Positions 1 through 64,000 of a DNA stretch of 64,000 nt are shown here, piece after piece. A model generated the notes under the pieces. It worked only from the letters and a program-made list of their open reading frames with translations. It did not search any database and had not been told where the DNA came from. The stretch comes from Blastopirellula marina (GTDB lineage: Bacteria; Planctomycetota; Planctomycetia; Pirellulales; Thermoguttaceae): assembly GCA_020721965.1 (NCBI GenBank), contig DYLS01000006.1, positions 8,387 through 72,386 on the forward strand, written 5' to 3'. Position numbers and translations under genes: made by a program. Every line of letters starts with the position of its first letter. Within the stretch, counting starts at the first letter, position 1.

Positions 1-380
1 GGTATGCTTAGCCGCTGGCTTAGCCGCGATCCCGACAGCAATGCCGCACTTCACAATAATGCCGTACTTCACAATCGCGGGTTGCAGCGGAAGACCTGAC
101 TCTTACGACAGACTCTTGCCACAGCGGTAGTCGAGATCTCGTCGGTATAACCCAAGCACCGACGCCGGGTTGTGTTCGCGACGCGATGGCTTGAATTACG
201 GCTGGAAGGTCTGGTACACTAGACGCTTTTGCCGAGTACAGCAGAAGCGTCGCGAATCCCTCCGCTATGGCCGGATAAGAGCTACATCCGGATAAGAGCA
301 GGGCAGGCTCGCCGCGTGTCTTCGCGAATACGATTTCGAGCACCGAACCACGGGAACACAAGCTCAGAGGATCGCCATCT
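1..380. other. Spacer upstream of ndk
   Basis: I find no gene here. Two short direct repeats are visible: an 18-bp unit at 41-58 and 59-76 (two mismatches), and CCGGATAAGAGC at 271-282 and 288-299. An AGAGG ribosome-binding site at 366-370 belongs to ndk. Confidence 0.5.
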
Positions 381-839
381 ATGAAACGAACACTCGTTTT
401 GTTGAAGCCCGATTGTGTGCAGCGTCGCCTCATGGGCCGGGTCATCTCCAGGTTTGAAGAAAAAGGCTTCAACATCGTGGGCATGAAGATGTTGCGAGTG
501 ACCCCGGCATTGGCAAGGCAGCATTACGCGGAACACGTACAGAAAAGTTGGTATCCCGGGCTAGAGGCTTTTATCACCTCCGCACCGATCGTCGCGATGG
601 TGGTGGAGGGACCGGATGCAATTCGTGTGGTTCGCGAGATGGTCGGCGCAACCAATGGTCTCAAGGCCGTGGCCGGCACCATTCGTGGCGACTTCAGTTC
701 CTCACGCCAAATGAATCTGGTTCATGCCTCGGACAGCCCGGAGTCGGCACAACGCGAGCTGGCCATCTTCTTCCAGGAAGAGGAAATCTGCGAATACACC
801 CCTCTCATGAGCGACGCACTCCGCGCCGCCGATGAATGA
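381..839 (+). CDS. ndk: Nucleoside diphosphate kinase
   Basis: This cytosolic enzyme moves the gamma-phosphate from ATP to other (deoxy)nucleoside diphosphates through a phosphohistidine. The 152-residue protein is full length for the family. It opens with the nucleotide-binding LLKPD strand (Lys9), carries the TIRGDF motif near residue 100 and the active-site motif NLVHASDS with catalytic His115. The ATG follows an AGAGG ribosome-binding site at 366-370. The next gene starts only 24 bp downstream, so co-transcription is likely, although the two products have no obvious functional link. The identification is secure from the motifs. Confidence 0.95.
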   Translation: MKRTLVLLKPDCVQRRLMGRVISRFEEKGFNIVGMKMLRVTPALARQHYAEHVQKSWYPGLEAFITSAPIVAMVVEGPDAIRVVREMVGATNGLKAVAGTIRGDFSSSRQMNLVHASDSPESAQRELAIFFQEEEICEYTPLMSDALRAADE

Positions 840-863
840 CCCGCCTGGCACAGGAACATCAGA

Positions 864-2222
864 TTGAAAAAAGCTCGCTGGGTCAATCGTAAAGAACGGT
901 TTCTCGGGCATTTAGCCTCGCAGGCTGTTATTGTACTGGGGGAATTGTGTTTTTGTGTCACAATCCTTTGGAGCGCGGTTGTAATTGCCGAAGACTGGCC
1001 GGCATGGCGAGGTCCATTAGGCACAGGAGTCTGTCGAGAGACCGGCGTGCCCTGGAAATGGTCGCGAGAGGAGAATGTCCGCTGGACGGCAGAGATTCCG
1101 GCCTGGGGTAACAGTACGCCGGTCGTGTGGCGAGATAAGGTCTTTGTTACATCCCAAGACGAGCAGAACGACCTCCTGCTGATATGCCTGCGGAAAACGG
1201 ACGGCCAAGTTCTTTGGACACGCAAGGTGGGGCATGGGGAGGTTCCTAATGACGCCCCGCGCGGACAACAGAAATTTCATGCTCTGAACAATCTGGCCAG
1301 CCCCTCGCCGGTGACAGATGGGCGTTTCGTGGCGGCCCATTTCGGAAACGGTGATTTGGCTGTGTTCGACTTGGACGGGAATCTCTTGTGGCGACGCAAC
1401 TTGCAGGAAGATCACGGGCCGTATAGCATCTGGTGGGGACACGCCAATAGCCCGGTCATCGTCGGGGACCTATTGATATCGATCTGTATTCAAGACTCCT
1501 TGGCCGACATTCAAGATCATCCCAGCATTAGCTATGTCTTGGCCCACGACCTGCAAAGCGGCAAGTTAGTGTGGTTTACGCAGAGAATGACCGGCGCGGA
1601 AAAAGAACATGGTGATGCCTACACCACACCCCTCCTGCGTGAGACGAACGGCCGCGTGGAAGTTATTGTGATGGGGGCCGAACGGTTGGACGCCTACGAC
1701 TCCGCGACGGGAAGCCAGGTGTGGGCATTGCCCGGATTGCTGGGCAATCGCGTGATAACGAGTCCCACCATTCATGACGACGTGATTTATGCCACAATCG
1801 GCATGCGAGGTCCGGCTTTTGCCGTCAAAATCGGCGGTAGCGGCTTGCTTTCCCAGGACAAAATATTGTGGCAGTACGCGAAAAACACCCCAGATTCACC
1901 ATCACCGGTGGTTTGTAACGGGTTGCTTTTCATGGCTGCCGACAATGGTATCGTCCAATGTCTCGACATCGTCACAGGTGAGCTGTGCTGGCGTGAACGA
2001 ATGGGGCGAGAGTTCAAGGCTTCACCGATCACGGCGGAGAATCGCGTTTACTTTCTCGACACGTCAGGGCGTTGCACCGTTGTAGAGGCATCGCGGGACT
2101 TTCGCCCACTAGCCACGAATGAGATTCCTGATCGGATGTTGGCCTCGCCGGTAGTTTCCGACGGGAACCTTCTTCTTCGCGGCAGAGAGCGCCTTTACTG
2201 CATTGCTGTTGATGCGAGATAG
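864..2222 (+). CDS. Exported PQQ-type beta-propeller protein
   Basis: The 452-residue protein has a hydrophobic segment at about residues 20-43 followed by EDWPAWRG, a start typical of exported PQQ-like (pyrrolo-quinoline-quinone type) propellers common in Planctomycetota. Repeating blades carry motifs such as GQVLWTRKV, GNLLWRRNL, GKLVWFTQR, GSQVWALPG and GELCWRERM. The expected location is the periplasm. Many relatives are annotated as outer-membrane-assembly (BamB-like) or alcohol-dehydrogenase-like proteins, but I see no catalytic residues, so the role is open. The start is a TTG at 864, 24 bp after ndk; it is the only nearby start that keeps the whole signal peptide. Confidence 0.8.
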   Translation: MKKARWVNRKERFLGHLASQAVIVLGELCFCVTILWSAVVIAEDWPAWRGPLGTGVCRETGVPWKWSREENVRWTAEIPAWGNSTPVVWRDKVFVTSQDEQNDLLLICLRKTDGQVLWTRKVGHGEVPNDAPRGQQKFHALNNLASPSPVTDGRFVAAHFGNGDLAVFDLDGNLLWRRNLQEDHGPYSIWWGHANSPVIVGDLLISICIQDSLADIQDHPSISYVLAHDLQSGKLVWFTQRMTGAEKEHGDAYTTPLLRETNGRVEVIVMGAERLDAYDSATGSQVWALPGLLGNRVITSPTIHDDVIYATIGMRGPAFAVKIGGSGLLSQDKILWQYAKNTPDSPSPVVCNGLLFMAADNGIVQCLDIVTGELCWRERMGREFKASPITAENRVYFLDTSGRCTVVEASRDFRPLATNEIPDRMLASPVVSDGNLLLRGRERLYCIAVDAR

Positions 2223-2752
2223 AGGCAGGGGCCTTTAGCCGACGCTGGGCATTCTCGATGGTCCCTTTCTCCACTCTTTCTCGCTTCCTTCGCCGCTTCT
2301 TCCTTCTTTCTCGCTTCGTTTCCAACTTCTTCCCGCTTCGTTGCTTCGTTCTCCACTCAATCGTACCCGCGGTGCGCGTACCCCGCCGGAATGGGACGAA
2401 GATCCGAGCTTGCCGTAGTTACGTCCCAGCAATCAGGGCGATCACGGACGATTGGATTCGGGCTGCCGAAAATAACGATCGTGCGGAGTGTGACGGCAAA
2501 GATTTCGACCACCTCCGCGGGCATGTTGTCGAAACTGCGCCTTGCAAGCGTCAGTGGAGTATTTTTTTGCAGAGACTGTCTTGCATATCCTGCCTGGCGG
2601 GCCTAGCCAAAACGAAAGCAGTGTCTTGCCGTATTGTTCCTCCACTGAGCCTAGCACCATATTGCAACCCTGCTTGAGATTGGAAAGGCTTGGGCAAGAC
2701 AAAATGCAGCCATTTTCTCACGACATTGCCCTCGGCTTTTGGAGCCTCGAAC
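2223..2752. other. Spacer with a pyrimidine-rich tract
   Basis: No convincing gene. Positions 2261-2356 form a low-complexity C/T tract made of degenerate CTTC, TTTCTC and GCTTCG words. It encodes Arg/Lys/Glu-rich shadow peptides on the minus strand that look like composition artefacts. A GGAG at 2741-2744 is the ribosome-binding site of the next gene. Confidence 0.45.
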
Positions 2753-4249
2753 ATGCTCGAATTGATCGACCTGAACCAACGTATTTCCAAAAAGGACTAC
2801 GAGCAATGGTATCCACAACTCGAAATCGAGCTTGGTAGCTGCCAACGGGCGGCTCGCGAGGTCGGCTTGCCGTCCATTTGGGTGTTCGAAGGCTGGCACG
2901 CCGCGGGCAAGGGTTTACTGATCAACCGCTTGACGCAAGCCTTGGATCCTCGCGGATTCCGGGTTCACCTCATGACCTCTCCGAATCCCGAGGAGTCGCG
3001 ACGTCCTTGGCTGTGGCGCTATTGGATGAAACTCCCTGCGGCCGGAGAGATCGCTATCTTCGACCATTCGTGGTACTCCCGAGTCCTGGGCGAACGCATT
3101 GGCGGCGAGGTCTCTGAAAAGGAAGTGCTCCGCGCATATTCGCAGATTTTGGAATTCGAACGGCAGTTAACCTCCGCAGGGGTCTTGATCCACAAATTCT
3201 GGTTACACGTGGATGCCCAGGAGCAACGCAAGCGGTTCAGAAAGCTTAAGAAAGATGCCGCGACGGCTTGGAAGGTCACAAAGGGCTATTGGGAGCAGAA
3301 CCGGAATTACGATCGCTGGATACAAGCCGTGGAGGAGACCTTGGCCCGCACGAACACCCCCGATGCCCCTTGGACCATCGTGGAGGCTACGCACGCCAAA
3401 TATGCCCGTGTCAAGATTTTTCGAACACTTTCGCAACGGATGCGAGAAGCCGTCGCCGCAAGGCAAGATGTGCCGCCTGCGAAGGGCACCCCAATGCCAG
3501 CGCCAAGCTCGAACGCTCTGGTCCGTCCTACCGTCCTGGATCGCGTGGACCTGACCCGTTCGTTGACACGAGAAGAGTACGAACGAGAGCTTCGCACACT
3601 CCGTTCGAGACTGTACGATCTAGAGCACCTGGCCTATCAGGCCAAGATTCCCATCGTCATCGCTTACGAGGGTTGGGACGCGGCAGGCAAAGGGGGCAAT
3701 ATCAAACGGTTGACTCGCGGATTGGACCCCCGGGGTTATCAAGTCGTCCCGATTGGACCTCCCTCGGACGAGGAGCGACTACATCACTACTTGTGGCGAT
3801 TCTGGCGGCATATCCCCAAAACAGGCCACATCACGATCTTTGACCGCTCTTGGTACGGTCGCGTCCTCGTCGAGCGAGTGGAAGGTTTTTGCACGGAGGG
3901 AGAGTGGCGACGGGCGTTCTCGGAGATCAACGAGTTCGAACATCAACTCGTCGATTCGGGAACGGTGATCGTCAAGTTCTGGCTCCACATCGATCAAACG
4001 GAGCAACTGCGGCGATTCCAAGAGCGCGCCAACACCCCGTCGAAGCAATGGAAGATCACGGACGAAGACTGGCGAAATCGCGAGAAATGGCCGCAGTATG
4101 AGGTTGCCGTCGTGGATATGCTGGAACGCACCAGCACCGTTCACGCCCCGTGGACGATTCTGGAGGCCAATTGCAAACTCTACGCGCGGATCAAGGCTTT
4201 AAAAACCGTTGCCGACGCAATCGAATCTGCAATTCACAGCCGCAGATGA
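2753..4249 (+). CDS. pap: Two-domain PPK2-family polyphosphate:AMP phosphotransferase
   Basis: This enzyme would use polyphosphate to phosphorylate AMP to ADP. The 498-residue protein is a tandem of two PPK2 domains. The first has a Walker A-like EGWHAAGKG at 46-54 and FDHSWYSRVLGER near 103. The second has EGWDAAGKG at 306-314 and FDRSWYGRVLVERVEGF near 363. In the N-terminal domain the Asp of the Walker A loop is His, as expected if catalysis sits in the C-terminal domain, which is the known pattern for fused PPK2 proteins. An in-frame TTG lies upstream at 2690, but the ATG at 2753 has GGAG at 2741-2744 with 8-nt spacing, and homology starts right after it. Confidence 0.9.
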   Translation: MLELIDLNQRISKKDYEQWYPQLEIELGSCQRAAREVGLPSIWVFEGWHAAGKGLLINRLTQALDPRGFRVHLMTSPNPEESRRPWLWRYWMKLPAAGEIAIFDHSWYSRVLGERIGGEVSEKEVLRAYSQILEFERQLTSAGVLIHKFWLHVDAQEQRKRFRKLKKDAATAWKVTKGYWEQNRNYDRWIQAVEETLARTNTPDAPWTIVEATHAKYARVKIFRTLSQRMREAVAARQDVPPAKGTPMPAPSSNALVRPTVLDRVDLTRSLTREEYERELRTLRSRLYDLEHLAYQAKIPIVIAYEGWDAAGKGGNIKRLTRGLDPRGYQVVPIGPPSDEERLHHYLWRFWRHIPKTGHITIFDRSWYGRVLVERVEGFCTEGEWRRAFSEINEFEHQLVDSGTVIVKFWLHIDQTEQLRRFQERANTPSKQWKITDEDWRNREKWPQYEVAVVDMLERTSTVHAPWTILEANCKLYARIKALKTVADAIESAIHSRR

Positions 4250-4280
4250 CTGCGTCACCTCGGACTTGAAGCCCAGGCTC

Positions 4281-4523
4281 TCACTCGCCTACAAACGGTA
4301 GAAGGGCCATGTAGCGGGCGCGCTTGATCGCCATTGTCACGACGTGCTGGCTGGCAGCCGCGCATCCCGTCTTGCGCCGCCCCACAATCTTCCCCTGACG
4401 ATTCGTCAGTTTTTTGAGCAGCTCGATATCCTTGTAATCCACGTACAGGGGCCGAGGATACTGTCCATCCACCATCAAGGGATCGCGTTTCCGTCGCTTA
4501 GTTCGCACCCGTTTCTTGGCCAT
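4281..4523 (-). CDS. rpsR: Small ribosomal subunit protein bS18
   Basis: The 80-residue basic protein has the diagnostic bS18 core: [23 protein letters not shown] near residue 50, and the [11 protein letters not shown] tail. It binds 16S rRNA next to bS6. In many bacteria the order is rpsF-ssb-rpsR. Here it stands alone and converges on the polyphosphate kinase gene, with 31 bp between the two stop codons. It is preceded by a long spacer filled with insertion elements. Confidence 0.95.
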
Positions 4524-4711
4524 ACGCGTTACCTATTCCAAGTTTCAATAAGCGAGATACACCCCACCGCGACGGCGTGCGTCGCATGAGCAACATCATG
4601 AGTATGACATCAGTGTATCAATCCACGAGATTTTCGCAAGGATGGCTGAGCGGACAATCCCCACGTGTGCGGGGGCAGTTTGAGGCTTACGGAATGCGCC
4701 GACGACCTTAG

Positions 4712-4938
4712 TACGACAGGAGACCCCCTCTAATGGCGGGAAATACCCGGCCCATTTTGTGAGCGGTTATGCCCCACCGCTACAAGATTTTGCCCGGTGG
4801 CCCACTCTTATTTCACACGCCCATTGAGGCACAACATGTAGCATTGGCAGGGACTTCTGGAATCAACATATAGTGACGAGCAATGGCGGTTGGGCACCAC
4901 GAGATTTTGAGCCAAGCAAACAAACCTGCGCTGTAGTA
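4712..4938 (+). repeat. M1 element copy A, interrupted by M4
   Basis: The right half (4899-4938) ends in TGCGCTGTAGTA, the right terminal repeat of the M1 family, and contains the M1 core GAGCCAAGCAAACAA. The left half (about 4712-4792) is more diverged but aligns through GGTTATGCCCCACC and CAAGATTTTG. A 103-bp M4 element sits in the middle. The outer flanks TTAG and TGAG match at three of four bases. Confidence 0.65.
4796..4898 (-). mobile_element. M4 element nested in M1 copy A
   Basis: The element is 103 bp and starts with GGTGGCCCACTC; its right end GCAATGGCGGTTGGGCACC is a degenerate inverted repeat of that start. It aligns end to end, at the same length, with the reverse complement of 31732-31834. 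It is flanked by 11-bp direct repeats, ACAAGATTTTG at 4782-4792 and ACGAGATTTTG at 4899-4909, which are the interrupted M1 sequence duplicated with one mismatch. It has no coding capacity. Confidence 0.75.
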
Positions 4939-4959
4939 TGAGTGGCCGAAGCCGGTTGC

Positions 4960-5637
4960 TCAATGCTTTTTGACCGATACCCCAACGCCGCTCCTGTCCA
5001 TGTGTAGGAAAATCGTTTCCAAATCGGGATTGTTCGTGATTGCTTCCACGAATCGCGGGTCCGCCATATTGGGGGTCATGTTGTGGGCAATGACGACCCC
5101 CCCCGGACGGACCAGCGGCAGAAGCTTTTGCAGGTAGTCTAAATAGCCGGTCTTATCTGCATCGAGAAATAAGACGTCGATCGGATCCTTGAGCTGCTTG
5201 ACGGTCTCGTGAGCGTCACCAAGCACTTGCGTGACAATGTCGGACACCCCGGCCGCCTCAAAATTGGCCTTGGCCATGGCTGACCGTCTTTCGTCAATGT
5301 CGAACGTCGTCAGCGCGCCGCCGGTCCCTTTCAGGGCCAAACAGAACCACAAACCGGAATAACCTACCGAGGTTCCGATCTCAACTACGCGTTTGGCGCC
5401 GACGGCCTCGGTCCAGGCACGGAGCAGGCGACCATCCTCCTCGGGCACGATCATATTCCCGGCTCGTTGTTCGCGTCCCACCCGATCGATCACCTCGAGG
5501 ATGCGTTTTTCAACGTCATTCTTGGGCAGCGTCCGGGCCTCAAAGATAGCACGAGGGGCAAGGGGACGTTGCGCCCAAGCCAGGGTAAATGCCGTAGCGA
5601 CAGCCAAACCCAGCGCAATAACGAGAGCTTGCCGCAT
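4960..5637 (-). CDS. Exported class I SAM-dependent O-methyltransferase-like protein
   Basis: The 225-residue protein has a Rossmann methyltransferase domain at about 40-220 with motif I VVEIGTSVGYSGLW, the acidic FDIDERR after strand 2, and VLFLDADKTGYLDYL, which carries the Asp used for metal or substrate contact in catechol/caffeoyl-CoA O-methyltransferases. The N-terminus is a clear signal peptide (ALVIALGLAVATAFTLAWA), so the product should be exported. That is odd for an enzyme needing cytosolic SAM. The ATG has a GAGGAGG ribosome-binding site. The TGA stop of a cut-off upstream frame lies just before it at 5648. Confidence 0.8.
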   Translation of the reverse strand: MRQALVIALGLAVATAFTLAWAQRPLAPRAIFEARTLPKNDVEKRILEVIDRVGREQRAGNMIVPEEDGRLLRAWTEAVGAKRVVEIGTSVGYSGLWFCLALKGTGGALTTFDIDERRSAMAKANFEAAGVSDIVTQVLGDAHETVKQLKDPIDVLFLDADKTGYLDYLQKLLPLVRPGGVVIAHNMTPNMADPRFVEAITNNPDLETIFLHMDRSGVGVSVKKH

Positions 5638-5647
5638 GTTGACCTCC

Positions 5648-5793
5648 TCATTCAGGCGTTAGGGCGAAACAATCAAACCGCGAACCGTGGGCGAGCAGGG
5701 CATCCGAAATTTGTTGCGATTGATCCGGAGGCCGTGCTTGACCACCCGTTGCAATCGCAGATAAAGCCTCCAAAATATCCTGAGGTACTTTCA
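5648..5793 (-). pseudogene. 3' remnant of a gene cut off by M1 copy B
   Basis: The minus frame reads about 48 plausible residues (VPQDILEALSAIATGG to FALTPE) and ends at a TGA next to the ribosome-binding site of the O-methyltransferase gene, the spacing expected of a preceding operon gene. Upstream of 5793 the frame runs straight into M1 copy B. I do not recognise the protein. The inference is that the 5' part was lost when the element arrived. Confidence 0.35.
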
Positions 5794-5905
5794 GACCACG
5801 GCGTAAAATCCGTCGGATTGCATGATGGGCCCGGCACACTTTGCGAGGTAGTACGTCGCATCAGCACCAGATGTTGAGCCAAGCGAACAACCCTGCGCTG
5901 TATGA
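5794..5905 (+). repeat. M1 element copy B
   Basis: This 112-bp copy contains ATTGCATGATG, the M1 core GATGTTGAGCCAAGCGAAC and the right end TGCGCTGTATGA. The left end GACCACGGCGTAAAA is a decayed match to TACTACAGCGCAAAG. The flanking duplication is no longer recognisable. Confidence 0.7.
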
Positions 5906-5996
5906 TTGGTGTGGCGTTTCCATATTTTAACCCCGGATATCGCAAGAAGTATCCGTGAAGGCACGAAAAACAAAAGAGCAAAGGATCGTGGGGGAA

Positions 5997-7421
5997 ATGA
6001 CTGAGGAAGTCTTAGACAGCGTTGGCCGGTTTGAGAACGAGAGTCTTAGTTACGACCCCATTCACGGATATATCGAATTTGTTCCGCAACGGGGAGTTCC
6101 TGCGCATGAGGTCAGCGAGCAGGCAGTCATCGACCATCCGTGGGTTCAACGGTTGAGGCAGATTCATCAGCTACAAACGGCCTGGCTGGTCTTTCCAACG
6201 GCGGTCCATACCCGATTTCAGCACGTCTTGGGGGCCATGCATCTGGCCGGGCGGTGTGCCCGACAGTTGTACGAGGGATTGAAGCGCGTCGACCGTGGAA
6301 CTCCCAGTCCCGCCTACGTGGAAACGCTATTGCGATTGGCGGGGCTGTTGCACGATACGGGCCACGGACCTTTCGGGCACTTCTTTGATCAATTCTACTT
6401 GAAACGCTATGGCTTGAACCACGAAACTTTGGGGGCCGAGATCATTCGCCGGGAACTGGGGGCGATGTTGCGGCTCGTGCGTCGCAACCCCAACGGCGCG
6501 ATGCCTTCGGATGAAACGATCGATCCCGAACACATCTGTTTCCTAATCACCCGGCCTCGTGAAAACGACCTTGCCGGAATGCCAAACTGGCTGCGGCTCT
6601 TGCGGGGCTTGTTCAGCGGAATCTATACCGTGGACAACATGGATTTTGTCCTGCGGGACGCTTATATGTCGGGGTACAATTGCCGCATTTTCGATTTGGA
6701 GCGGCTTCTGCACTACAGTTTCGTGGGGCCGCAGGGCTTGACGATCCATGAGCGAGGCCTCCCTTCACTGGTGCGATTCATCTCGGCCAGGGCAGAGCTA
6801 TTTCGATCGATCTATTTCCACCGCACGGTCCGCTCCATCGATTTGACGTTGCAAGACCTGTTTGCAAGCAGTCATGCGAGGCTGTTTCCCGGCGATCCGC
6901 TGCGGCATCTCGACCAGTACCGCGAGTTGACCGACTGGTCGCTACTCGTTGATGTCGGGCGCTGGGTGCGTTCACCCGACGCTGAAACGGCGGAGCTGGG
7001 GGCACGTTGGCAGGACTTCCTGACGCGTCGCATTCGATGGAAAATGGTGTGTGAGCGGACCGTTTTCTTTCGGCGAGGCCAATCCGAGGAGTCGAGCGTT
7101 TTCAGCGATGAAAGGCTGTTTGAGGAAGCGGTGCGCAATCGGCTTCCCGAGGATTTGCGCGACATTCCCCTGCGGTTTGACCCGCCGAGGCACGTGCACC
7201 GGCCCGGGTCTCGCGCCCCGGCGTCCGGTCAGAATTACCTTTACGATCCATCGACACGGGAAATCCGTCCCTTGGATGCCCGCGAGCTGTACCGGGAGAT
7301 ACCGCTCAGCTATCGCATTTGCCGAATCTACGCCTTGGATTTGCAATGTGCCAGCGAGGTTGCCGCCGCGATGGATAGCTTGATAGGCAGCGACCAAGCC
7401 GACGACCCGACTAACATGTGA
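5997..7421 (+). CDS. HD-superfamily phosphohydrolase (dNTPase/SAMHD1-like)
   Basis: A metal-dependent HD hydrolase of the COG1078 type, related to dGTP triphosphohydrolases. Counted from the ATG at 5997 (474 residues), the metal-site motifs are HTRFQH at 71-76, the HD pair in [13 protein letters not shown] at 119-120, and the later [15 protein letters not shown] segment. The substrate is probably a nucleotide. I see no fused regulatory domain. A GTG at 5955 would add 14 residues; I prefer the ATG because AAGGA at 5981-5985 precedes it. The TGA stop (7419-7421) lies 83 bp before the purB start, so the two may be co-transcribed, which would fit a role in purine nucleotide balance. Confidence 0.8.
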
Positions 7422-7504
7422 AGGATTGTGGAAGCAAATCCTGGTCCTTTCCTCTTGTATCCCAAGGGACTGGGGTGGTGTTCCTTGTTCACGGAGCCAA
7501 AGCC

Positions 7505-8944
7505 TTGAGTCTTCCGTTTGCCGATACCGATTACGACAATCCACTACTCTCGCGATACGCCTCCAAGGTGATGAGCGAACTCTTTAGCCCGCGCCGCCGA
7601 ATTCAAACATGGCGGCGTCTCTGGATATTCCTGGCGGAGGCCCAGCGAGAGTTGGGCCTGCCGATCACGCCGGAACAGATCCAGGAAATGCAGCGCGCGG
7701 TGGATGACATCGATTGGGAACGGGCAGCGGAATACGAACGCCGCTTACGGCACGACGTGATGGCCCATGTTCACGCCTTTGGCGATCGTTGCCCACTGGC
7801 CAAGGGAATCATTCACCTTGGTGCTACTAGTTGCTATGTCACCGATAACGCCGATTTAATGTTGATGCGGGATGCCTTGCGATTGCTGGCAACGCGGTTG
7901 GCTGCGGTCATCGACAGCTTGGCCTCTTTCGCCGCGGAGTACCGCGATCTGCCCTGTCTGGGTTTCACTCATTTTCAGCCTGCTCAGCCCACGACGGTAG
8001 GCAAACGCGCGTGCCTTTGGGCGTACGATTTCGTCCTCGATCTTCGCGAGTTGGAGCACCGCTTGTCGGAATTGCGGGCACGGGGCGTTCAGGGTACGAC
8101 CGGCACCCAGGCCAGCTTTCTGGCATTGTTCGGCGGCGATCACGAGAAAGTCCGTCGCCTGAATGAGCTGGTGTGCGAGAAAATGGGGTTTCGCCAGTCC
8201 TATGCCCTAACGGGACAGACTTATTCACGAAAGATCGACGCACAGATTTTAGCCGTCCTGGCTCAAATGGCCGCCAGTGCTCACAAGATGGCGACCGACA
8301 TTCGCCTTTTGGCACATCGTAAGGAAATCGAGGAACCATTCGAAAAAGAGCAGGTCGGCTCTTCCGCGATGGCGTACAAGCGCAATCCCATGCGGTGTGA
8401 GCGGATTTGCGCGTTGGCCCGGTTCCTGGCCTCTTTGGAGGCGAATGGTGCGGCCACGCATTCCATCCAATGGCTAGAAAGAACCTTGGACGATAGTGCC
8501 AATAGGCGTTTGGTGCTTCCCCAAGCCTTTCTGACAGCGGACGCAATTGCCATCCTTTGCCAGAACGTCGTTTCCGGTCTGGTGGTCTACCCGGAAGTCA
8601 TCGCTCGACATCTTCGCGAAGAATTACCGTTCATGGCGACGGAAAACATCTTGATGGCGGCGGTGGCGGCGGGGGGGGATCGGCAAGACCTGCACGAACG
8701 TATCCGCCGACATAGCCACGCTGCGGCCGAGGTCGTGAAGAGATATGGCAAGCCCAATGACCTGCTCGCGCGGTTGCAAGACGACCCCGCGTTCTCAGCG
8801 GTGGATTTCACTTCCGAGCTGGATCCGCAGCGGTTCATCGGCCGGGCACCCCAACAAGTCGATGAATTCATCGCCCAGTACGTAGAACCCATCCGCAAGG
8901 CATATCTGAGCGTAGGACGACCCGAGGCGGACGTTCGCCTCTAA
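7505..8944 (+). CDS. purB: Adenylosuccinate lyase
   Basis: The enzyme cleaves SAICAR and adenylosuccinate in purine synthesis. The 479-residue protein opens with [18 protein letters not shown], typical of the eukaryote-like PurB branch, and carries the fumarase/aspartase superfamily signature [14 protein letters not shown]. It also has the catalytic-region segments [15 protein letters not shown] and [11 protein letters not shown]. The frame is open back to 7418, but the TTG at 7505 has GGAG at 7493-7496 with 8-nt spacing and places the conserved N-terminus correctly. An M3 element lies about 100 bp downstream. Confidence 0.93.
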
Positions 8945-9043
8945 AATCATCTCTCGACGAAGACCGTACCAATGGCTGTGGCGGGGGCTTCGCCGGAAAG
9001 TCGCCCGCTACCTTTCGATCTTATGCGATCGCTATAGCTATCC

Positions 9044-9301
9044 GGTAACCGTTCACGGCTGCGATATAACGGACAAGATTTGTAAAACAACGAGGGTTGT
9101 TCAGAGGTTCCAGACGTTCCTAGAGCGCGGAACGGAATGTCATTTCGACGAGCGCAACAGTGTCATTTCGACGAGCGCCAGCGAGGAGAAGTCTTAACCC
9201 TTGTCAAGAAGATTTCTCGCCTCAAAAGATCTCTCGCTTTGCTCGAAATGACAGGAGAACGATCCGTTGTGCGGTGACGAGAGCCCCCGTGAAACGACTA
9301 C
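9044..9301 (+). mobile_element. M3 element copy a, with perfect 7-bp duplication
   Basis: This 258-bp element runs from GGTAACCGTTCACGG to CCGTGAAACGACTAC, which are inverted repeats of each other. The flanks are identical: GCTATCC at 9037-9043 and at 9302-9308. Inside are several copies of the TCATTTCGACGAGCGC-type motif. It has no coding capacity and lies between the convergent purB and mcsB genes. Confidence 0.8.
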
Positions 9302-9327
9302 GCTATCCGCCATTAACCGTCGAGATA

Positions 9328-10401
9328 TTACCCGTTGAGACGTTTTCGTAAAAATCTCGCACGCTCGATATTGCGGTCGGCACTGTCCAGATCGGTTCCC
9401 ACCAGTTTCTGAACATGGGCGGGCTGGGTCAGCAAAAAGAGTTCGTTCAAGGTCGGCGTGTCGAGTCCGGAAATGAGGCCCAGGTGGACTCCCATCCGCA
9501 CGCTGGACAAGAGGTGCATGGTCTCTTCGGAAGATATCGTTTGCGCCGTCTTGAGAATACCAAAGGCACGGCTCACCCGATCGTGAAGGTTCTCTTGACT
9601 CTCGTTCATGAGGAACTCGCGTGCCTTCCGCTCGTACTCGATGATTCGCGGGATAACGTCACCAACCTTGGCGATCAACTCCGGCTCGCTTCGCCCCAGC
9701 GAGACCTGATTGCTGACCTGGTAAAAGTCCCCCATCGCTTGGGAACCTTCGCCGAACAACCCCCGAACCACCAGCTCCAATTTTTCCAGCCCGCGGAATA
9801 TTTGATCCATCTGCCGGGTGATGACCACGGCGGGGAGGTGCAACATGACACTCACCCGCATGCCGGTCCCCACATTGGTGGGGCAAGCCGTGAGATAACC
9901 GAATTTTTCGTCGAATGCGAAGGTGAGGTGGCGTTCCAGGTGGTCATCCAAGTCGTTGATCAACTTCCAAGCAGGCTCGAGGTCCAGGCCGCTCCGCATG
10001 ACCTGCATCCGGAGGTGATCCTCTTCGTTGACCATAATGCTGTAACGCTCTTGATGGTCGATGAAGACCAACCGCAACCCCTGCCCCTCCGCGAATTCCC
10101 GGCTGATGAGTTGCCGTTCGACCAGAAAGTGCCGATCCAGCTCCGAAAGCTCGTCTACACGCAAAGGCATCAGATGCGGCGCGAAGGGGCTGTCCTTGAG
10201 AGCGGCCTCAACCCGTTCCGCAATCTGGCGCCGCTCGGTCTCACCGGCCAACCGAACGAATGGGAAGTCGGCCAGGTTTCGGGCAAGGCGGATTCGAGAA
10301 GACATGACGATGTCGGATTCCGGCCCCTCACCACGCAGCCATTCGCCGCGTCTTCCCATCAAGTCCTCGAGTTTCACGACGCGATCACCTTCCTGCAACA
10401 T
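9328..10401 (-). CDS. mcsB: Protein arginine kinase McsB
   Basis: McsB transfers phosphate from ATP to arginine side chains of proteins, marking them for ClpCP degradation in Firmicutes. The 357-residue protein is a guanido-phosphotransferase catalytic domain: SSRIRLARNL at 34-43 (ATP site), NEEDH at 125-129 (catalytic glutamates), and ACPTNVGTG with Cys173. It lacks the N-terminal substrate domain of creatine kinase, as McsB does. The C-terminal RNIERARFLRK resembles the phosphoarginine-binding region of McsB. It follows mcsA on the same strand, but an M2 element separates the two. No ctsR repressor gene is nearby. Confidence 0.92.
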   Translation of the reverse strand: MLQEGDRVVKLEDLMGRRGEWLRGEGPESDIVMSSRIRLARNLADFPFVRLAGETERRQIAERVEAALKDSPFAPHLMPLRVDELSELDRHFLVERQLISREFAEGQGLRLVFIDHQERYSIMVNEEDHLRMQVMRSGLDLEPAWKLINDLDDHLERHLTFAFDEKFGYLTACPTNVGTGMRVSVMLHLPAVVITRQMDQIFRGLEKLELVVRGLFGEGSQAMGDFYQVSNQVSLGRSEPELIAKVGDVIPRIIEYERKAREFLMNESQENLHDRVSRAFGILKTAQTISSEETMHLLSSVRMGVHLGLISGLDTPTLNELFLLTQPAHVQKLVGTDLDSADRNIERARFLRKRLNG

Positions 10402-10437
10402 GGGTATTACGAAGCGATGATGCAGTATTACTACTAA

Positions 10438-10602
10438 CTGGACTTTCGCAACTTAGGTTCACATGCTCCCTCCTACCCTCGGGAAATGGGAGGGTGAAGG
10501 CAGTTTACCGCGAAAACAGCTTTCGCTGTTTACCTGAATTGCCCAATCGCCAGGCGTATCGTCCTCTTTCAGAGGGGGATTGAGCACTTTGCAAAAGTCC
10601 AG
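10438..10602. mobile_element. M2 element copy 1, between mcsA and mcsB
   Basis: This 165-bp element starts CTGGACTTTCGCAA and ends TTGCAAAAGTCCAG, an almost perfect 14-bp inverted repeat. It is flanked by 6-bp direct repeats TACTAA at 10432-10437 and 10603-10608. Internal hairpins such as ACAGCTTTCGCTGT are present. It fills most of the mcsA-mcsB spacer and may affect readthrough or message stability. Confidence 0.8.
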
Positions 10603-10642
10603 TACTAACTGTTTCTGTGCTTTTCACGAACTCAAACTTGAC

Positions 10643-11161
10643 TTACGCAGATTCCTCGATCTCCTGGATTTGATCGCGAAGCTGGGAGGCACGCTCGTAT
10701 TCCTCGCGTTCCACGGCTTCCTTGATTTCTCGTCGTAGGCGAATCAACTCCGTGCGACGAGTGGCGGCCTCAGCCCCCTTGCTCGGCTGCTTGCCCTTAT
10801 GCTGGGTCTCGCCATGGATATTCAAAATCAAGGATTCCAATTGTTCGCGAAATACTTGGTAATCGTAGGGACAGCCAAGCCTCCCTTGATGCCGAAAATC
10901 ATGGAAACTGATTCCACAATAGGGACAGGTCTGCTCATCGAGTCGCTTCAGTTCCTCCGCGGCCTTGCCCACCACCAAATGCTTGACCAGGTGCTCCGCT
11001 ACCTGTTCGGTCACTTGAGTCATTTGATCGGTGGGAAGCTTTTGACCGCTGGAGAGATATTCTCTCGCGTGCTCCTCGCAGAAATGCAGCTCCACCGGCG
11101 TTCCGCTGGCCACCTCCGTGATATGGTAGGTGGCTGGGCGATCACACTTTTGGCACTTCAT
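10643..11161 (-). CDS. mcsA: McsA-type zinc-finger activator with UVR motif
   Basis: McsA is the zinc-binding activator and adaptor of McsB. The 172-residue protein has a CxxC pair at the very N-terminus (MKCQKC) with a later CEEH. A second zinc site is CPYC near residue 81 with a following C in GRLGCPYDY. The C-terminal UvrB/UvrC motif, LRREIKEAVEREEYERASQL, is the usual partner-binding helix pair. The ATG has an AGGAGG ribosome-binding site 4 nt upstream. A 40-bp stretch of this gene (10961-11000) recurs almost exactly at 57701-57740. Confidence 0.9.
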   Translation of the reverse strand: MKCQKCDRPATYHITEVASGTPVELHFCEEHAREYLSSGQKLPTDQMTQVTEQVAEHLVKHLVVGKAAEELKRLDEQTCPYCGISFHDFRHQGRLGCPYDYQVFREQLESLILNIHGETQHKGKQPSKGAEAATRRTELIRLRREIKEAVEREEYERASQLRDQIQEIEESA

Positions 11162-11562
11162 AGTTCCTCCTGATACTGCTGGCGTGTTGGTTTGCCCAAC
11201 ATCCTAAGTTAATTTACCGAAAGAGCATTCAGAATGATACGCCACCCGCCAGCGGTCGGAGCAAAAAGCCGGTACCAGCCGCCAAGATATCGGACGGGAC
11301 ATTTGCTGGAGCGCGGACGTTTAGCCAGGAGAAATCCTACAGCGGAGCCCCCATGCCGGGAGTCGGTGGACGCCTCGGCAAGGCCCTGATAAGCTGAGTG
11401 CTAGGCAAAGTACCCGGCTACCGCGGCCGGCGGCTGGTGCAAAGCCATTTTCCCATTCTTCTTCCCGCTAGTGAACCAGCGTGGGGCATTGTTGTCGCCG
11501 CCCAACGCGCAAGCGCCGCTAGCGACGCGGACTTTGCTGAAATCGAGCCTCCGGACTCACCA
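11162..11562. other. Spacer between divergent mcsA and trpE
   Basis: No gene or known RNA family recognised. The trpE frame is open back to 11398, but the extra 55 residues do not resemble the family. Both mcsA and trpE promoters should lie here; I could not assign -10/-35 boxes with confidence, and I see no leader peptide rich in Trp codons. Confidence 0.4.
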
Positions 11563-13104
<1,542 letters not shown>

Positions 13105-13133
13105 TCTCCCCCGCGGCGCAGCAAGCCCAACCA

Positions 13134-13748
13134 TCAGCCGCGATTGGCTGCGACGAAATTCGAGATCATCTTCAATCCTACGGCCTGACTCTTTTCGGGG
13201 TGGAATTGTACGGCGAATACCTTGTCCTGTCGCACGGCGGAGCAAAAGCGAACTCCGTATTCCGTAGTGCCCGAGATGATCTCGGTATCTCGAGGAGCCA
13301 CGTAGTAGGAATGGACGAAGTAAAAGTACGATTCATCGGCAATGCCGCTAAAGAGCGGGTTTGGACACTCTAGTCGCACTTGGTTCCAGCCGATATGTGG
13401 GACCGTCAGTTCTCGGGGAAGCTCGAATCGAACGACGTCACCGCGGAAAACTCCCAGGCCTTTGTGTTCTCCGTTTTCGTATCCGGTTTCGAACAAGAGT
13501 TGCAGCCCCAAGCAAATGCCCAAGAAGTGCTTTCCGGATTCAATGGCCTTGAGGATCGGCTTTATCAGCCGGCGATGCTCCAACTCTGCGACGGCATCAC
13601 CAAATGCTCCGACGCCGGGAAGAATGATCTTGCTGGCGGCAGAGATGATGTCCGGAGAATCCGTGATGACGGCTTCCGCACCGCTGCGTTCGACCGCCTT
13701 CTGCACGCTGCGAAGATTGCCCATCCCGTAATCTATAATCGCAATCAT
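13134..13748 (-). CDS. hisH: Imidazole glycerol phosphate synthase glutaminase subunit
   Basis: HisH releases ammonia from glutamine for HisF in histidine synthesis. The 204-residue class I glutamine amidotransferase starts IAIIDYGMGNLRSV and has the oxyanion region ILPGVGAFG. The nucleophile Cys79 lies in GICLGLQ, and the His183/Glu185 pair in QFHPEKSQ. It is full length. No other his gene is in the window. Confidence 0.95.
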   Translation of the reverse strand: MIAIIDYGMGNLRSVQKAVERSGAEAVITDSPDIISAASKIILPGVGAFGDAVAELEHRRLIKPILKAIESGKHFLGICLGLQLLFETGYENGEHKGLGVFRGDVVRFELPRELTVPHIGWNQVRLECPNPLFSGIADESYFYFVHSYYVAPRDTEIISGTTEYGVRFCSAVRQDKVFAVQFHPEKSQAVGLKMISNFVAANRG

Positions 13749-13962
13749 CGTCCAACTTTCTTCGAATCCCCTACTTTACTATCGGGGGCTTCCGCGGCCC
13801 TTGCCCCATTATAGCGCGTTTTCGCCGAAAAGCCCGCACTCAGCAGCTTGACGCATGAAGCTAGGCTTCTGGTTCCTCAAGGCTCGCCTTCCTTCCGTAA
13901 GGCTCCCCGGTTTTGTCGCCGACCCGCTCGGTGAAGCCGCTTCATTGCTAAACCATGACAGC

Positions 13963-16900
13963 TCACGGCGTTGCTCGTGATTGCGGCTCTGCTTTCCCTA
14001 ATGCGGCCTCTAGTTGATCGAAGGATTTGCGTTCTATCGGGTGGAGCCTGTCCCGCGAGAATCCCAAAGCCTGCGCCTGCTGGAACGCCTTCTTGGCTTC
14101 GGCGGTTCGTTTCAAAGCCATCAGTGCTTGCGCCTGCCGGAAATAAAGCAGGGCCGACGGTTGGTCGGCAATGGCCGCGCTGACGATCTGGAGAGCCTCT
14201 TGAGGAGAGTTTTGGGCCATCAAGACCACGGCTTTGGAATCCAAAAGGTTGGCGGCGGGACCAGAGATGGCTAAGGCTTGCTCTACGCTTTCTGCGGCCC
14301 GGGCAAGATTCTTGCCACCCAAGGCAAGCATCACGGCTAGATTGTTCAGGGCCACCACGTTGCGGGGATCGCGGCGGATGACCTCCTCGTAGAGAGCGGC
14401 TGCCTCGTCGATGCGGCCCTGAAGCCCGTAAAAATCCGCCACGGTCATCAATAGCCCCTCCGGCCGGTTCAGCTTCTCTAGAGCTTGAAGCAGGATGGCC
14501 TCAAGCTCGCGAGCTCGCGTTTCATCTGCGTACGCGCGCGACAACAATACCGTTGCCGTTGCCCGCACAATGTTGGGGTCGCTCTCGGACCAATGCTGGC
14601 GGAAGAGTTCAGTAGCCTCGTCCATTCTCTCTTGCCGAGCCAAAAAAGCGGATAACAGGAGTGTCGCTTGAGGATATCTCGCGACAAAATCGCGGTAAAT
14701 CGACTCCACTTCAGAAAGGAAACGATCTGCCGATTCCTGACGCCCTTTCCCACGCAGGACCACAGCCAGCCCTTCCAAGGCATCTCCCGCCAACGCCCGA
14801 CGAAGCTGTTGCACTTGCTCCGAATTGGCCGTTTGCGTTTGATTTTCGGCCGCGGCGGATTGCACGTTGCCTTGCGTAGTATCGGAGCTTTGCCCGACGG
14901 GCGTGTTGCCTTCCGTAGCGGACGGCGTCCCCGTGCCAGACGGGTTGGACGACTTCTCCGCAAATTGTTTCAGGATGTCCAAAGCCGCCTCGTCTTGGCC
15001 CTGCTCGACCAGCAATCGGGCACGCAACGAGATGGTTGAGAACGCTTCGGGGGCCAACGTTTCCAATCGCTTCTGCCAGATATCCGCCTCTGAAAAATCC
15101 CCCTGTTGAATGAGAAATGACACAAATCGTTGAACGTAGCGCGGTTCATTCCCGTGAGAAGCCAGCAAGGATCGCATGTGCCGGGCCGCATTCACCACAT
15201 CTCCGTCCGCCATGTAAAGTTGGGCCAAAACGAAGCGGTCGTCCGGCGTAACGTCTGGGGATTCGGCGATCAACTGCTCAAGGATCTCTCGTGCCTTATT
15301 CCTTTCTTTGTGCAAGGGATGGGAAGCCAACAGCAGGGCTTCTGCACGGGCATCCTGGATCGTCGTTCCACCCCCGACTTGATTCTGCTTAACCAGAGAA
15401 ATCCCTTTTTGCAGGTTCTCGTACCCCCCACGATTGGCCAGCAGCAGGGCCATCGCGCGGCGTCCCCAAGCGGCATCCTCTTGTTTTGCCTGCACCTCGC
15501 CGCTGATGATTCGGCTGATTTGCGTAACGGCCGATTCCGTCTTCCCTGTGCGCAAATAGAATTCCGCCACCTGACGAACGACCTGCGGATCCGAGGGCGA
15601 CCCGGTAAGGGCTTCCTGATAGTACCGCTCAGCTTCGTCCAGGTTTTGCAGGGTTTCATAACACTGCCCCAGCGCAAGCGGTGCCAACCCTCCTTCCAGA
15701 GCAGCCCGCGTCTCTTGGATGGCTGCCTCGGCTTTTTCCTTTTGGCCCGATCGTGCGTAGAACTGCATGAGCGCAATCCAGGCTTCCGGCGTTTTCGGGG
15801 CCAGCTCCACCGCCTTGCGGAACTGGGCCTCGGCAAGTTTTAATTGCTCTTCGGTGTGGGCTGTCTGGCCAGACGTCTGTGCTCGATTGGCGAGCACACT
15901 CAGCACCGTGCCGTACCACGCGTGGTCCCGGTAGTCGCTGCTCGTTTCGGCGGCCCGGCGTGCCATATTCAAGGCGCGGTCATAATTCTCTAGTTGCAGA
16001 CTGATCGTCGAGGCCAAGCGGTCCACGTCGGCAGAGAGCGGCACCTGGCGTTCCTCCATCGAACGCACGATACGGTCTGCTTCCAGGAATCGCTGCTTCT
16101 TGTACAGCAGAGGAGTCACGCGGCGGATCGTCGTCAGGTCTCGATCCCCCAACTCGACCGCGCTGAGGTAGGCATTGATGGCAGCGGCCTCGTCACCTAA
16201 TTGTTCCTGGATAACGCCGCGCAACGACTGAAGTCGTGCCCAGTTCGGGCGCTGAACCGCTGCTTGGTCGAGATGATTCAGGGCTGATCGCAACGCAGCG
16301 TGGTCAGTTGCCGAGGATTTCAAAAAGAGATATACCGCCTGGCCATAATTCCAAAGCGGCCCACGGCCTTCGATCCGCGCAATCTCTTCCAGCACAGGCT
16401 CCACGGTTTGGTAGTCCTTGGCGCGAATAGCTAAATCGAACAGTAGCAGACGAACTCGCAAGGAGCTGGGAGCCAATGTGGACAGTTCCCGGCAAAGCCG
16501 TTTTGCCAGATCGGCCAGGTCCGATTGAATGGCCAGGACGGTCAGAGAATTCAGTAATCGCAGCTTTTCCTGATTTGGTAGGGCTTCTCCCTGGGATGCG
16601 ATCTGGGACAGGCCGGCGGCCAACGCGTCGGGCGTGAGATCGGAGGCGGCAAGGAAACGTGCCTTTGCAGACAGGATTGCCGCGGTTCGACCGAAGCGAT
16701 GTTCGGCGTCGGTAATCAAGCGGTCAGCCGTGGCTGCATCGCCCGTGCGCAGTGCGAGCGTTGCGAGGGTCAATAGAAGATTGACCGATTCCGGGTGTTT
16801 TTGGCCCGCCTCGAGCAGTATTTTTTCGGCACCCTCGTTGTCGCCATCACCGGCGGCTATTTCTGCACGCAGGACGGCCGTCTCGGGGCTGCCGGGCTCT

Positions 16901-18363
16901 TGACTGTCCAATGCATCGAGGAGTCGGCGTGCCTCCGACCAATCCCTTTCGGCTTTCGGTCTGGCTAGGGTTTGAAGCACGAGCAGCCGGGCGAAATCGA
17001 GCAGGCCGGCACGGCTCAACTGATTCATGCGTACGAGCGTACGGTATTCGGCCACGGCATCCTCAAAACGGCCAAGCTCCGCGAATGCCGCGGCCCGACC
17101 CAATCGTGCTTGGGGCCAAAGCGGATCTTGATCCACCGCCTTGGCATAGGCGGCGAAACTCTGGTCGAGGTTTCCAAGTTGTCCATAGCACATGCCCAGC
17201 CAAAAATCGACCTGCTTGAGCAAGTCCGGCTGTTCCAAAAGGGTGGGACGGACCTGTTCCAAGATCCGAACGGCTTCGTACCACTGACCTTTTTGTGCCA
17301 GGAGTTTACCCCGCAGGTACGGGACCCTCGCTGGCTCGTACCCGCTTTTCGTCAATGCCTCCACGCGAGCGTCTGCCGACTCCGCCCGCCCCACATCCAG
17401 TTCCAGGTTGGCAAGGGACCATAGCAAGCGATCACGATCTTTCGATTTGACTTTCGTGATGCTGTCTTCCAGCGTTTTGATGGCAGCGTCCACGCCATTC
17501 AATCGCAAATTCGCGTTAGACAGCAAGGCATAAGCATCGGGATTCGCCGGGGCGGCCTTCAAAGCCCGCTCTGCCCATTGCTTGGCCTCTTGGGGCTTGT
17601 CCACACGCAGCGAAGTCTCCGCAGCCAACAGCAATACCTGCGCGTCTCCCGGTAGCTTCTCCGCCGCTTGCGACACCAACTCGTAGGCTTTGGCGAACTC
17701 CTTCAGCCCGTAATAGTAAACGGCAGCCGAGTACTGCGCGGTTGGTGAATCCGGAATAGCCTGGAGTAATCGCTGGATCCAGGCGTCCCCTGCCTCCGGC
17801 TGTTTCAAGTCATAACGTGCAATGCTGGCCGCCTCCAGGTATGCTCCCTCCAGCCTGGAATCGTTTTCGATCGCTTGCTGGAGTACGGAGAGCGCACGTT
17901 CGGGTTGATGCAATCCCCGCAAACAACGGGCATGTTGCAACAGCAATTTGGCATCGTGGGGAGACTCCTTCAAGAGGAAGCTTTCCAGATGCTCCTGGAC
18001 GTCTCGAAATCGCCCCATTCGCAGCAGGATGTCAACCAGCAGACGCCGGGAATCGCTCCTCGATGGATCGTGTCGCAGAACGTCTTCCAGTCGGAAAAAA
18101 GCCGCGCCATAAGCCTTTACATCGACGAGGAGTGCCCCGAGTCTAGCGGTAGCGTCTGTGTCTGTGGGAACAAGTTGTACGTACCATTGCAGGTTACGAA
18201 TAGCGTCCTGCATTTTGCCATCGGACTGTGCCTGCATAGCTCGGTCGTAAAAGAATCGGGCATTACGGCGGACTTGAAACTGCCGGAGAAAATAGACACC
18301 GATCCCTGCGATGACCAGCACGATGGTAAAGATTGCTACGAATCGCCGGTTAACCGTTCTCAT
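13963..18363 (-). CDS. Giant TPR membrane protein
   Basis: This 1466-residue protein has a single N-terminal membrane segment at about 8-26 (FVAIFTIVLVIAGIGVYFL). Nearly the whole of the rest is tetratricopeptide-like helical repeats, recognisable from spaced A/L/G/Y patterns such as AIRNLQWYVQLVPTD and AAALYEEVIRRDPRNVVALN. An Asn/Thr/Ser/Gln-rich linker at about 1136-1183 breaks the repeats. The topology suggests an inner-membrane anchor with a large periplasmic scaffold. No catalytic motif is visible. Large TPR proteins of this kind are common in Planctomycetota and sometimes accompany exopolysaccharide or exosortase loci, but no such genes are nearby. Confidence 0.8.
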   Translation of the reverse strand: MRTVNRRFVAIFTIVLVIAGIGVYFLRQFQVRRNARFFYDRAMQAQSDGKMQDAIRNLQWYVQLVPTDTDATARLGALLVDVKAYGAAFFRLEDVLRHDPSRSDSRRLLVDILLRMGRFRDVQEHLESFLLKESPHDAKLLLQHARCLRGLHQPERALSVLQQAIENDSRLEGAYLEAASIARYDLKQPEAGDAWIQRLLQAIPDSPTAQYSAAVYYYGLKEFAKAYELVSQAAEKLPGDAQVLLLAAETSLRVDKPQEAKQWAERALKAAPANPDAYALLSNANLRLNGVDAAIKTLEDSITKVKSKDRDRLLWSLANLELDVGRAESADARVEALTKSGYEPARVPYLRGKLLAQKGQWYEAVRILEQVRPTLLEQPDLLKQVDFWLGMCYGQLGNLDQSFAAYAKAVDQDPLWPQARLGRAAAFAELGRFEDAVAEYRTLVRMNQLSRAGLLDFARLLVLQTLARPKAERDWSEARRLLDALDSQEPGSPETAVLRAEIAAGDGDNEGAEKILLEAGQKHPESVNLLLTLATLALRTGDAATADRLITDAEHRFGRTAAILSAKARFLAASDLTPDALAAGLSQIASQGEALPNQEKLRLLNSLTVLAIQSDLADLAKRLCRELSTLAPSSLRVRLLLFDLAIRAKDYQTVEPVLEEIARIEGRGPLWNYGQAVYLFLKSSATDHAALRSALNHLDQAAVQRPNWARLQSLRGVIQEQLGDEAAAINAYLSAVELGDRDLTTIRRVTPLLYKKQRFLEADRIVRSMEERQVPLSADVDRLASTISLQLENYDRALNMARRAAETSSDYRDHAWYGTVLSVLANRAQTSGQTAHTEEQLKLAEAQFRKAVELAPKTPEAWIALMQFYARSGQKEKAEAAIQETRAALEGGLAPLALGQCYETLQNLDEAERYYQEALTGSPSDPQVVRQVAEFYLRTGKTESAVTQISRIISGEVQAKQEDAAWGRRAMALLLANRGGYENLQKGISLVKQNQVGGGTTIQDARAEALLLASHPLHKERNKAREILEQLIAESPDVTPDDRFVLAQLYMADGDVVNAARHMRSLLASHGNEPRYVQRFVSFLIQQGDFSEADIWQKRLETLAPEAFSTISLRARLLVEQGQDEAALDILKQFAEKSSNPSGTGTPSATEGNTPVGQSSDTTQGNVQSAAAENQTQTANSEQVQQLRRALAGDALEGLAVVLRGKGRQESADRFLSEVESIYRDFVARYPQATLLLSAFLARQERMDEATELFRQHWSESDPNIVRATATVLLSRAYADETRARELEAILLQALEKLNRPEGLLMTVADFYGLQGRIDEAAALYEEVIRRDPRNVVALNNLAVMLALGGKNLARAAESVEQALAISGPAANLLDSKAVVLMAQNSPQEALQIVSAAIADQPSALLYFRQAQALMALKRTAEAKKAFQQAQALGFSRDRLHPIERKSFDQLEAALGKAEPQSRATP

Positions 18364-18863
18364 GCCATACCCCGTTCTTGTCCGAAATCATCGATTGCCC
18401 CAAACAGATCGTTTCCACTTTTGGGCGGCGTCTGGACAGTATGTGCAGATAGACCCAATGAAACGACCGTTGCTCAACCTCCCGAGTCATCGTCCTCGTG
18501 GCTGCTGGCGCCATCTTAGCCAAGGCCACAGATTCAAACCCGCCTGGACCGCGATCGCCCCCTCCTATCGCGGCAAGCCACCCATTCATTTTCATGACCG
18601 CGGCAGTGTGTCCCAATCGCAGTTGCAGTTCCTGCGGACCGAGCAGCGCACTCGCGAGGTTCCGAGACCGATCCGGACGCCTGCTGCTCGCAGCAAGACG
18701 CAAGGTGAAAAAGAGAACCTTCGGGTGAACCACGATACCCAGCTACGAACTCGCCCAGTCTCTACAATTTTAATCTAAGCAGGGCGAATGTTTCAGGGTA
18801 AGCACGATCTTGATGACCCTCCCAAAGAGGGGCCTATTTCCTCGCATCCCGCAGTGTCCATTA
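18364..18863. other. Spacer upstream of the TPR gene
   Basis: No supported gene. A minus frame at 18350-18733 overlaps the TPR start but has no recognisable domain and an Arg-rich composition like out-of-frame DNA. The stretch near 18535 that looks like a tRNA T-arm lacks a matching cloverleaf. Confidence 0.4.
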
Positions 18864-19676
18864 TCAGCCTGAGGATTCTCGCAGCATGGGGCGTACCAGA
18901 TCCAAAAAGGCGGCGTGAAGTTTGGCCGTTGCCCCCGCGACGTACGGTACGCGGTGAGTTTGAAGATCGAGCGGACCCCCGTCGGGTGCGGAGATCGTCC
19001 CGCCCGCCTCTTGTAGCAGAATGGCTCCGGCGGCCACATCCCAGGGTTTGGTGGTAAAGGCCCAAGCCAGGTCGTGCCTACCGGCAGCCAAATACGCGAG
19101 GTTCAGTGCTGCCGAACCGGTCCTCCGCAGGGACTGGCAGTGCTCCGCGGAGGCTAACATGATGGCGGCATCCAGGGAGTCTCGCGCGAGTTGGGCGGGT
19201 AAGCCGATCGAGACTAAAGCATCTCCCAACGCCTCGCATTCGCTGGTACGAATGGAACAACCATTGAGAAACGCACCCTCCCCGGCGGCCGCCCAAAATA
19301 GCTCCCCCAAAGACGGATCCAGAATAACGCCTAGCACCAACCGTCCACGGATCTCCAGGGCTAGCGAGACCGCAAAAAACGGAATCTGATGAACGTAGTT
19401 TGTGGTGCCGTCCAAGGGATCGAGAATCCACACATGGGACGCGGAGGACGGACGCACAGCTAATGCGCCCTCCTCAGAGAGAAACGCGTGCGACGGAAAG
19501 CGTTGCGACAGATGGGAGACGACCGCGTCCTGGCAGGCCAGATCGGCCTCGGTCACAAAATCAGCGGGTCCTTTGACGCTGACGCTGGCATTTCCCAACT
19601 TTTCGAGAAGGAGCTTACCGCCTATCCAAGCCGCCTCTTTGGCCGCCTCCAAGAAATCGCGCATCTCCGATTGCAT
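18864..19676 (-). CDS. Inositol monophosphatase family protein
   Basis: A Mg-dependent sugar-phosphate phosphatase of the IMPase/SuhB fold, about 270 residues. Metal-binding motifs are present: SEEG near residue 70, DPLDGTTNYVH near 90 and KPWDVAAGAILLQEAGG near 210. The substrate could be inositol-1-phosphate, histidinol phosphate, PAP or fructose-1,6-bisphosphate; the sequence does not decide. I start at the ATG at 19676; a GTG at 19685 would add three residues. Just upstream are two copies of a 16-bp unit at 19686-19701 and 19707-19722. Confidence 0.85.
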   Translation of the reverse strand: MQSEMRDFLEAAKEAAWIGGKLLLEKLGNASVSVKGPADFVTEADLACQDAVVSHLSQRFPSHAFLSEEGALAVRPSSASHVWILDPLDGTTNYVHQIPFFAVSLALEIRGRLVLGVILDPSLGELFWAAAGEGAFLNGCSIRTSECEALGDALVSIGLPAQLARDSLDAAIMLASAEHCQSLRRTGSAALNLAYLAAGRHDLAWAFTTKPWDVAAGAILLQEAGGTISAPDGGPLDLQTHRVPYVAGATAKLHAAFLDLVRPMLRESSG

Positions 19677-20228
19677 GAAGTCCACTTTCTATCAGGCTAC
19701 CACATGTTTCTATCAGGCTACCGCGGGCTTTTGAATCTTGCCGCCGGTTTTCAGCGGTGATTACGGCTTTCCACGTATGTTCCTCGTGTTGCGTAGCCAG
19801 CCCAGAATCATGGATTATACCACGCCCTGAGAATGGGGTGGCTATCCGAATGATGTCGCGACATCCTGAAGTGGAACCGCCACACCGGCAGCAAAATGGG
19901 GGGGGCCACGATTCCGCGAACTGTCGGCCCAAGGGCAATAGTGGGGCTTCGAATTACACAGCCAGAAGGCGATGGGGACGGCCCCGAGGTCTCAAGGGGA
20001 TATCCGGCCAGAGCCACCGTTTGCCACCCCGTTTCGAGCATGGGGGGCGTCGGGCGTGTGAGACCCCGCCATCACGGTCTAGTCCACGTCGATCGCGGGC
20101 GTACGGTATTGGACCGCATTTTGGACTGTCCTCAGCACATCGGGGTGAATGTGTACGAGGTCACGCGAAATCAATATGGTTTGATCGTGACTGGAGCCTT
20201 CTCCCACGGCCTCAATTGGCCGTCGCGA
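19677..20228. other. Spacer with a short tandem repeat
   Basis: No gene recognised. TTTCTATCAGGCTACC occurs at 19686-19701 and 19707-19722 (21-bp period), immediately upstream of the phosphatase start codon, so the leader RNA contains it twice. Confidence 0.45.
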
Positions 20229-21137
20229 TCAAGCCACACGCTCCGCCAAATTCTCGATTTCCAATCGGAGGAGACGCTCGCGAAGCTCACGCGGATTCTG
20301 GGGGCGACGGAGCGGGTCCACCGCCAACATGGACATGACTAGGCTCGCCACCTCTTTCCCAATCCAAGAGGCCCAAGTTCGGGGGCCTGGAATACGAACC
20401 TCGCGGTGAATACGAGTGAGATCAGTGGGTGATTGGACGCGATACGGTCGCTTCCCTGTCAGCAATTGATAGAGGATGACTCCCAAGCTGTAGATATCGC
20501 CGCGGATGTCCGGCGGAATGTTGCCGCAGATCCATTCAGGAGCCAAATAGTTGATCGTGCCTGCCACCCAAGGGCGTTGGCGACTTGTGGACCCTTCCAA
20601 GCGTCGGGCAAAGCCAAGGTCCAGCAGGGTCACGTGCCCAGCGGCAGAGATCATCAAATTGGAGGGCTTGATGTCGCCGTGTAACCAGCCCATTGACCAA
20701 AGCGATTCCAAAGCCTCGGCCGCTTGCCGGATGATCCAGAGGGATTCGGCCACCGGCTGAGCATGACCGCTGTTCAGATCCACTTCCAAGGTCTTCCCGG
20801 ATAGGAACGGCATGACCACGAAAAACGGACGTTCTTCCACGTGAGCCGATAAGATCGGGACCACATGCCGGTGCGATACCGCTTGCCCAACTTTCGCCTC
20901 CGTCCGCAGCAATGAAATGGCGAAAGGGTCGTTTTCGAGATGAGAGTGGAGTACTTTGATCGCATAGTTTCCAATGGTGGGAGATGTTCGCGGAGCAGCC
21001 CGGTAAACCGTACTCCAGCTACCGACAGCGACACGCTGGTGGGCCATCCAATCGCCGAACTCCAGACGATCGCGGAGCGTAGCCTCACTGCAAGGCCGCG
21101 TCGATCCGACCCGATTTGCGACGTGCGATTCAGACAC
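20229..21137 (-). CDS. Soluble Ser/Thr protein kinase
   Basis: The 302-residue protein is a Hanks-type kinase domain with little else: a Gly-loop region VGSWSTVYRA, the VAIK-like NYAIKVL lysine, the catalytic loop HGDIKPSNLMI, the Mg loop LLDLGFAR and the activation segment GTINYLAPEW, then DIYSLGVILYQLLTGKRPY. The usual HRD is HGD and the usual DFG is DLG, both seen in active bacterial kinases. No membrane segment, PASTA or TPR domain is present, so it is cytosolic. The GTG at 21137 has GGAGG (21144-21148) with 6-nt spacing. The substrate is unknown. Confidence 0.85.
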   Translation of the reverse strand: MSESHVANRVGSTRPCSEATLRDRLEFGDWMAHQRVAVGSWSTVYRAAPRTSPTIGNYAIKVLHSHLENDPFAISLLRTEAKVGQAVSHRHVVPILSAHVEERPFFVVMPFLSGKTLEVDLNSGHAQPVAESLWIIRQAAEALESLWSMGWLHGDIKPSNLMISAAGHVTLLDLGFARRLEGSTSRQRPWVAGTINYLAPEWICGNIPPDIRGDIYSLGVILYQLLTGKRPYRVQSPTDLTRIHREVRIPGPRTWASWIGKEVASLVMSMLAVDPLRRPQNPRELRERLLRLEIENLAERVA

Positions 21138-21456
21138 GCTTATCCTCCGACAATGGTGTCCCCTTGATCTTGATATCGGTAACTCCTCCGTACGCAAGCG
21201 ACCGGCGAGCACTTCCCCCGCGGGATGCGTTTCAACGAAGCAAGAGTTAAGATTCGCCTATTCGGTGTGGGCCGCAAAACTCCCCCGACTGTCGCCACTG
21301 CGCGGATCGATCTGGGCGACGCATCGATGGGTGGCACGAGACCAAGACGGCGTGCAGGGGAGCCTCGCTCCGATTTTCGGCCTCGATTTTCGGCAGATTT
21401 TGCCGGAAGGCGAGTGGGCGAGTTGGGGCGGAACCTTGGAATGTCGAGGCGAAAGC

Positions 21457-21500
21457 GAAAAAATGCCGGTTCGAGGCTTTGAGACGGGCTTCGAACCGGC
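21457..21500 (-). terminator. Rho-independent terminator of pfp
   Basis: On the minus strand a perfect 10-bp stem (21465-21474 pairs with 21491-21500, GCCGGTTCGA with TCGAACCGGC) is followed by ATTTTTTC. It lies about 45 nt after the phosphofructokinase stop codon. Confidence 0.75.
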
Positions 21501-21542
21501 GTAGGCTTTTGTCTAGGGCGGGTTACGCGCAGCAAGAGCGGC

Positions 21543-22904
21543 TCACGTCAGGGGACGTTCCAAATACCGCGCCAATTGATGGAAGTCGCAATCCGGTGAT
21601 ACAAGCCGCTCCTTGGCACGAAGTCGCGACATATCGATCAGATCCTCGAACCTGGGATACAAAAGGCTGAGATCGCCACTTACCGAGACCATGACGCCAT
21701 CGAGTCCGTTTTCTGCTAACGCGCGGTAGGCGCCCACGCCCAATTGGCTGCCCAAGATAATGTCAAACGCTGTGGGGTGGTGACAGCGGACTTCGTAACC
21801 GAACTGGAGGGCGTTGATTTTGAGGGGTTTTTCGCCACGATCAGCCAGGGCTTGATTGACCAATCTGGCGATCCGGCCGGTGAACTTGATCTGCGAAACG
21901 GGGAAATGGCCGAAGGAGTCCGGTTCCAAAGCAGCGAATTCGTCCTCCGAGACGCATTTGTGGAGATCTTCCAACGGAAAGTATTCGCCAATACCCTCAG
22001 CCAACACGATTACCCCATAGCTCTTGCCGACTGCCTTTCTGGCGATGATGGTGTCGGCAATTCTCGCAGTCATGGCTCGCACGTCGATGACGTTCCGCAT
22101 CTGCGGCTTACCGGTTTCTCGATCCATGACTTCCTTGCCGGTTTTGGGGTTGACGGTAACTTCCGTCTTCCACCATTCCTTGGGAATGTCTTCGAGGCTG
22201 ATCACCAGGGCGGCTTCTCCGGCGATGGCCGCGCCGTAAGCCAACCAACCGGCCTTGCGGCCCATCACCTGAACCAAATAGTAGGCCCCGGCAGCCTTGC
22301 CGTCCGCGAGAAGATTGCGAAGCTGGGTGGCCAGCATCTCCACCGCCGTGAAATAGCCAAACGTGAAATCGATCCCATGGTAATCGTTATCGATGGTCTT
22401 TGGCAGATGCACAACCGCGATGCGAGGCTGGTCCTTGGGGAGTCGATCCTGAAACAGCTTAAACTTCGCGGCCGTGGTCAACGTGTCATCTCCCCCGATC
22501 GAGATCAGGGCATCCACCTCCAAGGATCGCAAAGCCTCGTAAACCGTCCTCAAGGGGGCGGCCTTTTCCGGATCGTTGAGGTCCTCTTCTTTCGTCAACG
22601 CCTTGCCGGGATTGGCCCGAGCTGTCCCAATGATGATCCCCGCACTGCTACGTACTTGTTCTAGAGTGTCGCCGTGCAGCAGGCGATACGCCTTGCCCTC
22701 GACGAGCCGCTTCTCTGGCGTGTAGTGCATGAGGTGGGAGTAGCCGTGATGGATTCCCAGGACCTCGATTCCGTTCTGCGAAAACGCAATCGCCGCGCTC
22801 CCGATCACCGCATTCGCGGCGGGCGCGGGACCTCCAGAGAAGAGAATAGCGACACGTTGGATGCGTGTGTTCGGTTTCTCCGGTGTTGCAAGTGCATTTC
22901 CCAT
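21543..22904 (-). CDS. pfp: Phosphofructokinase, probably pyrophosphate-dependent
   Basis: This enzyme phosphorylates fructose-6-phosphate in glycolysis; with PPi as donor the step is reversible. The 453-residue protein has the donor motif GGDDTLT, where a second Asp replaces the Gly of ATP enzymes (GGDGS). The catalytic loop PKTIDND has Lys where ATP enzymes have Gly. Both substitutions are the established markers of PPi use. Length and the MGRKAGWLAYGAA segment fit the long PPi-PFK group. The ATG at 22904 has GAGG 5 nt upstream; in-frame starts further up lack this. A strong terminator follows. Confidence 0.88.
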   Translation of the reverse strand: MGNALATPEKPNTRIQRVAILFSGGPAPAANAVIGSAAIAFSQNGIEVLGIHHGYSHLMHYTPEKRLVEGKAYRLLHGDTLEQVRSSAGIIIGTARANPGKALTKEEDLNDPEKAAPLRTVYEALRSLEVDALISIGGDDTLTTAAKFKLFQDRLPKDQPRIAVVHLPKTIDNDYHGIDFTFGYFTAVEMLATQLRNLLADGKAAGAYYLVQVMGRKAGWLAYGAAIAGEAALVISLEDIPKEWWKTEVTVNPKTGKEVMDRETGKPQMRNVIDVRAMTARIADTIIARKAVGKSYGVIVLAEGIGEYFPLEDLHKCVSEDEFAALEPDSFGHFPVSQIKFTGRIARLVNQALADRGEKPLKINALQFGYEVRCHHPTAFDIILGSQLGVGAYRALAENGLDGVMVSVSGDLSLLYPRFEDLIDMSRLRAKERLVSPDCDFHQLARYLERPLT

Positions 22905-23216
22905 GTTGGCCTCGTTCCCATTCATAAGCACCACAAAAGCATAAAACGCTCTGGAACAAACCGCTCCCGGCACAGCTACGCTCGCCGCACCCAGGTAGTA
23001 CGCCGCCCCTATATGGATATGGCGTGGGCGATGGCGCGAATAGCATGAGATGTTTGATTTTACCGCATGCTCTGCTCCCTTATAAGGCTCCCAGCCGAGC
23101 GTGCCGTGCGAAGTGAGGCAGAGAATTATCGACCTTTTCCTGCTCCCCTGACTATTCCCCCAATCCCGTCTCCCGTCTCCTAATCCCGTCTCCCAATCCC
23201 GGCCTATTCATCTTAA

Positions 23217-23321
23217 TCCTACAGCGCCACGTCCGTGTGCCTGCATGATGCGCCCACCATACGTCGCAATGCGTTGTTTCCTATCACGACAAAATGTTGA
23301 GAACAACCCAGCGCTATAGCA
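23217..23321 (+). mobile_element. M1 element copy C, with TTAA duplication
   Basis: This 105-bp copy runs from TCCTACAGCGC to GCGCTATAGCA (inverted repeats, two mismatches) and is flanked on both sides by TTAA (23213-23216 and 23322-23325). It is closest to copy F at 42280. The rest of the 22974-23558 spacer shows only a short CCCGTCTCC-type repetition at 23159-23203 and no gene. Confidence 0.8.
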
Positions 23322-23558
23322 TTAAGCCGCGTGGACACCGGCAGCGGTCCTTTCCCTCTTCCCCTTGGATGCGTTTCCGGGCATTGGGATCGAATCCGCG
23401 TCTCCAGCGCTGTGTGCCGCAAGCCCTGACCCTTTCTCGTGGATCGTACCGCCGGAGGCGATGCCTTGTGCGGCAGCGCCACCCTTCTCTCCTTTCCACT
23501 TCCGCCAGCCAAGGTCCGACGGGGTCCGCAACCCCGGGCCAGATGCCGCTCGCTTTGG

Positions 23559-25025
23559 TCATTTCCCGATGCAGAATCGCGAAAAGACGCGATCCAATAT
23601 ATCCTCCGTATAAACGGCTCCGACAATTTCTCCCAAACTCTCTAATGCGGCTCGCAGGGATGCCGAGAGATATTCGTCCGCGAGAGAGTCTGTCGCGAGT
23701 GCGAGTGCCTCATCCAGTGCGGAGAGGGCGAGGTCCAAGCATCGCCGGGTGGCGGAGGCGACAGAAAGAATCATCGGTCGGGACGAGGCATGTTGGGACA
23801 GAAACGAGACAATTTGATTTCGTAGGAATTGGATTCCTTCGCCCGTCGCCGCGCTTGTCAAAACGTCGGGCTGAATGCCTGGAGGAAAGGCCCATCCTTC
23901 GGTCAGGTCACACTTCGTGGCCACCAGCAAACAACGACTTCGAACACCGGTCACGAATGCCCGCTCCGCCTGGCTGACTACCGAACGGCAATCCGTACAA
24001 AATAGCAGCAGGTCGGCGGACTGGGCGGCATTCTCGGAGAAACGCCTTGCCGCAATATCGGGAGGAAGGGGATTGGCCTCGGACGAGCCATCATCGGGCG
24101 ATCCATCGCGTTTGAAGGCGGCTGGAAGCGGCCGCGGCTCTGCTGACATGGAGAAATCCTCAACCCCGGCGGTGTCGATCAGCAGGATCGGAGTCCCCTG
24201 CCATTCCGTCTCAGCAGCCAGGCAATCGCGTGTCGTGCCCGGCAAGTCCGCCACGATGGCCCTCTCGCCCTCGAGCAGGGCGTTGAAGAGGCTGCTTTTG
24301 CCGACGTTCGGGCGACCCAGGAGTACAACTCGATGGCCTTCCCGAGCGTCGCTGCGCGCGTGGAGACCGCCAAGCAGGTTTTGGAGCTGGTCCCGGGCAT
24401 GGCGCAGTCGCTGTTCCACGTCGGAGCGAGAAATGAAGGTCAGATCCTCATCGGCGAAATCCAGTCCGGCCTCTAGCTCCACGAGCAGATCCAGCAACTC
24501 TTCGCGAAGCCGACGGATCGGGGATGCGATTCCCCCGGCCAGTTGCCGCAGCGCTGCCGCAAGTTCGCCGTCGTTGCCAGCCGCGACCACGGCCGCGACG
24601 GCCTCGGCCTGACTCAGATCGATTCGCCCCGCGAGAAATGCCCGCAGTGTAAATTCGCCAGGTCGGGCCTGACGAACCATCATTTCAGCAAGGCAAGCCT
24701 GGAGCAGCACGGGGGAACCGATAGTGTGAATCTCAGCGCAGACCTGCCCGGTATAACTCCGCTGCCCCGGCCAATACAAGATCGTCGCTGGCCAGGGTTG
24801 TCGGATGTTCTTCACCTTCAACAAGGCCGGTCGCACGAACGGCTCGGAGAGCGGCGGGGCCTCGCTATCGATAGGGAACTCCGCCACGCGGATTACCGCT
24901 TGCCAAGCGTCCGGCCCGGTGACTCGAAGAATCCCTCGCGCCCCACATCCCAATGGCGAGGCCACGGCGGCGATGGTGTCGTCCCAGCCCGTGTCCATAA
25001 GCTCGCTCGTGCTCAGGAACTTCAC
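23559..25025 (-). CDS. mnmE: tRNA uridine-5-carboxymethylaminomethyl modification GTPase
   Basis: MnmE with MnmG modifies U34 of several tRNAs. The 488-residue protein has the N-terminal THF-binding domain (DTIAAVASP, GRIDLSQAEAV) and the inserted G domain with G1 GRPNVGKSS (237-245), LPGTTRD, DTAG (284-287) and TKCDL. The C-terminal FCIGK carries the catalytic Cys. About 35 residues, rich in Pro, Ser, Asp and Glu, lie between DTAG and the switch II helix (about 289-324), longer than usual. The GTG start overlaps the yidC stop by four bases, so the pair is translationally coupled; a second ATG at 24998 is possible. Confidence 0.93.
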   Translation of the reverse strand: MKFLSTSELMDTGWDDTIAAVASPLGCGARGILRVTGPDAWQAVIRVAEFPIDSEAPPLSEPFVRPALLKVKNIRQPWPATILYWPGQRSYTGQVCAEIHTIGSPVLLQACLAEMMVRQARPGEFTLRAFLAGRIDLSQAEAVAAVVAAGNDGELAAALRQLAGGIASPIRRLREELLDLLVELEAGLDFADEDLTFISRSDVEQRLRHARDQLQNLLGGLHARSDAREGHRVVLLGRPNVGKSSLFNALLEGERAIVADLPGTTRDCLAAETEWQGTPILLIDTAGVEDFSMSAEPRPLPAAFKRDGSPDDGSSEANPLPPDIAARRFSENAAQSADLLLFCTDCRSVVSQAERAFVTGVRSRCLLVATKCDLTEGWAFPPGIQPDVLTSAATGEGIQFLRNQIVSFLSQHASSRPMILSVASATRRCLDLALSALDEALALATDSLADEYLSASLRAALESLGEIVGAVYTEDILDRVFSRFCIGK

Positions 25026-27640
25026 ATGCGGCGGCGCAGCTTTTCGGGTCTGCGTTTCGGCGTGCCCTTTCGGTCCACTCGCTCCGCTGGTTTAGGGGAT
25101 TTGTCGCCGTCCACCGTTTGCCGCAGACGGCGATCCCATTCTTCGATCCACTTCAAGATCGCTGCCTTCCAACGCCTCGGAGGGTTCCGCTTGGCTTCTG
25201 TAGGCTCCGCTGGTTTCATCTGCAACAGCACGTGCCGCTCGCCCAATCCCCACACGCTGGAGATGATGAAATACAGACACAAGCCACTGGGCACTTTATA
25301 GAATAGAATGCCCATAAACACCATCATGAACGTCATCACTTTCTGTTGCATCGCCGCATTTTCGTCAGCGGGGGGTGGCATCATTTTCTTCTGCTGCCAA
25401 AGGAAAATAATGATCGTAAGAACGGGTAAGAGATTAACATACGGGCCGAGCGCGAACATCCCTTGGCCGCGGTTGAACCATTCAGGCCAGAAATAACTCC
25501 AGTTGAATAGCATGTCGGGTGCCGCCAAATTGGAACACCAGCGAAGGCTTTCCGTAATCAGCGGGGCCTGTCGCAGCTCGACGTCGATCGCCAACGCCTT
25601 GTATAAACCTATGAAAATCGGAAGCTGAATAAAAAGCACAAGACAACCGGAAAACGGGCTGTAGTTGTGACGCCGAAACAGTTCTTGAATCCGCTCGTTC
25701 CGCTCTTGCAAGTCTTTATATTGCTCTTGAATGCGTTTTATTTCGGGCTGCAATTCCTGCATTTTCTGGGCGCTGAGCGTCTGCTTGCGACTAATCGGGA
25801 ACATGCATAGCCGCACAATTGCAGTAAGCATTAAAATAGCCAAACCATAGTTGAAGACTGCATAATCGTGAAACAGGTGAAGCAATCTGGTCATCGGCTC
25901 GGCTACAAACCAAAACCAACCGTATTGGATCAGCCCGTGCAAATCGTACGCGTTCAACAGGTCTTGCCGTTTCGGGCCAAGAAAAATCCTATACTCGTGG
26001 CTGAGAGATTCACGAGGGGCTAGGGTCGCGGGGCGCGAGGTGAGGCGGCAGGATACATTTGTCAAAAACTCATAATTGCGCTCGGGCGTGCCGATGCGGT
26101 AGGGTCGCACGTCGTCGAACCACAGCGATTGGGGATTTTCCTTTTTGGGAATGAGTATGGCCGAAAAGTATTGAGCGTCCACTCCTACTGCCGTGACGTT
26201 CTCGGATTGGTCGTTCCAAGGAACACCGGCCTTGTCCCGCGCGATGGAGTAGCACGATACCAGGCGAAGGCCGCCACTCCCCAGCTTTACGGCAACGTCG
26301 CGAAGCCCAACCGCGGACCAACTGTTGCTCATCTTGCGGGCATACCAGGCGCCCTCTGTCGGCAGCCCATTGGGACCGTCCAACTGGTACGCGACTGCGA
26401 CGGCTCGATCACCGACGTTGAAGCACTCCACGGTAAGTGTCAAATGGTAGTTGGTTTCATCCAGGTTGGATAACTGCGTGGGATCGCCCTTGGCAAGCCG
26501 GTAGGTCTTGGTAAGAACGATGTTCTTGTCGGGCAGCCAGACGCCAAAGCGGATACTGTCCCGAATTCGCTCCGGATGGTCGGTGAGGTCTTGTTCAGGC
26601 CACGCTTGGGGACGCCGTGGATCCACATGCTCCGGTAAGACTCTCCAGACGCGGGTCCGCAGCGATACACCCGGCAATTCCAGTTCCAACTGACGGCGTA
26701 CCAGCTCCTCGCGTTCGACAGGGCTTTGTGTCTTGGCGGTACGCTCTTCCATAGCAAGGCGTCGATCCAAGAGGCGATCCTTATCGAATTGCGCCAGCGT
26801 CGTCAGAAAGGATAATGGTGCCCTCTCTTCCGGTCGGATCAGTTCGAGCGGCATCCTGCGGAGCGTGGCACTAAGTTTCAGCGCGCGGTCTCCCCGCAGT
26901 ACATCGAGGGTGACCGTTTGCCCCGGTCGTGTTCGAGCAAGGATGGCTTTCAGCGAACGGAGGTCCACGACCTTTTGTCCGTCGATCGCGCGGAGAAGAT
27001 CACCGGGGCGCAGCCCTGCCTCAGCGGCAGGTGTACCCGGCCCCACAATATCGACGGGTAAGCCGTCTCCAATCAGGCCCGAATCCCCCACGATGTCGCC
27101 CAGGTACCCCCCCCAATATTCCGTATCGCAATACCGTGGGTTATTCAATTCGACGCGGACGACCGCCGCTCCCTCATTGGAAAGCGTGACCAGCATCCGG
27201 TAGGGCTGGTTCGAATCCAACGTTCCCAGCGTGAAATACGCTGGTGGTGGGTCTGGTGGGGCAGCCACTTGCCGCGGAGGTCTGCCGGGTTGATCCTGAT
27301 GTGCCTCCGGTTGGATCTCGCCCTGGCCCGGTTTTGCGTCGGAGGCAGCCGTGGCCGAGGCCCCCCCCCCATCCGTCGGGACATGCCTTGGGCCGTTCGA
27401 GTGTCGCTCTTTCGATTCACGCTGGGTGCCGCCGTTCTCGCCCTCTTTCCCAGCGTCGTCCGCAGTAGCCTTGCCCGGAACCTTGGCCGGATTGCCCACG
27501 GCCTGCGTGAGATCCTCCTGGCCTTTCTTGGCGAAGCGGGACATGAAATAGAAATTGGCAACAATAATTACCATTGCGAGGGCGAGAAATAGGAAATATC
27601 GCCCAAGTTCTGGTTGATTGCCGTTGGTAGGCTCTAGCAT
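25022..27640 (-). CDS. yidC: Membrane insertase YidC with an embedded PDZ domain
   Basis: YidC inserts and folds inner-membrane proteins. The 872-residue protein has an N-terminal membrane anchor (about 14-33), a low-complexity linker (about 40-130) and a large periplasmic region. The Oxa1 core (about 570-800) includes the conserved Arg in TAIVRLCMFPISRKQ and the LPIFIGLYKAL segment, and a Lys/Arg-rich tail follows. E. coli YidC has about 550 residues. Much of the extra length is a PDZ-like domain at about 193-262 (VDIVGPGTPAAEAGLRPGDL, then VLRGDRALKLSATLRR), between the halves of the periplasmic region. It overlaps mnmE downstream. The rpmH-rnpA genes often found upstream are absent. Confidence 0.92.
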   Translation of the reverse strand: MLEPTNGNQPELGRYFLFLALAMVIIVANFYFMSRFAKKGQEDLTQAVGNPAKVPGKATADDAGKEGENGGTQRESKERHSNGPRHVPTDGGGASATAASDAKPGQGEIQPEAHQDQPGRPPRQVAAPPDPPPAYFTLGTLDSNQPYRMLVTLSNEGAAVVRVELNNPRYCDTEYWGGYLGDIVGDSGLIGDGLPVDIVGPGTPAAEAGLRPGDLLRAIDGQKVVDLRSLKAILARTRPGQTVTLDVLRGDRALKLSATLRRMPLELIRPEERAPLSFLTTLAQFDKDRLLDRRLAMEERTAKTQSPVEREELVRRQLELELPGVSLRTRVWRVLPEHVDPRRPQAWPEQDLTDHPERIRDSIRFGVWLPDKNIVLTKTYRLAKGDPTQLSNLDETNYHLTLTVECFNVGDRAVAVAYQLDGPNGLPTEGAWYARKMSNSWSAVGLRDVAVKLGSGGLRLVSCYSIARDKAGVPWNDQSENVTAVGVDAQYFSAILIPKKENPQSLWFDDVRPYRIGTPERNYEFLTNVSCRLTSRPATLAPRESLSHEYRIFLGPKRQDLLNAYDLHGLIQYGWFWFVAEPMTRLLHLFHDYAVFNYGLAILMLTAIVRLCMFPISRKQTLSAQKMQELQPEIKRIQEQYKDLQERNERIQELFRRHNYSPFSGCLVLFIQLPIFIGLYKALAIDVELRQAPLITESLRWCSNLAAPDMLFNWSYFWPEWFNRGQGMFALGPYVNLLPVLTIIIFLWQQKKMMPPPADENAAMQQKVMTFMMVFMGILFYKVPSGLCLYFIISSVWGLGERHVLLQMKPAEPTEAKRNPPRRWKAAILKWIEEWDRRLRQTVDGDKSPKPAERVDRKGTPKRRPEKLRRRM

Positions 27641-27733
27641 CCAATAGGACTCCGTCCAATAGGGAGCGCGGGGCAGGCCCCGGTAAGCGTCACGTTGCAG
27701 GAATCTGGGGTGTTCTCGACGATCTGGCCTGGG

Positions 27734-28045
27734 TTAAATCGTGAATACGTAATTGTCAGGGCAATCGGCCGTTAATTCAAGCCGTTCCGGCGAATCGGGG
27801 AGCGGCCGTTGACACTTCCATCCTCCTACCCAAAAATGATAGTTTCTCTCCGGCGGAACGTCACACCGGAAACGCCGCGAGAGGCGGCTGCCTTTCTCTC
27901 GCTTTCGCCGCGATAACGAGCGGATAGCGGGAAAGGAATGGCCGCGTGATCGTCTGGGATCAAGCGTGCCGTCAGCGCCGTATTTTCGCGAGCGTCCCGT
28001 ATTCGCAGCGATACCACACGCTTGGGCACGTTGTGGCGTTTGCAA
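27734..28045 (-). pseudogene. Possible frameshifted gene remnant upstream of yidC
   Basis: Two minus-strand frames each look coding over part of this span. The 3' part reads DVPPERNYHFWVGGWKC to DCPDNYVFTI, ending at 27734. The 5' part reads protein-like in another frame (RIRDARENTALTARLIPDD, down to about 27870). One frameshift near 27870 would join them. I do not recognise the family. No intact gene fits in the 27641-28221 spacer. Confidence 0.3.
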
Positions 28046-28179
28046 TGAGGACCAGCGAAGGGGTAGTTTGCGAGGAGTGGCGAAGAATTGCGAACAATGT
28101 TGCTTGATAAGGCAAATTGGACAATGCGGTTAGGATAAAACTCTAAGTGCGCACATGCTTCTGTTCGCATCGTGACAGA

Positions 28180-28217
28180 TTTGTTAGAGGGAGACATCTT
28201 TGTTAGAGGGGGACATC
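28180..28217 (+). promoter_or_regulatory. Tandem 19-bp duplication in the argB leader
   Basis: Two adjacent 19-bp units (28180-28198 and 28199-28217) differ by one base; each contains TTGTTAGAGGG. The G-rich part of the second unit is the likely ribosome-binding site of argB, so the duplication creates a second, upstream copy of it. Confidence 0.6.
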
Positions 28218-28221
28218 GGGA

Positions 28222-29121
28222 TTGCAGCAAGCCGTTGAAAAAGCCGACGTTCTGATCGAAGCCTTACGGTGGATTCGCCAGTTTCGCGGAAAAGTCACCG
28301 TCATTAAATTGGGCGGCAGTGTACTTCAAGACGCACGGGCGATGACGCACCTGCTGCTCGATATCCTGTTCATGGAAACCGTGGGCATGCAGCCGGTGGT
28401 CGTTCACGGCGGCGGAGCTGCAATTTCGCGTGCGATGGAAAAGGCGGGGCTGCAACCGAAATTCGTCCAGGGCAGGCGATACACGGACGAGCCGACCTTG
28501 GCCATCGTGGAACAGATCTTGGCAGGGGAGTTGGCCCCCCAGTTGGCTCGCGAGATTCAGGACTTGGGCGGAAGTGCGGCGCCGTTAAGCGTTCGGACCA
28601 AAAACGTTCTTCTCGGTCGAAAGGCCGGATTGACCGGCCCCAACGGCGAAACCATCGACTTGGGGCTTGTCGGAGAAGTAACCCGCGTGGATCACGATGC
28701 GATCGCGGAGCTTTGCCGACGCGGGGTCGTGCCAATCATTCCTTCGCTGTGTGTTTCGGAGGAGGATGGTACGAAATTGAACGTGAACGCCGACCTGGCG
28801 GCGATGGCGGTGGCGGTGGCGATGCAGGCCGAAAAATTGGTATTCCTCAGCGATGTCAACGGAGTGCGAGCGAACAAGGATGATCCCAATTCCTTGATCG
28901 ACTCGCTCACCGTGCCTCAGGCTCGGGAATTGATTCGCTCCGGCGCGATCCAGACGGGGATGTTACCAAAGGTCGAGGCGTGCCTGGATACCCTGGCAAA
29001 AGGGGTAAATAAAATCCACATCATCGACGGTCGCCTCCGCCATTCCCTCCTCTTGGAGGTGTATACCACAAAAGGAGTGGGGACGGCCATCAGCCGGAAT
29101 GGGATCGTCAATCCCGCATAG
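28222..29121 (+). CDS. argB: Acetylglutamate kinase
   Basis: ArgB phosphorylates N-acetylglutamate, the second step of arginine synthesis. The 299-residue amino-acid kinase has KLGGSVL, the substrate loop [18 protein letters not shown] and FLSDVNGV. About 20 residues before the core form a predicted helix ([11 protein letters not shown]). In hexameric, arginine-inhibited enzymes such an N-terminal helix carries the feedback site, so inhibition by arginine is likely (inference). The start is TTG at 28222 behind a duplicated G-rich leader. It heads an argB-argD-argF cluster. Confidence 0.94.
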
Positions 29122-29263
29122 TCCTCGATCCCGCCCTTCCGCTAAGGGCGTGGAACCGGAGTGCCGTTGGGTTCTTTAGAGTGTGTTTTCCATTCTTGGC
29201 TTTTAAGGCTCTTGGCTTTTACGGCGAAAATATTTCACTATCTTGTTAAGGCGGCTTGAAACC

Positions 29264-30493
29264 ATGTCAGCCACGACTCCGCTTTCCGCGACCGATGTCT
29301 TCCAACTGTTCGATCAATACGTGATCCCGAATTACCGGCGTTTTCCGGTCGTCTTGGTGCGCGGAGAAGGCGTCCACGTTTGGGACAGCGAGGGGAAGCG
29401 GTATCTCGATCTCTTTCCCGGTTGGGGCTGCAATCTCTTGGGGCATTGCCCAACGCCGGTTGTGGCGGCCGTCCAAGAGCAATTGACCCGGCTGATCCAC
29501 GTTCCGAATACCTGGTTTACCGAATTGCAGGGTCTTTGGGCCAAGGCCCTCAGCGAGCGGAGTTTTCACGGTCTGGCCTTTTTCTGCAATTCCGGGGCGG
29601 AGGCCAACGAGGCCGCGATCAAACTCGCCCGCCTCCATCAGGGTCCCGAACGCTATAAGATCATTGTCTTTGAAGGCGGCTTCCACGGGCGAACGATGGG
29701 CGCCCTCTCCGCCACAGCCCAACCCAAATACCACGAAGGCCTGCACCCTCTTCTGCCCGGATTCAGTTATTGTCCCTATGGCGACCTCGAAGCGGTGCGG
29801 CAACGGATCGACGGTGAGACCGCTGCGATCATGATCGAGCCTATCCAAGGCGAGGGAGGGGTGGTTTTGCCGCCGGAGGGGTTTTTGCGTGGATTGCGGG
29901 AGTTGGCGGACGAGCACTACCTGCTTTTGATCTTTGATGAGGTCCAGACGGGCTGCGGACGTACCGGTGAGTGGTTTGCGTTCCAGTATTTCGGCGTGGA
30001 ACCGGACATTATCACCCTCGCCAAGTCGCTCTGCGGTGGTTTACCGGGTGGTGCGATGCTGGCCCGCAAGAAAATTGCCCCCTCGCTAAGGGCGGGGATG
30101 CATGCCTCCACGTTCGGTGGCAATCCAATCGCCGCTGCCGCAGGCCTGGCCACCATTGAAATGATCGAATCGCAGGGCCTGCTCGACCGCGCGAAGACCA
30201 TCGGCACGCACTTTTTGGATCGGTTTCGGGACCTCGCCCAACGTTGCTCGATCATTCGCGAAGTCCGAGGGGCCGGTGTCATGATTGGTATAGAGCTTAT
30301 TGTGGACGGTACACCGGTGGTCGACGAATGCCTGCGCCGTGGCCTCCTAATCAATTGCACGCATGGTCGCGTCATCCGACTCTTGCCCGCCATGACCATG
30401 ACCGACGAAGAAGTCGAGGAGGGCTGCGACGTGCTGTGCCGAGTGATGGAAGAATACGCGGACCAGGGTCCGGCATCCCAAAAAGGTGCTTGA
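29264..30493 (+). CDS. argD: Acetylornithine aminotransferase
   Basis: ArgD makes N-acetylornithine from N-acetylglutamate semialdehyde using PLP. The 409-residue class III aminotransferase shows NSGAEANEAAIKLAR (PLP phosphate contact), FHGRTMGALSAT, the Asp of IFDEVQTGCGRTG and the PLP lysine in TLAKSLCGGLP, then HASTFGGNP. I start at ATG 29264; an upstream in-frame start at 29243 adds only seven residues. Position between argB and argF supports acetylornithine over related omega-amino substrates. Confidence 0.93.
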   Translation: MSATTPLSATDVFQLFDQYVIPNYRRFPVVLVRGEGVHVWDSEGKRYLDLFPGWGCNLLGHCPTPVVAAVQEQLTRLIHVPNTWFTELQGLWAKALSERSFHGLAFFCNSGAEANEAAIKLARLHQGPERYKIIVFEGGFHGRTMGALSATAQPKYHEGLHPLLPGFSYCPYGDLEAVRQRIDGETAAIMIEPIQGEGGVVLPPEGFLRGLRELADEHYLLLIFDEVQTGCGRTGEWFAFQYFGVEPDIITLAKSLCGGLPGGAMLARKKIAPSLRAGMHASTFGGNPIAAAAGLATIEMIESQGLLDRAKTIGTHFLDRFRDLAQRCSIIREVRGAGVMIGIELIVDGTPVVDECLRRGLLINCTHGRVIRLLPAMTMTDEEVEEGCDVLCRVMEEYADQGPASQKGA

Positions 30494-30563
30494 CCTTTGA
30501 CCAAGCCCCTGAGACTTCGCGTCACGGAGTACGAAACATTCTGCTGCCAAAGGAAACGTGGAA

Positions 30564-31499
30564 ATGACACCCTTCCAGCCCCGCCATCTGTTGACCCTTC
30601 AGAGTCTGACCCGAGCGGAGATCGAGCGGATCTTCTCGATCTGTGAGGACCTGAAAGCGAAGTATTTGGCGGGGACGCGGGAACCCCTTTTGCCGGGCCG
30701 TGTCATGGCTTTGGTTTTCGAAAAACCCTCGCTCCGCACACGCGTCAGCTTTGAAACGACCATGGCTCATCTGGGCGGCAGTTCCATCTTTCTTGGCGAG
30801 GACGCCGGCTTTGGGAAGCGAGAGGCCGTGCCTGATTTCGTTCGCGTGCTCAGCGCCTACGTGGACGTCATCGTCTTTCGTGGCAAACGCCACGCAGTCT
30901 TGGAAGAGATGGCTCAGTACGCGACCTGCCCAGTCATCAATGGATTGACAGACCAATCCCATCCCTGCCAAGCACTCGCGGACCTGTTCACCATGAAGGA
31001 GCTGGCGGGTAAGTTAAACGGTCACACCTTGGCTTGGGTCGGGGACGCGAACAATGTTGCTCGGAGCTTGGCTGAAGGCTGCGCTAAGCTGGGCATGCGG
31101 TTTGTCATGGCGACTCCCCCAGGGTATCGGTTCGATGAGGAGTTTCTTCCACGATTGAAGACCGAAAATCCCGCTTTCGATTTTGACGTTACCGACGATG
31201 CGGCCCATGCCGTGCGCGACGCGCTGGCCGTCTATACCGACGTTTGGGCGAGCATGGGCCAAGAGAGCGAGGCGGAGCAGCGGCGTCGCGATTTCGCTGC
31301 CTATCAGGTCAACGCAGCGCTCATGTCCCACACCCAAAAGGGTGCGGTTTTCATGCATTGTTTGCCGGCGAAACGCGGGGAAGAAGTGACGGATGAGGTC
31401 ATCGACGGACCACAAAGCGTCGTTGTCCAACAGGCTGCCAATCGGATGCACCTGCAGAAGGCCATTTTGGCCTGGCTACTCGGATCGCATGGCATCTGA
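30564..31499 (+). CDS. argF: Ornithine carbamoyltransferase
   Basis: ArgF makes citrulline from ornithine and carbamoyl phosphate. The 311-residue protein has the carbamoyl-phosphate loop EKPSLRTRVSFE, the QSHPCQALAD motif, and the ornithine motif MHCLPAKRG. The ATG at 30564 has AGGA (30551-30554) with 9-nt spacing; a GTG at 30558 is too close to it. It is 70 bp after argD and ends the cluster. Directly downstream lies a run of inserted elements. Confidence 0.95.
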   Translation: MTPFQPRHLLTLQSLTRAEIERIFSICEDLKAKYLAGTREPLLPGRVMALVFEKPSLRTRVSFETTMAHLGGSSIFLGEDAGFGKREAVPDFVRVLSAYVDVIVFRGKRHAVLEEMAQYATCPVINGLTDQSHPCQALADLFTMKELAGKLNGHTLAWVGDANNVARSLAEGCAKLGMRFVMATPPGYRFDEEFLPRLKTENPAFDFDVTDDAAHAVRDALAVYTDVWASMGQESEAEQRRRDFAAYQVNAALMSHTQKGAVFMHCLPAKRGEEVTDEVIDGPQSVVVQQAANRMHLQKAILAWLLGSHGI

Positions 31500-31524
31500 G
31501 TCAGATTGCCGTGCCGACTCCCGC

Positions 31525-31636
31525 TACTGTGGCGCAAAGGCGTCCGGATTGCATGACGTGTGCGGCACAGATTGCGAGGCGTTATGTCCCATCACGACAA
31601 GATCTTGAGCCAAGCAAGCAATCCTGCGATGGAGTC
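31525..31636 (+). repeat. M1 element copy D
   Basis: This 112-bp copy has left end TACTGTGGCGCAAAG and right end TGCGATGGAGTC. It keeps the M1 core GATTGCGAGGCGTTATGTCC and TTGAGCCAAGCAAGC. The flanks no longer match. It is the first of four elements between argF and the SDR gene. Confidence 0.7.
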
Positions 31637-31640
31637 CTAA

Positions 31641-31921
31641 TTGGACTTTTGCAATTTAGGTTGGCAAGCTCCATCCTTCCCGCGAGAGATGGTAGGGAGA
31701 AGGCAGTTTTTCATAGGAGCTGTTTTCCTGTGGTGCCCTACCGCCATTGCACACCGCTTTATGTTGCCCCCAGAATTCACCGTCAATGCTATATGTCGCG
31801 CCTTAATGGGCGTGTGCAATGGGAGTAGGCCACCGGCTGTTTTCCTCGTTTTCCTGAATTGCCCAGCGATCCAGTCTGTCGTCCTCTCTCAGAGGGGAGC
31901 GAGCAGTCTGCAAAAGTCCAG
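31641..31921. mobile_element. M2 element copy 2, interrupted by M4
   Basis: It starts TTGGACTTTTGCAA and ends CTGCAAAAGTCCAG, an inverted repeat with small mismatches. The outer parts align with M2 copies 1 and 3. The total length of 281 bp is explained by a nested M4 at 31732-31834 plus its duplicated flank. Confidence 0.75.
31732..31834 (+). mobile_element. M4 element nested in M2 copy 2
   Basis: This 103-bp element has inverted ends: GGTGCCCTACCGCCATTGC on the left, and on the right the complement of GGTGGCCTACTCCCATTGC. It lies between two copies of GCTGTTTTCCT (31719-31729 and 31836-31846). Removing the element and one copy restores an M2 sequence that aligns with the other M2 copies. 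It aligns end to end with 4796-4898 in reverse orientation. Confidence 0.8.
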
Positions 31922-31922
31922 C

Positions 31923-32157
31923 TATCACGGAAAAGATTTCTGAAACAACGGGTGTTGTTCATGGGTTCCAACCGTTTCTTGGGTGTGGAAAGGAATGTCA
32001 TTGCGACGAGCACCAGCGATGTCATTTCGACGAGCGCCAGCGAGGAGAAATCTTAACGCTTGTCGGGAAGATTTTTCGCTCCGCTCGAAATGACAGGAGG
32101 GCAACGACAAGAGTACGAGACGTTTTGCAGTGACGAGCCCCCCCTGTGAACGACCAC
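31923..32157 (+). repeat. M3 element copy b, left end decayed
   Basis: It aligns with M3 copy a from the AAGATTT region through GTCATTTCGACGAGCGCC to the right end CTGTGAACGAC. The first ~20 bp of the left terminus are missing where it abuts M2 copy 2. Confidence 0.7.
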
Positions 32158-32166
32158 TAAATCTGG

Positions 32167-33090
32167 ATGCGGCACATGGCCACGCGGTTGATCATCGGAA
32201 CGGGCTATTTGGGGAGTCGCCTCGCCGAGGCTTGGCATTCCCGCGGCGACACGGTGTACACGGTGACCCGTTCCCCCGAGCGTGCTACGCTCTTGGCCGC
32301 CAAAGGATTCAAGCCGATTGTGGCGGATGTGACCCAGCCTGATACGCTACGGCAACTTCCGGTATCAAGTACAGCCGTGTTCTGCGTGGCCTACGATCGA
32401 CACGGCGAGGCTTCACCGCACCGCGTGTATGTAGAGGGACTGTGCAACGTCCTGGCATCCCCGGCTGGAGAGTCCGATTGTATCGTTCAGATCAGCAGTA
32501 CCGGGGTTTACGGAGATCACGCTGGGGGATGGATCGACGAATCCAGCCCGACCCGTCCGGTTCGGCCATCCGCCAAGGCCCTGTTCGAGGCGGAAAACGC
32601 CCTGCGGAGTTCCAGACCGGGCCAGGGAAGTCTGGTTCTGCGACTTGCCGGGATTTACGGTCCCGGACGGATTCCCTTGCTCCGCAATCTCCAGCAGGCA
32701 ACCGGCCTGTCCGGCTTTGCCCAGGCTGTGATCAACTTGATTCACATCGAGGATGCTGTTTCCGCCGTGTTGCTGACCAGCAATCGGGCATCGCAACCTA
32801 ACATTTACAACGTTGCCGATGGCAATCCGGTAACCCGATTCGCCTTTTATGCCGAGTTGGCCCGGCTCCTGGACCTCCCCTATCCAAAGTTCGAGGGATC
32901 CTCGTCGGATGGCAACGGAGGATGCTCGGGCAGTGCGACTGGCGCCGCGGCATCGCGCGGAACCGGCCACAAGATGGTCTCGAACGCCAAGATTCGCCTG
33001 GAACTCGGTTTTGCTTGCCGATATCCGAGTTATAAAGAGGGTCTCAGGGCTATCTTTCAAGAACTGGACTTTTGCAACTTGGGTTCATAA
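32167..33090 (+). CDS. NAD-dependent epimerase/dehydratase-like SDR protein
   Basis: An extended short-chain dehydrogenase of 307 residues. The Rossmann start RLIIGTGYLGSRLAEAW binds NAD(P). The catalytic region has SSTGVYGDHAGGW, with Ser and Tyr, but the classical YxxxK is not obvious (SAKALFEAE follows). LRLAGIYGPGR is the usual substrate-side motif. It resembles atypical YeeZ-type SDRs; the substrate is unknown. The last nine or so residues (LDFCNLGS) are encoded by the left end of an M2 element, so the native C-terminus has been replaced. ATG 32176 is an alternative start. Confidence 0.8.
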   Translation: MRHMATRLIIGTGYLGSRLAEAWHSRGDTVYTVTRSPERATLLAAKGFKPIVADVTQPDTLRQLPVSSTAVFCVAYDRHGEASPHRVYVEGLCNVLASPAGESDCIVQISSTGVYGDHAGGWIDESSPTRPVRPSAKALFEAENALRSSRPGQGSLVLRLAGIYGPGRIPLLRNLQQATGLSGFAQAVINLIHIEDAVSAVLLTSNRASQPNIYNVADGNPVTRFAFYAELARLLDLPYPKFEGSSSDGNGGCSGSATGAAASRGTGHKMVSNAKIRLELGFACRYPSYKEGLRAIFQELDFCNLGS

Positions 33091-33227
33091 GCTCACTTCT
33101 CCCCTCCGGAGACGGCAGAGTGTAGGCGGTTTAATGCGAAAACGGCTTTCGCTGTTTGCCTGGATTTCCCAAGTATCCGATTTGTCACCCTCTTTCTGAT
33201 GGGGGCGAGGAGTTTGCAAAAGTCCAG
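33064..33227. mobile_element. M2 element copy 3, overlapping the SDR 3' end
   Basis: This 164-bp element runs from CTGGACTTTTGCAA to TTGCAAAAGTCCAG, a perfect 14-bp inverted repeat. Flanks TCAAGAA (33057-33063) and TCTAGAA (33228-33234) match at six of seven bases. The SDR reading frame enters the element and stops at 33090. Between here and 33432 I see a TATAAT at 33265-33270, a possible -10 box without a good -35. Confidence 0.8.
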
Positions 33228-33432
33228 TCTAGAAATCTCTTCCGCGAGACCCAAGGAAGATCGGCTATAATGAATGAAGGCTTGCCGTGCAAGGCTGGCG
33301 CGGAAGGGTTATGACAAGACTCGTAACGGGGCTTCGATCCGTCGAAAGACCGCGATTCCGGCTACCGTACAATTCGGTTAAGGCCCTTGTCGTTCAGATG
33401 AACTTGAACACGATACAGGCTTGAGGCTGTTC

Positions 33433-36400
33433 ATGGCCGGCTTTGAGACCGCTCCGGCAATTGTGCCCCCTCCTTTGCCCGTTCGATCCGAACGCGATGA
33501 AGTGGAACGCCGCATCGAAGAACGCATCCATCGCGTCGGGCGGCGAATCGGTTGGGTCGAGCTGTCTTGGCGGGTGCTGATTTGGCTGGTCGGCGTCGTC
33601 GGTTTTCTGCTGGTTTTCACCGTCTGCGACCAGTGGCTCTTCTCGCGGGGAATGCCGCCGCTGGTTCGCTGGGTATCGTGGGGCGTCCTGACCGGCCTGT
33701 CCGTGGTCTGGATAACCGTTGTATTGGGGCCCTATCTGCTGCATCGGATCCACCCCCTCTTTGCCGCCTACGTCTTGGAAGAAGCGGTACCCGATTTGAA
33801 GCACGCCCTGCTAGGGTTTCTGCTGCTGCGAAACCAACGTGAAGATTTTGAGCATGACCCGCTCTCGCGTCACGTATTTCAAGGGCTGGAGAAAACGGCA
33901 GCCGCCACAGTCGAAGTGGTGCCGCTCGATTTGGTCGTGGATCGAAGCCAAATTGTGCGTTGGGCGGCCGTGCTGGCAGGGATCCTTGCAGCGTTCTGCC
34001 TTTACTTCGTGCTCTCGCCCAAGAACGCCTTGGTTTCCACAGCGCGCGTGCTGCTTCCCTGGGCCGATATCCCGCCAGCAACACGCGTCCGCATCGAAAC
34101 GGTTTCCCCGGGCAGTGCCGAAGTGATGATGGGGGATCGAGTCGAGGTGCAGGCCACAATTGTTGGCCTGCGAAACGGAGAGCGGCCGCACGTTCAATTC
34201 TCTACCGCGGACGGCCAGTTCGTAAACCAGCTCATCCCAATGGCCCAAACCAATGACGACGCTACTCGGTTTTCTGCTGTGCTTTCCGACGCGATTCATC
34301 AAGATGCCACCTACCGGATTCAGGCCGCGGATGCCGAAACCAAAGAATTCCGCGTCCGAGTACTGCCAGCCATTCGGATGGAATTGCAAGCGGTCGAGCT
34401 AGAGTTTCCCGCGTACACCCGGCTTGGAAGAAGGACTCAAAACGGGCAGGGAGATATCTCGGCGATCGAAGGCTCGCGAGCCACGATCGTCGGCCGGGCG
34501 TCCGTTCCCCTGGCCTCGGCGGAGATCGAGCTGAACGGCGGTCGTGCGCGGAAGGCGATGCGGAAGGCGGGCGAGTTTTGGCGGGGAGAATTGACGCTCA
34601 AAATGAGCAACAAGGACCCCAACGTAGGTGAGTTCACGAGCTACACACTCCGCGGGACCGATGAGAACGGCCGATCCAATCGCGACCCAGTCCGCTTTAC
34701 CATCGTCACGATCCGCGATCAGCCGCCCTCCGTCCGGTTTGATGACCCTCCCCCAGACGGGGCCATCATCCCAGTGAATGGGAGCACGGCCTTGAAAGCA
34801 ACCGCCCAGGACCCCGATTTCGGTCTGCGACGATTGACGGGGAACGTCGAAAAGGACGGGCGGACGATCGTCTCCTCGGTCCTGTTCGAATTGCCACCCG
34901 ACAAGCCCGGCAGCACCCAGGCAGTTACAAAATCATTTGAGATTCGGCCGGAGGCTCTCAAACTCCGCCCTGGCGACAGCATTATCTGTTGGTTAGAAGC
35001 GGTGGACAATCGCGAACCCACGGGAAACCGCACCGAGAGTCAGCGGCTAAAACTCGTCATCGGCGAGGCTGCTCCGTCTGATGCAGCTACGGCCCAGAAA
35101 CCGCAGGAAGACAACGGCCAAGATACTTCCAAGGACCGTACGCCGCAGAACGCCTCAGACCCGAGCGAGCATGGACAGCAAGGAACAAAGGATTCCTCGC
35201 CCCAAGGAGAACAGGGCCAAGGTTCCCCCGCCTCGAACCAGCCCGACAACCCCGCATCGACCGATGCCATGCCAGCCGACGGGGACTCACGGCAAGGACC
35301 ACGAGACGGCAACGCTGAAGGTGCACAAGCTCGGGACCAAGGCGAACAGAACGGCACGCAAGGCGGCACACCCCAGGCTATGCAAGGCGAGCAAACCCAG
35401 AAGGGACAACCGGAACAAAACGCCCCCAGTGGAGACGCGAATGGAGAGGATACCCAAGGCAGCGGACAATCCCAGGACAAGCCCGCCGGCGAGCGATCCC
35501 AGGAAGCGAAAACCAACGGCGATGGATCCCAAGGGAGTTCCCAACCGGGGACGGGAGGAGAGTCTGGCGAGAAAAATCAATCTCCCACTGCCAGTAATTA
35601 CAATTCCGCTGGCAACACGGGAGGGCAGGAGCAGGACAACGCTGGCGGCGTCTCCCAAGGTGCCTCGTCGGGCGACCAGGGCCGCGGAACCGGCAAACCG
35701 TCGCCCGGGAGTTCGGCGGGAAGCCAAGGCCGTTCTCAGGGCGAGGGCGAACGCAATGGCGGCAGCACCGAGACCGGCCATGAGGGCAGCGGCACCCCCG
35801 ATGGGAATGCAGGCCAATCCACGGGATCGCAGACGGCAAGGCCCAGCGTCTCCACTCCCAGCGGCTCGATAACGCCCAATGGTACCGAAGGAGGCACGCC
35901 GGACGATGGGCGAGGTTCAAACAACACGAGTCAACCTGGGCAATCGGAGAATTCTAGTCAACATGGAGGAGTCACCCACCCGGACAGCCCGGCCGATGGT
36001 ATCAATGATCCTGGGGAAGCCTTCGAGCGAATACTCGACTATCTGCGGGAAAAGGGACACGCGAAACCGTCCGAGCGAAGTAACTCTTCCAAAGAGGAGT
36101 CGGAAACAACGAAAGAGCAATCCCAGGAGGGAGCCGGCGCGGCGGATCGCACTTCGACGAATGCCCCTGCCCAAAGCTCGGGTAGCGGTCAAGACTCGCC
36201 TCAAGGGCGTCACGGCGATACGGCGGCAGGCTCACCAAAACAATCAGAGGGCGGCCAAGACGACGCTACGGGCAAAAACATCACTGCGGGAAACTCAGCG
36301 ACGGGTGCGGAAAATCAAACGGGAAACCCATCACCGAACCAAGACCCTCGTACACCGATGGGGGGACCGACGCCCTCTGATGGTAATGGGCGGGAGCACG

Positions 36401-37326
36401 GGGGCGAGGCGGGATCCTCGCCACAAGACATGGCCGACCAGAACGCGCCCCCCGGCAAGGATGGCTCGAACGCGGAGACGCCGCCGCAATCTCGGGAACC
36501 ATCCGCAGCGGACGGACCTGAGGGTTCCACAACGGAACCTCAGTCTTCCACCGATCCCACCTTGCGCGATAGTTCTCAGTCGCAGGGCGAGAATCCCGGG
36601 CCACTTCCCGGAGGTGGCCGCGAAGGACAAGGCCAGTCCTCCCCGCAAACCGGATACGGTGCTCCGGGAAGCCAGTCCGAGGCATCAGACGGCGGTCAAG
36701 CCGTCCGAGATACGACTGGGCCGGAATCTACGATGGCTAACGGCAAGGGGGCTTCCTCCGCGGCGTCGGGAGATCAACGACAAGACGCTACCCCTGGGCC
36801 GGGCCAAGCCCAGCAATCGACCGAGCAAGGAAACTCAAGCAGCACGGGTCGAAGGGCGACCGGAGGCGGTAATCCCCGGGGAGGTGGTCTGCCGAGCGAG
36901 TCAGGGCCGACGACACCGCACAAGCCCCAGCAGCCCGATGCCGCTGACGACCCAGTCGTCGAATTTGCGCAACAGCAAACGGACCTGGCACTACGCTATT
37001 TGGAGGAGGAGCTTGCCAAAAACTCGCCTGATCCAGGGCTGCTCCAGCGGCTGGGTTGGACCCGAGCGGACATGGAACGTTTTACCCAGCGATGGCGGGA
37101 GCTGCGCGAAAGGTTGAACGACCCCGCAATAGATCCGGCATCCGCGCAACAGATTAGCGAGGTATTGAAAAGCCTTGGGCTCCGTCCCGCTGGCACAGAA
37201 TTGCGGGCCGGGCGCGGATCAAAGGATGCGCAACGTGGACTTGGGACAATCCGCCAAACGTCACCGCCGCCCCAATGGAGCGAACAATACCGCGAATACC
37301 TCAAGGCATTGGGGCGCAGCGAATAA
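33433..37326 (+). CDS. DUF4175-like membrane protein with a ~600-residue disordered region
   Basis: The 1297-residue protein has three hydrophobic segments (about 46-68, 80-103 and 177-195), the first two as a hairpin. Beta-rich, Ig-like periplasmic segments follow to about 545. Next is a very long Gln/Gly/Ser/Asn/Asp/Glu/Pro region (about 545-1170) with almost no large hydrophobics, then a short helical C-terminal domain (FAQQQTDLALRYLEEEL, RLGWTRADMERFTQRWREL). The architecture resembles DUF4175 proteins; I cannot confirm that by search. Function unknown. The ATG at 33433 has GAGG (33423-33426) with 6-nt spacing; a TTG at 33421 is in frame. Confidence 0.7.
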   Translation: MAGFETAPAIVPPPLPVRSERDEVERRIEERIHRVGRRIGWVELSWRVLIWLVGVVGFLLVFTVCDQWLFSRGMPPLVRWVSWGVLTGLSVVWITVVLGPYLLHRIHPLFAAYVLEEAVPDLKHALLGFLLLRNQREDFEHDPLSRHVFQGLEKTAAATVEVVPLDLVVDRSQIVRWAAVLAGILAAFCLYFVLSPKNALVSTARVLLPWADIPPATRVRIETVSPGSAEVMMGDRVEVQATIVGLRNGERPHVQFSTADGQFVNQLIPMAQTNDDATRFSAVLSDAIHQDATYRIQAADAETKEFRVRVLPAIRMELQAVELEFPAYTRLGRRTQNGQGDISAIEGSRATIVGRASVPLASAEIELNGGRARKAMRKAGEFWRGELTLKMSNKDPNVGEFTSYTLRGTDENGRSNRDPVRFTIVTIRDQPPSVRFDDPPPDGAIIPVNGSTALKATAQDPDFGLRRLTGNVEKDGRTIVSSVLFELPPDKPGSTQAVTKSFEIRPEALKLRPGDSIICWLEAVDNREPTGNRTESQRLKLVIGEAAPSDAATAQKPQEDNGQDTSKDRTPQNASDPSEHGQQGTKDSSPQGEQGQGSPASNQPDNPASTDAMPADGDSRQGPRDGNAEGAQARDQGEQNGTQGGTPQAMQGEQTQKGQPEQNAPSGDANGEDTQGSGQSQDKPAGERSQEAKTNGDGSQGSSQPGTGGESGEKNQSPTASNYNSAGNTGGQEQDNAGGVSQGASSGDQGRGTGKPSPGSSAGSQGRSQGEGERNGGSTETGHEGSGTPDGNAGQSTGSQTARPSVSTPSGSITPNGTEGGTPDDGRGSNNTSQPGQSENSSQHGGVTHPDSPADGINDPGEAFERILDYLREKGHAKPSERSNSSKEESETTKEQSQEGAGAADRTSTNAPAQSSGSGQDSPQGRHGDTAAGSPKQSEGGQDDATGKNITAGNSATGAENQTGNPSPNQDPRTPMGGPTPSDGNGREHGGEAGSSPQDMADQNAPPGKDGSNAETPPQSREPSAADGPEGSTTEPQSSTDPTLRDSSQSQGENPGPLPGGGREGQGQSSPQTGYGAPGSQSEASDGGQAVRDTTGPESTMANGKGASSAASGDQRQDATPGPGQAQQSTEQGNSSSTGRRATGGGNPRGGGLPSESGPTTPHKPQQPDAADDPVVEFAQQQTDLALRYLEEELAKNSPDPGLLQRLGWTRADMERFTQRWRELRERLNDPAIDPASAQQISEVLKSLGLRPAGTELRAGRGSKDAQRGLGTIRQTSPPPQWSEQYREYLKALGRSE

Positions 37327-37817
37327 CGGCAACGGGCAGAGCGACCACCCCGCTCGCGGGCACAGGTGAAATAGAGTTGCGTGAAGATGGGTAAGATGGC
37401 AGAGTAAGGGTGGTCGTGGCCGAGGAGAAGCTCGACGTTCCGCGCTGCCCACTGCGAGATCAAGATGCGCCATCGGGGCTTGCGGGAGTGTCGGCTGGTT
37501 ACCACGCTGGACGAGATGACATACCAGCGGCCGCATTATGGATGCGAGCGATGCGGCCACGCGGCGGTCGAGTTCCTTGCGCACAGGGTGAGCCAAGTGT
37601 TGGGGGAAGTGCTTGTCCGGCTGGGGACCGATCGCCGGGACGGCAATTCCAAACCGCTCTGGCGTCAGCACTTCTCCGCCGCCTGAGCAGAAAAGCGTCC
37701 ACTCAACCATCCGTCATCTGTACCCCGTCACCTGCGTGCGCTTGCGGGAAGCTGTACCGCGGACTACACTGCTTTCACTCGGTCTGCGCTACGTTGTATT
37801 GCGAGGAGGGAAGCGTC
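37327..37817. other. Spacer upstream of the GH106-like gene
   Basis: The glycosidase frame is open back to 37410 but reads unlike the family before 37818. A 73-residue plus frame at 37465-37686 with one CxxC is not supported by a ribosome-binding site. GAGGAGGG at 37803-37810 serves the next gene. Confidence 0.4.
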
Positions 37818-40800
37818 ATGCGGTGCACATTCGCAGCCAGCGCGTGTGGGTGCTGGATCGCCCTGGTATTTCTAGGCCAGTTAGGCTACTCCGATACCGA
37901 TCTGCGATCATCAAATCAGGTACTAGCGAACTTTCGTTCGCCGCCGCGAGAGTTCAGTACCGGGCCGCTTTGGGTGTGGAACGACATGCTTAGCGACGAT
38001 CAAATCGTCTCCACGCTCGAGGATCTGGCGGCGCAAGATGTTAAACAGGTCTTCGTGCATCCCCGGCCCGGCCTCATGACTCCCTACCTTTCCCCGGAAT
38101 GGTTCCGCCTTTGGAGGTTAGCGCTCGATACGGCGGAACGCCTGGATATGAATGTGTGGATTTACGACGAGAATTCTTATCCCTCGGGATTCGCAGGCGG
38201 TTGGGTCCCGGAAGTCATGCCGGAGTCGCGAGGTCAAGGGCTGAAGTGGGTAGAGGTCGGTGATCCCCAAAAAATCCCGCGTGAGGTGGTCACCGTGCAC
38301 CGGCTCGTGGAGGGACGCCCTGAGGACGTGACTGCGAACTTCAAGGCAGGACAAGCCTTGCACAAAGGACGGTACCTCGCGACCGTCGTGGTGTACGCCG
38401 ACACCACGCCGTGGTTTGGAAACCGCTTCTACGTAGACTTGCTGCGTCCTGGGGTGACGCAGAAGTTTTTGGAAATCACGCTGGAAGCCTATCATCGCCA
38501 ATTCGGCAACCAGTTCGGCAAGCGGATACCAGGGTCATTCACCGATGAGCCGCGATTGCTGAGCGCAGGCGACTTGACCTGGACGCCGGACTTGGCAGCC
38601 GAGTTCGAACGCCGAAGGGGATACGATTTGATGGCCACGCTTCCCAGCCTGCGATATCCGGTGGGAAACTGGGAAAAAGTTCGGCACGACTATTATCGGC
38701 TGCTGCTGGAATTGTTCATCGAACGCTGGTCTCAGCCATATTATCAGTGGTGCGAAGATCATGGCCTGGAGTTTACAGGCCATTACTGGGAACATGAGTG
38801 GCCGAATTGCCGATTGGTTCCAGATAACATGGCGATGTACGCTTGGCATCAGCGTCCTGCCATCGATTGCCTGATGAATCAATTCGCAGAGCATACCCAT
38901 GCCCAATTTGGCAACATCCGCGCTGTGCGGGAACTGGCTAGCATCGCCGATCAACTGGGCCGACGTCGAACGCTGTGCGAACTCTATGGGGCCGGCGGTT
39001 GGGACCTGCGACTCGAGGACATGAAACGGATCGCGGACTGGCTCGGAGTACTGGGTGTCAACACCTTCGACCAGCACCTCTCGTACATCACAATTCGCGG
39101 CGCCCGGAAGATGGATCATCCGCAATCGTTTTCGTATCACGCCTCGTGGTGGCAGGACTACCACGTGCTTGCCCGATATATGGCCCGTTTGTCCCTGCTA
39201 CTCTCGGCCGGAGAGCGACGCCACGAAATCCTCGTATTGGAACCGACGACCACAGCCTGGCTATACCAGGGCGACCCCACTACGGCCGACAAACTGCGCC
39301 AATTGGGTGATCGATTCTTCGACTTTATCAAGACCCTGGAATACGACCAGGTGGAATACGACCTCGGCTGCGAGGACGTCATCGGTCGCCACGGCACGGT
39401 TCAAGGCAGCGTCCTGCGAATCGGCCAGCGATCTTATCATACCGTTGTCATTCCGCCTCTGTGCCGTAATCTCGAAGCAAAAACCCTGGCGATTCTCCAT
39501 GCCTTTTTGAAAGAAGGCGGAACGGTATTGTGTTGCGGCGACGTCCCGGAGCTTGTGGACGGATCGCCGTCATCGAAGGTCGCTGAGTTGGCATCACTGC
39601 CCGGCTGGATCCAAACGTCGCCCACCGAGCTTTCCGCTCAGCTTCTAAAACGGCACGACCCGTCGGTAAAAATCGCTTGGTCGGAGCCGCGACAAGGCAT
39701 TCTATTGCATCAAAGGCGCCACCTCGACGATGGGGACATTCTGTTTCTGGTCAATACGTCTCTGGATCAATCGGCGTCGGGGAGCGTGCACACAACTTAT
39801 CATGCGATCCAGCAGTGGGACCTGGAAACGGGTGAGGCTTTGCCCTTCCCGTTCCGCGCAAACCCGGCAGGGAGTGAGTGCGAGTTCAGCTTAGCCCCGG
39901 GGGGAAGCTTGGTATTATTCTTGGGTGCCGAAGAACTTCCCAGTCAACCGGCCAGTCGATGGAAGGAGCACCGTGTTGCAATCGGTCAAGATTTGCAAAT
40001 CCGCCGCTTACAACCGAACGTTCTGACCTTGGACTACATGGACGTGACGGTAGGCGACGAAACTCGAAAGTCGACCTACTTCTTTCAGGCGTGTGACTGG
40101 GTATTCAAGAAGCATGGCCTGCCAGGCAATCCCTGGCATCATGCCGTTCAGTTCCGCGACGAGTTGATCACTCGGCAATTTCCCGCCGGCAGCGGTTTCA
40201 CTTTGGCGTACCGATTTGTCATCCGCGAACAGGTACCCGAGTCGTTGTGGATCGTGGTCGAACGGGGAGATCTCTACAAAATTGCGTGCAACGGGCAGCC
40301 AATGGTCGTGGGTAACGATTGGTGGCTGGATCGGGCGTTTCACAAAATCGACATCCGCAGTGCCGTGAGAGTCGGAGAAAATGTGGTGACGCTTTCCGCC
40401 TCGCCGATGACCATGTGGCACGAGCCCGCCCCCGCCTATCTGTTAGGTGAATTTTCTTTGGCTCCGGCGGATAGCGGGTTCGAGATCATCGCGCCGCGGG
40501 AGTTACGACTGGACGACGCGCAGCATCTGGGCCACGATACGCAGCCGAACGGGACGATGTGGCTCTCCAGCGGTATCGGTTTTCGCCCCAACTCCAGCGA
40601 TGACCCTTCGCCGTGGCTGATTTTCGACCTGGGGCGGCCCGTCCATCTCCGCCGCGTCACGATTTGGAACTACAACGAGGTCAACTTGACGCAACGTGGC
40701 GTCAAGGATTTCGAGCTTCTGGCACTGGATCACGGCGATCCAAATTCGGCAGGACACTCCTTGGGCCAATTCTCACTGGCTCAGGCTACCAGCGGCAAAA

Positions 40801-41504
40801 CTGGGCCTTCCGCGCAACCAGCATTCCCGCAAACCATTCCGATAGTCGCAGATGGAGTTCGGTTTTTGAAACTTATGGTTCGTTCCAATCATGCGGGCGT
40901 CGTTTATCCGGCATCATCGCAAGCTCCCGACAACGCCTTTGTAGGATTGGCCGAAATTCGCTTTTATGAGGCCGACGACGAAGAGCAACGCGAGGTGAGC
41001 GGGGCGACGGTCGCCGCGGCCTCCAGCGAACTAGCCGAAGGATTCCAACGCTTAGCTGGACACGTCGTAGATGGCTCAGGGCTTGTAACCGGATGGAACG
41101 TCCAGGGCTGCCCGTTTTATTCGGGCGATGTGTCGTACAAGTCACGGATCACGGTTTCGGATCTGGCGTCTGAGGAGTACTATTTGCGTTTGAATCGTTG
41201 GAACGGAGCGGTCGCCAAGGTACGCGTGAACGGCGCCCTAGTGGGATACATGTACCATCAACCATGGGAATGCCGCTTAACACCCGCCCTGAAGAATGGG
41301 GAAAATACCATCGAGGTGGTGGTGACCGGCACGCCCAAAAACCTGCTGGGACCGCACCATGCTGGTGCCATGCGAGGCTCCGCCTGGCCGCAGGCCTTTG
41401 CCCGGGGGCCAGACGAGGGGCCTCCACTCGGCGCTGCCTACGATACCATCCCGTACGGACTCTTCGACCCGTTCGAAGTCGTAGTACGGACCCCAGAAAA
41501 ATAA
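37818..41504 (+). CDS. Secreted GH106-like glycoside hydrolase
   Basis: The 1228-residue protein has a signal peptide (CWIALVFLGQLG) and a family-106-like (alpha-L-rhamnosidase) opening: GPLWVWNDMLSDDQI, VFVHPRPGLMTPYLSPEW and WIYDENSYPSGFAGG, then FTDEPRLL and FTGHYWEHEWPNC, which offer acidic catalytic candidates. A C-terminal discoidin-like segment (WLIFDLGRPVHLRRVTIWN) and a jelly-roll-like end follow. Cleavage of rhamnose or a related deoxysugar from plant or algal polysaccharide outside the cytoplasm is the likely role (family inference). The ATG has an ideal GAGGAGGG 7 nt upstream. It stands alone, with no transporter or SusC/D-like partner. Confidence 0.65.
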   Translation: MRCTFAASACGCWIALVFLGQLGYSDTDLRSSNQVLANFRSPPREFSTGPLWVWNDMLSDDQIVSTLEDLAAQDVKQVFVHPRPGLMTPYLSPEWFRLWRLALDTAERLDMNVWIYDENSYPSGFAGGWVPEVMPESRGQGLKWVEVGDPQKIPREVVTVHRLVEGRPEDVTANFKAGQALHKGRYLATVVVYADTTPWFGNRFYVDLLRPGVTQKFLEITLEAYHRQFGNQFGKRIPGSFTDEPRLLSAGDLTWTPDLAAEFERRRGYDLMATLPSLRYPVGNWEKVRHDYYRLLLELFIERWSQPYYQWCEDHGLEFTGHYWEHEWPNCRLVPDNMAMYAWHQRPAIDCLMNQFAEHTHAQFGNIRAVRELASIADQLGRRRTLCELYGAGGWDLRLEDMKRIADWLGVLGVNTFDQHLSYITIRGARKMDHPQSFSYHASWWQDYHVLARYMARLSLLLSAGERRHEILVLEPTTTAWLYQGDPTTADKLRQLGDRFFDFIKTLEYDQVEYDLGCEDVIGRHGTVQGSVLRIGQRSYHTVVIPPLCRNLEAKTLAILHAFLKEGGTVLCCGDVPELVDGSPSSKVAELASLPGWIQTSPTELSAQLLKRHDPSVKIAWSEPRQGILLHQRRHLDDGDILFLVNTSLDQSASGSVHTTYHAIQQWDLETGEALPFPFRANPAGSECEFSLAPGGSLVLFLGAEELPSQPASRWKEHRVAIGQDLQIRRLQPNVLTLDYMDVTVGDETRKSTYFFQACDWVFKKHGLPGNPWHHAVQFRDELITRQFPAGSGFTLAYRFVIREQVPESLWIVVERGDLYKIACNGQPMVVGNDWWLDRAFHKIDIRSAVRVGENVVTLSASPMTMWHEPAPAYLLGEFSLAPADSGFEIIAPRELRLDDAQHLGHDTQPNGTMWLSSGIGFRPNSSDDPSPWLIFDLGRPVHLRRVTIWNYNEVNLTQRGVKDFELLALDHGDPNSAGHSLGQFSLAQATSGKTGPSAQPAFPQTIPIVADGVRFLKLMVRSNHAGVVYPASSQAPDNAFVGLAEIRFYEADDEEQREVSGATVAAASSELAEGFQRLAGHVVDGSGLVTGWNVQGCPFYSGDVSYKSRITVSDLASEEYYLRLNRWNGAVAKVRVNGALVGYMYHQPWECRLTPALKNGENTIEVVVTGTPKNLLGPHHAGAMRGSAWPQAFARGPDEGPPLGAAYDTIPYGLFDPFEVVVRTPEK

Positions 41505-41622
41505 GGTTGTTCTCGCTCCAGCCTCCGCGGTATCCGAAAAAGGGACATCCGAGTCGGGAGTTGAGTGGCTTGCGCGTTACCTTTGCGTCCAGCGATCCGA
41601 TAGCCGGATGCCGGGACCGCCA

Positions 41623-41734
41623 TACTCCAGCGCAATGTGCGCCTGATTGCATGATGTGCCCGCCATCGATTGCGGGGCGTTGGGGCGCATCATTATACGA
41701 TGTCGATCCCCGCAAACAACCCTGTGCTGTAGTA
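41623..41734 (+). repeat. M1 element copy E
   Basis: This 112-bp copy has left end TACTCCAGCGCAATG, core GATTGCATGATGTGCCC and right end TGTGCTGTAGTA. The rest of the 41505-41871 spacer shows nothing else. Confidence 0.7.
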
Positions 41735-41871
41735 CGTGTAGACAACCAGTGAAGAGCCGCACGGGTTTTGCCGGATTGCGATTCTTCCGCTGTCGCTGGA
41801 CGGCTTGTGCCAGGCACTGCCCTCGATTGCTGGTGCTGCAATGCACCCCCGCCCGCGCCTTTCGTGTGCAA

Positions 41872-42174
41872 TTAGGCGGCTGGCGGATCGGACTCCATGC
41901 GTGGATCGCCAGCTCCCCCCTTCCAACGCAGGGACTCACGATTCTGCTCGATAAAGTCTCGGATTTTCGTCGCAAACTCCATCAATCTGTACCACTGGTC
42001 GGCATACAGCGTCACCGGCATCCGTTGCAAGCCGTAAACGCTAACAGCCCCCTTCGGACTGATCTTGCAAATCAAAACTCCTTGCGATTCCGACAATTCC
42101 TTGAGCAGCTTGTCTGCCTCCTCGGGGTTCAGCTCGCCCGCGGCCACCTTGAAGAGAATCTCCTTTCGATCCAT
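41872..42174 (-). CDS. Small SHOCT-like protein
   Basis: The 100-residue protein begins with a short two-helix motif, ILFKVAAGELNPEEADKLLKEL, the pattern seen in SHOCT/LiaX-N-like oligomerisation segments. A beta-rich part follows (GVLICKISPKGAVSVYGL), then a helix. No membrane segment or enzyme motif. The start is supported by AAGGAG 8 nt upstream. The tail is Gly/Pro-rich and probably disordered. Role unknown; it may be a small regulatory or oligomerisation protein. Confidence 0.65.
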   Translation of the reverse strand: MDRKEILFKVAAGELNPEEADKLLKELSESQGVLICKISPKGAVSVYGLQRMPVTLYADQWYRLMEFATKIRDFIEQNRESLRWKGGAGDPRMESDPPAA

Positions 42175-42279
42175 TCCGACAACTCCTTGCGTCTAGGGTT
42201 GGAAGAAAAAAGTCGATGCCCGTAACCGCACGTATCGCTGCAATCCGGGTCATGGTCGGCACAGGCTCATCGCAAATAA

Positions 42280-42384
42280 TGCTACAACGCAAAGTCCGTG
42301 TGCCTGCATGATGCGCCCACCATACGCTGCAATACGTGGTTTCGCACCACCACAAGATGTTGAGAACAACCCAGCGCTGTAGCA
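42280..42384 (+). mobile_element. M1 element copy F, with ATAA duplication
   Basis: This 105-bp copy runs from TGCTACAACGC to GCGCTGTAGCA (11-bp inverted repeats, one mismatch), flanked by ATAA at 42276-42279 and 42385-42388. It is very similar to copy C. Confidence 0.85.
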
Positions 42385-42398
42385 ATAAGACTCGCTAG

Positions 42399-42512
42399 TA
42401 CCGCACCGTAAAGTCCGCCCAATTGTATGATGTACGCACGATTGATTGCGAGGCGTCATGTCCCGCCAGCACACAATATGTTGAGCCAAGGAAACGACGT
42501 TGCGCTGTAGTA
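42399..42512 (+). mobile_element. M1 element copy G, with CTAG duplication
   Basis: This 114-bp copy runs from TACCGCACCGTAAAG to TGCGCTGTAGTA, flanked on both sides by CTAG (42395-42398 and 42513-42516). It lies 14 bp after copy F in the same orientation. Confidence 0.85.
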
Positions 42513-42523
42513 CTAGAATCCCA

Positions 42524-42700
42524 AACCCTTCGTTTTGGTTTGCACTGGCAGAAGATACATGTCGGCCGTGATGTACAAAACAGAGCCATGGCCATGCATC
42601 GGCGTCAGCCCGGCAGGCCACGCTGTTTTGAAGCTGGGAAAGATGAGGTCGAACATGGCTCTTTCGCCTTTCCACAAACGACCACTATATTCGGAAGCTC
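42524..42700 (-). pseudogene. Possible 3' gene remnant
   Basis: The minus frame between a TGA near 42700 and a TAG at about 42525 reads a protein-like stretch: EYSGRLWKGERAMFDLIFPS, then HGHGSVLYITADMYLLPV. It has no start codon with a ribosome-binding site and I do not recognise it. It may be what is left of a gene, since mobile elements crowd this spacer. Confidence 0.3.
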
Positions 42701-42839
42701 ACGCACCGTGGTCGCGACCGCAGGGGGCCTATGGCGACGATGTGAAAATCATTATGGCCATTCCAGGGCCGCCCCATGCGCGATCGCACGAGTTGCGTTC
42801 CGGCCTGCGTTCCGGCAACCTTCTCCGATGATATGATAA

Positions 42840-43233
42840 GGTCTGACGTTACGCGCGACAACATTCCAATCGATCAGCAAAATATCTCCGACTTCCCCAC
42901 GCCCCCGTTTGTGGTCCCCAAAAGCTGGCCCTGCCCATCGATCATGTGCAGCTTACTTACCCGCTCGGGTCGTGTCTGCATACGCCAGCCGATAAACCAA
43001 ATTTCCTGGACGTATTTTTACGTAAATCATTACTGCGTAAAGACTTTCGGTTGATTTGTACTGCTTACCGTAGTCATGTAATGGTTTTTCGTAAGTTTTT
43101 GTCCTGTAATGAGTTGCGCGATTCGCCTTGTACTCAGAAAACAGTGAGAGAATCGGGGTGCTCAATTGACGTACATTATTTTCTCACAATCACTTGCAAT
43201 TAGCATCCCCCTAGTTCGCGGGGGGGGAAGTTT
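42840..43233. other. A+T-rich spacer
   Basis: The part from about 43000 to 43200 is clearly richer in A+T than its surroundings and repeats words such as TTTTTACGTAA, ACTGCGTAAAG and TTTTTCGTAAG. A 70-residue minus frame at 42953-43165 begins with TTG and lacks a ribosome-binding site, so I do not call it. No gene recognised. Confidence 0.4.
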
Positions 43234-43370
43234 GGTCGAAATGACAGCATCGCGAGTGGTTTTGCAGTGAGGAGAATCTCTGCAAAAGACTTCGCAAGAT
43301 TTCTCGCTTCGCTCGAAATGACAGCAGGACTAGCCGTTTTGCAGGGACGAGAAACCGCGTAAACGATTAC
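43234..43370 (+). repeat. M3 element copy c, right part only
   Basis: It aligns with the right half of the M3 family: GTCGAAATGACAGC, GTGGTTTTGCAGTGA, ACTTCGCAAGATTTCTCGC and the right end AAACGATTAC. The left half is missing. Confidence 0.65.
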
Positions 43371-43531
43371 GGGTGGAACAATGCGGAAAGGGTGGCGTTT
43401 TCACGAGCATTTGGCATACCCGCACTGCTCATAGCCGCCGATGGCTCAAGGGAACGGCAGGATGCTGCGGTCGACGCGGCGTGACGCCCCCATGTTCCGT
43501 GAACGGCCACCGACCGGCGGTGCGATGCCGA

Positions 43532-46234
43532 TTATCCATCGTCTGGGGCAGCATGAAATGGCTTTACCTGCACGTTCGAGCGTGTCAAAATCACCGCCAC
43601 GGCGCCATGACGCCTTGTTTCCAAGATTTTCGAGCCAACCGCCCGATATCCCTCCGAAACGTCCCGCGCCAAAGCTCGTCCGTTGCTCATCACCACGATA
43701 GGCGGCCGTACACGCCGTATCCAGGCTGGCGAATTCCCATTCCTGCTGCCATGATGCGGCGCCACCAGCACCGAGCACGCAAGATCCGAACGCCCGAGGA
43801 TGCGCTGCGTGCCGCGACCGTCCAGGTCTCCGGTTAACATGAGCGTGGAGTCCCCACACTGCACGCGGAGGACCAGGCTTTTGGCATTGTCTTCACCCTC
43901 GATCCAATTTTGGGGAGGATGCAGAACGGATAAATGAATCTCATCGGTCGGCCACGCCTCCCAATTTTCGGCTAGCGTTGCCAAAGGAACGTTTTTGGCG
44001 CGAATCGCTTCCAACAATTCGCGCACCAACGGTTCCGATGACCGTATCATGCTCGGTTCCAGGTAGATTTTGCCCACAGAAAAATAATCCAGCAGTCGCG
44101 GAACCGCACCATAATGGTCGAAATCGGCGTGGGAGATGATGATCGCGTCGATATGGGTGACCCCTCGATACCATAAATAGTTCGCCACGGTTTGAGCGGC
44201 CGTTCGATCCCCCAGCATCTTGCCGGCGTCGTACAGCAATATGCGGCCGCCCGGAAGATGAATCGCGATGGCCAGCCCATGACCTACCGACAGGACTGCA
44301 CATTCCACGGTCCCCCGCGACACACGCGGTACCGCAATCGCGTAGCCGAAAAGCAGGAGCGTCCATGCCAGGATCGCCGCTGAAATGGCATATCTTGCAG
44401 CGCGACGATACGGCACGAACACGAGTCCGGCACCGATCGCGTACAGGCCAATCAGCCACCAATCCGGCGGGCCGGGAGACCACAGCACCGCATACGGGAT
44501 ACCATCACCCACATCCACGATCGCGCGAATCAACCGCAGCGTGATATCGCATACACTGCCGCACAACCAACCCAACGGCCAACACCAAGGGCCGAGCAAC
44601 ATCAGCCCGAACCCGAAGGCAAGAACGACGGACAGCGGCGGCAGCAACAGCGGCGTCAAGATGATGCCCAACGGTGCAGCAACGTGAAAACGGGCCATCA
44701 CGAGGGGGGCCGTCACGGTCGCGAGCAGGCCGGAAATTGCGACGCTCTGCCCGATTGCACTTCCCGCCCTGATCAGAGCGCGCTGCCACCTTGGCCGGGC
44801 CTCGAAGATCACTCTAGCCAAGGGATCCTCCGGCCCTCTCGATGCGATTTTCCCCCCAAAGGCGACTAAGGTAGCAGCGATAAGAAACGATAGCTGGGGA
44901 CCGACTCGAAACAAATCGCTCGGATTGCAAATCAGCACAGCGAGGCCGGCGAACGCCAGGGAATTCCAGCCGGATGAACGCCGGAGAAGGGCCTTTCCGA
45001 GGAAGTAAATGGACAAAATAACCGCCGCACGAACGGTCGGTGGCTTTCCTCCGCTGATCATCAAATAGGTCAGTACTGACAACAAGGCCAAGATATAGAT
45101 GGCTCTCCCGCGAACCCCAATCCATCGCAGGACGACCAGCACCGTACCGGCAAAGATTCCAATGTGCAAACCAGAGATCGCCAGGAGGTGAATCGTTCCG
45201 GTCCGCAGCAGCCGCTCCGAAAACTCGTCGTCCACTTCCCGGCGAAAGCCCAACAGCAGGGCCTTTGCCAGCGCGGCTTGCGGTTGGGAAACAAACCGCT
45301 CGATGGCCTCCGCTGCCGAAATTCGGAGCATCGCCAGGAGCCGAGGGATTCCCAGAACCGTTCCCCTCTCTAACATCTCGACCCCAGCCGCCTGTGCATC
45401 GCGAAGCTCCACCAGCACGCGGTCCCCGCGACGGTAACTTCGCAAGTCGAATTGGCCCGGATTGTCGGGCCGCCGGGGGCTGGCAAGGTGGCCTGTGAGC
45501 CGTAGCCGGTCCCCTGGCAGCAGCCTGGGCAGGCTCCCCCGAACGTAAATCTCCAATGTCCCGGACGCAAAACGCCAGACGGTGCCGTCTCGGATGGATA
45601 CCGCTCGGCATCGCAAGATGGTCGTCGCCTGGTTTTGCCACGGCAGCACACGACGCAGCGACGGCTGAGCATGAAGACCGGGTGTCGCGATGACCTCTGG
45701 CACAGATTCCAGAGTGGCTTCCATGCAGATTGCGCTCACGTCATGGTCGCGGGCCGCGTCGAGCACCATATCTTGATGGCTTATTCCCCCACCTTCGGAG
45801 GGGCCGCCCGGCTGGGTATCCAAAGCTAGAGCATAGCGACCCAACTCATCCTGCGAAAAAACGCTGGTATGCCAATAATGAAGTGTCGCGCCGAGGAGCA
45901 CGACCGACAGAAACAACGCGAACCTCGACAGCCCCACACTCCTACGAACGCATAGATAAGCCCATAAAATAAGAAGCGCTACGCCGATCAGCGAGTAGAT
46001 AATGAGGCGTTCGCCGTGCCGCAAAACAGAGAAGTTAGTGAAAATGGTCGGCCCGAAGAAAGCGTCAATCGCAATCCCACACGCCAACGCAGCCAAAGCG
46101 GGAACGAGCGGCTGGTTCCAAGGGGATGGAGTCGCCCGATGTCCTGGATAGGAGAGCGATCGTGGGCGTGGTTGGTACGCCCGCTGCGCCGTCGATTCGA
46201 TACTATTCGTCCTTGGACCGATCACGCTCCCCAT
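43532..46234 (-). CDS. comEC: ComEC/Rec2 competence channel protein
   Basis: ComEC carries transforming DNA across the inner membrane. The 900-residue protein has two N-terminal membrane segments, a DUF4131/OB-like segment (LLPGDRLRLTGHLASPRRPDNPGQFD) and the multi-helix competence domain with GTIHLLAISGLHIGIFAG, a family hallmark. The C-terminal metallo-beta-lactamase-like domain has SHADFDHYGAV, TGDLDG and APHHGSRNGNS. All three parts are intact, so it should be functional. No comEA or pilus genes are nearby. It is divergent from rplM. Confidence 0.92.
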   Translation of the reverse strand: MGSVIGPRTNSIESTAQRAYQPRPRSLSYPGHRATPSPWNQPLVPALAALACGIAIDAFFGPTIFTNFSVLRHGERLIIYSLIGVALLILWAYLCVRRSVGLSRFALFLSVVLLGATLHYWHTSVFSQDELGRYALALDTQPGGPSEGGGISHQDMVLDAARDHDVSAICMEATLESVPEVIATPGLHAQPSLRRVLPWQNQATTILRCRAVSIRDGTVWRFASGTLEIYVRGSLPRLLPGDRLRLTGHLASPRRPDNPGQFDLRSYRRGDRVLVELRDAQAAGVEMLERGTVLGIPRLLAMLRISAAEAIERFVSQPQAALAKALLLGFRREVDDEFSERLLRTGTIHLLAISGLHIGIFAGTVLVVLRWIGVRGRAIYILALLSVLTYLMISGGKPPTVRAAVILSIYFLGKALLRRSSGWNSLAFAGLAVLICNPSDLFRVGPQLSFLIAATLVAFGGKIASRGPEDPLARVIFEARPRWQRALIRAGSAIGQSVAISGLLATVTAPLVMARFHVAAPLGIILTPLLLPPLSVVLAFGFGLMLLGPWCWPLGWLCGSVCDITLRLIRAIVDVGDGIPYAVLWSPGPPDWWLIGLYAIGAGLVFVPYRRAARYAISAAILAWTLLLFGYAIAVPRVSRGTVECAVLSVGHGLAIAIHLPGGRILLYDAGKMLGDRTAAQTVANYLWYRGVTHIDAIIISHADFDHYGAVPRLLDYFSVGKIYLEPSMIRSSEPLVRELLEAIRAKNVPLATLAENWEAWPTDEIHLSVLHPPQNWIEGEDNAKSLVLRVQCGDSTLMLTGDLDGRGTQRILGRSDLACSVLVAPHHGSRNGNSPAWIRRVRPPIVVMSNGRALARDVSEGYRAVGSKILETRRHGAVAVILTRSNVQVKPFHAAPDDG

Positions 46235-46407
46235 GCCCCACTTGTGTTTCAGTGCGTAGTTCTATAAATTGGTATTTTCGCTTTAGACTGCGGCTCGGTG
46301 TGTCCGTGAATGCCACGCTAACGCTGGGAATGCGCGGCATTCGCATGTAAGTTTATCGTTCCCCTGCTCTCGGACCAATAACTTGCCGACAAAGGCGAGC
46401 GACTCCC

Positions 46408-46905
46408 ATGAAAAGAAAACTGGCCCTTGCGAAGACCTTTCTCGCCAAACCCGCCGCCGTGCGGAGAAAGTGGTTCGTGGTTGATGCCGAAGGTAAAGTG
46501 GTTGGTCGCTTGGCCTCCGATATCGCCATGATCTTGATGGGAAAACATCGGCCAACCTACACCCCCCACGTAGATACTGGGGATTTCGTCATCGTTACGA
46601 ATGTCGAAAAAATCGTCTTCACTGGGAAAAAGTGGCAGCAGAAGCGATACACCTGGTACACGGGTTACCCCGGGCTGCGTTCCGAGACCGCCCAGGAGCG
46701 TCGTGAAAAGGATCCAGCCGCGATTTTAACAGAGGCTGTTCGACGCATGTTACCCAAGAACCGGTTGGCCCGCAAGATGCTGAGTAAGCTCAAGGTCTAT
46801 GCTGGTCCCGAACACCCCCATCAGGCTCAGCAACCAGAGCCGTTGGAGCTCGGGCGAAAACGAACTGGAACTTTTGGACGGCCGATCATTGGAAGAGATT
46901 CCTAA
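46408..46905 (+). CDS. rplM: Large ribosomal subunit protein uL13
   Basis: The 165-residue protein has the uL13 core [39 protein letters not shown], the [16 protein letters not shown] loop and [34 protein letters not shown]. The C-terminal extension ([14 protein letters not shown]) goes beyond the E. coli length of 142. It is paired with rpsI as usual, but the spacer is unusually long (377 bp). Confidence 0.96.
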
Positions 46906-47282
46906 CCATAGAAAAAGATTCCTAGACATACGCTAGGTTAGATCAGTGTCTCGGTTGGCTGGTGAGCAGGCAAAGACCCAAAAGGACACGCGGCGGCCCG
47001 ATTGAATCTAAACTGGTCTAGCTGCTATGGGCGGGCTTCGTAAAACAGTCCACTTGTGGCACGAACGGACGCCAAAAAACTTCGTGTCCTTCGTGGATGT
47101 ATCGGGCGTTCGTAAAGGCATCAGGCGATAATTGCGGCACCGAGGGCAAGCTCGAATGAAGATGCTCCCAGGTTGTGTTAGCGTTCCAAAGTCTCTAAAA
47201 CAGATTTCTACATCACAGGCTTGGGTTTTACGGCAATGGGAGCGCGTAACGCTCAAGTCGGTACTAAGGGTGACAAGGCAGC
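46906..47282. other. Long rplM-rpsI spacer
   Basis: These two genes are normally almost adjacent. The spacer holds a weak hairpin CCTAG/CTAGG at 46932-46948 and the words TTCGTGTCCTTCGTGG at 47083-47098. I see no gene, and no match to M1-M4. AAGG before 47283 is the rpsI ribosome-binding site. Confidence 0.5.
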
Positions 47283-47702
47283 ATGGCATCGAAGTTGATT
47301 CCAGGTAGCGGTGCGAGCGATTTCGTGGGCACCGGGCGACGGAAAGCCACAGTGGTGGCGAGGGTTCGCGTTTGCCCCGGACAGGGGAAGATCGTCATCA
47401 ATGATCGGAGTTTCGAAGAGTATTTCCCTGTGGAGCTGAACCGGCACGCCGTGATCCGCCCTCTGGATGTGATCGGCCGCCGCGACCAGTACGATGTGAT
47501 CGTGCGTGTCCAAGGTGGAGGAATCTCCGGGCAGGCAGATGCCATCGGCTTGGGCATCGCCCGCGCCTTGGCTAAGCTGGATGCAGAGCTGACCAAGCCA
47601 CTGCGGGATGCAGGGCTTTTAACCTTTGATGCGAGAAAGAAGGAGCGTAAAAAGTACGGCCTTCGCGGCGCCCGGCGTGGAACGCAGTTTTCGAAACGAT
47701 AG
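47283..47702 (+). CDS. rpsI: Small ribosomal subunit protein uS9
   Basis: The 139-residue protein has GTGRRKATVVARVRVCPG, the GGGISGQADAIGLGIARAL segment and the basic tail KKERKKYGLRGARRGTQFSKR, whose final SKR contacts the P-site tRNA. Full length. It is followed by a strong terminator. Confidence 0.96.
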   Translation: MASKLIPGSGASDFVGTGRRKATVVARVRVCPGQGKIVINDRSFEEYFPVELNRHAVIRPLDVIGRRDQYDVIVRVQGGGISGQADAIGLGIARALAKLDAELTKPLRDAGLLTFDARKKERKKYGLRGARRGTQFSKR

Positions 47703-47805
47703 GTTCCTTGCCCAGTACGGTCATTGGATTCCTGTGGATTGCGCCGTGATAATGTCGCGGTTCCCATTAAACAAGGACACTATTTCAGGCAACCACCTCC
47801 TTCAC

Positions 47806-47851
47806 GAAACGGTCGTGGTCCCGCGTTGGGCATGCGACCGTTTCTTTTTTT
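47806..47851 (+). terminator. Rho-independent terminator of rplM-rpsI
   Basis: A perfect 10-bp stem, GAAACGGTCG (47806-47815) with CGACCGTTTC (47835-47844), is followed by seven T residues (47845-47851). Confidence 0.85.
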
Positions 47852-48571
47852 AGTCCCTGCACGCTCGGCGAGGCTTCTTCCCATTCCCCGCAGGCACGGC
47901 ACGGCGAGCAGCACTGTTCCCCCACACGGAAGGCTTTCTAACAACGGCCCGTGATTATCCCGCCGCATATGTCGCCCATTCAAGTCTTCCGCACGACGAA
48001 TGGCGTCTTAGGCAGGACGAATCGCGTGCTGGTGCGATGAACTCCAGGCAGCTTCGTTAAGCAAATCCCTGGCGACATCAATCATCGTGCCATTTTCTTC
48101 GACAGATCAGCATGTGAGGGACACGAGGATCGCAACGCTCCTCGAAGCAATTTCGACGATTCCCATTGTGACACCGCGGGCCGGAATTTTGCATGCGTCG
48201 CCCGCCGATGTCGAAAAAAGGATGAAGAGGCCCCGTGTGCCTCTCCTGCCCAGAATGGATTCTCCTTTCCTCCGCTCACGGCCGTGGAGGAGCATGGATG
48301 CCGCAAGGATTGCACCGGTTGATGCGTCATTTTTGGCGGCATACAGCTCGATTCGACCACGGAGCGCGACGAGCCACGACACTTGTCGCTTCCGTCATCG
48401 GCATTTCCCTGATTCAACGGTAGGCATGATAGACGCGTGCGGCGTCTGCCACATACGTCATGCAAGGCGTTCGGCGCGGCTTGATACAACCTTCAAGCTA
48501 CCGTTAGCAAGGGGAGTCGGCGCGCCTATCTCAGTGGGTGCGGAGCGATTGCCGTGTTTATCGAATTGGTC
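47852..48571. other. Spacer between rpsI and the protease gene
   Basis: No supported gene. Minus frames at 48082-48489 and 48107-48382 have no ribosome-binding site or recognisable domain. Confidence 0.4.
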
Positions 48572-48641
48572 ACAAGTGGGACATTGATGCTGTGCATCCT
48601 GGGCGAACAAGTGGGATATTGATCCTGTGCATCCTGGGCGA
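48572..48641 (+). repeat. Tandem 35-bp repeat spanning the protease start
   Basis: Two direct copies of a 35-bp unit (48572-48606 and 48607-48641), with two differences, each containing GTGCATCCTGGGCGA. The predicted GTG start at 48627 lies in the second copy, and the first copy holds the equivalent GTG at 48592. Confidence 0.65.
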
Positions 48642-51443
48642 AGCGGTATACGACTGAAAGCAGCGGCGATAGCGGCCGTGGCATGGGCGGCGATACCCTG
48701 GAGTCTGGCCGCCGCTTGGCCCTGGAGCACACCTTCGCCTCAAGAACCGCCGCATCCCGCCGTCGCTCGCATTATCGCCCTGGACTTGAAGGGGGCCTCG
48801 CTGGGATCTGGGACCCTTGTGGCCGTGAACGAAACGCACGGCCTGGTCGTCACCAATTGGCATGTGGTGCGGGACGCCCGAGGCGGGGCCATCCTCGTTC
48901 TGTTTCCCGACGGATTTGCCTCTCCTGCTACCGTGCTGAAAACGGATCGCGATTGGGATCTGGCGGCCCTGGCGATTTGGCGTCCCCGGGCGATTCCGGT
49001 CGCGATCGCACAAGCGGCCCCACGTCCCGGTGAGTGGTTGGCTATCGCCGGCTACGGGCAGGGTCAGTATCGCACGGTCAAGGGTGTCTGCACCCAGTAC
49101 TTGTCGCCCAGCCTCAATCTCCCCCGCGAACTCGTGGAACTTCGGGCCGCGGCGCGACAAGGGGACTCCGGCGGTCCGATCTTCAATTCCCACGGTGAAC
49201 TGGTTGGGGTTCTGTTTGGTTCCGGTGACTTCGATACCATGGGGGCATACTGCGGCCGGGTCCGTGCCTTCTTGACCCCTCTGAAAGAGACTTTTTACAA
49301 CTTGCCCGCCCCGCAAGGCGGGCCTCAGATGCTGGCAGCGGGGCCTCCATCGCTTGCACCGGGCAACGCATCCATCCCTGCGGTAGCGGCGTCAGGCCCC
49401 CTCCTCGGCCAGGCCCCTCCACTCGAACGCATCAAGGCGGACGTTGGCCAATTCGGTGCCGCCTCCGACGCGGCAACCATTTCTCCGCCGTCCACCGGAT
49501 CGATTCCGCTGACAGCCGTTGCAGCATCCGAACTGCCGGGTAGCAGAAGCTCGGTCTACGGTACCTTCAGGAGCAATAGCCAGGCAGGGACGGACACGGT
49601 GTCGGCCGGTCATGGCACGTCCGCGTCCTCAAGCTCCGCGGTACCACCCGCTACGTATGGTGACCGTTCCGGAGAACGCATGACGGGCAACGGACCATCA
49701 TTCGGAGATACCCCGGCGAAACCTGGCCCAAATAGCCTGGTTTCGGCAAATCCCCCTGTCGCATCCGTCGAGAGCCAGCAGCGGTCGGATTGGCGGCCAG
49801 ATTCCAGCCGCGGACACATAGCCTCGAATACCCAGGGTTTGGAGAGACCTGGCGGGGGAGCCGGATGGGACTCCGAAGCAGCGATCCCAGGCAACCCAGG
49901 GCCATCCGCTGCCAGTGCGAGAAACGGCGTGTCGGCCAACTCGCCGATTGCATACCAAAACCCGCCTCGCTCCTTCGCGGATCCTGCCCTCCCTCGCGAC
50001 AAGGCTGGCTCTGGCGGACCGCCTTACCCGGGACACGATTACGGTTGGGATCCACAGGGGCGTTCTCCTCCCGAAAGGCACGACCCCTATGGTAGCGGTC
50101 TAGCTTCGTCACCGAACGGTGGATCGCAATATGGCTATAACGATTCAGCGGACACACCTCACACGGCAAACGGAGAACTGGCAAGTAACAGAGACACCCA
50201 TGCACACGTCACGGACGCCGCGGATCGTTCGTGGGATTATCGCGGGGACAACCAGGAGGGTTATAAAGCGGATTATCAGGGAGCATCCCAGGACCAGCTA
50301 ACGGCCAGCATCGACGGCAGCCGTGCCCACGCCAGCACAGGCGCGGTTCGCTCCGATACGGACCTTTCCAGCCGAATCCCCTCCGCTGCCGGTTCCCCCA
50401 CTTACCCGAATTCCGCGACCATCAATCGGCCCATCAACAGCGGTTCTGCGGAAACCTCGTCGTGGAGTGATCGCCCAGGCGAGCCAGATCGTACAAACAG
50501 GGATCATGACCGCGATTCAGAAGCCCAAAGTCGGCAAAAGGCCAACGCGAGCGATCTTTCCCACCGCTACCAGGTGGAGGGATACGGCGACCGGTCATCC
50601 TCCAACGGATGGCCGTCCGGGCAATCGGGAGAATACGAACCGGGAAATCCTGGCGGGCCGGGTGCCTCCGATTTTCAGCCACAGACGCGCGGCGCAAATC
50701 AAGGACGAAGCGTCACGAATACCCGCGAGAAATCGGCCGGGGTGTCGGATCACTCAGTTTCTTTCGAATCCTCGGATTCGTCCTATCTCTCGGGTCAAGA
50801 CCATATCGATCCCTCGGATGGCTCTCGTCCTTCCGATCGAGAGCGTGCCAATTCTTCAGACGGCTCTCGTCCTTCTGAAAATCCAGGAACCGCTTCCGGG
50901 TCAACAAGGGGCGGGCAAATCAAATCCAACTCTCGGGAAGGCAAAAACAACCGAGACGGCTACGATTTAGAAAGCACGACCGCGGAGGAATACGCAAGTG
51001 CGGCGGCTCGCGGCGGCGCTACCGTGTCCAGAAGTGGCTCTTCTGTGGACACCGAAAGTGATGATCGCCGCAGGCACGCGGGCGATTCTTCGGGAAAGAC
51101 AAGCGGGACGGGCACAGGTGCCATTCCACCCATGGCAGTCTCGTCGGCCCAAACGGAAGATTCTGACGGAGGCGAGTCTCTTCCTTACGAGGGCACAAGC
51201 CGTAGTGCAAAGGTCCAGACGGGCCAACACGACAGCCAGCCGGCACATTCTGGGGGGCCTGCGGGAATTGGGATAGAGACACTCTTAGGGTTGATCGGAC
51301 TACTCATCCTCTTCGTTCAGAGCATGCGATGGCTCGGCGGCTTCTACGAGCGATCCCATCGGCGGCGCCGAGATTGGCGGACGCCCCGCCGACGCCCCTA
51401 TTATGAACGCAATATCCGACCCGTCTATCGTTCCTATTGGTAG
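48627..51443 (+). CDS. Membrane-anchored trypsin-like serine protease with a long disordered linker
   Basis: The 938-residue protein has a signal-like N-terminus (about 10-30) and a trypsin-fold domain (about 43-220) with His79 in TNWHVV, Asp111 in DRDWDLAAL and Ser181 in RQGDSGGPIF, all intact. A Ser/Gly/Asp/Pro-rich region of about 650 residues follows, then one membrane segment (about 881-907). It ends in a 31-residue Arg/Tyr-rich tail (HRRRRDWRTPRRRPYYERN). The layout suggests a protease tethered to the membrane by a flexible leash. No PDZ domain, unlike HtrA. The GTG start is uncertain because it lies in a tandem repeat. Confidence 0.8.
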   Translation: MHPGRSGIRLKAAAIAAVAWAAIPWSLAAAWPWSTPSPQEPPHPAVARIIALDLKGASLGSGTLVAVNETHGLVVTNWHVVRDARGGAILVLFPDGFASPATVLKTDRDWDLAALAIWRPRAIPVAIAQAAPRPGEWLAIAGYGQGQYRTVKGVCTQYLSPSLNLPRELVELRAAARQGDSGGPIFNSHGELVGVLFGSGDFDTMGAYCGRVRAFLTPLKETFYNLPAPQGGPQMLAAGPPSLAPGNASIPAVAASGPLLGQAPPLERIKADVGQFGAASDAATISPPSTGSIPLTAVAASELPGSRSSVYGTFRSNSQAGTDTVSAGHGTSASSSSAVPPATYGDRSGERMTGNGPSFGDTPAKPGPNSLVSANPPVASVESQQRSDWRPDSSRGHIASNTQGLERPGGGAGWDSEAAIPGNPGPSAASARNGVSANSPIAYQNPPRSFADPALPRDKAGSGGPPYPGHDYGWDPQGRSPPERHDPYGSGLASSPNGGSQYGYNDSADTPHTANGELASNRDTHAHVTDAADRSWDYRGDNQEGYKADYQGASQDQLTASIDGSRAHASTGAVRSDTDLSSRIPSAAGSPTYPNSATINRPINSGSAETSSWSDRPGEPDRTNRDHDRDSEAQSRQKANASDLSHRYQVEGYGDRSSSNGWPSGQSGEYEPGNPGGPGASDFQPQTRGANQGRSVTNTREKSAGVSDHSVSFESSDSSYLSGQDHIDPSDGSRPSDRERANSSDGSRPSENPGTASGSTRGGQIKSNSREGKNNRDGYDLESTTAEEYASAAARGGATVSRSGSSVDTESDDRRRHAGDSSGKTSGTGTGAIPPMAVSSAQTEDSDGGESLPYEGTSRSAKVQTGQHDSQPAHSGGPAGIGIETLLGLIGLLILFVQSMRWLGGFYERSHRRRRDWRTPRRRPYYERNIRPVYRSYW

Positions 51444-51513
51444 GCTCGTCCTTCCGGCGATTTGCCGCGCGGGGCGATCAGCACCGCTTCGCTTCGGACT
51501 TCCCACTGCTTGC

Positions 51514-52233
51514 CTATTCTTCCTCGGCGTAGAAGAGCATTCGACCGCAAGAGTGGCAATACACGTATTCGCCCAACTTCAACTTGCTGCGCATGTTGAG
51601 GGGAACGTGCTGATTGCACCCGCCGCAAAACTCACCACGCACAGGGGCCAGGGCGCTACTCCCCTTGAGGCGAACGACCCGCTGATACATTTCGCGGACG
51701 TCGCCGGCAAGCATCGATTCGGCACGGCGCAATTCCGATTCCACGCGTTCGATTTCGGCACGGATGGTCGGTTCTTGGCGGGAAAACTCCTCCGACCATT
51801 GCTCAGCTTGTCGCTTGGCCGCCGCGACCTTTTCCTCGCATTCGGCGACGCTGCGCGTGGATGCCTCGGCTCGATCCATCAATTCCAAGGCCTCGTCGGC
51901 CAAGACGGACGCCGCCATCTCATCCGCGGCGATTTGATCTTTCAATACCTGGTACTCGCGATTGTCTTTGGCCTGCATCAACTGCGACTTCCGCCGCTGG
52001 ATGTCGGCTAGCTTTTGGTCGTAATCCATCTGCTTGCGGTGCGCTACCATTTTCAGGTCTTGATGCGCTTTACGAGCCGATTCCAAGACTTGCTCGGCCT
52101 GCTGAACCTGCCGGGCATAGGCTTGAGCCAGCCGGGGCCCCTTCATCATCCTGCCCCGCAGCTCCTCCAAGACCTGGTGCAATCCATGAAGGCGGCGAAA
52201 AATGTCGGAATGCTTATCGGTCTGCGATGTCAT
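51514..52233 (-). CDS. Coiled-coil C4 zinc-ribbon protein (CdsZ-like)
   Basis: The 238-residue protein is a long antiparallel coiled coil (about 5-185, rich in Ala, Glu, Lys, Gln and Arg) followed by a C-terminal zinc ribbon with CGGC and CHSC. This matches the C4-type zinc-ribbon family found in many bacteria, whose proposed roles include regulatory or nucleic-acid-related functions. The ATG at 52233 has AAGGAGG about 10 nt upstream. It lies downstream of the rpoD terminator on the same strand, so readthrough or its own promoter is needed. Confidence 0.8.
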   Translation of the reverse strand: MTSQTDKHSDIFRRLHGLHQVLEELRGRMMKGPRLAQAYARQVQQAEQVLESARKAHQDLKMVAHRKQMDYDQKLADIQRRKSQLMQAKDNREYQVLKDQIAADEMAASVLADEALELMDRAEASTRSVAECEEKVAAAKRQAEQWSEEFSRQEPTIRAEIERVESELRRAESMLAGDVREMYQRVVRLKGSSALAPVRGEFCGGCNQHVPLNMRSKLKLGEYVYCHSCGRMLFYAEEE

Positions 52234-52265
52234 GATGGGCAAGGCCTCCTTGGGGATTTCAAGAA

Positions 52266-52295
52266 CAAAAAAAGGGCCGCCCAATCGGGCAGCCC
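52266..52295 (-). terminator. Rho-independent terminator of dnaG-rpoD
   Basis: On the minus strand, stem GGGCTGCCC pairs with GGGCGGCCC (one G-U) around the loop GATT, followed by seven T residues. It starts about 34 nt after the rpoD stop. Confidence 0.85.
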
Positions 52296-52328
52296 GGTGC
52301 CTGGCTATGCGTGACCGCCGACAACAGA

Positions 52329-53978
52329 TCAGCCGGCGGCACCGTCCACGAAGGCGGACAGTTGTCGCGTCCGCACAGGATTCTGAAGCTTTTGCATGGC
52401 TTTGGCCTCGATTTGCCGCACGCGCTCCCGCGTGACTTTGAAGATCCGTCCGACCTCCTCGAGGGTATAGCTGTAGCCGTCACCCAACCCATAGCGCAAT
52501 CGAATGATTTCTCGCTCGCGATAGGTGAGCGTCTTGAGCAAGTTTTCGATCCTTTGCCGCAACAATTCACGATGTGCTGCATGCTCCGGCTTATCGGGTA
52601 CCCGGTCGGCAACCAATTCGCTGAGCGTTCCATCTTCCTCTTCGCCAATCGGGCGATCCAGGCTGCTGGGCTGCCGAACTAATTCCAAGATACGCGCCAC
52701 CTCATCCGGCGGCAACTGGACCCTCTGCGCCAATTCCTCGACCGTCGGTTCTCGGCCAAGATCGTAGGCCATCCGACGCGAAAGATTTTTCAAGGTATTG
52801 ATCAGATCCAGGATGTGGGTGGGGATGCGGATGGTGCGTGCCTGATCGGCAATCGCCCGTGTAATGGCTTGTCGAATCCACCACGTGGCATAGGTAGAAA
52901 ACTTGAAACCGCGTCGATATTCGAATTTATCCACGGCACGCATCAGTCCCGTATTGCCTTCCTGGATGAGATCCAGAAAGCTCAAACCCCGGTTTCGATA
53001 TTTTTTGGCCACGGAAACCACCAGGCGCAGATTGCCTGCCGCTAATTCACGCTTCGCCTCTTCGTAGTCCTGAAATTGAGCCTCCATCTTGCAGCAGCGG
53101 CGTCGCAGACTGCGCGGGCTTTCCTGGGTGCTGACCATCAGATCCCGAAGTTCCCGACGCAGTCGCTCCTTTTCCCCAACGCCGCCGGGCGTCGTCTTCA
53201 GCTCGCGGAGGCGGGCGCGAATCTCCTCCATCCGCGCGCAGATCTCGTTCATCTGCTTCATCATCGAGCGAACGCGGCGCGTGCGCAGCCCAAGCTCTTC
53301 GACCAGTACCAGCATCTTCGCGCGTCGGGCCAGAAAACGCCGGCGGATTCGGGCCTTCAGCGGATCGGGGGTGCGGCGATTGATCAGGCACTTGAAGTCG
53401 CGTTCGTTGGCCGCCATCAGCCCCCGCAAGGTGGGTAGATTGTGCGGCATCCGCCTTAGAATCTGCTCTTTTGTCAACTGATCCGTCAGCGAGACCTTCA
53501 AGGTGCGATCGAACGAGAGCCGCCCCTGTTGGACCTGTTCTAATATCTGGACGGCATTTTTCAACACCAAATAACAACCAATGACGGACCGCCGAAACCG
53601 TTTCCGGCTGACCTCAATCCGCTTCGCCAAGGCCACTTCTTGCTCGCGGCTGAGTAAGGGCACTTGCGACATCTGGCTGAGGTACAAGCGAATGGGATCG
53701 CTGCTCCAGCGGACCTTATCCCCGGGAAAGAGATCTCGCAAACTGGGGTCCTTGAGAAGCGATTCCTCTTGCGATGAAACCGCTAGGGCAGAGATGCCTG
53801 ACGGTCGGCCACGAACCAGCTCGATCCCGGCTTCCTCTATCGCCGTGACCAGTCGATCGAGCCGCTCCGGATTGTTCTCTTGATCGGGGAGATAAGCAGT
53901 GATTTGCTCGTAGGTGAGATAACCTTGAGCCCTTCCTTGGGCCATCAAAGCGCACAATTCCTTGTCGCCGTGCTTCAC
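52329..53978 (-). CDS. rpoD: Primary sigma factor RpoD/SigA
   Basis: The principal sigma-70 subunit, 549 residues. Region 1.2 is [21 protein letters not shown] long, highly charged non-conserved region follows, then region 2 ([57 protein letters not shown]). Region 3 and region 4 follow, the latter with [17 protein letters not shown] and the helix-turn-helix [20 protein letters not shown]. Region 2.4 and 4.2 residues are standard, so consensus -10/-35 promoters are expected. The GTG at 53978 has AAGGAG with 7-8 nt spacing. It is 113 bp after dnaG. Confidence 0.95.
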
Positions 53979-54091
53979 GGGTCGTCTCCTTTCGCGCATC
54001 CGAGCGCGTCGAGAGCCAAACGAATCGGAAATCGAGGGAAGGTTGCGGGGCTACCAAGTTGCGGGAACCCTCGATCCCGACGCCAAAATCC

Positions 54092-55939
54092 TCACCCATC
54101 CGTGGGCTCGGTGAACTTTTGGCGATTTCGTTCTTCTTCCACTATCCGCATCAGCAATTCGAGTTCTTTGTCTGGCTGCAAACCTCCTTGGCGCAGAGCG
54201 CCCTGCAAGTTTACCCGGCGGCGAAGGGCCTCTCGCTCGTGAAACGATTTCCGCAGGTCGCGAATCAGGTCTTCGACGTTTTGGCTGGCGATGACCTTTC
54301 GCCTGGCCTCTTCATCCAACGCAATAAGTAGATTTTTGCGCTCTGGGGCGTCGCTTGCCAAGAGCAATTTTTCCCAGGTGAGCGGAATTCCGGAAAGTTG
54401 CATGTCCCGCGCGGATTCGAATATGCCGCGCGCTACATCCGAACGAAAATCCGAAGCAGCGAACGTCTCCAGCACTCGTTGCGCTGCTTGCGGTGAAGAG
54501 AGCATGATCTCCAGGCACGTCCGCTCCCAGGCGTCCAGCTCTGCCTCCTTTTCGGTCGATCCGGCGGTCTGAGCCCGCCCCAGCCGCCGCTGGTTAGCCG
54601 CCCTCAATTCCGCAAGTCGCCGCCGCAAAAGGTCCTCGTGAATCCGTGTCATGGCGGCCAAACGAGTGACGATTTTCCACTCCCGGGCCTGCTGCTGGGC
54701 CGTGGTCTCCCCAACTTGCAGCGGGGCTTTCGCGATAATCGCTAGGACATTCTCCGCGGCCTGGGTCGCACCAGCCACGTCCCGTTCCAAATCCTTGCCG
54801 CGCGTTGCCTCCGCTACGGCATACTCCAGGGTATCCACAGCGCTGCGTTCCAGAGCCGCGGTAAATGCTTCCGGCCCCCGCTGGAACAGAAAGTCGCAGG
54901 GGTCCAAATCGTCCGGCAAAACGAGCACCCGCATATCCACCTGCCGGGCCACGAACAATTCCAGCACTTCCGCCGCGCGCCGTCGTCCCGCAGCATCACC
55001 ATCCAGTACCAGCAACACCCGATCGGCGTAACGCTGCAACAACCGAAGATGGGAATCTCCCAAGGCCGTCCCTAAAACAGCCACAGCATTGGAAAAACCA
55101 AATTGGTGCGAGGCAATGACGTCCGTGTACCCCTCCATAATCATGGCCACGCCGGTCCTACGAATGGTCTCGCGAGCCAGGTCCAGGCCGTACAAAATGC
55201 GACTTTTGTTGAACAGCGGCGTGTCCGGGGAATTGATGTACTTGGCGGGCGAGGTGATCCCGCTTTCCGGCAAAATCCTGCCCCCCAGACCCACGCTCCG
55301 CCCTTGTGGATCATGGATGGCAAATAAAACTCGACCACGAAAACGGTCGAACCACTCCCGCCCCGTCGTTTTCACGAGAATGCCGATCTTGGCCAAGAGT
55401 TGCGGGTCGATACCTTCGCGGCGGGCACGGCGGAGCAGCCAGTCCGGTTGAGGCGGGGAAAAGCCGATCCGAAAACGGACGATGCTGTCCTGCGACAAGC
55501 CACGACTGGAAAAGTAGCGACGTGCCGATTCCGCCTCCGATGCGTCGAGCAAAAAGCGGTGATACTGCTCCTCGGCCCAATCCATCACCCGGAACAAGTC
55601 CTTCTTCTGCTCGCCGGACGGCCCTTTCTCGGGATGGGCGGACTGCGGGAGAGGGATACCGGCCATCTCTGCCAGCATCTCCAATGCCTCCGGAAAATCC
55701 ACGCCCTCCATTTTCATCACGAAGCTAAAGATATCGCCTCCGATATTACACACGAAGCAGCGGAAGACCTGGCGTTCCGGGTTCACTTGCAGGCTGGGGC
55801 GATGATCGTCGTGCCACGGACAAAGTGCGACAAAGCCCCGGCCTTGGCGGCGCAGCGGCAAGTAGCGCTCCACCAAGTCCACGATGTCAACGGCTTGGCG
55901 AATGCGTTCTTTAATCTCTGATGAATACATCCCAGGCAT
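54092..55939 (-). CDS. dnaG: DNA primase
   Basis: DnaG makes RNA primers at the replication fork. The 615-residue protein has the CHC2 zinc finger (C40, H43, C61, C64), the RNA polymerase domain with IMEGYTDVI and the Toprim LVLDGDAAGRR, and a C-terminal helicase-binding-like region from about 440. It precedes rpoD in the conserved macromolecular-synthesis order; rpsU, usually first in the operon, is not adjacent. Confidence 0.95.
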   Translation of the reverse strand: MPGMYSSEIKERIRQAVDIVDLVERYLPLRRQGRGFVALCPWHDDHRPSLQVNPERQVFRCFVCNIGGDIFSFVMKMEGVDFPEALEMLAEMAGIPLPQSAHPEKGPSGEQKKDLFRVMDWAEEQYHRFLLDASEAESARRYFSSRGLSQDSIVRFRIGFSPPQPDWLLRRARREGIDPQLLAKIGILVKTTGREWFDRFRGRVLFAIHDPQGRSVGLGGRILPESGITSPAKYINSPDTPLFNKSRILYGLDLARETIRRTGVAMIMEGYTDVIASHQFGFSNAVAVLGTALGDSHLRLLQRYADRVLLVLDGDAAGRRRAAEVLELFVARQVDMRVLVLPDDLDPCDFLFQRGPEAFTAALERSAVDTLEYAVAEATRGKDLERDVAGATQAAENVLAIIAKAPLQVGETTAQQQAREWKIVTRLAAMTRIHEDLLRRRLAELRAANQRRLGRAQTAGSTEKEAELDAWERTCLEIMLSSPQAAQRVLETFAASDFRSDVARGIFESARDMQLSGIPLTWEKLLLASDAPERKNLLIALDEEARRKVIASQNVEDLIRDLRKSFHEREALRRRVNLQGALRQGGLQPDKELELLMRIVEEERNRQKFTEPTDG

Positions 55940-56361
55940 GACTTTGTGACGCCGAATTGGAAGAGGATGGGGGCACAGCCGACATTATATCGGAGGGGAC
56001 CACTCCACGCGCGGCCGCCCCCCGATCGAGTAATCCCGGGCGGCTCACGCGGCACAATAAGAGATCGTGGTCCACGTTGGAAGGGTCCACAACCCGTCCA
56101 CCAAATGCCACAAAATGGGGATGACCGCTACACGAGCCAGAGAGGTGTAGAAAACTTTAGTGACACTTAAACATCGCTAATTGCCCATTCTTCCCCCCGT
56201 TAACAAATCGTCCGCCATCGCAAGCGCCGACAAGAACGAAGCAAACGGCGTCGCTGTCCCGAAAGTCCGATTGCAGAGGGCAGGGCCTGCGCATAGCCAA
56301 GGCGTGCAACTACGCCTGCGCAGCCCTTTGGGCGGCAACGTGTCCGGCAGTGGCTTTCCGA
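55940..56361. other. Spacer upstream of dnaG
   Basis: The minus strand has TATAAT (55983-55988), a candidate -10 box for dnaG about 45 bp before its start, but without a convincing -35. No gene or element recognised. Confidence 0.4.
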
Positions 56362-57615
56362 TCACTCCAGCAGCGGTATCGGACTGAACGAGGCTCCGAG
56401 CACCTCCTGAGATGAAACAGCCAGCCAACGGTCTAATATGGCGGCATACACTTGACGAAAATCAACGGTGTGTTTCACGCCGCCGTTTTCGGTCTCGGAG
56501 AGATTGGGTGGGTTGCCGACGATAGCTCTGCGGAGGTTGCCGCCGGCGACAAACATCGGGGCCGCGGAACCGTGGTCGGTCCCATGCCGTCCGTTTTCGC
56601 GGATGGTTCTTCCGAATTCGGAGTAGGTGTAAACAACCACCCTCTCAAGGAGTTGATCGCGTGCCAAATCGGTAACGAAGGCAGTAAGCGCGTCCCCAAG
56701 CTCGCCCAGCAATTCTCCGTGATTATTGTCTTGAAGAGAATGGGTATCAAAGCCGCCGGGTCCCTCTCCGCCCATTTCCGTGCAGATAATGCGGACCCCA
56801 AGCTCGGCTCGAATCAACTGGGCCACAAACGCAAGGCGATTGCCAAACGCGGTTTGGGGATAAGCAACGTTCCTGGCGGTAGATCCCCCGGCGATTTCCG
56901 CGACTCGCTGAGCCGCGTGACGCGGGGCGACGGTCGCCGACTCAAGAGAGGCGTCCGCGGGATGGATCGCAATTTCCTTGCCCCCTTCACCAGCAACATT
57001 ATTTGCCAAAGATGGATCCAGCATCAAATCGCTTTGCCGATCGGTTTTCACGCACACGGACGCCCGGCCTACCACCGTCAGCGGTGTCGCGATCTCGCCC
57101 ACAAAAACACTCGGCGTCGCCGGCGGAATACATGACGCGCGCGGGACGCCCAATCGCGTCAGCGTGTCGGCAGCACGCCCCAGCCAACCCGTCTCGGGGC
57201 AAGGGTTTTCCGGTTCCGCGGTCTGCCAGATCTCCATAGATCGAGCGTGATCGCCATTCGGGTTTGGATATCCGACGGCATGAATGATAGCCAGACGGTG
57301 CTGTTGCAGCAGATCGACCAGGCCCCTCAGTCGCGCGTGGAGACCGAAACCGTCTTGCACTGGGATGACGTCCCGCTTTGTCAGCGCCAGGGTGGGGCGG
57401 TTCCGTCGGTAGATGTCATCGTCAAACGGGACCAATGTATTCAGCCCGTCGTTCCCCCCCGCCAATTGGATGGCCACCACGACCGTGCCATCTGGGTCAG
57501 CCGTCAAGGATTCCGCGGCCAAAGCCCGTCGCAGGAACGCGGGGATCCGGCCTCCCAAGACGACGGCACCAGCCAGGCCACTTTTTAACAGCGTGCGACG
57601 CGAAAATCTGTCCAT
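56362..57615 (-). CDS. Tat-exported DUF1501 protein
   Basis: The 417-residue protein begins with a twin-arginine signal, FSRRTLLKSGLAGAVVLGG, so it should be exported folded. The body fits the DUF1501 family, which belongs to the alkaline-phosphatase/sulfatase-like superfamily: VVIQLAGGNDGLNT near the start, GPGGFDTHSLQ, YSEFGRTIRENG and HGTDHGSAAPMFVAGG. The substrate is unknown. The ATG at 57615 has AAGGAG 8 nt upstream. It follows the DUF1800 gene; these two families are regularly paired in Planctomycetota. Confidence 0.87.
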   Translation of the reverse strand: MDRFSRRTLLKSGLAGAVVLGGRIPAFLRRALAAESLTADPDGTVVVAIQLAGGNDGLNTLVPFDDDIYRRNRPTLALTKRDVIPVQDGFGLHARLRGLVDLLQQHRLAIIHAVGYPNPNGDHARSMEIWQTAEPENPCPETGWLGRAADTLTRLGVPRASCIPPATPSVFVGEIATPLTVVGRASVCVKTDRQSDLMLDPSLANNVAGEGGKEIAIHPADASLESATVAPRHAAQRVAEIAGGSTARNVAYPQTAFGNRLAFVAQLIRAELGVRIICTEMGGEGPGGFDTHSLQDNNHGELLGELGDALTAFVTDLARDQLLERVVVYTYSEFGRTIRENGRHGTDHGSAAPMFVAGGNLRRAIVGNPPNLSETENGGVKHTVDFRQVYAAILDRWLAVSSQEVLGASFSPIPLLE

Positions 57616-57700
57616 AATCCGCTCCTTCCCGCCCCTGCATCCCAAAGCGTCGTCCGTCACCTCCCCTTGTCGTGAATCACGGGATCCACGAGCTTACTCA

Positions 57701-57740
57701 AGCGGAGCACCTGGTCAAGCATTTGGTGGTGGGCAAAGCC
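57701..57740 (+). repeat. Forty-bp copy of an mcsA segment
   Basis: This stretch equals the mcsA coding strand (complement of 10961-11000) at 39 of 40 bases, in the plus orientation, in the spacer between DUF1800 and DUF1501. The plus frame still encodes AEHLVKHLVVGKA, and protein-level similarity continues weakly on the right (SEGHLK against AEELK). It has no start codon or full gene around it. Confidence 0.8.
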
Positions 57741-57753
57741 TCTGAAGGACACC

Positions 57754-59136
57754 TCAAGCCGTCTGGAACACCGCGGAGGTCGCCAAGAGGCAGATCATCG
57801 ATGCCGCTGCCTGTTCCCTGGCACCCGCCGACTCCGCATAACGGGCGCGCAAGGCGCTCCACTGCGGGGCCACATCCGACGGCACCTCTCCGTCGGACAA
57901 CAGTTCAACGACCGCCTGTGGAAGATCGTTGCCGAATTCGTCGCAGGCCTGCCGAGCCAAGCCGCCCCCGAGTTTTTCGTCTTGGCTGACGAGCTTGACC
58001 GCGAACTTCATCCGTCGAATCAACGCCAGCGGAGTCAGATAATGGCAGGCGTCGGGCCAACCGTCGAGGGTTGTGGGTTGGAGTACGTCTTGCCCCATTG
58101 CAACCAATTCATTCACCACGCCGAGCTTGACCCGGCCCTGAAATGTCCGAAGCAAGCTGGCTACGAATTGCAAGGGGCGCCGTAATTGCCGGTGACGGAT
58201 GCCCGCCGAGAAAAACCAGCGTGAGCACAGCATCCCATGCAAGGCATCAGCCAGGGAACCACTTGCCTGGAGCTTCGCCGCCACCGGAGACAAGAATGCA
58301 TCATCCGGCATTGGGGTATGGCCAAAGAACCACCGATAAAGCCGCCTAACCGTCCACGTCGTTGCCCGCGCATCTTCCGCGATCAGCGATGGAACGGCTT
58401 CCGCGACGAAGGTATCACGACGCCCCAAAACGACCTTCTCGCCGACATCGCGTTCGAAGTCCGACACCCGCAGTATTCCGCGATTCACGAACCGCCCGCA
58501 GTAAGCCCTCGCCAATTCCCTCGCTTGATGAGCGAAATCGTCTTCGCGATATCCCAAGCAGGTTCGCAAGATGGCCGCTCCTACCCGATCGTTGGGCGCC
58601 GAGCGGTAATTGGCCGACGCCCGAACGTTCAACAAGAATGCCGGGTGAAGCAGAACGGCGGTCAGCATTTCGCGGTAACGCCCCAGGGCAAGCCTGCGAA
58701 TGGCCCGCACCACGTCGTCGAACAGGCTCAATTCCCCGACGCGGCCGATCCCGAGTCCGAAAAACTCCAGCCAGAAGACGGTCATCCATTCCCGCAACGG
58801 CCAAGGCGAAGCGACCAATCGCCGCAGAAACCAGGTACGATAAGCGTCGGCAGCCCCCGCACGCACCGCCGCATCCTCCAGCGGCCGCAACTCTTCCTCG
58901 AATTTGTTATACGTCGGCGGCTCGGAAATGAGTTCTGAGACCGCCGCCCCGGGTGCCCTGCCCGCCAGTGCAGAAATCTCCCCTGCAACGCCGTTGGCGG
59001 CCACGCGGCGCAAAAGATGTGCCACATCCTGGGCACTCATCGCCCGCCCATCGGCTTGCCAGGCATCTTCCGGCGACGGGAGATCGGCCATCGTCGCCCC
59101 ATCCAGGTCCCTCTCACCCACTGCTTGCGGCGCCAT
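57754..59136 (-). CDS. DUF1800 family protein
   Basis: The 460-residue protein fits DUF1800: the N-terminal DVAHLLRRVAANG, the helical WFLRRLVASPWPLREWMTVFW segment, RTCLGYREDDFAHQARELAR and the RRPLQFVASLLRTF region. It looks diverged: the usual FWxNHF of the family reads VFWLEFFGLG here. I see no signal peptide. Function unknown; families of this kind travel with DUF1501. The ATG has GGAGG 6 nt upstream. Confidence 0.82.
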   Translation of the reverse strand: MAPQAVGERDLDGATMADLPSPEDAWQADGRAMSAQDVAHLLRRVAANGVAGEISALAGRAPGAAVSELISEPPTYNKFEEELRPLEDAAVRAGAADAYRTWFLRRLVASPWPLREWMTVFWLEFFGLGIGRVGELSLFDDVVRAIRRLALGRYREMLTAVLLHPAFLLNVRASANYRSAPNDRVGAAILRTCLGYREDDFAHQARELARAYCGRFVNRGILRVSDFERDVGEKVVLGRRDTFVAEAVPSLIAEDARATTWTVRRLYRWFFGHTPMPDDAFLSPVAAKLQASGSLADALHGMLCSRWFFSAGIRHRQLRRPLQFVASLLRTFQGRVKLGVVNELVAMGQDVLQPTTLDGWPDACHYLTPLALIRRMKFAVKLVSQDEKLGGGLARQACDEFGNDLPQAVVELLSDGEVPSDVAPQWSALRARYAESAGAREQAAASMICLLATSAVFQTA

Positions 59137-59178
59137 CTTCCGCCTCCGTCACCCTGTACCGGCCCCGATTTGTAGAAC

Positions 59179-59425
59179 GTTAACCGCTTACGGGCAGGAG
59201 TCACTCACAGGGATTCTCCTCACTGCAAAGCGGCTCGTCCTCCTGTTATTTCGAGCGAAGCGAGAAATCTCGTGAAGCGAGACATCTTCTCGAAATGGGT
59301 TAAGATTTCTCCTCGCTAGCGATCGTCGAAATGACATTGCGTTCCACACTCAGGCAACCTCTGGAACCTCCAACCCTCGTTGTCTCACAAATTTTTTCCG
59401 TTACAGCTCAGCCGTGAACGGTTAC
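59179..59425 (-). mobile_element. M3 element copy d, with perfect 7-bp duplication
   Basis: This 247-bp element has ends GTTAACCGCTTACGG and CCGTGAACGGTTAC, flanked by GTAGAAC at 59172-59178 and 59426-59432. It contains TTTCGAGCGAAGCGAGAAA, the near-palindrome shared by M3 copies. It lies in reverse orientation relative to copy a. Confidence 0.8.
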
Positions 59426-59464
59426 GTAGAACGGTGTAGCCCTCCCTGCGTGGGCCTAGCCGAG

Positions 59465-61270
59465 TTATTCCGCGGGCAAAAGCTGCTCTAATACTGACAG
59501 ATTCATGTCGATCTTGGCGTCCACCGCGGGTCTGCCATTCTCAAGCTCGACCACGACCTCGGATTTTCGGAAGAGTTCCACCGCCCGTTTCAACTGCTCC
59601 CAAGACTTCGTCGCCGACTCGCGGTCACTCCCCTTTCCGAGCATGTTTTGCCGGATCAATGCCTCGCGATTGGCATCGATCAATTCCGAAACCGCCGAGA
59701 GGTCGGCCTCCATCAGCAGGGTGCTCCCAGCTACTGGTTGCTGGGAACGGGCAGCGTCTAGGGCATCCATGATGGACCTCCCCAGGCTCTCCGCCGACGC
59801 CAAAATCAAGTTTTCGCCCTGCACAATGACGACCGGCCGGAAATTGAATCGCATGGGCAGAGGTTGCGAAAGGTCTTCATCCGCCGTGGAGAAATACGAC
59901 ACGGTGTACTTCACACCTCGATATTCCAGGCGATCGAGAATCAACCCCGGTTGCGCGTCCTGCCCACGGACGAAATTGATCAGCCCCAAAGCCTTTTGCC
60001 ATCCCTCCTCCACAATCGGCCCGAATCGCTCGGGATTCTTCATGCGGAAAACCAAGGCAAAGGCTGGAATGTGCACTTCCGGAGTACCGGTCTCGGGCGT
60101 GAACTGCTGGTGGGCTACTACGACTCGGACATGCGGGTCCAGTTCACTCAAAACCTCCTCCGTAAAGTTTCGGCCAGTAAAGAATATCCCCATCATGTTC
60201 TCGAAGAAGATCAGGCTGGACGTCCGTTCGGGGAAGAGTTCATTTTTCCTCACGTAGTAGTCGTGCAAGTTGCGGTACACGCTCAAGGCTGCGACTCGTC
60301 CTGGGACCTCGATATTGGGCAATGCCCCTTCGGACGGAGTGCTCGGCACGGCGAAGGAGAAGGCATCCGAGATCCCCGCCTCGCCACCGGATCGGAGAGC
60401 GAACTTGACGCCTTGGGCCTCGTAAGCCAGCGTCAACCCCAGCCAGTCGGTCTTGCTCAGCATCTCCAGCAGGCCAGCCGACAGCAGCACGGGCAGGGGA
60501 GACTTCGCCTGTTCCAGCCCCGCGCTCACATTGGGCAACCCTCGCAATGCCCGAAAATCGAGGATCATAGCCAGATCACCCGGCGGCAACGAGGCCACCG
60601 CTTCCTGATACCAAGGCAGATCGGCGACCGCTTCGCCGCCATCCTGGGTCAGGTCGATGATCTGCCGCAGCAACTCGGCGCGATTGCAAATCACCAGCCT
60701 CCCACCTATCAGCGCATAGGATGCATCCCGCGATAGCGACCATGCCCGGACGCCGCGATACTCCGCTTCGCGAACCGCTTCCTGTTTGTCACGGTTTGCG
60801 GGGTCCAATCGAGTCAAATTCAACACAAAATCGTTGACCTGTCGCAAGGCCTCAGGATCCTTGGATTCCGCGATCAGCGCGAATCGCTCGTTCGGCATCA
60901 CAGCCAAGACCACGCCCCCTGCCGTTACATTCTTGAGAATCGTCTTCCAATCGGATTGCAGTTGGCCTTCCAACAATGAGACCACGGCCTGCACTTGCCT
61001 CAGTTGCCGATTCGCCTCAATGCGATCCGCCAACCTCCGGCTGCTCAGCATCGCCCGAATGGCAGGATCGTTCTCCAGCTTTTGCAGCAATTCGGCGGGC
61101 CGAGGAGCAACGACCACCGCGACGGCATCGGCGGGAATCCACTTGGCCAGTGGAGTCGCCTGCTCCGATGCCCCAAGGACGGCGGCCGCATCCACGCACA
61201 GTGCAAATGCGGTCACGCAAGTTACAATTGCGATCGGACACACTTTTCTCAAGAATTGTTGAGGGCACAT
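59465..61270 (-). CDS. Secreted DUF3352-like protein
   Basis: The 601-residue protein has a signal peptide (CPIAIVTCVTAFALCVDAAAV) followed by ATPLAKWIPADAVAVVVAP, an opening typical of planctomycete DUF3352-like proteins. The rest is mixed alpha/beta with repeated substructure and no recognisable catalytic motif. It should be exported. Its gene lies downstream of the ABC pair on the same strand, separated by 199 bp, so a functional link is possible but not shown. Confidence 0.65.
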   Translation of the reverse strand: MCPQQFLRKVCPIAIVTCVTAFALCVDAAAVLGASEQATPLAKWIPADAVAVVVAPRPAELLQKLENDPAIRAMLSSRRLADRIEANRQLRQVQAVVSLLEGQLQSDWKTILKNVTAGGVVLAVMPNERFALIAESKDPEALRQVNDFVLNLTRLDPANRDKQEAVREAEYRGVRAWSLSRDASYALIGGRLVICNRAELLRQIIDLTQDGGEAVADLPWYQEAVASLPPGDLAMILDFRALRGLPNVSAGLEQAKSPLPVLLSAGLLEMLSKTDWLGLTLAYEAQGVKFALRSGGEAGISDAFSFAVPSTPSEGALPNIEVPGRVAALSVYRNLHDYYVRKNELFPERTSSLIFFENMMGIFFTGRNFTEEVLSELDPHVRVVVAHQQFTPETGTPEVHIPAFALVFRMKNPERFGPIVEEGWQKALGLINFVRGQDAQPGLILDRLEYRGVKYTVSYFSTADEDLSQPLPMRFNFRPVVIVQGENLILASAESLGRSIMDALDAARSQQPVAGSTLLMEADLSAVSELIDANREALIRQNMLGKGSDRESATKSWEQLKRAVELFRKSEVVVELENGRPAVDAKIDMNLSVLEQLLPAE

Positions 61271-61469
61271 GGATAGGCTCCCAGCTCAGTGTCGAAAAGA
61301 AACACAACCGCAACGGGTCGTTGGATAAGGGCGATTCGACTACCTACGACCCGACGTCCTGAACTGATCTACACCCCGCGACGCAAATCGGTTTCAGCCG
61401 CGCACCGACCCAGAAAGCTAAAAACCAAACATGAGAGCCTCGCACGCAGCCCAATGCGCATCCCGGGGA

Positions 61470-62396
61470 CTACAGGTCTCGAAAATAAAACACCAGCATG
61501 GTCGCTCCCCAGAGTAGAAGAGTCAGCCCACCGTAGCTGGCAATCACCTTCACGACCGAGACATCGGCATACCGATCGGCATTGCGAAAGAATTCCGGCT
61601 CCCGAGACTGTGGTTCGCGGTGCGAGGTTCCCGTCAAATTTCGAATGAATTCCTCGGCTTGTCTTTGCAATTCGGCCTGGATCGGACCGGCCGACTCCTG
61701 CTCGCTTTCCTGATCTCTTGAAGGCCAAGTTTTCTGCAAGATGGTGGGCATGGCTTGATCGAGGCTGACCGGGGAAAACTCAGCCAAGTGGAATGTCGTC
61801 AAGATGGCGTTGATCGGATACCACACAAAGAGGAGCACGACCATCGCTAGCCAAGCGTTTTTGAAGAGCGTGCCGAGCAAAACGCCCACGCTCACCAAAA
61901 AGGCCAGGACGACCAGAATGATGGCCAGCGCGGCGAGCATTCCGAACAGCGTGACCGGCTGCGTCTCGGCGACTTTTGGCCGATCACCGGCCACGATCAC
62001 GATAACTGCCGGAACGAGCACCGCCGCAGATACGGCCCAGACCGTCAACACCCGAGCCGCCCAGATGCCCGTCAGGAACTCCCATCGCTTGATGGGCCGG
62101 CTCAAAATCCCATCGGCGGCCGAGTCCAATCGGCCCGCCGTGGACGCACTGACTCCCAAAACGATGATCACGAGAAACCAGGGGAAGACAAGGAATGTGG
62201 CCAAGGTCACGGAGATGAGGATGGCGTCCGTGAGCACGGCCCATCCCGCCATCACGATGATCAAGGCCATCAGCAGGGCCGCCACCAGCCAGAGCCGCAC
62301 CAGCCAGCTCTTCAGCAGCGATTGCATCTCATACTGGAACACCGCCGCGATCGGCATGAGTTGGGCGGGGAGAGTCTTGAAATCGGGCAAAGCCAT
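61470..62396 (-). CDS. ABC-2-type transporter permease
   Basis: The roughly 308-residue protein has about six membrane segments (WLVRLWLVAALLMALIIVMAG, FPWFLVIIVLGVSASTAGR, LAALAIILVVLAFLVSVGVLLG and others). ADGILSRPIKRWEFLTG is the cytoplasmic loop that docks the ATPase in ABC-2 permeases. A hydrophilic, Gln/Glu-rich loop precedes the last segment. The ATG at 62396 has AGAGGA about 9 nt upstream. It overlaps the 3' end of the ATPase gene by 68 bp, so the two are translationally coupled. Substrate unknown. Confidence 0.82.
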   Translation of the reverse strand: MALPDFKTLPAQLMPIAAVFQYEMQSLLKSWLVRLWLVAALLMALIIVMAGWAVLTDAILISVTLATFLVFPWFLVIIVLGVSASTAGRLDSAADGILSRPIKRWEFLTGIWAARVLTVWAVSAAVLVPAVIVIVAGDRPKVAETQPVTLFGMLAALAIILVVLAFLVSVGVLLGTLFKNAWLAMVVLLFVWYPINAILTTFHLAEFSPVSLDQAMPTILQKTWPSRDQESEQESAGPIQAELQRQAEEFIRNLTGTSHREPQSREPEFFRNADRYADVSVVKVIASYGGLTLLLWGATMLVFYFRDL

Positions 62397-63369
62397 GCGA
62401 CTGATCCTCTTGGAGCAGGTTAAGATAGGCACTTTCCGTATCGCCGTGACCCGACTGGATCGATTGCAAATCAACCCCTACTTCCGCTAACACGTGCAGG
62501 ACGTCAGCCAGGGCCTTTGCACGTCCGGCTCCTTCTTCAACCGTCAAGGAAAGGACGTTTTCGCTCACCCAACGGTGTTCCACCTGGCAGCGATTCGGCA
62601 GCACCTCGGTAGCTTTTCGGAGGGCATCGCGTGATCCCGCTAGTTCGAGAGTGATGCCCTCTTGCCGCAGCCGCCGTTTCATATCTTGCATCGTACCGGA
62701 GAAGATCATTCGCCCTTCGAACATCACCCCCACATGATCGCAGACCCGATCGATATCGGCCAGAATATGCGTGGCCACCACGACGGTGCGATCATGCCGC
62801 AACTCCTGGATCAGGTCCAGGGCGAAGCGGCGTGCCGCTGGATCGAGGCCGGCCGTCGGCTCATCCCATAAAAGCAAGGGCGGGTCCGCCAGCAGGGACG
62901 CCGCTATTCCCAATCGGGTCGTTTCGCCGGTCGAGAGCGTGCCAATCCTTTGATCGGTCACCGGCAACAGTCCCACGGCGCGGACCAGCGACGATATCCG
63001 GGCTATCCGCACATCGGAGGGGATGCGATGCAGGCGGCCGACCAGGTTCAAATACTCGAAGGGCTTCAGGTGGGGGGGGAATTTGGGGTTCGTCGGGAGG
63101 AATCCGATCATCGCCCGGACGTCGGCGGCGTCGATACCGCACGGCCGCCCCAATACGAACGCCTGGCCCGCGGATGGTCGATGCAGCCCCAAAAGCAACC
63201 GTAGCGTGGTCGTTTTCCCCGCCCCATTCGGTCCCAAAAAGCCAAATACCGCCCCTTTCGGAACCGTTAAGCATAGATCATTGACCGCGATCACAACTCC
63301 GCCGAAGACCTTGGTCAAGTGTTCCGTGCGAATCGCTGCATCCACGGTCTCGGCCTCCGCATTCCACAA
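62329..63369 (-). CDS. ABC transporter ATP-binding protein
   Basis: The 346-residue protein has Walker A GPNGAGKTT, the signature LSTGETTRLGIA (LSTGE in place of LSGGQ) and Walker B LLLWDEPTAGLDP, then the ATHILADIDRVCDHV H-loop. A ~100-residue C-terminal extension is typical of the ABC-2 export group (NatA/CcmA-like). With the downstream permease it forms an exporter of unknown substrate. Confidence 0.92.
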   Translation of the reverse strand: MWNAEAETVDAAIRTEHLTKVFGGVVIAVNDLCLTVPKGAVFGFLGPNGAGKTTTLRLLLGLHRPSAGQAFVLGRPCGIDAADVRAMIGFLPTNPKFPPHLKPFEYLNLVGRLHRIPSDVRIARISSLVRAVGLLPVTDQRIGTLSTGETTRLGIAASLLADPPLLLWDEPTAGLDPAARRFALDLIQELRHDRTVVVATHILADIDRVCDHVGVMFEGRMIFSGTMQDMKRRLRQEGITLELAGSRDALRKATEVLPNRCQVEHRWVSENVLSLTVEEGAGRAKALADVLHVLAEVGVDLQSIQSGHGDTESAYLNLLQEDQSHGFARFQDSPRPTHADRGGVPV

Positions 63370-63404
63370 TCAAGATCGAAATCCCAGATAAAGCAAACGC
63401 TCAG

Positions 63405-63724
63405 GGTAATCGTTCACCGGGGTTCTCAGCACAGCGAAAAGCCTCGTCCTCTTGTCCTTTCGAGCGCAGCGAGATCTTGCGAAGTCTTTTGTAGCGATTT
63501 GCGTCACTGCAAAACCGCTCGCGCTGCTGTCATTTCGAGCGAAGCGACAAATCTTCTCAACTAGCTGAAGATTTCTTCTCGCTAACGCTCGTCGAACTGA
63601 CATTGTTGGTTGGCGCTCGTCGAAATGACATTCCGTGCTCCACTCAAGGAATCTCTGGAACCCCTGAACGACCCTCGTTCTCCCCCAAATCTTTTCCCTT
63701 ATAGCTCAGCCGTGAACGGTTACC
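63405..63724 (-). mobile_element. M3 element copy e
   Basis: This 320-bp element has ends GGTAATCGTTCACCGG and CCGTGAACGGTTACC, strongly inverted. It contains repeated CATTTCGAGCGAAGCGA motifs and is longer than the other copies. I found no matching direct repeats at its flanks. Confidence 0.75.
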
Positions 63725-63923
63725 GCAAATTATAGTAAGGTTCGCTCGTCCCGCACGAGAATCGCAAGGCAGGGCGATTACCAAACACTGTGTACACCAA
63801 TCCCTTCTCGGTGGTTTCATTGCCAAACCTACCGATCTCGGCTGCGGGGTAGAATGGGCCAAACACAGCGCCAGCGCCATCGGGTGCCGAGGCAAGCGAG
63901 ATGGCACCGCTACAGGGTGGCAA
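63720..63923 (-). pseudogene. Short protein-like remnant ending in M3 copy e
   Basis: The minus frame from about 63950 reads a protein-like run (SGAISLASAPDGAGAVFGPF to GTSEPYYNLR); its TAA stop is made by the terminal bases of M3 copy e. The only start is a TTG at 63923 without a ribosome-binding site, and an in-frame TAG lies about 12 codons further up. I do not recognise it; a truncated gene is the likely reading. Confidence 0.3.
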
Positions 63924-63968
63924 GAGCCGTACTCGAAAAGCTATTCGCCGCGAAGAGGGCTAAATTAA

Positions 63969-64000
63969 CCCTACACCGCAAAGTTTGCCTAACACTACAG
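63969..64000 (+). repeat. Start of an M1 element at the window edge
   Basis: CCCTACACCGCAAAGT matches the left terminus of the M1 family (TGCTACAACGCAAAGT in copy F) and is preceded by TTAA at 63965-63968, the target seen for copy C. The sequence stops before the right end. Confidence 0.5.

Follow-up and report, generated by a model that had tools for sequence, protein, structure and literature searches.

Background

Prokaryotic MITEs are described as elements of less than 500 bp that carry short terminal inverted repeats, fold into stem-loops, are mobilised in trans and lie between genes in tens to hundreds of copies, with direct repeats around the younger ones (PMC10969869). The MITEs of Haloquadratum walsbyi share only terminal bases with their transposon, and some of them have moved though the intact cognate transposase is gone from the genome (PMC3119063). 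IS701 elements measure 1400–1550 bp, and ISTth8, an IS701 element of Thermus, is listed with a 4-bp duplication (PMC6352166). No MITE tied to IS701 was found in the open-licence papers searched.

Here, a repeat termed M2 was analyzed in a window of 64,000 nucleotides (the whole stretch of DNA considered; contig DYLS01000006.1, positions 8,387 to 72,386) from a Blastopirellula marina assembly (GCA_020721965.1, hereafter G000), together with the rest of that genome and with other planctomycete genomes. M2 is a new MITE family of a known kind of element. Comparison of sequences indicates that it is very probably a gene-less MITE whose 14-bp CTGGACTTTTGCAA ends are recognised by an IS701-type DDE transposase acting in trans. 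It has the size, terminal repeats, probable trans-mobilisation, stem-loop folding, intergenic placement, copy number and direct repeats given above for prokaryotic MITEs; unlike them, it is not AT-rich in G000, has IS701-type ends and reaches ~150 copies without a detectable resident partner. In this state M2 is like the orphan MITEs of H. walsbyi (PMC3119063), from which it differs in that the host there is archaeal and the MITE families are unrelated. As described in PMC10969869, the Chunjie elements are, like M2, a MITE (~235 bp) with many intergenic full and decayed copies of variable length, while length, host and copy number differ. With M2, the Planctomycetota gain a high-copy MITE family for which the type of partner transposase has been identified.

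Structure of the copies in the window

Three copies had been placed by the earlier note at 10438, 31641 and 33064, and all three are present in the window, with the following features.

10432..10437, no strand: left target-site duplication of copy 1, TACTAA (6-bp register set on 68 copies)
10438..10602, + strand: M2 copy 1, a 165-bp MITE
10438..10451, + strand: left terminal inverted repeat of copy 1, CTGGACTTTCGCAA, 1 mismatch
10589..10602, − strand: right terminal inverted repeat of copy 1, perfect
10603..10608, no strand: right target-site duplication of copy 1, TACTAA
31641..31921, + strand: M2 copy 2, 281 bp, ends with 1 mismatch, no target duplication, a second element inside
31719–31729 and 31836–31846: 11-bp repeat GCTGTTTTCCT on either side of the nested element in copy 2
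31730..31835, + strand: other repeat element nested in copy 2, ends GTGGTGCCC...GGCCACCG, ~106 bp
33057..33063, no strand: left flank of copy 3, TCAAGAA, in a 7-bp register and differing from the right flank at one base
33064..33227, + strand: M2 copy 3, a 164-bp MITE with perfect 14-bp inverted ends
33064..33077, + strand: left terminal inverted repeat of copy 3
33064..33090, + strand: overlap of copy 3 with the upstream epimerase-like ORF 32167–33090, to which it gives the final 8 codons (LDFCNLGS) and the stop
33214..33227, − strand: right terminal inverted repeat of copy 3
33228..33234, no strand: right flank of copy 3, TCTAGAA

The perfect 14-bp ends that had been claimed for the element hold for copy 3, in which they are exact complements, and not for the left end of copy 1 or either end of copy 2, which have one mismatch each. 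The flanks reported for copies 1 and 3 were recovered, as a perfect TACTAA duplication and as a 7-bp pair with one mismatch respectively. Copy 2 is longer because ~106 bp of another repeat is nested inside it. Copies 1 and 3 have no frame of their own, in line with the statement that the interior has no coding frame, yet copy 3 supplies the end of the epimerase-like ORF. The spacer that holds copy 1 lies between two minus-strand genes, namely 9328–10401, an ATP:guanido-phosphotransferase-domain gene of the McsB type (PF00217), and the ORF 10643–11161.

Copy number and age of the copies

The host genome is a 4.95-Mb assembly in 380 contigs. At up to one mismatch, CTGGACTTTTGCAA occurs there 151 times in forward and 147 times in reverse orientation (reversed control, 0/0), so the genome-wide count that the earlier note had called for comes to ~150 M2 copies. 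In the window alone the end motif is modestly above chance (9 against 5.2 expected at ≤3 mismatches), and all 40 matches listed in a BLAST search of G000 with copy 3 had E = 6.7e-20 or better. Nearly all sampled copies, 68 from G000 and 25 from its congener G003 (the MAG 'Thermogutta sp. AS27yjCOA_190'), are 160–168 bp long and gene-free, and the 14-bp ends CTGGACTTTTGCAA/TTGCAAAAGTCCAG are paired in almost every one. At one G000 locus (L028:1501-1678, contig C110), part of a second right end (13 bp, TGCAAAAGTCCAG) stands between the M2 copy and the matching duplication TCAGTA, which looks as if one end had been duplicated upon insertion.

Median identity between the sampled copies is 70% in G000, 93% in G003 (n = 25) and 62% for pairs between the two genomes, and the nearest relative of every sampled copy is a copy in its own genome. 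In the tree, the G000 copies fall into an old group of 58 and a young one that is made up of 10 near-identical copies of 167 bp and adjoins the burst of G003. Judged from these sequences, amplification is genome-specific and was active after the divergence of G000 and G003. With old and young subfamilies and no resident transposase detected, M2 is a clean case for the study of MITE bloom and enzyme loss, and near-identical 167-bp copies may break short-read assemblies of such genomes.

A conserved position beside the same genes in relatives, which the earlier note had named as evidence against its reading, was not seen for copy 1, because G003 has at this place a spacer of ~52 bp instead of 235 bp, without the element; the flanks are too diverged there to reveal an unoccupied 6-mer. 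At the loci of copies 2 and 3, the DNA match to G003 and G002 stops with the OTC gene and empty sites are not visible.

Target duplications and insertion sites

The distribution of duplication lengths, another check that had been proposed, has a single peak at 6 bp and a minor 7-bp class. Exact 6-bp duplications flank 23/68 copies in G000, and 38/68 are flanked by duplications with no more than one mismatch, where shuffled flanks would give 0.5 and 2.4; in G003, 14/25 are exact against a null of 0.9. Lengths of 2–5 and 8–10 bp are near the null in the 68 G000 copies, in which 7-bp duplications show a small excess (2 exact and 7 with at most one mismatch, where 0.1 and 0.3 are expected), and no exact 4-bp case was found among the M2 copies sampled. 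Many flanks differ at one or two bases. Duplications are thus found in most copies; their absence from copies other than those first seen had been named by the earlier note as evidence against its reading. The preferred target has a consensus of roughly T-T-A-T-A-A. After the element and its duplication had been removed from each site, 14% of insertion sites fell in open stretches of ≥300 aa, compared with 70% of random positions: M2 insertions avoid genes.

An IS701-type partner in relatives

An autonomous partner with the same ends, for which the earlier note had suggested a search, was found in relatives as an IS701-type insertion sequence with CTGGACTTTTGCAA ends, and not in the host genome. 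In the genomes G050, G018, G004 and G007, single CTGGACTTTTGCAA ends are followed at once by the beginning of a transposase gene, and the fragments of partner genes match PF13546 (DDE_5; two N-terminal fragments) and NF033540 (IS701). The only complete insertion sequence found with exactly the M2 ends lies in G527 (L257:2016-3447); it is 1432 bp long and has both ends and a 449-aa frame, whose transposase scores 181.2 bits against NF033540 (cut-off 150). In its length, within 1400–1550 bp, and its one ORF for a DDE transposase of the NF033540 family it is like IS701 insertion sequences, while the 4-bp direct repeat of IS701 was not seen, the MITE copies having 6 bp. The flanks of the G527 element, TTATAT/TTATTA, have just 4/6 bases in common. 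Other versions of the partner, whose ends are CTAAACTTTTGCAA, CTGAACTTTTGCAA or CTGAAGTTTTGCAA, are present in G780, G708, G015, G060 and G061, and in the last two such elements stand alongside MITEs. Apart from the ends, no derivation of the MITE interior from the insertion sequence is visible. Taken together, ends, copy number, duplications and a partner in relatives support the non-autonomous transposable element that the earlier note had implied.

The closest annotated elements considered were ISHala4 and ISHti12 (plasmid records NZ_CP019286.1 and NC_021913.1), whose transposases are 30–31% identical to that of the partner, with the D, D and E residues invariant. Their perfect ends, CTCAGCTTTGCACGTT and CTCAGCTTTGAACGTT, which share the form CTCAGCTTTG(C/A)ACGTT, and their 7-bp duplications, TAACCAA and TTACAAA, resemble those of M2, so ends and target preference agree across the group, unlike the 4 bp of ISTth8; M2 and its relatives have 6 bp, sometimes 7, and M2 itself is without a transposase gene. 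As these two elements show 7 bp, a 4-bp duplication is not uniform among annotated IS701 elements, and the partner is therefore called IS701-type and not a classical IS701. The length of duplication quoted for IS701 thus seems not to apply to this branch, and the 6 bp found against the 4 bp reported is the mildly surprising point.

No relatives of the G527 transposase were found at E ≤ 1e-30 in a phylum-wide scan of 393 genomes, hence close relatives are rare. Plasmids gave only distant IS701-like transposases (<60% identity), and neither the M2 element nor a close transposase was found in viral contigs and plasmids. An IS701-type transposase was not found in G000, G003 or the Pirellulales MAG Zod_Metabat.975 (G008) with two protein queries, nor in G000 and G003 with the family NF033540 or profile A3, and G008 gave only a 22.7-bit fragment against NF033540. 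M2 therefore looks orphaned in G000, and the partner is identified through the ends it has in common with M2, not through presence in the same genome. The gene may lie in a missing contig, since some copies of such genes hit contig ends in G060, G061 and G527.

Among other candidates, the end pair at positions 42...2163 of contig C346 in G003, which had the appearance of an autonomous element of 2.1 kb, consists of two separate MITEs of 166 bp each, and in the loci examined there were no paired ends 300–5000 bp apart with matching duplications. Three loci of G063 (L198, L207 and L212) hold DDE_Tnp_1 insertion sequences whose ends, GTGGACTTTTGGAGAAAA, bear a superficial resemblance to those of M2.

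Alternative explanations and proposed mechanism

Movement of the MITE by a transposase of another family with similar ends, for example of the IS4, IS5 or IS1634 type, all of which have the DDE_Tnp_1 domain, appears improbable. It would accommodate the failure to find an IS701-type gene in the host genome, and IS1634 duplications of 5–6 bp (PMC6352166) are closer to 6 than those of classical IS701. However, DDE_Tnp_1 (PF01609) genes, which were present in 5/7 genomes at 20 loci, in no case had M2 ends at their boundaries, and those of G000 are broken, whereas in at least 5 genomes IS701-type genes are immediately preceded by this 14-bp end. The 7-bp duplications of the IS701-like ISHala4 and ISHti12, which also have CTCAGCTTTGCA-like ends, further make 6–7 bp natural for this IS701 branch.

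The hairpins that had been described in the interior exist as predicted folds, and the fold of a single copy is better than that of shuffled sequence (z = −4.6); this, together with insertions mostly outside long open frames, would suit an element that is kept for the benefit of the host and functions as RNA or DNA (as an attenuator, a terminator or a REP/ERIC-type regulatory repeat), with the inverted ends as its stem. A good fold of single copies is nevertheless expected for a sequence with long inverted ends, and covariation does not support the hairpins: an alignment of 27 oriented copies gives a covariation term of −0.04 kcal/mol and two-sided changes in only 2/25 pairs, and the pairs that prove robust are those of the terminal repeats. 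As copy 1 also has no Rfam match, we infer that the interior is without conserved RNA function. Insertion is shown by the target duplications, the interiors of different genomes are unrelated, and two congeners, G001 and G002, have no exact M2 end, all of which makes a function for the host very unlikely. Less credible still, to the point of being negligible, is the spread of an inert repeat by recombination or gene conversion instead of transposition. The few copies without visible duplication, such as copy 2 in the window, and the L028 copy with its duplicated 13-bp end would fit it, but a sharp 6-bp duplication around the element, within one mismatch in more than half of the copies, is a signature of transposition. 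Two repeat classes were also discarded: REP/RAYT or ERIC-type repeats (palindromes without target duplication), in view of the clear 6-bp duplications and the lack of an Rfam match, and IS200/IS605-type PATEs (subterminal palindromes without inverted ends or duplication), in view of the perfect inverted ends and the 6-bp duplication.

If M2 is moved in trans by an IS701-type DDE transposase, this enzyme would pair both ends and free the element, which would then be joined across a 6-bp (sometimes 7-bp) stagger in a cut-and-insert reaction, and host repair would fill the stagger to give the target duplication. The transposase gene would later have been lost from G000, or would lie in an assembly gap, so that the M2 copies would now be decaying.

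Same ends with other interiors in planctomycetes

Ends of the CTGGACTTTTGCAA type with 6-bp-like duplications also bound unrelated interiors in other planctomycetes: a 203-bp element along with 122-, 47- and 22-bp forms in G008, elements of 73 and 166 bp in Zod_Metabat.393, a 261-bp AT-rich element in the Planctomycetaceae MAG Ct408_bin98 and a 122-bp element in a Phycisphaerae MAG. The exact 14-mer was present in 9 genomes of the host's family, G000 included (relatives draw), and in 10/392 genomes of a phylum-wide draw, most of the latter with single and probably chance hits; database contig matches outside the Planctomycetota were likewise mostly single and probably due to chance. One could speculate, though with considerable doubt, that the 14-bp end pair is an independent unit across planctomycetes, in which a wandering IS701-type transposase with 6-bp duplications would have repeatedly mobilised unrelated interiors (165-bp GC-rich, 203-bp, 261-bp AT-rich, 122, 73 and 47 bp, down to a palindrome of just 22 bp) and would later have disappeared from its hosts, leaving large orphan families.

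The bare 22-bp palindromes of G008, CTGGACTTTTGCAAAAGTCCAG, lie at L172:4945-4966, L167:8448-8469 and L115:1943-1964, one of them with a change in the first base; their flanking 6-mers match at 5/6 positions in two cases and at 4/6 in the third. They look like M2-type elements collapsed between palindromic TTTTGCAAAA repeats, which occur at both ends of the 203-bp element of the same genome.

Other repeats and genes in the window

A second MITE-like repeat, 80% like the element nested in copy 2 (31730–31835), is found at 4794–4900 on the opposite strand, flanked by the 8-bp repeat CAAAATCT. A group of larger repeats, apparently a further family present in both orientations, contains GTCATTTCGACGAGCGCCAGCGAGGAGAAATCT-type sequence and the conserved flank GTAACCGTTCACGGCTG... 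and occupies 9065–9292, 31923–32137, 43231–43371, 59209–59425 and 63418–63723. A diverged intergenic family, TTGCATGATG...GAGCCAAGCAAACAACCCTGCGCTGTAGTA, occurs at 5800–5911, 23214–23331, 31531–31642, 41629–41740 and 42277–42518, and one of its members directly precedes M2 copy 2. Finally, the minus-strand gene at 25022–27640 encodes a protein of the YidC type (60KD_IMP, YidC_periplas) whose PDZ domain, at residues 193–259, is N-terminal of the periplasmic domain.
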